Source of the DNA: Candidatus Magasanikbacteria bacterium CG_4_10_14_0_2_um_filter_37_12
Lineage (GTDB): Bacteria; Patescibacteriota; Patescibacteriia; Magasanikbacterales; UBA922
Reading direction: 5' to 3'
Assembly: GCA_002793015.1 (NCBI GenBank)
Contig: PFPK01000018.1
Coordinates: forward strand, 1-37,180
DNA length: 37,180 bases
Shown here: positions 1 to 37,180 of the stretch, in pieces
Numbering within the stretch: position 1 is the stretch's first letter
How the letters are laid out: each line of letters opens with the position of its first letter
Notes under the pieces: model-generated
Told to the model about the DNA's origin: nothing
The model's input: only the letters and a program-made list of their open reading frames with translations
The model's database searches: none
Position numbers and translations under genes: made by a program

Positions 1-1236
1 CTTCAAAATTCCGCATTTGACAAAGTAGAAGAAGCTATAGCTACCGATGGGCGCAGTACAGAAGATATTCTTCGTCAGCTTAACGAGGCAAAGCAGACCA
101 AAGATTACGACGCAAAACGTAGTTTAACTGAAGCATTACTCCAGCGGTTGGATATTGCAGACATACGCGGAGAAGAACGCCCAAAGGAAATTTTGGATGC
201 CCTGGGCAGTATCTATGCCGCAGATGAATATTCTAAAGTACGCAGAGACAGCATAATGGACGAGATACCAAAGGATAATCCTGATGTACTCGTTCATACC
301 CTCCTTGATGAAAAGTTTTCAAATAGCACGAGCCTTCTCTACTCTCTTGAAAACAACGACGTACGAGAAATAATCTACCAAGCTTTGAAAGATAACAATG
401 CGGTAGACAAAGCAGTGACTCTTGTTTCAGCAACTAAAGACCTTACGGAAAAAATACGTCTTTTTGAGGATATCGATTTATGGCTTCGAAGTAATTTAAG
501 TAACGAGGCAAAGAAAGCCATAGGCTCTTATGGTGGATATAATCGCCTTAAGCGCGACGTCGCCGTTGAACTACTTAGTCAAGACAGAGAAATGTTTAAC
601 AAGCTTCTTGAGTGCGGGGTAATTGATATCGACGGGTTGGAAGACCGCATAAAAGACGAACCTGATGAATCACTTGCAGAATTACTCCTGCATGTTATCA
701 CCATAGATGACGCTTCACGAGTCATGAAATTTATACGCAATAAAGACGCACTCCTTACCACTGTCTCTGAACTTGATCGCGCCACTCTTCCACAAGAGTC
801 TCGTGGTGCAGTTGTAGACAATTTGCAACGACTCGCAGCTGCCTTTGATACCCCGCCACAAATTCGTTCACTAGGACATCTCCGCAAGAGAGATGAAAAC
901 ATGCAATCATACGAAATACCGAATAAATTTATAATTGCTCTTAAAGATGGGGAAGATCACGCCACTATCGTTTGGAGTAATACAAGAGATTTTGGTGAGC
1001 ACAAACACCTTGCTCAACGTATTGGCAATATATCCAAAGCACTATGCGCCGGAGGAGAAGTGGGGCTTATTGAGCTTGGTGATGGGCGTTTACAAGTTGC
1101 GTTTGAAGGACGGAGTGGAACCTTTGGTCCGTATAATCACACGTTCCTTGAACGTTTCAAACAAGCACTAGCTGAAAGGTTGCAACGCGAATTAAATACT
1201 GAGATAGAAGTAGTTATACGTCCGAGTAAAATTTGA
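1..1236 (+). CDS. hypothetical protein, 5'-truncated by window edge
   Basis: Frame 1 is open from base 1 (LQNSAFDKVEEAIATDGRSTEDILRQLNEAKQ...) through the listed ORF. The listed start at 148 is an internal TTG. Confidence 0.75.
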   Translation, partial: LQNSAFDKVEEAIATDGRSTEDILRQLNEAKQTKDYDAKRSLTEALLQRLDIADIRGEERPKEILDALGSIYAADEYSKVRRDSIMDEIPKDNPDVLVHTLLDEKFSNSTSLLYSLENNDVREIIYQALKDNNAVDKAVTLVSATKDLTEKIRLFEDIDLWLRSNLSNEAKKAIGSYGGYNRLKRDVAVELLSQDREMFNKLLECGVIDIDGLEDRIKDEPDESLAELLLHVITIDDASRVMKFIRNKDALLTTVSELDRATLPQESRGAVVDNLQRLAAAFDTPPQIRSLGHLRKRDENMQSYEIPNKFIIALKDGEDHATIVWSNTRDFGEHKHLAQRIGNISKALCAGGEVGLIELGDGRLQVAFEGRSGTFGPYNHTFLERFKQALAERLQRELNTEIEVVIRPSKI

Positions 1237-1257
1237 GTCCGGAGTATAAAATAAAGA

Positions 1258-1307
1258 GTTGGCGGGGCGCAATTCACCCTCTAACCCCCCTCTTGTGCCC
1301 CGCCAAC
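1258..1307. repeat. hairpin-forming inverted repeat (11-bp perfect stem GTTGGCGGGGC/GCCCCGCCAAC, 28-nt loop) downstream of the first ORF
   Basis: Direct reading: 1258-1268 is the reverse complement of 1297-1307. An A-rich run follows. Confidence 0.85.
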
Positions 1308-1577
1308 ATTGAAAAAAAGAAATTGGCCTTGCGGAAAAGTGATTTTCTTTCAGAAAATAAAAGGAAAAGCATACATCGTACAACAGCACGATATCCGGTT
1401 CGCACTTGGCTAACGCCAAATGCTCACCCAAATTTTCACTCCACTGCGTTCCGTGAAAACATCAGATATACGCGAACGTTGGGCGACATATTTTCAAGTC
1501 TCTTTTAAAAACAAAGCACGAGTGGAATTTTTCTTTATTATTAAGAGGGGAAATAAGGTATAATTAACCTATTAATA

Positions 1578-2355
1578 ATGAATACTATGAACAAAAGAGG
1601 TTTCTCAAACATTCTAGTTGTTATTCTATTTTTATCTACAATAGCTGGTGTTGCTGGGTATTTTATTTTTCTTAAAAAGCAAACAACTACGCCAACGACT
1701 ATATCGACCCCAACAAATAACATTACACAAAAAACAATATCAATTGATAATTCCTATTCAGATTCAGAGCTACCATCTCTTACAGCAGATAAGAAAGACA
1801 TCATTTTTGATAACAGAGTCTTGCTGTCTATTGATCATAATGCAATTTTCGATTGGTTTAAAACTAAAAGTCAATTATGCGACGGATACAATCTTACTAG
1901 TGCTACTGACCGTAAGGAATTTTGTGAGAACAAAGCATCCTTCAGACAGAAATCTAGCTAGATTTACTTCTATTGCCGTTTCTCCGGATAAAATGGAAAT
2001 TGGTTTTACTATAGAAAGCGACACATTAGCCCCAGATACTGTTGTTGGAATATTTTCTAAGTCTACAAATATAGTAAAATTGCTAACCAGTTACTATTTA
2101 GGAAATGAATTCATAAGTTTTTCTCCTAATGGGACCTATTTTATCTATAGAGGAGAGTGTTGGGAAGCAATGTGTGGACTTTTTGTAAAAGATTCAAAAA
2201 CACTTTCTGAAAAAGCGAGTATTAATAATCCAGAATACGTGGATTCTAGACAATGGGACGCCAGATTTGTACAGTGGATTAGGGAGAATGAGGTTGAATA
2301 TAAACTAGAATCAATCAATAGTAATGATGTAAAAATCGAAAGAAAGTCATTTTAA
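1578..2355 (+). pseudogene. frameshifted secreted/membrane-anchored hypothetical protein (N-terminal TM MNTMNKRGFSNILVVILFLSTIAGVAGYFIF)
   Basis: ORF 1578..1961 and the C-terminal half of ORF 1648..2355 join into one plausible protein if one base is skipped near 1950 (cag-[a]-aat-cta). Could be a sequencing error, a real frameshift or recoding. Confidence 0.6.
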
Positions 2356-2362
2356 ATTTGGA

Positions 2363-2417
2363 GTTTTGGGCTACGGGCATTCACCCCATTAATCCCACTC
2401 TACTCCTCGCCCAAAAC
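2363..2417. repeat. hairpin-forming inverted repeat (9-bp perfect stem GTTTTGGGC/GCCCAAAAC)
   Basis: 2363-2371 is the reverse complement of 2409-2417. The loop contains ATTCACCC...TAA.CCC..CTCT, as does the 1258-1307 hairpin. Confidence 0.8.
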
Positions 2418-2674
2418 GAAAATATTTTCACTCGAACAAATTGATAAAAGAGACTTGAAAATACGCTAAAGCCACGTTGCACTCTCACTCCGCTATCGCT
2501 CCGTTCGGCTCGCCTAACTATCCATATCCTCGTCAAGCAATACCTGTGGACAAAACTCAATAAAACAAAGAATGAAATGAGGCAGTGTTTTTTTTGAATA
2601 CAACAAAACAGATACAGACTGTGTGGCGAGAGTTTGTAAAAATATGAGATGATTTTTTTTTACACACCCAAAAC

Positions 2675-2703
2675 TTGACAACAATTCCCAATTAATCTAA
2701 AAT
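2675..2703 (+). promoter_or_regulatory. sigma70-type promoter TTGACA-17 nt-TAAAAT
   Basis: TTGACA at 2675-2680, TAAAAT at 2698-2703, 17-nt spacer, just upstream of the riboswitch. Confidence 0.7.
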
Positions 2704-2721
2704 ACAAAAATTAACAACCAA

Positions 2722-2824
2722 ATCATATATATTACGGAAGTGAGGTAGCTATTCCTCCACTGTGCCGCAACGGTAAAGCCTCGATATCAATCTGGGGACA
2801 AGTCCGGTCTGTGTATATGTGAAC
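2722..2824 (+). promoter_or_regulatory. cobalamin-type riboswitch aptamer
   Basis: Core cGGAAgtgaGGTagctATTCCtccactgtGCCGCAACGGTAAagcc...AGTCCGG matches the cobalamin (B12-box) consensus. The closing helix is catatata.../...tgtatatg. Confidence 0.8.
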
Positions 2825-2866
2825 ATCTCGAGCAGGAACATAAGTAAATTGTCTTTACTTTTTGCC

Positions 2867-2900
2867 ATCTTCCTAGCTCTCTGGAAGATTTTTTTATTTT
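2867..2900 (+). terminator. intrinsic terminator / riboswitch expression platform
   Basis: ATCTTCC (2867-2873) / GGAAGAT (2883-2889), a perfect 7-bp stem, followed by TTTTTTATTTTT. It lies between the aptamer and the ATG at 2910. Confidence 0.75.
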
Positions 2901-2909
2901 TAAAAATCT

Positions 2910-3572
2910 ATGCAAAACACAAAATCAAAAATTCTTATCTTAGGCCTCCTACTTATCGTCGGAGCTGGATGTAATCAGATTCCTGCGAAAGAAAACCAGA
3001 CCAAAGACGACAACCCAACACTAATTGAAATAAATACCACAACACAGAACTCGAAAAGTAGTGAACAAATGCCCACTCCAGCTGAACTACCAAAAAATGC
3101 ACAAAAAAAAGAAGAGACAGACATGGTAATAGTCCAAGTAGAACAAGAAAAAAAATCACAAAACCCTCAAGGAGTAATGACCCTGCCAGAACCAAAAGAT
3201 GACAGTGCCGAAGAAATTATAAAAAAAGAAGAATCAACTGACCAAAAAATTGAAGAAGCTGAGACAGAGAATACTCTCGAAGCGACATTGTCAACAGACG
3301 ACAAAGAATATCAATTACAAATGCCAGAAGGAAGTAGTGTCTATGACTTGATGACAAAGGCTTCCCTGAGTACTGATTTTACATTTTCTGCAAATAACTA
3401 TCCTGGCATTGGATTCTTCATCAAAGAAATTAATGGAGTAAAAAATAACAAACAGGCTGGTCTCTACTGGATTTACTATCTAGAAGGAAAACCAGCAAAA
3501 GTAGGAGTATCTGATTATATTTTAAAGCCAGGAGACAAAATAGCATGGAAATACGAAGTACCAAATTTTTAG
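2910..3572 (+). CDS. DUF4430 / transcobalamin C-terminal-like lipoprotein
   Basis: Lipobox LLLIVGAGC. The C-terminal YQLQMPEGSSVYDLMTKASL...GIGFFIKEINGVKNNKQAGLYWIYYLEGKPAKVGVSDYILKPGDKIAWKYE is characteristic of DUF4430. Confidence 0.8.
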   Translation: MQNTKSKILILGLLLIVGAGCNQIPAKENQTKDDNPTLIEINTTTQNSKSSEQMPTPAELPKNAQKKEETDMVIVQVEQEKKSQNPQGVMTLPEPKDDSAEEIIKKEESTDQKIEEAETENTLEATLSTDDKEYQLQMPEGSSVYDLMTKASLSTDFTFSANNYPGIGFFIKEINGVKNNKQAGLYWIYYLEGKPAKVGVSDYILKPGDKIAWKYEVPNF

Positions 3573-3660
3573 ACAATAAATAACATATAATGGCTATTAA
3601 CTAAAGAGCTGTTCCTCCACTATGTCTGGAGATTATAATCAGTGTAATCCTTAATTTAAT

Positions 3661-6075
3661 ATGAACAGTACCAAAAAACTATTCCGCCTGTCTGTCATCA
3701 TCTTACTATTGTTGTCTGGTTTTACAAAGCCTATTTCAGTCCATGCAGAGGAAGATGTTTCTGATACAGAAGTATCTGTACAAACTACCGAAACAAAAAA
3801 TGTACCCGAAGAACAGACAGTAGAGGATACAGGCGAAAGCAATCTGGAGGAAGATACTGAAAATCAAGAAGAAACTCAAGAAAAACAAACTTCTGAAAAA
3901 AATGCAGATGAAGAAACAACGGGAGAAGAGACCGATGAGCCTACGGAAGATGAAAACGAAGTAGAAAAAACCGTAACCATCAAGCTACGCTACAGTGATC
4001 AGTTCATGTTTGATGATCTTGTTGTCTTACCAACTTCCACTACTTTTACCGATAACAACGGAGACGAATATACCACCACATCGACCAGCGTCCTCACAGC
4101 CCTCATTAGTGCCGACAAGACTAGTGATGAATTTGATATTACCAATCTAGAATATTATCCAGCATACAGTAGCTTCTATTTGCACTGTCTAGCATTCAAT
4201 AATGCTGAGAACACCAAAGCCTGTAACAACTGGAACTATGTAGTTGATGGAATTTACCCCAGCAATATTGGTATGGATAGCTATAACCTGGCAGGTGGAG
4301 AAACTGTTTATATTTATTTCAATAATTCTTGGAAAATCAGTGCCAGCACTTCTACCTTTGATTTGGGAGCTACCACCACATTTTATACATGGCAATACGA
4401 TTATGCTGATCCAGAAAACGAATGGCTCAGTGATCCAGAAGATAAAATAAATATCTCTGTCAACAATCCAAATTCTACTGGCTGGTGGGATGCGACTACG
4501 ATGATAGCAACAACTACCAGTGACAACTCTGGATCTGTAGATTATCTTTTTACCAGCACGGGTACTTTTTATACGGATATTACAGCTGACGACTATTCCA
4601 AATGGAGTAGCCCGATCACTATCAATGTCACATCACCAACTAGCACAGAAGCCACAACTCCGACATCTACGCCCACCCAAGGTGGTGGTGATAGCACACC
4701 ACAATTCAATTCCATCAGTAGTGCAAAAATTAATGCTACAGTCGAAAAAATTCTTAATTATATAAAATTACAACAATCAAATACAGGAGAAATAATTGAT
4801 GGCGGTACATCGGATTGGTTAATGATGAGTTTTGGAGCCCATTGGGACAACAGCAGTAAGATAAAAAATGGTGACACTTCCCTGCTCAGTTTTGTGCTAG
4901 GCTATGATTTTGATGGCTACACAGATCTCAATCTTTGTGCTGGATACCCAAGGCATATCATGGCTCTACTAGCCGGCGGAGTCAACACAGACCATACAAA
5001 AGTAAATGAGTTAAAATCAAAAATGTTGACCGAGTGTTATACAGACAATTTATATGGTCAAGATGGTATAAATGACGACGTCTTTGCCCTTATGGCGCTC
5101 CTAGAGTTCGATTATAGCAGTAATGACCAGATTGTCTCAGATCTAGTAAAAACCATCGTCAATGACCAAACAGGAGATGGGGCTTTCACTTGGGTTGGCT
5201 GGCCTGGAGCAGATATAACTGGGGCGGCGATCAATGCTCTTAGCTCTGCTAGAAACCATGGTATTACAGTTGATCAATCTGTTCTAGATAATGCCAAAAA
5301 TTATCTCAAGCAAAACCAGCTAGCCGACGGTGGCTGGGGCTATGGCACTTCGGATATTCTCACCACTAGCTGGGCCATGATGGGGATCAATGCTCTCGAC
5401 GAATCACAGTCTGACTGGTTCAATAGTGAGGGGAAAAATCCCTGGTATCCGATGACAGAACGACTAAATGATGCAGTTTATTATGAATCTGCCTGGACAC
5501 CTGGTACAGTAGATTGGTTTGCGATGAAGCATGCTGTCCCTGCTCTCCTGAAAAGTAGTTGGCCGATTGTCAAAACATTTGTTGATAATAATTCCTCAAC
5601 TACATATCCTATTTCAACAGGTTGTACAAATTGTGATTCTAAAACCCCAACTACCACAGAAGAAATCATTATAGAAGAAGTGTCCACTTCCACAATTGAT
5701 ATTATATTGAAAACCCCTACCACGACACCGTCTTCAACGATTGATATTGTTAAACCAAAAACCACTGAGATAGAAAAAAAAAATAATGAGCCAGAAGAAG
5801 AAATCATTAAAAATATTCCGCCAGCACAACTAATTCGTCCATATGTGCCTCCCAAAAAAGTCTTGGGTGAAAAAATTGACAATTCTAATCAAGATAAAAA
5901 TAAACAAGATAAAAATAAAGTAGAACAAAAAACTGTCTTGGACGACAGTCTAAAACAAAATGGCATGGCAGAAGAAAGTCTTCAAAATGCCAAAAAACCA
6001 TTCCTAAAAAAAGTTATGGACTTCTTCTACCACATGATTTCCTCTGGTTTCAAATTTTTGATGAACCTGCTATAA
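3661..6075 (+). CDS. secreted transcobalamin/intrinsic-factor-like protein: acidic low-complexity N-region, DUF4430-like domain, Thr/Pro linker, alpha/alpha-toroid (prenyltransferase/squalene-cyclase-like repeats), basic/amphipathic C-tail
   Basis: Signal peptide-like MNSTKKLFRLSVIILLLLSGFTKPISVHA. WNYVVDGIYPSNIGMDSYNLAGGETVYIYF (DUF4430-like). Toroid repeats QTGDGAFTWVGWPGADITGAAINALSSA and KNYLKQNQLADGGWGYGTSDILTTSWAMMGINAL. Confidence 0.75.
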   Translation: MNSTKKLFRLSVIILLLLSGFTKPISVHAEEDVSDTEVSVQTTETKNVPEEQTVEDTGESNLEEDTENQEETQEKQTSEKNADEETTGEETDEPTEDENEVEKTVTIKLRYSDQFMFDDLVVLPTSTTFTDNNGDEYTTTSTSVLTALISADKTSDEFDITNLEYYPAYSSFYLHCLAFNNAENTKACNNWNYVVDGIYPSNIGMDSYNLAGGETVYIYFNNSWKISASTSTFDLGATTTFYTWQYDYADPENEWLSDPEDKINISVNNPNSTGWWDATTMIATTTSDNSGSVDYLFTSTGTFYTDITADDYSKWSSPITINVTSPTSTEATTPTSTPTQGGGDSTPQFNSISSAKINATVEKILNYIKLQQSNTGEIIDGGTSDWLMMSFGAHWDNSSKIKNGDTSLLSFVLGYDFDGYTDLNLCAGYPRHIMALLAGGVNTDHTKVNELKSKMLTECYTDNLYGQDGINDDVFALMALLEFDYSSNDQIVSDLVKTIVNDQTGDGAFTWVGWPGADITGAAINALSSARNHGITVDQSVLDNAKNYLKQNQLADGGWGYGTSDILTTSWAMMGINALDESQSDWFNSEGKNPWYPMTERLNDAVYYESAWTPGTVDWFAMKHAVPALLKSSWPIVKTFVDNNSSTTYPISTGCTNCDSKTPTTTEEIIIEEVSTSTIDIILKTPTTTPSSTIDIVKPKTTEIEKKNNEPEEEIIKNIPPAQLIRPYVPPKKVLGEKIDNSNQDKNKQDKNKVEQKTVLDDSLKQNGMAEESLQNAKKPFLKKVMDFFYHMISSGFKFLMNLL

Positions 6076-6183
6076 TGAATCATAATCACCCGTCATAACG
6101 AATGATATTAATTTTTTTTTTCTAAGCGAAACTTAAAAAATATAAAAAAATACTACTAGGTTGATTCAATAATATAAATTAAT

Positions 6184-6564
6184 ATGCTCAAAAAATATAG
6201 CAAAATTGGAATATTATTGGTTATTTTTTTAATCCTCGGTGCAGGATGCAATGTCTTACCTAAAAAGACCACCCATACTTACAATATTCAAGTCACCAAA
6301 TCCACAACCTACACAGACAAACATCAAATAGAAGAAGAAAATGAAATTATGCCAGTAGACCAACTGATGAAAAAAGTAGACCCACAACTAGAAACACAAA
6401 TAAAAAATGGGCAAGAAAAAATGACGAAACTAAATGGAGTAATTGCTACCATGAGCAAAGAATGGAAACTGTACGTCAATAATATTTCCCCAGAATTTAC
6501 TAACCTTGCCGACTTGATGGTCCGTGCTTCTGAACAAATTGAATGGCGCTATGAAGAAAAATAA
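6184..6564 (+). CDS. small lipoprotein, divergent DUF4430-like
   Basis: Lipobox LILGAGC. WKLYVNNISPEFTNLADLMVRASEQIEWRYEEK resembles the WIYYLEG...GDKIAWKYE ending of the 2910 ORF. Confidence 0.6.
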   Translation: MLKKYSKIGILLVIFLILGAGCNVLPKKTTHTYNIQVTKSTTYTDKHQIEEENEIMPVDQLMKKVDPQLETQIKNGQEKMTKLNGVIATMSKEWKLYVNNISPEFTNLADLMVRASEQIEWRYEEK

Positions 6565-6623
6565 TAATTGAGCTAGTGGCAGTTGTACTTATTTTAAATA
6601 GCGAAATCAATGTTAATAAAATT

Positions 6624-7160
6624 ATGAACAAAAAAACTCAAATCTCTGTAATTCTGATCCTCATCGTGCTTGGTTTTACAGCCAGACTTTTTCCACACCC
6701 AGCCAACTTTGTTCCTATTGGGGCTATTGCAATCTTTGGAGCGCTGTATCTACCCCGTAAAATTGCTCTCCTCGTTCCCCTGCTAACTATGTTTGTGAGT
6801 GATATTTTTATCGGATTTTATAGCTGGCCCATGATGGCCTCTGTTTATCTGGGATTTGCTCTCATGGGATTGATTGGCCTCCAAGTTAGAAAAAACAAAA
6901 AGTTTAGTACACTTCTCAGCGGGACACTACTCGGTTCTTTCTTATTTTTTCTACTTACTAATACTGCTGTTTGGGCTTTTGGAACAATGTATACTATGGA
7001 CATTTCGGGTTTGTTTCAGAGCTACTACATGGCTCTGCCATTCTTCCGCAACAGTATTTTAGGTGATTTATTTTACACTGGTGTTTTGGTTGGTGCTGTG
7101 GAGGCCTTACAGTATTATTATCAAATCAAGAATATAAAGCAAAAGATTTCAAATTTGTAA
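6624..7160 (+). CDS. DUF6580-family membrane protein, ECF-transporter S-component-like
   Basis: Multi-TM with FTARLFPHPANFVPIGAIAIFGALYLPRKIALLVPLLTMFVSDIFIGFY...AVWAFGTMY...YYMALPFFRNSILGDLFYTGVLVG. The ATG at 6624 (MNKKTQ) is preferred over 6576. Confidence 0.7.
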   Translation: MNKKTQISVILILIVLGFTARLFPHPANFVPIGAIAIFGALYLPRKIALLVPLLTMFVSDIFIGFYSWPMMASVYLGFALMGLIGLQVRKNKKFSTLLSGTLLGSFLFFLLTNTAVWAFGTMYTMDISGLFQSYYMALPFFRNSILGDLFYTGVLVGAVEALQYYYQIKNIKQKISNL

Positions 7161-7214
7161 AATGGTTGTTTATCAAAACTCCATAACCTTTCTGGACATT
7201 GAAGCTAACTAAAC

Positions 7215-7250
7215 AAAAAAACTCGCTTAATAATCTAAGCGAGTTTTTTT
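7215..7250. terminator. intrinsic (probably bidirectional) terminator
   Basis: AAAAAA-ACTCGCTTA-ataatc-TAAGCGAGT-TTTTTT between convergent genes. Confidence 0.85.
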
Positions 7251-7313
7251 AAAAATTTTGTATTCAACAACCTCACATTCCTAATTCATTATCCCACATC
7301 CAACACCAAAAAA

Positions 7314-8735
7314 TCATCCGAAATTCATGTCATCACCATAAGCTGTATCGCCAGAATCAGTCTGATATCTTTTTTTCTTGGCACTTTCGTTTTCAACAAT
7401 CTCCTCTACTGGAAGATTGACAAATTCCATTGGTAGACCAGATGGTGGCTCAGAAGTCTTGAGAGTGGCTGACTGAACATTTGGAGTAGCCACATGTGAC
7501 ATTGGAAAATGCCAAATGGTTGCCAGCTCTTCAATATTTAAGACATCAGCTTTCTTACCAGTCGACGTCTTTCTCTTTCTAAAAGCCTTCATCAACTGTC
7601 TTTTTCGATGTTCGGCTCTTTCTGTAGCATTGAAGTACTCGGCAGATGTAACGTAATTTGGAGCAAGAGAATTGGAAGTAGGAATATTGAATTGATTAAT
7701 TGCCCCTATGAGAGAATTAACTCCATTACTTGGTTTGAAAGATACTTTGGTGGCCAAATATATGGCTCTGATTTTTGTTTTAAAACCTATTTTTCCAATC
7801 TTGTCTTCCATTGCTTCAACTAATTTTTTCTGTCCAGGGGTCAGATATTGAAGTTGATTAGGTGAACCATCGTCAGAAGATTTTGAACCTGTATCCTCGG
7901 CACGAATCCCGCCAGTCATCTGTGCCCCCATCTCCTCAAAACTTTTACCAATTTCCTTGGTAATTGGATTATCAAAAACCCAACTAAACATCCCCGGCTT
8001 ATGTTTTACATCTTCACCAATCAATTCCTTGATTTTTTTGATACACTCTTTTTTCCAAGCTGCGCCTTCCGCAGGTTCAATAATAATTTGGTACCACATT
8101 TGTTCACCTGATCCAATCCTGCTAAAACTTTCTAAAAAAGTACCAATAGGATCTTTGAGAACAGTGTCTTTGGAAATATTGTGTTCAAACTCACTATACA
8201 TTCGAATCGGAAAAGCATAATGTTCAGTTAGGTTAAAATCAGCCCCCCACATATCATACTCTTCGTTAGGAAATTTTTCTGGCGCACTTTCTGTGTAATC
8301 TTCTACTTCTGTAATATCAGAATCTGGATATTGAGCATAAATCGCCGCCTCGACGACATCTTGATATTTATCAAGAGTACGAATCAGAAATTGTATATAG
8401 CCCTCGATACTGATAATTTCCAAACTAAATTTGTATGGTTCAAATCCTCGACGATATTTAGTTCCAATACTAGGGGTCTCCAGAACACTGTATATATGAC
8501 TAAAAAATTGTTCAACAGCCTTCGGTGTCTGAACATTGAGAGGTGGAATATCAATTGCCAAAAGAACATATTTCCAATCTTTTTTCCATTTGTCACTTTT
8601 GTACTCAGCCAACAAATGTAATGAAGCAAAAAATAGTAAATAAAATAAAAAAAGCCAACCACCAAATATAAAAACAATGATAACAATCTCGGCAGAAGAA
8701 TATTTAGCAAAAAAATCCAGAATAATTTCTAGCAT
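7314..8735 (-). CDS. conserved membrane protein (CPR family, DUF8128-like; possibly type IV secretion/pilus-associated)
   Basis: N-terminal TM helix, then IQFLIRTLDKYQDVVEAAIYAQYPDSDITEVEDYT, a motif recalled from CPR proteins linked to T4SS-like ATPases. Confidence 0.5.
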   Translation of the reverse strand: MLEIILDFFAKYSSAEIVIIVFIFGGWLFLFYLLFFASLHLLAEYKSDKWKKDWKYVLLAIDIPPLNVQTPKAVEQFFSHIYSVLETPSIGTKYRRGFEPYKFSLEIISIEGYIQFLIRTLDKYQDVVEAAIYAQYPDSDITEVEDYTESAPEKFPNEEYDMWGADFNLTEHYAFPIRMYSEFEHNISKDTVLKDPIGTFLESFSRIGSGEQMWYQIIIEPAEGAAWKKECIKKIKELIGEDVKHKPGMFSWVFDNPITKEIGKSFEEMGAQMTGGIRAEDTGSKSSDDGSPNQLQYLTPGQKKLVEAMEDKIGKIGFKTKIRAIYLATKVSFKPSNGVNSLIGAINQFNIPTSNSLAPNYVTSAEYFNATERAEHRKRQLMKAFRKRKTSTGKKADVLNIEELATIWHFPMSHVATPNVQSATLKTSEPPSGLPMEFVNLPVEEIVENESAKKKRYQTDSGDTAYGDDMNFG

Positions 8736-8771
8736 AATTTTATGAGAAAAACATTATATCAATAAAAAAAA

Positions 8772-8957
8772 CTATACTTCGATCAATTTGTAAACAATCA
8801 AGTAGACAATAAACACCAGAAATCCTGTCCACCACCATCCAAATTGTCCAGTCTTGTATCCGATAAAAAATACCAAGAGACAAATAAACGTAGCAATAGC
8901 CGAGATAAAATGTCTAACAAATGCCTCAGACATAAAAAATATTTTGATTATTACCAA
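8772..8957 (-). CDS. small membrane protein
   Basis: 61 aa with two hydrophobic helices, collinear with the neighbouring minus-strand genes. Confidence 0.4.
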   Translation of the reverse strand: MVIIKIFFMSEAFVRHFISAIATFICLLVFFIGYKTGQFGWWWTGFLVFIVYLIVYKLIEV

Positions 8958-9026
8958 TAATAAATTTCGCTAAATACTTTGAATTAATAATATGGTCTAA
9001 TAAAATTATACCATAAAACTAAATAA

Positions 9027-9413
9027 CTAACTATGCAATGAAGTACTTTTAGAGATTGTTGAAAAAAATTCCTTTACCAACAATATATCTTGATTTATTT
9101 TATTGATCAACTCATCTTTATGGTAAATCTTTTCAACAGAAGCCACTTGTTGAATTGGATCAACCTCTAGAAAACTACCATAAAAATCAGGACCATCATA
9201 ATCAACCAAATAAATCTCCACTCTCCAAGCAGGCATATTTTTAATTACCAAGGCCGCTTTGTATACTTTCTTTTCAAGACTACACCGTGCCGCATAGACA
9301 CCTGGACCTAGCTTGACTTCTTTTTTTGTGCAATCCAAATTAGCTGTAGGAAAACCATATAACTTTCCCATTTTATCTCCGCCAACTACAATTCCACCAA
9401 ACATAGGTGTCAA
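9027..9413 (-). CDS. stand-alone riboflavin kinase
   Basis: GGIVVGGDKMGKLYGFPTANLD...GVYAARC...GPDFYGSFLEV is typical of the RibF C-terminal domain. The FAD-synthetase domain is absent. Confidence 0.8.
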   Translation of the reverse strand: MTPMFGGIVVGGDKMGKLYGFPTANLDCTKKEVKLGPGVYAARCSLEKKVYKAALVIKNMPAWRVEIYLVDYDGPDFYGSFLEVDPIQQVASVEKIYHKDELINKINQDILLVKEFFSTISKSTSLHS

Positions 9414-9428
9414 AAAATTACAATATAC

Positions 9429-9890
9429 TTAATGTTTTAGCATTTTGGCCATTTCGATTGCAGCCTTCCCCCACTCATAGCCACTATTCTTCGACTCACT
9501 GGATCGATCTATGGCTTGTTGCTCTGTCAAACAAGTCAAAACACCATAAATAATAGGAATATCGTTGTCTATGTTCAATCTCATAATCGCCTTAGTGACA
9601 GAATCAGCAATATATTCAAAATGCATAGTCTCACCTTTGATAAGAGAGCCTAAACAAATTATAACATCTATATTTTTTTCTCGAATCAATTTGCTAACAA
9701 CAAACGGTATTTCAAAAGCACCAGGAACCTGATACACCGAAATATTTTTCTCCTCTACACCTGTCTCAAATAATGCCTCCTTGCATCTACCAAGTAAAGC
9801 ATCCGTAATATGGTTATTCCAACGACTGACCACTATTCCAATCCTAAAAGATGAACCATCCAGCTTATCAAAAACAATTCCCTTGCTCAT
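9429..9890 (-). CDS. ribH: 6,7-dimethyl-8-ribityllumazine synthase
   Basis: GIVVSRWNNHITDALL...VPGAFEIPFVVSKL...GSLIKGETMHFEYIADSVTKAIM...GVLTCLTEQQAIDR...KAAIEMAKML. Confidence 0.9.
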   Translation of the reverse strand: MSKGIVFDKLDGSSFRIGIVVSRWNNHITDALLGRCKEALFETGVEEKNISVYQVPGAFEIPFVVSKLIREKNIDVIICLGSLIKGETMHFEYIADSVTKAIMRLNIDNDIPIIYGVLTCLTEQQAIDRSSESKNSGYEWGKAAIEMAKMLKH

Positions 9891-9916
9891 ATATATAAAA
9901 TCAGTTTAAATCAATG

Positions 9917-11182
9917 CTAATTATTCAAAATCTCCATCGCTTTTTCCAAGCCCTTGTCTGTATACTCCACATCTTGACCTTCTGTTGTGCCCTCATCTAC
10001 AGGAACAAACATGTTTTCTATAACAACATCAGGCATAATGCCCTCTCCATCGATCATTCTATCTTTTGGGGTCAACCATTTAGCAATTGTGAGCTTAATA
10101 GCCGATCCATCAGGTAGCACTTCAAAATCTTGAACAGAGCCCTTACCAAATGTCTTGGTACCGACAAGTGTGGCTACACCATGATCTTGCAGTGCCCCAG
10201 CAACAATTTCTGAACCAGATGCACTGCCACCATCCACCAACACCACAGTAGATATATCAGAAAAACGGTGTCTCCCTCTTGTTTGGTGTTCACTGTCAGG
10301 TATCTTAGCAAAACGTTCTTTCACAATGGCACCTTTGTCTACCCACTCGCTCGCAACATCAATTGATGTTTCCAAAAATCCTCCTGGATTGAGACGCAAA
10401 TCTAAAATAATTCCTCTTGGAGAAGTCAAAACAATTTCCCTGACAGCTTTATCAAATTCAGTCCAAGTAGTCTCATTGAAGTAACTTATCCTCACATAGG
10501 CTATATTATTTTCTTTAGTTTCCCAAGTTACTGTTGGCACACTGATAGTCTCACGAACAATTTCTAGATTTTCCATTGTTTCAAATCCATTATGAGTAAC
10601 AGCAAGAACTACTGATGTCCCCAGCTCGCCACGAATATTAGCCACAGCATCTTCCAATGTCATTCCGGATGTTTCTTTGTCGTCAATAGCGTATATCTTA
10701 TCTCCAGGCACCAGGCCAGCTTTTTCTGCTGGAGAGCCTGGAAGTGGAGCGATTACAATCAGTTGTTGGTCACGAAGACCAATTTCTGCCCCTATTCCTT
10801 CAAATTCGCCAGAAAGATCTTTGGCAAATTCCTTGGCTTTAACTGGTGGAAAATATGTGGAGTAAGGATCATCAAGCCCGCGAACCAACCCAGCGATTGC
10901 CCCATAAAACAAGTCAACATCATTGACTGGTTGGTCAACATATTTTTCTTTAATCTTATCCCAAATATTCCAAAACTGTTCAAAACTCACTTCTGAAGAT
11001 CTTGATTTGGAATAAATATCAATTACTTTGCTAAGAACCACATCGCCATTATCGTCAAAAATTTCATTCCGAACAGTATAAGCGTGACCAAAATAAAAAC
11101 CAACAAAAAAAAATAAAACTAAACTAATGATTACATAAAGCTTATTGTTTTGTTTTGGTAAGTTTGTTTTTAATTCTTCCAT
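9917..11182 (-). CDS. S41 family C-terminal processing peptidase (CtpA/Prc-like) with PDZ
   Basis: GLDDPYSTYFPP, PDZ region, LRLNPGG, VDGGSASGSEIVAGALQDHGVATLVGTKTFGKGSVQ. Confidence 0.92.
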   Translation of the reverse strand: MEELKTNLPKQNNKLYVIISLVLFFFVGFYFGHAYTVRNEIFDDNGDVVLSKVIDIYSKSRSSEVSFEQFWNIWDKIKEKYVDQPVNDVDLFYGAIAGLVRGLDDPYSTYFPPVKAKEFAKDLSGEFEGIGAEIGLRDQQLIVIAPLPGSPAEKAGLVPGDKIYAIDDKETSGMTLEDAVANIRGELGTSVVLAVTHNGFETMENLEIVRETISVPTVTWETKENNIAYVRISYFNETTWTEFDKAVREIVLTSPRGIILDLRLNPGGFLETSIDVASEWVDKGAIVKERFAKIPDSEHQTRGRHRFSDISTVVLVDGGSASGSEIVAGALQDHGVATLVGTKTFGKGSVQDFEVLPDGSAIKLTIAKWLTPKDRMIDGEGIMPDVVIENMFVPVDEGTTEGQDVEYTDKGLEKAMEILNN

Positions 11183-11342
11183 AGTTATTTATGTATTAGT
11201 TTATGACAGTTTTTACTGTTTGATAAAGTATAACGTCAAATTTGTTTCTATCTCATACTGTCCGCTTACATGCTTCTGCTAAATAAGTCTAATAGCCATC
11301 TCAAAAATATACCTACCAAATTGAGTAACCAAAATCCATCTG

Positions 11343-12647
11343 TCAATCTTCCAAACGCTCAATATCGACTCCAATTCCACGAAGCTTAAAAATCAAATCT
11401 GCATAACCTCTCTCTAGCGGATAGACATGTCGCAAGACTGATCTGCCTTTGGCAGCAATCATAGCAATAAGAATCACTATCCCTGGACGAATAGCTGGTG
11501 GACAAATTACTTCATTTGCTTTCAAAGTTGTTGGGCCTTCGATCATTACTCTATGTGTATCCAAAAGTAAAACATTGGCTCCTAATTTTTGTAATTCCAG
11601 CATATACAAAGCCCTGTTTTCATAAACCCAATCATGAATCAAAGTCTTACCTCGAGCTTGAGTAAGCATCGCTCCAAACAAAGGCAAATTATCAATATTC
11701 AAACCCGGAAAAGGACGACCATAAATCTTATCTGATAAAGCAACCAGTGAAGATGATTTCAATAAAATATCAGCAATATTAAAATAACCATTTCTAGATT
11801 TATGAACATTTGTAATTTTATATTTTTGGCCCATCACCCGTAACTTTTCCAATTCCAATTCAAGAAAATCTAATGGACAATTACTAACTGTGAGATTAGA
11901 TTTTGTCGTTACAGCAAGAGATATCCAAGTCATAGCCACTATCGGGTCAGGCATAATATAATAAGTATCCACAGATTTTAACTTTTTTACTCCTGTAATT
12001 TTGAGAGTGGTTGTACCAATCCCCTCGATTAAAGCGCCTGCTTTTTTGAGAAAATAACAAAGATCCTGAACCATGTAATTTGATGAAGCAAACTTGATAA
12101 TAGTCTCACCTGGTGCCAAGACAGCAGCCATAATCGCATTTTCAGTAGGGGTGTCACCAGATTCATACATCACTATATCTGCTGAATGGAGGGACTTGTT
12201 TTTGACATCATAATATTTTGATTTTGAAACTATCGAAATACCAAATTGTTCTAAAGCAAAAAGGTGAGGCCCAATAGTCCTGGCTCCCAACTTACATCCT
12301 CCTGACTTGTAAATTTTGTATGACTTTTCTCGCGAAGCCAGAGCTCCTATAAATAGGAGAGATGCTCTAGTTTTCTCACAAGCTTCTTTGTGAATATTGT
12401 CCATTTGGAGCTTAGCACTGCTATTAATGACTAGGGTACTATCGTCTACTCGCTCCACAATTACCCCAATGCTATCAAGAATCTCCAAAAATCTGTCTAC
12501 CTCGACGATATTGGGGATATCTTTCAATGTTACCTTGCCACGGATCATCAATGATGCACAAAGAATAGCCACTGTAGAATTTTTTGTGGTACTAGTCTCG
12601 ATTGTGCCTTTCAAAGGCTTACCTCCTCTGACAACGAATTTTGTCAT
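11343..12647 (-). CDS. UDP-N-acetylglucosamine 1-carboxyvinyltransferase-like (divergent MurA/EPSP-synthase family)
   Basis: GGKPLKGTI..STTKNSTVAIL, SGGCKLGART, FPGLNIDNLPLF, RPGIVILIAMIAAKG, ERGYADLIFKLRGIGVDIE. Confidence 0.85.
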   Translation of the reverse strand: MTKFVVRGGKPLKGTIETSTTKNSTVAILCASLMIRGKVTLKDIPNIVEVDRFLEILDSIGVIVERVDDSTLVINSSAKLQMDNIHKEACEKTRASLLFIGALASREKSYKIYKSGGCKLGARTIGPHLFALEQFGISIVSKSKYYDVKNKSLHSADIVMYESGDTPTENAIMAAVLAPGETIIKFASSNYMVQDLCYFLKKAGALIEGIGTTTLKITGVKKLKSVDTYYIMPDPIVAMTWISLAVTTKSNLTVSNCPLDFLELELEKLRVMGQKYKITNVHKSRNGYFNIADILLKSSSLVALSDKIYGRPFPGLNIDNLPLFGAMLTQARGKTLIHDWVYENRALYMLELQKLGANVLLLDTHRVMIEGPTTLKANEVICPPAIRPGIVILIAMIAAKGRSVLRHVYPLERGYADLIFKLRGIGVDIERLED

Positions 12648-12715
12648 AACTTAGTTGATTTTTTGACCTAATTACGATAGTATTATACCTGGAAAGTTGT
12701 TAGAAAGCAATAATT

Positions 12716-14047
12716 ATGTCTTATCCTGCTATAAAGCTAACACGTAAAATCAGAATCGCCATCATGATTTTTTTAATTATTGCTTTCTTTGTAATTTCAC
12801 CCATCATAATCCTATATACAGCTGGATATCGTTATGACTTTAAAGCCAAAAAAATACAGGAAACTGGCGTAATTAGTATTGATGTAAAACCAAAAGACTC
12901 TCGAGTTTATCTCAATGGTATTGAACTGAAAAACAGTATTCCAGTCCGACTGACCAATCGTCTTCCAGGTGATTATAATATAAAAATAAAAAAAGAAGGT
13001 TATCATGAGTGGAAAAAAAATATTACAGTAGAAAGCAAAAAAACTTATTATATTAAAGACATAATTTTATTCAAAAAATATTTTCCGATTAAAATATCAG
13101 ACTTTGAAAATAATTTTGTGTTTATCTACCCGTCTACCAACAATGGTTATGCTTTGTCAATATACAAAATTGAAAATATTTTTGAAGTCAGACTTTTGGA
13201 TCCAAAAAATAATCAAGAAACCTTAGTCTTGAGAGAAAATATGGATGAACCTCCTGAAATAGAATGGTCTCCACTAGGAAAAAGGGCAATCATAAAATTT
13301 GTCAAAAATGGTGTAAAAAACATAAGTTTATTCTCAACAGGAAAAACAAATGTAACTAATACTTACACATTTACTGACATAAAAAAAAATTTTGTCACCC
13401 AGTGGTCACAAGAAAATATACTAACCCAAGATGACACAAAAATTTTATCTCTCACTGATGATGACACATCTGAAGTAATGAAAATTCCGTCTTCAGTCTG
13501 GTTTATTGATGACAACGACAATTTATGGCAGATTGACCAAGAAACAAACAACCTCTTAATCAAAAAAGACGATATTACTTCATCTATTCACCTACCCACA
13601 GAAAACATTGCCAAAATTATTGATGCTACAGAAACATATATTATTGTTCAAAATCAAAGTCAAGAAATATCCGTTATCATGTATGAACAAAATAGAACAA
13701 CAAGTACCAAAACACTACCATCAAATTTTTTGCTGTACAACAATAGCCAAGAAGAATGGACCACGTGGAGCGAATGGGAAATATGGAATATTTATAAAGA
13801 CGGCACACAATCCCTCGTCAATCGTCTGGAGTACCCTATAGACAATATCATTCTTTTGGACGATTTTGGTAATATTGGCTTAATTTCTGGACAATCTGTC
13901 TTAGCCTTCAACCAGACCTACCACCTCACTTACGTTTTATTAGATAATACAGAATTGGAGAATGTCTGGTCTGACAAACAAAATAAAAAAATATACTTTA
14001 CAAGTTTGGACAACAACAAAACAAGTCTATACAAGTTGGAATACTAA
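12716..14047 (+). CDS. PEGA-domain membrane-anchored protein
   Basis: N-terminal TM, then TGVISIDVKPKDSRVYLNGIELKNSIPVRLTNRLPGDYNIKIKKEGYHEWKKNITVE. Confidence 0.75.
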   Translation: MSYPAIKLTRKIRIAIMIFLIIAFFVISPIIILYTAGYRYDFKAKKIQETGVISIDVKPKDSRVYLNGIELKNSIPVRLTNRLPGDYNIKIKKEGYHEWKKNITVESKKTYYIKDIILFKKYFPIKISDFENNFVFIYPSTNNGYALSIYKIENIFEVRLLDPKNNQETLVLRENMDEPPEIEWSPLGKRAIIKFVKNGVKNISLFSTGKTNVTNTYTFTDIKKNFVTQWSQENILTQDDTKILSLTDDDTSEVMKIPSSVWFIDDNDNLWQIDQETNNLLIKKDDITSSIHLPTENIAKIIDATETYIIVQNQSQEISVIMYEQNRTTSTKTLPSNFLLYNNSQEEWTTWSEWEIWNIYKDGTQSLVNRLEYPIDNIILLDDFGNIGLISGQSVLAFNQTYHLTYVLLDNTELENVWSDKQNKKIYFTSLDNNKTSLYKLEY

Positions 14048-14097
14048 AAAAAAATATCTCTTGTCTCTCATATTTTTTTAATTAAAATCATCAAATT

Positions 14098-15198
14098 CTA
14101 CATCTCAATGATCGTCTTATCCCCTACCACTATTCTATGCCCAGCCTTCTCCCCATTTTTTTTCTTTCGTAAATTGACACCTTTACCAATCAAACTATCG
14201 TGAATAAAAATATCACAGTCAATGTAAGCATTGTCCAAAATAATAGTGTCTTCTAAAGAAGAATTGTGTACTTCTGTGCCTTGACCAATAGTGACGTATG
14301 GACCGATCTGACAATTTTCCAAAATACAATTTTCACCAACCAACACCGGCCCAATGACTTTTACATTTTTTCCAACATGCGAACCAATCCCAATATTAAC
14401 TTTCCCAGATATGACTGCACCTAATTCAGTCATGCTTTGGTTAACAAAATGTTCAGCATCCATTTTATCTAAAAGCAAATTATTAGCAGTGAGCAAATCT
14501 TCCACTTTTCCAGTATCTTTCCACCAACCAGTAATTTCCTTGTATCCTACTTTTCTGCCATGCTTGAGGAGATAAGAATGTATGCTTGATATTTCATATT
14601 CTCCCCTCGCACTTTTCTCAATATTTTTAAAAGCATCAAAAAACACGTCTCCAGCATAAAGATAAATGCCAGTAACAGCAAAGCTGTTGGCGGGGTTAAC
14701 AGGTTTCTCTATTACATCAATCAATTCTTTTTTTTCATTAAAAACTGGCACTCCAAATCTCTGAGGATCTGGTACCTCTGACAAAGCCAGCATACAGTCG
14801 TATTGTCCTATTTCAAATTCCTTAAACATGCCCTTGATATCTCCAAAAAGAATATTATCTGACAAATAAAACATGAAAGGATCATGTCCGATAAACTTTT
14901 TGGCTTCATTGACCACATGGGCAATCCCTTGCGGACCACCAGTCTGTTCATAAAACCTGATCTTGATCCCCCAGTGTCCGCCGTCACCAATATAATCTGG
15001 TAAGCTAGTATCCCCCGGATTGGTATTGATAAATATTTCTTCCACGCCTGCTTCGACTGCTTTTTCAATAGCATGAAAAATCATCGGCTTGTTGGCTAAT
15101 GGCAAAAGATGCTTATTGATAGTCGTAGTGATAGGATACAAACGAGTTGCTCGTCCCCCACCAGTGAGAATTGCTTTTTTAATACGCATATATATCAT
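14098..15198 (-). CDS. rmlA: glucose-1-phosphate thymidylyltransferase-type sugar nucleotidyltransferase with C-terminal left-handed beta-helix
   Basis: KAILTGGGRATRLYPITTTINKHLLPLANKPMI...; hexapeptide-like C-terminus. Confidence 0.8.
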   Translation of the reverse strand: MIYMRIKKAILTGGGRATRLYPITTTINKHLLPLANKPMIFHAIEKAVEAGVEEIFINTNPGDTSLPDYIGDGGHWGIKIRFYEQTGGPQGIAHVVNEAKKFIGHDPFMFYLSDNILFGDIKGMFKEFEIGQYDCMLALSEVPDPQRFGVPVFNEKKELIDVIEKPVNPANSFAVTGIYLYAGDVFFDAFKNIEKSARGEYEISSIHSYLLKHGRKVGYKEITGWWKDTGKVEDLLTANNLLLDKMDAEHFVNQSMTELGAVISGKVNIGIGSHVGKNVKVIGPVLVGENCILENCQIGPYVTIGQGTEVHNSSLEDTIILDNAYIDCDIFIHDSLIGKGVNLRKKKNGEKAGHRIVVGDKTIIEM

Positions 15199-15203
15199 TT
15201 ATC

Positions 15204-16301
15204 CTAAATCAATTCTTGACAAACATTAATTTCGCCGTGTAAATCTTCCAACATTTTGATCTTGATTTGTTCATAGTTAATTTTTTGAGCTAATAGCCAA
15301 GACAATTTTACAGTCATTGATTCAATACTCATATCATATGCCGGGATAGCCAAATCGTATTCTCGCAAATATTGTCCTGTCTCATTTACCTGAAAATTAG
15401 ACACCCCACTTGGGGCTTGAGTAGTCACCACGATTGGAATTTGTTTTTCTTTCAGATATTCAAAAGCTGGAAATAAATGACTGCTAGGATCACCTGCCCC
15501 GAAAGCTCTAAAAATAAATGCTGTCATACCATTATTTTCAACCAACGATCTAAATAAATCAACAGACATGCCAGGAAATTCTGTCAACGAGGCAATACTT
15601 TTTGTATCAAAATCTTTTTTTACACTCAACACTCTTGACTGGATTGCCAACGCTTTATATTTGGATAGATAGGCAATGTGTTTTTTCATAGCAGCCTCAT
15701 CAATCCTCATAAATCTTCCAATATCTCCCAAGGCACCGGTCTGAAACGCTTTAAAAGGATCGTAATCGAAATCAGTACCTTTTTTAACTCTTGACCCTGT
15801 AATAATTTTGCTTCCAAAAACTGCCATTACTCCTTTTACTTCATGGTATCCCCACACAGCCATCCTTAGAGAATTGACCAAATTTGTGACAGAATCAGTG
15901 CCCAGATATCCAAGAGGGACTTGTGCGCCAGTCAAAATAACTGGTTTATTGATATTTTCCAAAGCGAATGTCAAGGCTGCTGCAGTATATCCCATTGTGT
16001 TTGTACCATGTAAAACAATAAATGCATCAAAATCGTCGTATTTATTTTGTATCTCCTCTATTATCGACGTCCAATTTTCTGGTTGCATATTAGAGCTATC
16101 AACGTTAAGCAACTCAGAGATAGAAGGAGTAATTTCTATATTCCAATTTTTCTTTACAATATCTACAGAATTCTCTAGTATGGACAAAAAACTATTTGGA
16201 TCAGACTTTGTATTTTGCGAAACATTGCTCTCTGCAACATTGCCAGCCACAGTTCCTCCAGTAAAAATAACTAATATTCTTTTTTTTGTGTATGTGCTCA
16301 T
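15204..16301 (-). CDS. type I L-asparaginase family protein
   Basis: ILVIFTGGTVAG...AFIVLHGTNTMGYTAAALTFALENINKPVILTGAQVPLG. Confidence 0.88.
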   Translation of the reverse strand: MSTYTKKRILVIFTGGTVAGNVAESNVSQNTKSDPNSFLSILENSVDIVKKNWNIEITPSISELLNVDSSNMQPENWTSIIEEIQNKYDDFDAFIVLHGTNTMGYTAAALTFALENINKPVILTGAQVPLGYLGTDSVTNLVNSLRMAVWGYHEVKGVMAVFGSKIITGSRVKKGTDFDYDPFKAFQTGALGDIGRFMRIDEAAMKKHIAYLSKYKALAIQSRVLSVKKDFDTKSIASLTEFPGMSVDLFRSLVENNGMTAFIFRAFGAGDPSSHLFPAFEYLKEKQIPIVVTTQAPSGVSNFQVNETGQYLREYDLAIPAYDMSIESMTVKLSWLLAQKINYEQIKIKMLEDLHGEINVCQELI

Positions 16302-16361
16302 ATAAATATAAAAAACAGATTATAAATTATTTTTTGTTCTATGATACTTCTTCTATAAAAA

Positions 16362-17462
16362 TCACCACCAAATCAACCCTTTAACCACAATCCAATAATA
16401 AATCTTCATCAGTGGATTACCAATATACTTCAAAACAGAATTATTCATTGAAGCATCTTGAAAATCAATTCCAGGTACAGAAAAACCAAGCAAATACCGA
16501 TCACTCACCTTTCTAATCTTTTGGATATGTTTTCTTTTTCCAAGCCACAGTTTCCAACTGCTACTTTTGAACCAATACTGATAGATTTTCTTTCTCTTGT
16601 CAGTCCAGCCACCCTTGATCGCAAAAACCCATAGACCCACTTCCAAAACCAAAGCCATTGGTAACAATAACAACAATGTCGGCCAACGGAAAAACATCAG
16701 CATCACCCCATAACGATTGCGTTCCATCCAATAGAACTTGGTAATACTACGGCTAAATTGATACTTATGATAAAAAACAGAATCATTAACAAGAGCAATC
16801 TTGTAACCCACTGACCGTAAACGAAAAGTCCATTCCAAATCTTCGTGATAGAGAAAAAAATCACTATCCCAAGAACCAAATTTTTTAATCACCCCTACAC
16901 TCACCATAAGCGCCGCACCACTGGCATAAGAAATTTCTTTTATTTTTGGGTAAATTATATCTTTATACTTCATACGATAGTTGTGACAATAACCAAACCC
17001 TAAGTAGTGAAACATATTGCCATCGCTGTTGAGTAAATCTGCCTCAGGATGCAAAAGTATGAGAGATTGAGCTAGGCCAATATTCTTATCATTTTCCATA
17101 GCCTCCACCAATGGTTCAAAAGCATTGACTGCCAAAAAACCATCGCTATTGTGAAAAAAGACATAATCAAAACCGTGCTCAATCGCCCAATCCACGCCAG
17201 CATTATTGCCCCCAGCAAATCCAAAATTTTCTTTTTGAGACAAAAGTGTGGTATGAGGTAACTGATTGCCAGACAGAGGCATGACATTTTCTTCCAAATA
17301 ACGCACAGAATGGCCATGTTCAGGATGAAGATTGTCAACAATTACAAATTCCAACTTGTCTTTTGGGTAAGTTATTTTTTTCAACGAAGAAACCACATCG
17401 TCAATATAGGGTTCGCAATGAAAACTGAGATATATGATGGCTATTTTGGGATAAAAATTCAT
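16362..17462 (-). CDS. glycosyltransferase family 2
   Basis: GT-A fold motifs: FVIVDN, ENFGFAGGNNAGVDWAI, FFHNSDGF, DFFLYHEDLEWTFRLRSVGYK. Confidence 0.88.
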   Translation of the reverse strand: MNFYPKIAIIYLSFHCEPYIDDVVSSLKKITYPKDKLEFVIVDNLHPEHGHSVRYLEENVMPLSGNQLPHTTLLSQKENFGFAGGNNAGVDWAIEHGFDYVFFHNSDGFLAVNAFEPLVEAMENDKNIGLAQSLILLHPEADLLNSDGNMFHYLGFGYCHNYRMKYKDIIYPKIKEISYASGAALMVSVGVIKKFGSWDSDFFLYHEDLEWTFRLRSVGYKIALVNDSVFYHKYQFSRSITKFYWMERNRYGVMLMFFRWPTLLLLLPMALVLEVGLWVFAIKGGWTDKRKKIYQYWFKSSSWKLWLGKRKHIQKIRKVSDRYLLGFSVPGIDFQDASMNNSVLKYIGNPLMKIYYWIVVKGLIWW

Positions 17463-17470
17463 ATTCTATT

Positions 17471-18313
17471 TTAGACTTTCGACTTATAATATTTATGATT
17501 CCCTCGCCACTTCCACAAATATTGTACCCAACTTTTGGCGTGAATCCGAGCTAATTTATTTTTAAATATTGCTTTGAAAAAGCCAGGTACTTTGGCAGAA
17601 TCGCGTACATGTACGTGCCTAATAACTATATCATGGACATAATATACTGGCCACCCTGCTTCCCACATACTATGACACCAGTCAGCATCTTCAAGATACA
17701 TAAAATATCGATCATCAAACCACCCGATGTCGTCCACCATTTCTTTTCGTACCACCATAGCGGCACCAAGCACCCAATCGACAGGACGTGTCTCCTTGTG
17801 ATCAAAATCTTTCATGATAAGTTTGTCAGCATGCTTTTTGACCCATGTATATTTTTGATCAAAATTAATTTGTTTCAAAGGTTTGATGAGAATACTTGGC
17901 AAATCAAAACGATAACATGAATACTGTAAACTCCCATCCATATTTTGAAGTTTTGGACCAATACAACCGATACGCGGATGAGCGTCCATATAGGCAATAA
18001 TGCGTTCAATGGTTTTTGTATGTTCTGGAATAATAGTGTCGCGGTTCAAAACAAAATAATACCGCGCTTCGCACGTCTTAAATCCATTCACGTTTCCTTT
18101 ACCAAATCCAACATTGCCACCAGAGTCAACATATATGACTTGTGGAAATTTTTGAAGTGTTTCTTTCATTCCATCTTTGTTTTCCGAATTATCAGCCACC
18201 GTAATCTGCACATCATATTTACAATCTTTTGTATCAGAAACCAAAGACTCAACAGCTCGCGTGATGTCGTCTTTACAGAAGTAATTGAGTAATACGATGT
18301 TTATGTCAACCAT
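17471..18313 (-). CDS. glycosyltransferase family 2
   Basis: MVDINIVLLNYFCKDD...GGNVGFGKGNVNG...YFMYLEDADWCHSMWEAGW. The start at 18313 is preferred over 18367, which overlaps the upstream gene. Confidence 0.85.
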   Translation of the reverse strand: MVDINIVLLNYFCKDDITRAVESLVSDTKDCKYDVQITVADNSENKDGMKETLQKFPQVIYVDSGGNVGFGKGNVNGFKTCEARYYFVLNRDTIIPEHTKTIERIIAYMDAHPRIGCIGPKLQNMDGSLQYSCYRFDLPSILIKPLKQINFDQKYTWVKKHADKLIMKDFDHKETRPVDWVLGAAMVVRKEMVDDIGWFDDRYFMYLEDADWCHSMWEAGWPVYYVHDIVIRHVHVRDSAKVPGFFKAIFKNKLARIHAKSWVQYLWKWRGNHKYYKSKV

Positions 18314-18336
18314 ACTTATACTTTTAAAAAAATAAA

Positions 18337-19431
18337 TTAACTCCACCACTTCCGCATTTCCCTCCACCCAACTTTTCTCATTCCTATAATTTCCAATTTC
18401 TTATTTCTAATTTCTCGACGATTCTTCCATATTTCCCCTAATCCTTTCAAAACACTTCTATCAAAGATAAGAAACCACATAAACTTCTTAAATTCATACC
18501 ATTTTATGAACACTGCATCAAGAATCCAATTTTGCCAGTATTCATTTTTGTATAAGGTCATCAAATGATTTTTGTATGAGTGATACTTAACCCAAGCACT
18601 TTGCTTTTTCTTATTTTCTACTGCAACCTTGTCCCCTTTTTTATCAAGACCCTCGACTGTCCTATCATGATAGGCGACTGTATCGAGTAAGACAAATGCT
18701 TTATATCCAGCGATACGTAAACGAAATGCAAGATCCACATCTTCTTTGTATGAATTATAAAGCGAATCAAAAAAAGTGCAGTCTGAAAAACAAACTTTTT
18801 CAATTGTGCTTGTTCGTAACATAGGTAGCGCTCCTGACACGCCAAACACTTCGAGAGCCGTACCATCGCCATTGTGCCTTTCGGCCCGAAAAGATAATTT
18901 CATTTTTGGTTCTACTTCATCCCAATCTTTTCCTGCATATTTTTCTACTACGCGACGATTGCGAAAGACTTTCAATCCCAATGAATCTATCTTATTTGTA
19001 AAGGTATCTTGAAGTCTGAAGTCTGAAGTCTGAAGTCCATTAAAATTCCACTTCATAAGTCTCGGACTCACCGCCGCCACATTCTCGTGTCTATCAAGAA
19101 AATACGTCATTTTCCCAAGACAGTCTGGCGTCAAATACATGTCCTGATTTAACAAAAGCATGTATTCACAATCATAATTCCTAATTCTTAATTCATGATT
19201 CAATTTATTATGTCCTTCTGCAAATCCAAGATTTTCTTTTCCTTCTATCAATTCTACATCGACTGGAAAATCCTTAATTTCATTCTTAATCTTTTCAGCC
19301 GTATCGTCACCTGATCCATTATCCAAGATAACTAATTTCCAATCTGTATAAATTTGTTTTCTAAGCGATGCAAAAAGATGTGGAATATATTTTGCTCCGT
19401 TCCAGGTGACGAGATGTACTGATAGTTTCAT
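18337..19431 (-). CDS. glycosyltransferase family 2
   Basis: LSVHLVTWNGAKYIPHLFASL...ENLGFAEGHNKL...LLNQDMYLTPDCL...SYKEDVDLAFRLRIAGYKA. Confidence 0.88.
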   Translation of the reverse strand: MKLSVHLVTWNGAKYIPHLFASLRKQIYTDWKLVILDNGSGDDTAEKIKNEIKDFPVDVELIEGKENLGFAEGHNKLNHELRIRNYDCEYMLLLNQDMYLTPDCLGKMTYFLDRHENVAAVSPRLMKWNFNGLQTSDFRLQDTFTNKIDSLGLKVFRNRRVVEKYAGKDWDEVEPKMKLSFRAERHNGDGTALEVFGVSGALPMLRTSTIEKVCFSDCTFFDSLYNSYKEDVDLAFRLRIAGYKAFVLLDTVAYHDRTVEGLDKKGDKVAVENKKKQSAWVKYHSYKNHLMTLYKNEYWQNWILDAVFIKWYEFKKFMWFLIFDRSVLKGLGEIWKNRREIRNKKLEIIGMRKVGWREMRKWWS

Positions 19432-19442
19432 AATAATACTGT

Positions 19443-20327
19443 TTACTGTTTACTGTTTACTGTTTTCTTATAAAACAAATCATTCACCCACGCCATCACA
19501 ATCCCCACTGGTCGAAATAATGCGATCCACATCCACTTATACCATGGTTCCCATTTTTTAAAATATGTAAGCATGGACTTTGTAAAATTTATTTGTTTCC
19601 AAAGTGTCTTTCGTTTTTTGAAACTTTGTCCGACATAATCTACACATGAAATTATTGGCGTGTATACAACTTTGTAATTAAAACGCACTGCCTCACGACA
19701 GATATCCACATCCTCATACCAAATAAAATATCTTGGATCAAATGCCCAACCAAGTTTGTCTATAAACTCACGACGCATAAGCATAAAACTACCACGCACA
19801 CTATGTACTTCTTGTTCTGTGTCAATATCCAAATCTTTCATATGATATCTATCGAGTATATGTGGAAAAATATGAGGCAATTTCAAAATAAGAGCAAGTT
19901 GTTCCCACAACTTTGGAAATCGACGTGGCGATGCTTCCCAATTGAAATTCCCATATTGGTCAACAAGTTTTGGACATACGATACCCACGTCTGGGTGTTT
20001 ATTCATCCATTCAAGAATAATATCAAGAGTTCCATCCTCTACTTTCATATCACCATTAAGAAATAATATAAACTGGCCTTTTGCCAGAGCAAGACCTTTA
20101 TTATTTGCAACACCAAAACCAAGATTTTCTTTATTTTCTATTATGTGTATTGGCAAATCGCGACCTGTCCCTACGAATTTTGCAATTTTTACGGTCTCGT
20201 CAGTTGATCCATTGTCAGAAATGATCTCCTCGCATGTTATGTGTGTACACCCTCGAAAAACCGATTCCATTTGTTTGGCAATATCGTTTGCATTGTTCCA
20301 TGTGACGGTGATGACTGAAAGATCCAT
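19443..20327 (-). CDS. glycosyltransferase family 2
   Basis: LSVITVTWNNANDI...SDNGSTDET...ENLGFGVANNKGL...LNGDMKVED...WYEDVDICREAVRFNYKV. Confidence 0.88.
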   Translation of the reverse strand: MDLSVITVTWNNANDIAKQMESVFRGCTHITCEEIISDNGSTDETVKIAKFVGTGRDLPIHIIENKENLGFGVANNKGLALAKGQFILFLNGDMKVEDGTLDIILEWMNKHPDVGIVCPKLVDQYGNFNWEASPRRFPKLWEQLALILKLPHIFPHILDRYHMKDLDIDTEQEVHSVRGSFMLMRREFIDKLGWAFDPRYFIWYEDVDICREAVRFNYKVVYTPIISCVDYVGQSFKKRKTLWKQINFTKSMLTYFKKWEPWYKWMWIALFRPVGIVMAWVNDLFYKKTVNSKQ

Positions 20328-20328
20328 A

Positions 20329-20745
20329 TTAATATGTCTGTGCTAATTTTTCATCCAACTCAAAATTATTTCCTTTTCCACTTCGACCATAATCATCAGA
20401 AATCTTGACCACATCATCCAAATCATTTGTAGACACTTCAAAAATATCTGAATCTTCGAGCCCATGTGCGCGATGTACCATACCAGGGTATATATCAAGT
20501 TTATCTCCAGGATTCAAAATTACCTCCTCAAGAGCATCCGCCGAAGGTCCAAGTAAAAATTTTATTTTCCCTGACATCAGATACTGTGTTTCTATTTTCT
20601 TTTCATGATATTGGAGTGAATATTGATGTCCTTTTTTGATATGCAAAATCTTACCACAATATTGCGCCTGATGTGCAAACCATATTTCATGACCCCAGGG
20701 TTTTGGGATTTTTTGGATAGGAATTTGTTCATTCATAATTAGCAT
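20329..20745 (-). CDS. cupin protein, mannose-6-phosphate isomerase type II-like
   Basis: KPWGHEIWFA...YCGKILHIKKGHQYSLQYHEKKIETQYLMSGK...NPGDKLDIYPGMVHRAHG. Confidence 0.75.
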   Translation of the reverse strand: MLIMNEQIPIQKIPKPWGHEIWFAHQAQYCGKILHIKKGHQYSLQYHEKKIETQYLMSGKIKFLLGPSADALEEVILNPGDKLDIYPGMVHRAHGLEDSDIFEVSTNDLDDVVKISDDYGRSGKGNNFELDEKLAQTY

Positions 20746-21611
20746 GATAATGTTTCATTACTCTTCTCACCTTTTTTCTTCGCCACTGCATACTTCTCCA
20801 TGGTATCTCTCATTGCCTCATGTACTTCACGCATTTCAATCCCAATCTTACTCAAATTTTCAGATGCCAAAAAATTATTTGATCGTGTTTTTGTCGCAAG
20901 ACCTTGTTGTACGAGATCATCATTTGTAATCCATTCATTATTATGATTTGGATCAACTAGATCTTCATACAATGCAACAATTTCTCTATGTTTGAGTGTT
21001 CCTGGATTGGTCACGTGAAAAATACCTACGGCTTTCTGTTCCATCAATTTATAAAATACATCAATCATATCATCAATAATTGTCACGCTGTTTTCTACAT
21101 CAATCACTTTTGAAAAAGTTGCCAATTTGTCAATCATGTTATTTGGTGATGGAACATAATCAATCGGCATGCGAATACGAGCAATCCCAACATTTGGCAA
21201 CGTGGACAATACTAGATCGGTTGCCCATTTTGTTCGTGAATAGGTTACTTCTGTCGGATTACCCATATCATCTTCACGCCATTTCTTATCTGGATGTGGC
21301 GAATCGCCATAAAAAATACATCCAGATCCAATATGTAAAAAATAAATTCCTCTTTCTTGACAGCCTTCGGCAATCGTAATGGGAAGTTTTGTATTCCCCA
21401 GAATTGTTTCAAGTTGATGTGTTTCACACCAGTCAACATTTGGTTTACCACGAACTCCCGCGGCATTTAAAATTGCATCAGGTTTATGCTCATCAATCAA
21501 TTTCAATACATCTTCTTTTGAAATAACTCTATCAGTTGAAATAACTGAATCAGCCCATGCGTCGTGACAACGATGACCAATGTAACCTCCGCCGATAATA
21601 AGTATTTTCAT
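20739..21611 (-). CDS. NDP-sugar reductase of the RmlD / plant-type NRS-ER (4-keto-rhamnose 3,5-epimerase/4-reductase) family
   Basis: Rossmann start MKILIIGGGYIGHRC; IGSGCIFYGDSPHPDKKWREDD; YSRTK; ARIRMPIDYVPSPNNMIDKLATFSKVIDVENSVTIIDDM; FHVTNPGTLKHREIVALYED. Confidence 0.7.
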   Translation of the reverse strand: MKILIIGGGYIGHRCHDAWADSVISTDRVISKEDVLKLIDEHKPDAILNAAGVRGKPNVDWCETHQLETILGNTKLPITIAEGCQERGIYFLHIGSGCIFYGDSPHPDKKWREDDMGNPTEVTYSRTKWATDLVLSTLPNVGIARIRMPIDYVPSPNNMIDKLATFSKVIDVENSVTIIDDMIDVFYKLMEQKAVGIFHVTNPGTLKHREIVALYEDLVDPNHNNEWITNDDLVQQGLATKTRSNNFLASENLSKIGIEMREVHEAMRDTMEKYAVAKKKGEKSNETLSC

Positions 21612-21692
21612 GTATTAGGTTTTAGGTATTAGGTTTTAGGGATTAGGTTTTGTGCAAAACCTAGATACCTAAAACCTAAACTACCTAATACC
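21612..21692. repeat. heptamer-periodic inverted repeat (attaggt/tttaggt arm and acct-containing arm)
   Basis: ATTAGGT TTTAGGT ATTAGGT TTTAGGG ATTAGGT TTTGTGC AAAACCT AGATACCT AAAACCT AAACTACCT AATACCT. Confidence 0.85.
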
Positions 21693-22693
21693 TATCTTCC
21701 ATACCATTCATCATAATACTTCTGATAATCTCCACTTTTACAATGTTCAACCCAAACTTGATGTTCCTTGTACCATTCAATCATATCTTTCAAACCCTCC
21801 TCAAAACTAATTTGCGGTTCCCATCCGAGTTCATTTTTTGCTTTGCTAAAATCTATTGCATAACGTCTATCGTGGCCTGGACGATCTTTTACAAATTCAA
21901 TATAACTCTCATCTTTATCCATCAGTTTAATCAATATTTTTGTCAAATCAAGATTTGTTATCTCGCTGTCTCCACCAAGACAGTACGTCTCCCCTATTTT
22001 TCCTTTTTGTAATATAAAATCAATGCCACGAGCATGATCATCAACATGAATCCAGTCTCTTACCTGTTGTCCATCACCATATACTGGTACTTTCTTACCA
22101 TCCATCAAGTTTGAAATAAAATGCGGTATAAGTTTTTCAGGAAAATGATAAGGACCATAATTATTTGAACAATTGGAAATGGTCATCTCAATACCGTATG
22201 TATGATAATATGCGCGCACCAAATGATCAGAAGCAGCCTTGCTGGCAGAATATGGACTACGAGGGTCATAAGGAGTAGATTCGTCAAAAGCAGGTTCGTT
22301 GGGCTTCAGAGCTCCAAACACTTCGTCAGTCGACACATGATGAAAACGTTTCTTGTATTCACGCACGCCGTCAAGCAATATTTGTGTGCCAAGAACATTA
22401 GTACGAATAAAAGCACTGGGATCCAAGATAGATCTATCAACGTGGGACTCAGCCGCAAAATGCACAATCAAGTCCACATCTTTTACTATTTCAAAAACCA
22501 CATCTCTATCACAAATGTCCCCTTTTACAAATCTATAATTTTTATTTTCTACAATATCTTTCAGATTTTCTAAATTTCCCGCATACGTCAAACAGTCAAG
22601 ATTGACTACCTCATCTTGTGGATGTTCTTTCATCCAAAAACGAATAAAATTGGAGCCAATAAACCCCGCTCCACCAGTTACTAACAATTTCAT
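21692..22693 (-). CDS. rmlB: dTDP-glucose 4,6-dehydratase
   Basis: MKLLVTGGAGFIGSNFIRF...LDCLTYAGNLENL...HFAAESHVDRSI...HVSTDEVFGAL...YSASKAASDHLVRAYYHTYG. Confidence 0.93.
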   Translation of the reverse strand: MKLLVTGGAGFIGSNFIRFWMKEHPQDEVVNLDCLTYAGNLENLKDIVENKNYRFVKGDICDRDVVFEIVKDVDLIVHFAAESHVDRSILDPSAFIRTNVLGTQILLDGVREYKKRFHHVSTDEVFGALKPNEPAFDESTPYDPRSPYSASKAASDHLVRAYYHTYGIEMTISNCSNNYGPYHFPEKLIPHFISNLMDGKKVPVYGDGQQVRDWIHVDDHARGIDFILQKGKIGETYCLGGDSEITNLDLTKILIKLMDKDESYIEFVKDRPGHDRRYAIDFSKAKNELGWEPQISFEEGLKDMIEWYKEHQVWVEHCKSGDYQKYYDEWYGR

Positions 22694-22696
22694 AAA

Positions 22697-23095
22697 CTAT
22701 TCGACATTATAATTATAACAATCATCATCCTTACGCAAAGGGTAATTACTAAAAAAAACTAACACAGCGGGCTCTTTACCAATATTTGTAGTTGGGTGAG
22801 CAACAAAAGTGGGAATATGAATCACATCTTTACATGGCTGAAGATTGATTTTTGTTCTTTCTTTGGTAATGACATTTTCTACTTTTAGCAAAACACTACC
22901 AGACTCAAGGTACAACATCACCTTATTTACCTTATGATAATACTCGCCAGTCGTCACCCCAGGATCAATAATTAAACGCGACATGTAGACATCTCCAACT
23001 TTTACACTCCACAAAGTTCTACCAGGTTTACTGTTATCTTCTTCCATTTTGAAGTGTTCGATAAAGTCCTCTGAACCCATCATGTTATTTGTCAT
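22697..23095 (-). CDS. cupin-domain protein (sugar-related)
   Basis: VYMSRLIIDPGVTTGEYYHKVNKVMLYLESGSVLLKVEN...HIPTFVAHPTTNIG. The start at 23095 (MTNNMMG) is preferred over 23158. Confidence 0.7.
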   Translation of the reverse strand: MTNNMMGSEDFIEHFKMEEDNSKPGRTLWSVKVGDVYMSRLIIDPGVTTGEYYHKVNKVMLYLESGSVLLKVENVITKERTKINLQPCKDVIHIPTFVAHPTTNIGKEPAVLVFFSNYPLRKDDDCYNYNVE

Positions 23096-23627
23096 TATGT
23101 AAAAAATGATGATGTACAAGTGCCCAAGTCGCCATGGTTTGCCCATCCCAAATATCATTACGTCGAATCATCTCGTCAATTTCATCAGGCCGACGATAGA
23201 GCACTTCTATTTCCTCCGTATCATCCAAATTCATTTCTCGATGTTCACTAACATGAGCCATGAAAACATGGGTAGTGTCTTTGGCATAGCCATTGGCAGG
23301 CTGGAATTCACCAACTTTGATAAATTCATCGGCCACGTAGCCTGTCTCTTCCAATAATTCTTCTCGTGCTGCCTCTATAGCCGTTTGCCCGTCTCTTAAC
23401 CCACCTCCTGGAAATTCAACACTTTCTTTATCAGTCAGATAGCGAGATTGTAAAATGAGGAGTAAACGCCCATCTGGGAAAACTGGCACAATGATCGCCA
23501 TTCCACGCAAATCTGAATAATAATAATCCCCTACTTCACCATTTGGTTTTTCATAAGTATCGTGCTTATACGCATACCAAGGGTTTTCGTGGATCACTTC
23601 TTCTGACAACTTATTGAGGTGTTTCAT
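23085..23627 (-). CDS. NUDIX hydrolase (ADP-ribose pyrophosphatase-like)
   Basis: Nudix box GGGLRDGQTAIEAAREELLEETGYVA. Confidence 0.88.
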   Translation of the reverse strand: MKHLNKLSEEVIHENPWYAYKHDTYEKPNGEVGDYYYSDLRGMAIIVPVFPDGRLLLILQSRYLTDKESVEFPGGGLRDGQTAIEAAREELLEETGYVADEFIKVGEFQPANGYAKDTTHVFMAHVSEHREMNLDDTEEIEVLYRRPDEIDEMIRRNDIWDGQTMATWALVHHHFLHNDK

Positions 23628-23671
23628 AGTAGCATTTATGTCGATAACACAATTTAATTTCTTAAATCGGA

Positions 23672-24073
23672 CTAAAATAATTTTATTACCTCCTCAACAC
23701 TCATTCCCCCGTCATTATTAACAATAGAATGAACGTTACCTCCACCATCGTTCTCAAAGCGAGGTAAAATATGAATGTGCAAATGAGACACCTCTTGTCC
23801 GCCAGCTTCCCCGTGATTCCAGCCAACATTGAATCCGTCTGGATGGAGAACCAACTCTATTTTTTCCATCACTATTTCAATAGACAAAAATAAATCTTTT
23901 GAAAGTTCTTTATTCAAATCAAATAAGTTTTCAGCATGAACCTTCGGAATCAAGACTGTATGACCCTTGGCATGAGGATTGATATCCAAAAAAGCCAAGA
24001 CATGAGCATCCTCATGGATAGTATAGTTGGGTATTTCTCCATTGACAATTTTACAAAAAATACAACCTTGCAT
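23672..24073 (-). CDS. HIT family protein
   Basis: CIFCKIVNGEIP...HAKGHTVLIPKVHAENLFDL...HLHIHILPRF. Confidence 0.92.
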   Translation of the reverse strand: MQGCIFCKIVNGEIPNYTIHEDAHVLAFLDINPHAKGHTVLIPKVHAENLFDLNKELSKDLFLSIEIVMEKIELVLHPDGFNVGWNHGEAGGQEVSHLHIHILPRFENDGGGNVHSIVNNDGGMSVEEVIKLF

Positions 24074-24112
24074 AGGATTTTTCTATAAATAAATTGTTAA
24101 TCCTAGGATATC

Positions 24113-26383
24113 CTATTTTGTATAGATATTCAAGGGTAGTTGGTAGTACCAAATAAAAAATCCTGAATATCTCTCCAACACTCCACCAGACAACAAGGTA
24201 AATTGTTCAACTTCCTCTTCCGACATAGTTTCTTGTGGTCTGGCAAAAAAGAAAGCACAGACTCCTTTCTTATCCAATTTTTCAAACAATGGACTAGTTT
24301 GGCCTGCAACAATCGAGTCTTTTATCAAACTATCATATAAACTAATTCTTTGTTCTTGACCAAATTGATAATCTATTGGAAAATTTCCACCCACAATCTC
24401 CCCTTTGGATATAGACTCCAAAGGCAACAACGACCAAGTATCAGAAAGCACTCGGACACACCCTAAGTCAAAGCCATCTTTTTTGGATAAATCATAAATG
24501 TAATTGGCTACTTTATACTCGTCAATGCTAACTACACGCATATCTGGCCCAGAAGCAAAAGAAACTGTCCCTAGCCAAGCAAACATCACAATCATTGAGA
24601 AAAAAACCAAAGCTCTATATCTCTTTTTCATTTTTCCAAAATTAATTCCACAAAAACCAACAATAACATAAATTAAAATAAGTAAAGCAAACACAGGATC
24701 TAACCGACGAACAAATGATCTGTCTCCCTCAAGCACAAACCAACTTAGTAAATATCCTCCAACAACACTGGTAGAAAAAATATTAAAGACAAGCCAAATT
24801 AAATTCTTGTTTTTGACAGATTGCCAAAACCCAAAAATAGTCAACACAAAAATACCGAATGTAACCACCATCACTGGCCAACGCCAGTCAGTAAACAAGT
24901 TAGAAACAAAAGCGTAATCTGGTGTATGATTGAATAATATATTACCACTAAGAATATCATGTGATCGAATAGCATTAGCATAGTACCAACCACTAAATTG
25001 TCCAAGCATTTGTTTTAATTGGTCAAACATGTTCCAAGACTGCGGAAAATGACTACTTCCACTCACCGTTTCTATTACCGGCCAAACACAAACAGCCACA
25101 ATTATAGAAAAAATAAAAATAACTTTCTCAAAAAACTTATTATCTTTCAAATTAATATTTTTAAATATCAAAGAAATAATAATGAAAGACCACAATAAAA
25201 TAAAAAACAGTGTGTACCCAAAAATCATTAATGTGCTAAAGAAAATAGTCAAATTCCTCTGTCGTCGATCATTCTTATGAAGATACTGAAGCCACAACAT
25301 GAGAGTAAACAAAAACAAAAGCAAACCAAAACTAACCGGCAAAGTCAGACTACCAAGTGCCTGAAATGTAAAAGGAATAAGAGATAGAAAAGCCAAGAAA
25401 AGAGCGGCTCGCCACGAACCAAACAGCAACCGACCAATACGCAACAAAACTATTGGCAAAACTAATGACCACAAAAATACCATCAGCCACTTGTTGAGAG
25501 TCAATAAATCAATGTCTAATGTGCTTGATAATAGTACGGTAGAACCCCACAAATGTCCGTATAAATATTTATTTGGTATGACCAATGCTTCTGGCAAATC
25601 CACACTAGCCACTTCTCGCCAACTAGCCTCTGACCCAAACAAAACTGGCAAAACAGATTGACCATCCAAAAGTTTACTCTCGACAGCAACATGTCGCCAA
25701 ACATCACCTCCCCAAGGAAGCCGATGCGATAGCGGTAAATACAAATGCATAGCAAGCGACTGGACAATAATCAAAAACAGCAAGGTCTTAACTTTATATT
25801 TAGAACAAACCAACACCCCTAAAATAAAGATGGACAAAAAAGTCAGAGGAAGAACTAGTCTGTCGATACTCTGCCAAGGAGAAAACAAAGCCTCGGTACT
25901 ACTTGTTTTAAACAAAAGAAAAGTTGTTATCAAAATTAACACAAAAAAAATAGCCAGGAAGATGCTATTTTTGGGAAATATGGCAAAATCAAAATTACTT
26001 TTTTCACGAATAAAAAAATCCCTGTTTCTATTTTTATTAATTAATAAAAATAGTGTGTAACTAAATATCGTCAAAAAAAGATAAACACCCCAAAGCAACG
26101 CTGGAGTAATTTTGTACCAGACAACTAAAATGGAAGTAAATAGACCCAAAAGTGTGAAGACAACAAAAAAAGACAGGACAATAGTCATCCAATCTTGGTG
26201 GCGTAACCCAAAAATTCTATGCAAAATGCAACGCCAGTAATCACCCACAAACCATAGATAAAACACAAATAATAAAATACCTACAGCATGGCTATGCCAA
26301 ACAGTCAGTTGAAAATAAAATAAAGTTAATACGACCACCAACTTCAGTACCTCTACTAATTTTATTTTGTATAAAAATTTCAT
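24113..26383 (-). CDS. large multi-TM protein, possible membrane glycosyltransferase-like
   Basis: 756 aa with many hydrophobic helices. Contains a SPWQSIDRLVLPL motif also seen in the 26456 protein. Confidence 0.7.
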   Translation of the reverse strand: MKFLYKIKLVEVLKLVVVLTLFYFQLTVWHSHAVGILLFVFYLWFVGDYWRCILHRIFGLRHQDWMTIVLSFFVVFTLLGLFTSILVVWYKITPALLWGVYLFLTIFSYTLFLLINKNRNRDFFIREKSNFDFAIFPKNSIFLAIFFVLILITTFLLFKTSSTEALFSPWQSIDRLVLPLTFLSIFILGVLVCSKYKVKTLLFLIIVQSLAMHLYLPLSHRLPWGGDVWRHVAVESKLLDGQSVLPVLFGSEASWREVASVDLPEALVIPNKYLYGHLWGSTVLLSSTLDIDLLTLNKWLMVFLWSLVLPIVLLRIGRLLFGSWRAALFLAFLSLIPFTFQALGSLTLPVSFGLLLFLFTLMLWLQYLHKNDRRQRNLTIFFSTLMIFGYTLFFILLWSFIIISLIFKNINLKDNKFFEKVIFIFSIIVAVCVWPVIETVSGSSHFPQSWNMFDQLKQMLGQFSGWYYANAIRSHDILSGNILFNHTPDYAFVSNLFTDWRWPVMVVTFGIFVLTIFGFWQSVKNKNLIWLVFNIFSTSVVGGYLLSWFVLEGDRSFVRRLDPVFALLILIYVIVGFCGINFGKMKKRYRALVFFSMIVMFAWLGTVSFASGPDMRVVSIDEYKVANYIYDLSKKDGFDLGCVRVLSDTWSLLPLESISKGEIVGGNFPIDYQFGQEQRISLYDSLIKDSIVAGQTSPLFEKLDKKGVCAFFFARPQETMSEEEVEQFTLLSGGVLERYSGFFIWYYQLPLNIYTK

Positions 26384-26455
26384 AATTGATTATTACTTCC
26401 AAATTCTATATACTGTTCTCCAGAAACTATAGCTAAATATAGCTCAAAAAGCAAG

Positions 26456-28720
26456 ATGAAACTCCGCTATTCCAAAAAACAACAACGTCTAATCGTGACT
26501 ACAGGGGCCACCATGCTTTTGATATTAAATATCATGTTGTTGCACAGCATGCTTATTGGCATCCCCGCTATCGCCATCTATACTTATATCTTTAGCAGAT
26601 TGATTACGGATATTTTTTTAACAAAAGAAACACTAGGAAAATTATTTTATGGTTTTCTGCTCCTCCTCACTGGACAAATCATCCTCAACACCGCTTGCTA
26701 CTACATAAGTGGTGTGAACATTGGAACGATCGTCATTTCTTTATTATTACCGTTTTTATTGTTCTTGTTTACAACGAGGAGCGAAGAACGAGCAACGAGC
26801 AAAAAAAATGATTTAACACTTAAACCATCAAACCCTTTAACAGCAGTTATTGGTACAGTCAGTATACTGATGAATATAACTCTTTTGTTAATCTTGTTTA
26901 CCAACCACACCACATCCATCATGCCTTCACCATGGCAAGCAGTAAACTACTGGTTTTTCATTCTGTTTGTTATTTCCACTGGGCTTCTAATCTTGTTTAT
27001 TTGGAAAAATAAAAATTACCAGACCAGTATCTTGGCCGTATCACTACACCTATTCGTGATGTATGGGATTGCTGGAATCCTCTATTCACTCGGCTATGGC
27101 TTCGACGCCTTCATTCACAGAGCAACTGAACAATGGATTCTTGTCAATGGTAGTATTTTACCAAAAACTCCCTACTACATTGGTCAATACAGCCTAGTTG
27201 CTTGGATGGCCCACCTCACTAATCTGCCTATTTTTTATATTGATGTTTATCTCGTACCAATCTTGGCTTCTGTATCTCTGCCACTTGTCATTTCTACAAC
27301 ACTAAAAAAAATCTGGTATATCCCCTACAAAATTGGTATTCTACTTACCCTCTTCATTCCTTTCATACCATTTCTTTCATTCAACCTCACCACTCCCCAC
27401 AACCTGGTAATTTTATTTACCGTTCTAATTGTCTTCACCACGCTTGGATATCTAAAAGATAAAATTACTCTCATCATCCCCATCCTTCTCTCTCTCGCCT
27501 CTCTCGCCATACACCCCCTAGTTGCCACCCCAACGCTTATTTTTCTAGTAGGAATAATAATCACAAAAAAAATAACTTCGTCAAAATTATCTCTTATCTT
27601 TCATCTCTTATTTTTCACGGCAATCACACTGACAGTACCAATATTATTCCTCATCAACAATTTTCTTAACAACGCCCCACTTCCGCAATTCACCAACTCT
27701 CTCACCCAATTTCCTCTTTTTCTCGAACTCTTCCGTTGTCCATACTGGTACCTGACTCATGCCCCCCTACTTTATGAAATAATTTATGCCTGGCAGTGGT
27801 TGATCATTCCGACAGCTCTAACTTTGTGTGTTGGTGGATTTTTGATGATAAAAAAGAAAATACCTGCAATTTATTTATTTCCACTAACAACAATAGCTTT
27901 ATTTTTAAGTGCTTGGTTTCTCCGTAGCTGGATTGTCTTCCCCGACGTGGTCTCCTACGAACAGGGCGATTATCCAATGCGACTTCTGAAAACTAGTCTG
28001 ATATTTATTCTACCATTTGGAATGTACATGATTCACAGAGCACTTAAACACTTAAACACCTTAGCACAAAAACAATTTAACCATTTAACAATTAAACAAT
28101 TAAGTACTCAAAAAACAGCGTTCACTTTCATGCTAGTAACAATCATTTCAACAGTAATAATGCTATCCCTCTACTTCTCCTACCCTCAAAGAAATATCAA
28201 ATCCCGTTTTCCTGGATTTAATGTAACGGCATCTGATTTTGAAGCTGTAGAATGGATTTACAAACAAGAAACAGACTTTTCTTTTTCTCCGGCTCTAGAT
28301 ATGAATCAATCTACCATGACTGAAGGCGTAATTTTAGGACTAATGGATGGCACAAACTTAATTGAAAAAAAACCTCATGAATTTGATTATATTGTCCTGT
28401 CAAATCAACTTGTTTCAGCGGCTGCTCTGACAAAATATAGTTTTGCCAAATATTTTCAAACTAACCATGGAGAAATATTTTATTACGCTATTCCGACTGG
28501 TGGCGATCTCTATCGACAATATGGTAAAATGCTTTATGAAGGACAGAAACGGGCATATATGAATGATGCTATGGAGATTGCTGGGGTAAATAAGGCTTAT
28601 TTTGTGATAAACAACTACTGGGCGAACGCTAATAAAATTATTGAAGGAGCGAAGATGAGTGCTGATTCGTGGGAGGTTATTGGTGATGGAGATGTTTGGA
28701 TTTTTGTTTATAAAAAATAA
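26456..28720 (+). CDS. large multi-TM protein, possible membrane glycosyltransferase-like; divergent partner/paralogue of 24113
   Basis: 754 aa, similar helix layout, MPSPWQAVNYWFFILF...SLGYGFDAFIHRATEQWILVNGSILPK; soluble C-terminal domain. Confidence 0.7.
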   Translation: MKLRYSKKQQRLIVTTGATMLLILNIMLLHSMLIGIPAIAIYTYIFSRLITDIFLTKETLGKLFYGFLLLLTGQIILNTACYYISGVNIGTIVISLLLPFLLFLFTTRSEERATSKKNDLTLKPSNPLTAVIGTVSILMNITLLLILFTNHTTSIMPSPWQAVNYWFFILFVISTGLLILFIWKNKNYQTSILAVSLHLFVMYGIAGILYSLGYGFDAFIHRATEQWILVNGSILPKTPYYIGQYSLVAWMAHLTNLPIFYIDVYLVPILASVSLPLVISTTLKKIWYIPYKIGILLTLFIPFIPFLSFNLTTPHNLVILFTVLIVFTTLGYLKDKITLIIPILLSLASLAIHPLVATPTLIFLVGIIITKKITSSKLSLIFHLLFFTAITLTVPILFLINNFLNNAPLPQFTNSLTQFPLFLELFRCPYWYLTHAPLLYEIIYAWQWLIIPTALTLCVGGFLMIKKKIPAIYLFPLTTIALFLSAWFLRSWIVFPDVVSYEQGDYPMRLLKTSLIFILPFGMYMIHRALKHLNTLAQKQFNHLTIKQLSTQKTAFTFMLVTIISTVIMLSLYFSYPQRNIKSRFPGFNVTASDFEAVEWIYKQETDFSFSPALDMNQSTMTEGVILGLMDGTNLIEKKPHEFDYIVLSNQLVSAAALTKYSFAKYFQTNHGEIFYYAIPTGGDLYRQYGKMLYEGQKRAYMNDAMEIAGVNKAYFVINNYWANANKIIEGAKMSADSWEVIGDGDVWIFVYKK
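26773..26841. repeat. two adjacent short-period arrays: 4x7 nt (aacgagg agcgaag aacgagc aacgagc) and 4x8 nt (gatttaac acttaaac catcaaac cctttaac) inside a CDS
   Basis: Direct reading of 26773-26800 and 26810-26841. Confidence 0.8.
28041..28104. repeat. 8x8-nt degenerate array inside a CDS
   Basis: cacttaaa|cacttaaa|caccttag|cacaaaaa|caatttaa|ccatttaa|caattaaa|caattaag, 64 nt without interruption. Confidence 0.85.
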
Positions 28721-28777
28721 ATAAAATTTGACAATTAAAATCTAATTAAAACTGATTATCGACACATCTCATGAAAT

Positions 28778-29299
28778 ATGCTCAAGCTAGTAAAACCTTC
28801 CTACAAATATCGACACTCGTTTCTCGAAGCACTTGATGAATATGGCAGTGATCATATTTCTGGCATTTTTCACATCGATCTTGCGTATACTAATTTTAAA
28901 AAATATCTTTCCTGTGTTCGTAATCAAGAACGAGGAATAGATCTGACAAGAGGAATTGTGCCATCATCAGCATTTTGGCTCATTGATGGCGATGAATTCG
29001 TTGGTGCAGTTTCCTTTAGACACAAACTAAACAAACGATTACGAGAATATGGTGGTCATATTGGGTACAGCATTCGTCCTAGCAAACGCAAAAAAAGATA
29101 TGGAACCATGATGCTCGCAATGGCTCTAACGCATGTAAAAAAATATGGATTAAAAAAAATCATAATTATGTGTGATTATGACAATACTGCTTCCCAAAAA
29201 ATCATCAAGGCAAACGGCGGGGTGCTTCACGATACTATCAAAACCAAGTCCAATTCTAATAAAAAACTGATAATGCACTGGTGGATTGATTTGGTTTAA
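28778..29299 (+). CDS. GNAT family acetyltransferase
   Basis: FVGAVSFRHKLNKRLREYGGHIGYSIRPSKRKKRYGTMMLAMALTHVKKYGLKKIIIMCDYDNTASQKIIKANGGVL. Confidence 0.88.
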   Translation: MLKLVKPSYKYRHSFLEALDEYGSDHISGIFHIDLAYTNFKKYLSCVRNQERGIDLTRGIVPSSAFWLIDGDEFVGAVSFRHKLNKRLREYGGHIGYSIRPSKRKKRYGTMMLAMALTHVKKYGLKKIIIMCDYDNTASQKIIKANGGVLHDTIKTKSNSNKKLIMHWWIDLV

Positions 29300-29470
29300 A
29301 CCAGCAGACTACACAGTCTCCACAGAGCTATGGAGCCTAAGTACTTATTAACCAACAAACAATAGTTTAATAGGATAAAACTATGTCAACACTACGAATA
29401 AACAAGACAATGCAAAATATGTCATAGTTTATCACCCTAACGGTAATAGAATGGATAGATATTTACAAAG

Positions 29471-29661
29471 TCAGAATATTTCAAAATAATTACAGATAGC
29501 TTAACATTTTGCAAAAAAACAAAGGACTCAAAGTATATAAATACGTCATTATGACAAATCATCTGTACATGATAGTAACAACATCTGAAATGAATGATTT
29601 AGCCCAAGTGATCAGTGACTTCAAAAAACATACTACAAGAGAAATATATAAATTATTATAA
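29471..29661 (+). pseudogene. remnant of a Y1 (IS200/REP-associated tyrosine) transposase
   Basis: SEYFKIITDSLTFCKK-[frameshift in A-run]-KGLKVYKYVIMTNHLYMIVTTSEMNDLAQVISDFKKHTTREIYKLL*. Matches the Y1_Tnp pattern; the HUH motif is degraded to HLY. Confidence 0.75.
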
Positions 29662-29732
29662 GAAGATAATAGAAATTAAATATATTTCCCTTCCTGCCTT
29701 GGTTTAGTAAAAATTCAAATTTTAATTTTACT

Positions 29733-29975
29733 ATGTACACCCTCTACATCCTCCAATGTTCCGACGGTTCACTCTACACAGGAATTACACGAAATCTAGA
29801 TAACCGCCTAAAAACACACAGCGAAGGAAAAGGCTCAAAATATGTCCGAGCCAGATTACCTATAACGCTAGTCTTCAAAGAAAAACATATAGACCGATCA
29901 GAAGCCACGAAACGCGAGATGGAAATTAAAAAGATGAGTAGAGAAAATAAACTTAAAATAATAAAAAAAATATAA
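29733..29975 (+). CDS. GIY-YIG nuclease domain protein
   Basis: MYTLYILQCSDGSLYTGITRNLDNRLKTHSEGKGSKYVRARLPITLVFKE. Confidence 0.93.
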   Translation: MYTLYILQCSDGSLYTGITRNLDNRLKTHSEGKGSKYVRARLPITLVFKEKHIDRSEATKREMEIKKMSRENKLKIIKKI

Positions 29976-29981
29976 ATCGTC

Positions 29982-31172
29982 CTAGCCATACAATTCCACC
30001 AACCTCTCCACATACTCTCCTTCAGGCTTCTCCCAAGTCGGAATTTTTGTACTCATCTTTTCAATAACTGCTTTATTCTCCACACACCACTGCAATTTAT
30101 TTGTTAGAGAATTAAAATCTCCAGCCTCAAAAGTAAAACCATTCTCCCCCTCCACAATCAACTCCTCAATCCCCTCAATCCGACTGGCTAAGACCGGCAC
30201 ACCAAACGAAAAACTCTCAAAAATAACTGTCGGCGAATTCTCATAACAAAGCGACGGCGCAATCGTCACGTCATTCACAGCAAACAATTCTGGCAACTTT
30301 TCCCGCCCCACCAAACCATGTACAAAAATATTCTCACACCCCATAGCCAAATTCTTGACATCCTCCAAAACAGAACCATCACCAACAATATGCAATTGAC
30401 AATTTTTGTGATTTTCTACAAACTTCTTAAAGACATCAACCAAAAACAAAACACCTTTGTGAATCTCCACCTGTCCCAAATAAAGAAAGTTAAATTTCTG
30501 ATTGCTATCTCGACTTTTGACTTTTGACTTTCTACTTTCGACTACCGCTGTCATCGGATTCCTCACAACTACAAATTTAGACTGTGAAAAAAACCCGCGT
30601 GCCTTGTAAAAATCTAAAAGAAACTGCGACGGCGAGATCACCACTTCTGGCGAAGCAAAAAGTTGCTTCATGATCCACGTGTAAACCTTCGTCGGCCAAC
30701 CAGTGTATCGCCAACTATTTTCTTCTTTTTTCAAAATAATCCCACTCGGCTCGACCAGCTGGACATCGTGCACAGTATGGACATGACGAATCTCCAAAGC
30801 CCGAATCGCCCGAGGAATTAGGAAGCTCATCCCCATAAGATTGTGTGTATGAACGATGTCAGGTTTTTCCCATGTCAAAATCTTCTTCACTTCCCCACTA
30901 ATCGAAAAATTGAAAATATCAATGATATGCCAAAAAAAACGTGATAAAAAGTCATGCTTGTGTGCTTCTGTATAAAAGAAAATATTTTTCGGCTTGATGC
31001 GATAAATTTTCAAATTCTCGTCTTCCTCCACTCCCGCATCATCTGGTGTACTAGTAATCAAAACAATGCTGTGTCCAACCGAAATAAGCCCCTCTACGGT
31101 CTTCCTCACCACCTGCTCTGCCCCACCGCGGGCATAAGGAGGATATAGATTGTTGATTAAACAAATTTTCAT
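29982..31172 (-). CDS. glycosyltransferase family 4
   Basis: MKICLINNLYPPYARGGAEQVV...FLYLGQVEIHKGVLFLVDVF...SLCYENSPTVIFESFSFGVPVLASRIEGIEELI. The start at 31172 is preferred. Confidence 0.9.
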   Translation of the reverse strand: MKICLINNLYPPYARGGAEQVVRKTVEGLISVGHSIVLITSTPDDAGVEEDENLKIYRIKPKNIFFYTEAHKHDFLSRFFWHIIDIFNFSISGEVKKILTWEKPDIVHTHNLMGMSFLIPRAIRALEIRHVHTVHDVQLVEPSGIILKKEENSWRYTGWPTKVYTWIMKQLFASPEVVISPSQFLLDFYKARGFFSQSKFVVVRNPMTAVVESRKSKVKSRDSNQKFNFLYLGQVEIHKGVLFLVDVFKKFVENHKNCQLHIVGDGSVLEDVKNLAMGCENIFVHGLVGREKLPELFAVNDVTIAPSLCYENSPTVIFESFSFGVPVLASRIEGIEELIVEGENGFTFEAGDFNSLTNKLQWCVENKAVIEKMSTKIPTWEKPEGEYVERLVELYG

Positions 31173-31202
31173 ATTTTGATAGTTTTTTAGCCGACATTTC
31201 AT

Positions 31203-31298
31203 AGCCAATAGTTCATAAGAACGACTTGATGAAAATAGTATAACACAACAATACCCCAGTACAAGGTACAACAGACCTATTGGTATGAACTATTGGCT
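31203..31298. repeat. perfect 15-bp inverted repeat AGCCAATAGTTCATA / TATGAACTATTGGCT
   Basis: 31203-31217 is the reverse complement of 31284-31298. An 11-nt partial third copy TATGAACTATT is at 31437-31447. Confidence 0.85.
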
Positions 31299-31451
31299 GG
31301 TAAACTAATAAACACAAAACATATAACCACGAACTCTCTCTTGTCAACACTTCCTCCACAGCTACCCCACAACTAGATGGGTAACAGACTTGTCGAACTG
31401 CCACTTTTCAGATAAGATACACAAACTGACACAACCTATGAACTATTAGAT

Positions 31452-32894
31452 ATGGTCAACATTCAAGACATCGAAAAAATCCCCCCTCAAAATATTGAGG
31501 CGGAAAAATCCCTCCTCGGCTGTATCTTGCTTGATAAAGATGCCATGCTTAAGATTGCCGATGATATTGATATGGATGATTTTTATAAAAAAGCGCACTC
31601 TGACATCTTTGAGTCAATTTTGGAATTATATAACAAAAACGAACCAATCGACATTTTGACTCTCGGTAATAAATTGGAAGAAAAAAATAAAACAGCCACA
31701 ACTGGTGGTAAAAGTTATTTGGCAGAATTATCCAATGCTGTCCCGACGACAACTCACATCAAAGAGTATGCCAGCATTGTCCGTAAGAAATCTACTCTCA
31801 GAAAATTGTTGAATGCTGCCCACCAGATATCTGGGCTGGGCTACCAAGACAACGCCGAGGACGTGGATACTATCCTAGACGAAGCTCAACAATATCTTTA
31901 CTGCATAACTCAAAAACATCTCAAACAGTCATTCGTGCCAATCAGCGATGTCCTTAGTAATGCCTTCGAGCGCATTGACGAATTGCATCGTGAAAAAGGA
32001 AAACTCCGTGGTATTCCGACAGGATTCAAAAAATTAGATAACTTGCTGGCAGGTTTCCAAAAGTCCGACCTGATAATTCTCGCCGCCCGTCCAGCTGTCG
32101 GTAAGACTTCTCTAGCCCTAGACTTTGCTCGTCATACAGCAATTCGTAGTAAGGCCAAGGTAGGTATATTTTCTCTCGAGATGAGTAAAGAACAGCTTGT
32201 CGATCGTCTACTCTGTGCTGAAGCTGATGTCGATCTCTGGAAAATGCGTACTGGCAATCTCTCCGACCGTCCAGACAGTAGCGACTTCCCCCGCATTGGT
32301 AATGCCATGGGAAAATTATCCGAAGCCAAAATATTTATCGACGACACAGCTGGACAAAATGTATTACAAATTAGAACAAAAGCCCGTCGGCTGAAAGCCG
32401 AACATGGGCTTGACATGATCATCATCGACTACCTCCAACTGATGAACTCCACTAGCAAGCGTGGTAGTGACAATCGTGTCCAAGAAGTGGCTGAGATGAG
32501 TCGCGGATTGAAACTCTTGGCTCGTGAACTTGATATACCAGTCCTCTGCTTGTCCCAGCTTTCTCGTGCAGTTGAACAGACCAAACCAGCTATCCCAAAG
32601 TTGTCACACTTACGAGATTCTGGTAGTATTGAGCAGGATGCTGATGTGGTCATGTTTATTTATCGTAAAGCTGCGGATAGAAATTATCGGATAGAAGATA
32701 TTCCCCCAGATGAAATGTCTCTCGCTGAAATCCACATTGCCAAGCATAGAAACGGACCAACGGGAGTAGTCCGAACATTCTTTGATCAAGAACGCGCCAG
32801 TTTCAAAAATCTAGACACCGACTACACACCACCGCCAACTCCACAATCTATTCCACAACCAACATCAACGCCAAATAAAGTACCATCTTTCTAG
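31452..32894 (+). CDS. dnaB: replicative DNA helicase
   Basis: PPQNIEAEKSLLGCILLD...GIPTGFKKLDNLLAGFQKSDLIILAARPAVGKTSLALDFA...IDYLQLM...LSHLRDSGSIEQDADVVMFIYR. Confidence 0.96.
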   Translation: MVNIQDIEKIPPQNIEAEKSLLGCILLDKDAMLKIADDIDMDDFYKKAHSDIFESILELYNKNEPIDILTLGNKLEEKNKTATTGGKSYLAELSNAVPTTTHIKEYASIVRKKSTLRKLLNAAHQISGLGYQDNAEDVDTILDEAQQYLYCITQKHLKQSFVPISDVLSNAFERIDELHREKGKLRGIPTGFKKLDNLLAGFQKSDLIILAARPAVGKTSLALDFARHTAIRSKAKVGIFSLEMSKEQLVDRLLCAEADVDLWKMRTGNLSDRPDSSDFPRIGNAMGKLSEAKIFIDDTAGQNVLQIRTKARRLKAEHGLDMIIIDYLQLMNSTSKRGSDNRVQEVAEMSRGLKLLARELDIPVLCLSQLSRAVEQTKPAIPKLSHLRDSGSIEQDADVVMFIYRKAADRNYRIEDIPPDEMSLAEIHIAKHRNGPTGVVRTFFDQERASFKNLDTDYTPPPTPQSIPQPTSTPNKVPSF

Positions 32895-32966
32895 ACCTAT
32901 AATTTTTTTAAAAACTCAATCACAAAAATCAGTGAAACCCAATTTAATCAACATAATCAATGTTAT

Positions 32967-33269
32967 ATGTTCAACAAGCTAAAACAATTCAAAGACATCC
33001 GCACCCAAGCCAAAACTATCCAAAGCGCTCTGGCAGATGAATCTATCACAGTCAAAGAAGCTGGTGACAAAGTTGTTCTCACTATGGATGGCAATATGAA
33101 GCTCACTGCTCTTGCCATTGATGACGACCTCATGAATGCCGATAGCAAAGACAAATTGATCAAGGCGATCAAAGATGCTCACGAAAGCGCCATGAAAAAA
33201 ATGCAACGCATCATGGCCATGAAAATGAAAGAGATGGGTGGGTTTCCGAATATCCCAGGCTTGTCTTAA
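32967..33269 (+). CDS. YbaB/EbfC family nucleoid-associated protein
   Basis: MFNKLKQFKDIRTQAKTIQSALADE..., position directly before recR, Met/Lys-rich C-terminus. Confidence 0.82.
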   Translation: MFNKLKQFKDIRTQAKTIQSALADESITVKEAGDKVVLTMDGNMKLTALAIDDDLMNADSKDKLIKAIKDAHESAMKKMQRIMAMKMKEMGGFPNIPGLS

Positions 33270-33270
33270 C

Positions 33271-33372
33271 ATCTCCTCCCCTATGAGGGGAGGTTGGGAG
33301 GGGTCTTTAGCGAGATACAACATTGTGACTCGAGTGCAGACCCCCTCTGACTCCCCCTTATAGGGGGAGAAT
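33271..33372. repeat. MITE/REP-like palindromic element between ybaB and recR
   Basis: TCTCCTCCCCTATGAGGGGAGGTTGGGAGGGGTCT...AGACCCCCTCTGACTCCCCCTTATAGGGGGAGA. Near-perfect inverted arms, each with an internal hairpin. Confidence 0.8.
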
Positions 33373-33379
33373 ATACCTT

Positions 33380-33976
33380 ATGCCGTATTCTCGTTCGATT
33401 GAAAAACTCATCAAAGCTTTTTCCAAGCTCCCCACGGTAGGCCCTCGCACGGCCGAACGTTTTGTATTTCATCTCCTCCGATCTGGGAAAAAAGATGTTG
33501 GAGAATTGACGATGGCTCTAAAAAATTTGATTGATAATATCAAAAGTTGCGAGCTGTGTTGGGATTTTTCGGATCAATCTCCCTGTGAAATTTGCTCTGA
33601 TACTAGAAGAGACCAGACGAAAATATGTGTGGTCACTCATCCTCAGGATATGCAGGTCTTCGAGAAAACTGGCGAATACAAAGGTCTGTATCATATTTTG
33701 AGGGGGGTGATAAAACCAGGCGATGAACAAAATGTTAAATTTTTGAAAATTAAAGAACTATTGGAGCGAGTTAAAATGCCGACAGTGGAAGAAGCCATCC
33801 TCGCTCTCAATCCTGACTTGCCTGGTGAGACGACCATGATGTTTCTAGAAAAGAAAATAAAAGAACAAAACCCCCAAACCAAAATCACTCGTCTGGCTCG
33901 TGGTCTGCCGATGGGTAGCGATGTGCGGTACGCTGATGAGATTACTCTGGGTAGTGCTTTGAAGAATCGGATGTAA
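33380..33976 (+). CDS. recR: recombination mediator protein
   Basis: SIEKLIKAFSKLPTVGPRTAERFVFHLL...CELCWDFSDQSPCEICSDTRRDQTKICVV...YHILRGVIKP...ITRLARGLPMGSDVRYADEITLGSAL. Confidence 0.95.
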   Translation: MPYSRSIEKLIKAFSKLPTVGPRTAERFVFHLLRSGKKDVGELTMALKNLIDNIKSCELCWDFSDQSPCEICSDTRRDQTKICVVTHPQDMQVFEKTGEYKGLYHILRGVIKPGDEQNVKFLKIKELLERVKMPTVEEAILALNPDLPGETTMMFLEKKIKEQNPQTKITRLARGLPMGSDVRYADEITLGSALKNRM

Positions 33977-34109
33977 TTGCGGAATTACCCATAGCCTCGG
34001 ACATTTTGTATTAAATATGATAAGATATATATAAACGAATAAAGTAAAATAATTAAAAGTTTTTATCCACTTGGCATATATATAATTTGGGGGCTATTTT
34101 AAAAACAAT

Positions 34110-35192
34110 TTGACCAACAACATGACAGACAATATTGTAAAATTGATTGAAAAAAAAGAATGGATAAAAAGATGGGCTGGTTCCTATACTTTTATTTCAG
34201 CTTCCTACTGGGGAAAACAATACAAGACATCGCTTAAACGTGAACTTGGTATCGGCTTTAATCATTCACTGCTTGTTCACAAAAAAGGAACTGTGTCTTT
34301 TTATTTGGTTAAAAGTGAATTGGATAATTTTGGCAACACATTAGCAAAAAAAGCGACCAAAAATAACAAAGTTGCCATTCAGTGGTGCCTTAAGTTAAAA
34401 GATAATGCCGACATGATCACTAAAATCATGAAAAAATTGCAAGGGGAAATACCTTCAAAAACTGAGTATCAGGAATTTCTGGTTGCTTTTGACAGGCATC
34501 TTCCTCTACACAATGCCATGAAAAAAACTGTTGATTACTTTTCTATTGAAATATTGAATGAGTTGCTTCCACATTTTAAAGACGCTCGTCTATATACTGA
34601 ACATGTATACAGCGACACAGAAAGTTTTTTCCGTAGTGTTACGAAAAAAATTGCGGAAAAAGAAAAATACAACTCAGACTATTTAACCTGCCTGACACAA
34701 TTGGAATTTGAAAATTATTTGCAGACTAATAAACTACCAAATGAAAAAATCCTACAAACTCGCTTTGAGTCAAGTCTTTTATATTTTGAAAACACCAAAG
34801 AATACATAAAGACAGGCAAGCAAGCAAAAAATATTGAAGAACTAATATTTAGCAAGTCAACCCAAGGTAAAAAAGAAATTAAGGGTGTGTCTGCATACCA
34901 AGGTATAGCGATCGGAACAGTCAGAATAATACCTGACCCACATCAAATTGGTACTTTTAATAAAGGTGATATTTTAATTACAGGAATGACCCGCCCAGAA
35001 TTTTTGCCTGTTATGAAAAAGGCCTCTGCAATTGTGACGGATGCTGGCGGAATATTGTGTCATGCGGCCATATCTGCACGAGAATTAAAAATTCCGTGTG
35101 TAGTCGGTACACAACTAGCATCGTCCATTTTTCATGACGGTGATACAATTAAAGTAGATGCCAACACCGGTGTCGTTTCATTAACAAAATAA
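34110..35192 (+). CDS. orphan PEP-utilizing-enzyme mobile (phosphohistidine swivel) domain protein
   Basis: C-terminal KGVSAYQGIAIGTVRII...GDILITGMTRPEFLPVMKKASAIVTDAGGILCHAAISARELKIPCVVGT. No ATP-grasp or PEP-binding domain. Confidence 0.8.
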   Translation: MTNNMTDNIVKLIEKKEWIKRWAGSYTFISASYWGKQYKTSLKRELGIGFNHSLLVHKKGTVSFYLVKSELDNFGNTLAKKATKNNKVAIQWCLKLKDNADMITKIMKKLQGEIPSKTEYQEFLVAFDRHLPLHNAMKKTVDYFSIEILNELLPHFKDARLYTEHVYSDTESFFRSVTKKIAEKEKYNSDYLTCLTQLEFENYLQTNKLPNEKILQTRFESSLLYFENTKEYIKTGKQAKNIEELIFSKSTQGKKEIKGVSAYQGIAIGTVRIIPDPHQIGTFNKGDILITGMTRPEFLPVMKKASAIVTDAGGILCHAAISARELKIPCVVGTQLASSIFHDGDTIKVDANTGVVSLTK

Positions 35193-35195
35193 TCT

Positions 35196-36650
35196 ATGTC
35201 CAATAATAAAAATGAATTTGATTGGATTAAGAATATCAAATGGGTAAAAATGAAAGAACGCGATATAGATATTGCACTTGAATCTTTTTATACTAAAGGT
35301 TATGGGGAAAAATATTTTAAAAAAATAGGAATAAATTTTAGCATAGGCAACCAATTAGTTTTCAGTGATGGAAGAATTTTCTTTGACCAAAAAGACATAG
35401 ATGACGCCACACACTTGTTGTTAGAAAAAAAAGATAAATTACCCAAGTATGCATTAAAGATTACCGACCATTGCATTAAACAGCTTAAGAAATGCGAGCA
35501 ATTTTTAAAAAAACATAAAAAGACGAACTTTAGTAAAATTTCAGACGGCAACTTTAGAAAAATATGCTCAGAATTTATAGAAGTAATCTATAATCTTATT
35601 CCGCAGGCTTTTTTTGTCTCTGAAATCTTAGAAAAAGTAGCATCAGAAAAAATTATAGCATCGCTAAAAAACCACACTAGTGATCCGGTATCGTTATACA
35701 CAAAATTGGTTATACCAACTCAACCAAGCAGGTTAGGGCGGGAATATGTAGAACGCCTTGCACTTGCGCTAAAATTACAGCAAAAAAATTCAATCGATAG
35801 CGGGATCAAAAAATATTTAAATAAATTTGGCTGGGTGGCGCTATACAGCCCGATAGACGATTTATATACAAAAGAAAAAATATTAACAGAAATTAAAAAA
35901 TTGAGTGAAAAATCAAATTTGGCCGATGAATTGAAACAGGCAAAACGCAAAGAGATTGAATTAAAAAAAATAGCCGCTCAAGCATGGCAAACAGTCAAAC
36001 TATCCACTCATGATCATTTGTTAATCAAAGTCATGCAAAAAAACGCTTGGGTGAGAACGTATCGTCGTGAATTAATTAGCGAGATTTTTTTTCAAATGAG
36101 ACCGATGTATATAAAATGTGCACAGAAACTGAATTTAAAATTTTCCGATTTAAGACAGGTTGCGTGTTGGGAAATTATTGAACAATTTAACAATCCTGAG
36201 AAAAATTTTGATAATATGATTGAGGATAGAAAATCTGGATATGTATTCCTACAACAAAAAGACGTGGTTCAAATTATCTCCGGCAAATCAATATCTAAAA
36301 TTTTTGATCCTGAAAAAAATTCAACAATAAACGCTGAATTGAAAGGCTTACCAGTATACCATGGACAGGCCGTTGGGCCAGTAAAAATTATTCATAAAAA
36401 AGAAGATCTTGCAGGCTTCAAAAAAGGAGAAGTTTTGGTAGCTCCCACAGTTGGCACATGGATGATGCCGGCCGTAGAGAAATGCATCGCTATCATAACT
36501 GATGCAGGTGGGGTGTTAAGCCATACCGCTATTGTGGCACGCGAATTCAAGAAGCCTTGCATAGTTGCAACAAAGCATGCTACAAAAATATTAAAAAACG
36601 GTCAAATAGTTACCATAGATACTCAACTTAATTTAATTAAGTTGAAATAA
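35196..36650 (+). CDS. second orphan phosphohistidine swivel domain protein (tandem paralogue)
   Basis: C-terminal KGLPVYHGQAVGPVKII...GEVLVAPTVGTWMMPAVEKCIAIITDAGGVLSHTAIVAREFKKPCIVAT. Confidence 0.8.
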   Translation: MSNNKNEFDWIKNIKWVKMKERDIDIALESFYTKGYGEKYFKKIGINFSIGNQLVFSDGRIFFDQKDIDDATHLLLEKKDKLPKYALKITDHCIKQLKKCEQFLKKHKKTNFSKISDGNFRKICSEFIEVIYNLIPQAFFVSEILEKVASEKIIASLKNHTSDPVSLYTKLVIPTQPSRLGREYVERLALALKLQQKNSIDSGIKKYLNKFGWVALYSPIDDLYTKEKILTEIKKLSEKSNLADELKQAKRKEIELKKIAAQAWQTVKLSTHDHLLIKVMQKNAWVRTYRRELISEIFFQMRPMYIKCAQKLNLKFSDLRQVACWEIIEQFNNPEKNFDNMIEDRKSGYVFLQQKDVVQIISGKSISKIFDPEKNSTINAELKGLPVYHGQAVGPVKIIHKKEDLAGFKKGEVLVAPTVGTWMMPAVEKCIAIITDAGGVLSHTAIVAREFKKPCIVATKHATKILKNGQIVTIDTQLNLIKLK

Positions 36651-36663
36651 AAATTTTAAATTT

Positions 36664-37180
36664 ATGACAAAAAATGAAGTAAACTTTTTAACTCGCCACG
36701 CGCAATCAGAACGTCACGACCCTCTGCGTGCTTCAAAAGAATATCCCAGTCTCACAATTGAAGGCGTGGAACAGTCAAAAGATACTGCAAAAAACAAGAT
36801 ATTGGAATTGATTAAAAGTGCACAGGAAGGAGCAATTATATTTATTGGCGGGGCTTCTGACCAAGCACGCACCGCACAAACAGCAGAAATCTACGGAGAC
36901 GCTTTGGAAGAAGTCATTTACGATCAAACAAATAATGAAGAAATTGAAATTGTGACAAAAAAAAATATAGACGAACTAATCAAAGCATCAAATAAAAAAC
37001 AGGCTAAGGATGTTGCCAAACAAGATCCTGAAAGATCTTTGGCACAAATTGACAGTGATATGGCGAAGACACCAGATTACGAAGATGTTTTACAACAAAT
37101 TACCGAGTATTTGAAAAATGAAAACCCCAGAAAAAAAATAGTAATAGCTTTCCCCGCTCAACTTAAAGGTTTTTCCTATG
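36664..37180 (+). CDS. histidine-phosphatase (phosphoglycerate mutase-like) superfamily protein, 3'-truncated by window end
   Basis: ATG at 36664: MTKNEVNFLTRHAQSERHDPLRASKEYPSLTIEGVEQSKDTA...; RHA motif in RHG position. Open to the window edge, so absent from the ORF track. Confidence 0.6.
   Translation, partial: MTKNEVNFLTRHAQSERHDPLRASKEYPSLTIEGVEQSKDTAKNKILELIKSAQEGAIIFIGGASDQARTAQTAEIYGDALEEVIYDQTNNEEIEIVTKKNIDELIKASNKKQAKDVAKQDPERSLAQIDSDMAKTPDYEDVLQQITEYLKNENPRKKIVIAFPAQLKGFSY

Follow-up and report, generated by a model that had tools for sequence, protein, structure and literature searches.

A putative B12-repressed cobalamin-scavenging operon of surface DUF4430 proteins and a DUF6580 membrane protein in a patescibacterial genome

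Patescibacteria have very small genomes and rely on others for cofactors. Among the B12 acquisition systems described so far, BtuCDF uses a capture protein that feeds a membrane B12 importer, frequently under the control of a cobalamin riboswitch, and the animal carriers intrinsic factor and transcobalamin join a toroid to a DUF4430 beta domain, intrinsic factor being strict for complete cobalamin. Two membrane systems come closest to the importer considered in this work. ECF-CbrT (6FNP) is a cobalamin transporter of Lactobacillus delbrueckii, whose CbrT failed to sustain growth when deprived of the ECF module (PMC5997447), and BtuM is a B12 S-component-like transporter that works without such a module and for whose uptake an adenosyltransferase has been proposed as the intracellular trap (PMC6072759).

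Here, we analyse a four-gene cassette in a window (the whole stretch of DNA under study) that is an entire contig of 37,180 bases from a genome of 870,869 bases (97% complete), whose closest named relatives belong to Ca. Magasanikbacteria and other Patescibacteria; genome-wide statements on this genome come from family searches. We consider it likely that the operon serves B12-repressed scavenging of cobalamin by surface capture, solitary import through DUF6580 and trapping, a reading in which we infer the ligand, the handover, the directions of switch and transport, and the energetics. No description of a DUF4430/DUF6580 B12 system was found among the open-licence papers searched.

The cassette and its leader

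The original prediction had described a promoter, a cobalamin-type aptamer and a terminator leading into four same-strand genes closed by an end terminator, and all of these are present in the window. The genes lie on the plus strand in the order DUF4430, DUF4430-like/toroid, short DUF4430 and DUF6580, with an AdoCbl riboswitch ahead of them:

2675–2703, plus strand: sigma-70-like promoter TTGACA-17-TAAAAT, a consensus match only (11 of 12 positions); over the whole region, promoter-like matches are no commoner than expected by chance
2709–2826, plus strand: AdoCbl-class riboswitch aptamer of a divergent patescibacterial subtype (RF01482, 34.7 bits; covariation)
2827–2837, plus strand: box CTCGAGCAGGA, the proposed antiterminator strand, conserved after the aptamer and reading CCCGAGCAGGA in relatives
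2867–2896, plus strand: intrinsic terminator hairpin ATCTTCC..GGAAGAT with a T-run, before gene 1 (sequence and fold)
2910–3572, plus strand: gene 1, surface-anchored DUF4430 protein of 220 aa, probably a lipoprotein (VGAGC; PF14478, E 2.3e-16)
3661–6075, plus strand: gene 2, secreted 804-aa protein with an alpha/alpha toroid (PF13243, SQHop_cyclase_C, E 7.5e-7)
6184–6564, plus strand: gene 3, short DUF4430-related probable lipoprotein of 126 aa (profile iterated from relatives, 2.3e-16)
6624–7160, plus strand: gene 4, S-component-like DUF6580 membrane protein of 178 aa (PF20221, E 1.2e-47), with an alternative GTG start possible at 6576
7214–7251, plus strand (listed on the minus strand): terminal hairpin with a 17-pair stem, probably a bidirectional terminator

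Elsewhere in the window, a membrane protein gene upstream of the cassette (1578–2355) is seemingly split over two frames (ORFs 1578–1961 and 1648–2355), possibly by a frameshift, and at 9027–9890 on the minus strand a lumazine synthase lies beside an ORF resembling the C-terminal part of riboflavin kinase, in a reduced genome.

A sensitive search of 400 bases (2600–3000) matched the AdoCbl model RF01482 at 2709–2863 (34.7 bits, E 8.1e-5) over its full length (1–149). The score is below the Rfam gathering score of 50 bits, a default Rfam scan shows no element, and the match is the sole AdoCbl one in the window genome. RF00174, tried as an alternative riboswitch class, gave no match in that genome; it is the AdoCbl model that describes this element. 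An AdoCbl match was found in 24 of 59 genomes (own included), above the gathering score in nine of the 59. The cassette is also present in 21 of these 24 (20 relatives and the window genome), and the other three carry the element at a contig end (G016), on a contamination-like contig (G026) or as a weak match (G039).

When the 24 copies are aligned, 17 of 23 pairs have compensatory two-sided changes and 92% of cells are paired. The covariation score is 0.537; shuffling lowers it to 0.19 and sliding the partners to 0.18 at most, and none of 500 shuffles reaches the observed value. Our own covariance model, built from these copies with the window sequence in the training set, matches the window at 2709–2839. 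Of 80 named-genome loci, 54 have an element that the model places upstream of DUF6580 and in the same orientation (including L157, at E 0.013); many of these loci come from model-training genomes, the survey being extended mainly through more distant loci. In 57 of the named-genome loci the upstream stretch is 4.5 kb or longer, and 48 of these have the element. Because of the 20 cassette-bearing relatives, the covariation and a conserved expression platform, the divergent AdoCbl riboswitch in the window is, on comparative evidence, real despite its sub-threshold score. The claims that a riboswitch precedes these genes and that it is kept with them in relatives are both borne out.

Riboswitches also occur in other arrangements. 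In L185, L186 and L187 (G044, G054 and G056), a stand-alone AdoCbl riboswitch, off the main cassette, precedes a DUF4430 gene whose product has a twin-arginine-like signal. L180 and L181 have two riboswitches per locus, L180 in the order riboswitch, DUF6580, riboswitch, DUF4430, toroid. The contamination-like contig of L189 (G026:C10, 7.5 kb), part of a Patescibacteria genome, carries cobU, cobT, btuF, btuC, btuD, a cobalamin riboswitch, a TonB receptor and cobS. In the window itself, ctgttcctccactatg at 3605–3632, in the gap that separates gene 1 from gene 2, looks like the aptamer core ctattcctccactgtg and may be a remnant or chance.

Downstream of the aptamer, the CCCGAGCAGGA box is conserved among relatives. 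The terminator hairpin (2867–2889, then T7; MFE -6.9 kcal/mol, z -1.9) escapes a terminator pattern scan because of its 9-base loop. Over 42 loci, complementarity of the box to the stretch before the T-run averages 13.3 compared with 10.4 in shuffles (Wilcoxon p 5e-7), as scored by a script whose search stretch stops at the first T-run and therefore leaves out the actual terminator arm at some loci, the window among them. In L141, where the box is CCCGCGCAGGA and the terminator arm is TCTGCGCGG, the two partners have changed in a matching way. In the window, GAGCAGGAA (2830–2838) is able, by eye, to pair with TTCCTAGCTC (2870–2879) with one bulged base, a pairing that would exclude the hairpin at 2867–2889. 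This architecture fits a transcriptional OFF switch, whose direction we infer. At low AdoCbl, the box would pair with the terminator arm and transcription would proceed; with AdoCbl bound, the aptamer would hold the box, the terminator would form and the operon would be repressed.

The encoded proteins

DUF4430 (PF14478) is present in all 30 aligned orthologues of gene 1, and a profile made from gene-1 orthologues hits gastric intrinsic factor in its beta domain (3kq4 and 2pmv, E 1.9e-4). The entry listed at the top of that profile search, 8prj, gave short repeated matches and is not a credible relative. Gene 3, which is optional among relatives, is marginal with the Pfam DUF4430 model (0.07) and clear with the iterated profile from relatives. 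Of the two DUF4430 lipoproteins originally proposed, the domain assignment stands for both genes and the lipid anchor is less secure, as both lipoboxes (GAGC) are non-canonical and most orthologues of gene 1 carry an N-terminal membrane anchor in place of a lipobox.

The gene-2 protein has a signal peptide, a DUF4430-like domain, an Ig-like beta region, the alpha/alpha toroid and a low-complexity C-terminal tail. In Foldseek searches, the AlphaFold model of residues 98–664 (pLDDT 88.6) matches squalene cyclases, complement/A2M proteins containing a TED, and transcobalamin (2v3n, E 5.6e-5), and the toroid fold is closer to the terpene cyclases and the TED proteins than to transcobalamin. SQHop_cyclase_C is found in 25 of 28 aligned gene-2 proteins, DUF4430 in 13 and PF01122, the eukaryotic cobalamin-binding family, in two (best 2.5e-4). 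The idea of a secreted transcobalamin-like protein holds for secretion, the DUF4430-like domain and the toroid; the kinship of the toroid to the eukaryotic cobalamin-binding proteins is weak, as PF01122 has no match in the window protein and 2v3n ranks behind the cyclases and TED proteins.

For gene 4, the expectation of an ECF-S-like membrane protein agrees with both profile and fold. The DUF6580 profile has a modest match to chain A of 6fnp, CbrT (E 4.6e-4, 23 bits), and among PDB sequences, at E values up to 10, it matches 6fnp and 4hzu alone and not BtuM. Credible Foldseek matches of the AlphaFold model (pLDDT 94.9) are ECF S-components (best E 0.03), and 6fnp is absent among the matches listed. 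The DUF6580 alignment contains no invariant Cys; its invariant residues R21, H25 and N28 lie in and beside the predicted first loop, and we hypothesise that H25 may be a cobalt ligand.

Conservation, B12 use and the route of import

The order riboswitch, DUF4430, toroid, optional short DUF4430, DUF6580 is kept across the family, with DUF4430 and DUF6580 alone in some loci (G035, G052, Woykebacteria and others). Both families occur in an identical set of 32 of the 59 genomes. Among 192 Patescibacteria, DUF6580 is found in 51, DUF4430 in 53 and both in 48 (Fisher 1e-35, a value that overstates independence as the surveyed genomes are related). The neighbourhood survey across Patescibacteria agrees with the original prediction in finding the DUF4430/DUF6580 pair, the gene order and the riboswitch conserved. 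It goes against the toroid as a needed part: because many relatives have DUF4430 and DUF6580 without it, several of them behind a riboswitch, the pair is, judged by gene content, the core of the cassette and the toroid an elaboration. DUF6580 was also seen on contigs labelled Alphaproteobacteria, Bacteroidetes and Ignavibacteriales (L179, L182 and L184), with no DUF4430 found nearby, which may reflect misbinning or a wider spread.

A search for B12-dependent enzymes found a class II (B12-dependent) ribonucleotide reductase, NrdJ, in the window genome, the example named in the original prediction (TIGR02504, NrdJ_Z, 567 bits at a cut-off of 399.95; NF005122, 1209 at 859). Defined as NrdJ_Z above 450 bits, a threshold set after a second group (about 360–402 bits) proved to cover another span of the model, strong NrdJ is present in 27 of 32 cassette genomes compared with 7 of 27 others (p 7e-6). 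In that second group, the alpha subunits of G001 (no cassette) and G045 (cassette) are classified as class I NrdA, NrdB adjoins the genes of G045 and G013, and the remaining matches are assumed to be class I by similarity of score. Five cassette genomes have no strong NrdJ (G004, G045, G047, G050 and G052), two of which, G047 and G052, have B12-binding domains; seven genomes have NrdJ and no cassette. A PduO-type adenosyltransferase is encoded in 27 genomes, each of which also has NrdJ; none was found in the window genome.

The original prediction spoke of an S-component-like importer and proposed a search for ECF A/T components; the importer is S-component-like but apparently does not belong to an ECF transporter. 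EcfT (PF02361) exceeds the cut-off in none of the 59 genomes, the window genome included, and in one of the 192 Patescibacteria, which has no DUF6580, so that no DUF6580 genome surveyed has it, whereas the same profile detects EcfT in 10 of 14 control genomes. These counts make an ordinary ECF transporter unlikely and, with no EcfT detected, DUF6580 is probably a solitary carrier. Such a role is not automatic, because CbrT without its module failed to support growth; by analogy with BtuM, the likeliest role for DUF6580 is to act unaided once B12 has been captured at the surface. The window genome has no BtuC-type permease. In relatives, weak matches to this family (17–41 bits) resemble other ABC permeases, and a strong one lies solely on the suspect G026 contig.

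Other readings of the cassette differ in which part they question. The toroid protein might be riding in the operon with no B12 role, as a secreted enzyme of the terpene cyclase kind or as an adhesin: its closest sequence relatives are squalene-hopene cyclases, and its fold also matches the complement/A2M TED proteins. However, a signal peptide and a DUF4430-like domain sit on the same protein, the AdoCbl riboswitch precedes it in most loci, two members match PF01122, and, in a weak local alignment to squalene-hopene cyclase, the window protein has GADI in place of DxDD, with the first and last Asp missing, so that we find this very improbable. Rather less improbable, and still unlikely, is that the operon imports a related corrinoid such as cobinamide or pseudocobalamin and not cobalamin itself. 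Among solved structures, intrinsic factor comes closest to the DUF4430 proteins, and its strictness speaks against such an import. The divergence of the riboswitch subtype (34.7 bits, under the Rfam cut-off) speaks in its favour, as does the transport of cobinamide by ECF-CbrT (PMC5997447).

Between these two in weight is the possibility that DUF6580 is a true ECF S-component, served by an unrecognised divergent EcfT and by ABC ATPases encoded elsewhere. Its kinship in profile and fold to CbrT and other S-components favours this, as does the requirement of CbrT for an ECF module (PMC5997447), and an EcfT that has diverged could go unrecognised by the Pfam model. Yet the EcfT counts given above, from a profile that performs in controls, leave this reading with a small share of our confidence.

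We prefer scavenging of cobalamin through a solitary DUF6580. Surface-anchored or secreted DUF4430 and DUF4430–toroid proteins would capture corrinoid outside the cell and hand it to DUF6580, a small membrane homologue of the B12 S-component CbrT, which would act on its own as an S-component-like carrier, in the manner proposed for BtuM. Trapping inside the cell would drive net uptake, with class II ribonucleotide reductase as the trap and, in most relatives, adenosylation as a further one. The original idea of B12 capture and uptake has strong comparative support in the covarying riboswitch kept with the genes, the profile links to intrinsic factor and CbrT, and the class II reductase. We give even chances to the wider proposal of a Patescibacteria-wide B12 route, from transcobalamin-like surface proteins of DUF4430 type, whether or not they have a toroid, to an ECF-independent, CbrT-related DUF6580 with H25 as a possible cobalt ligand and trapping by NrdJ and adenosyltransferase.

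Comparison with described systems

If correct, this reading would give functions to two families of unknown function, DUF4430 and DUF6580, name the B12 acquisition system of many Patescibacteria and explain why it tracks B12-dependent ribonucleotide reductase. It would also mean that bacterial surface proteins have the pair of domains known from the human B12 carriers, suggesting a prokaryotic counterpart to the toroid and DUF4430 pairing of intrinsic factor and transcobalamin, and make ECF-independent S-component transport testable in a large new family, DUF6580.

DUF6580 resembles ECF-CbrT in its profile match to CbrT and its S-component fold, but the DUF6580 genomes surveyed all lack EcfT, and it is encoded alongside extracellular DUF4430 proteins. 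Like BtuM, it is S-component-like and occurs in genomes that lack an ECF module (judged by EcfT), and many hosts of the cassette have an adenosyltransferase, the proposed trap. BtuM, however, depends on an invariant Cys as its ligand and is found mostly in proteobacteria, whereas DUF6580 has no profile match to BtuM, carries invariant R21, H25 and N28 and has capture proteins beside its gene. As in BtuCDF, a capture protein would feed a membrane B12 importer under riboswitch control, with cassette proteins that are unrelated to that system and no BtuC match in the window genome. The surface proteins are most like animal intrinsic factor and transcobalamin, with a toroid and a DUF4430 beta domain and a DUF4430 profile that matches gastric intrinsic factor, but gene 2 of the window reverses the domain order (DUF4430 first) and adds an Ig-like region, and the setting is a bacterial surface, with separate surface-anchored DUF4430 proteins and a toroid that the cassette can dispense with.
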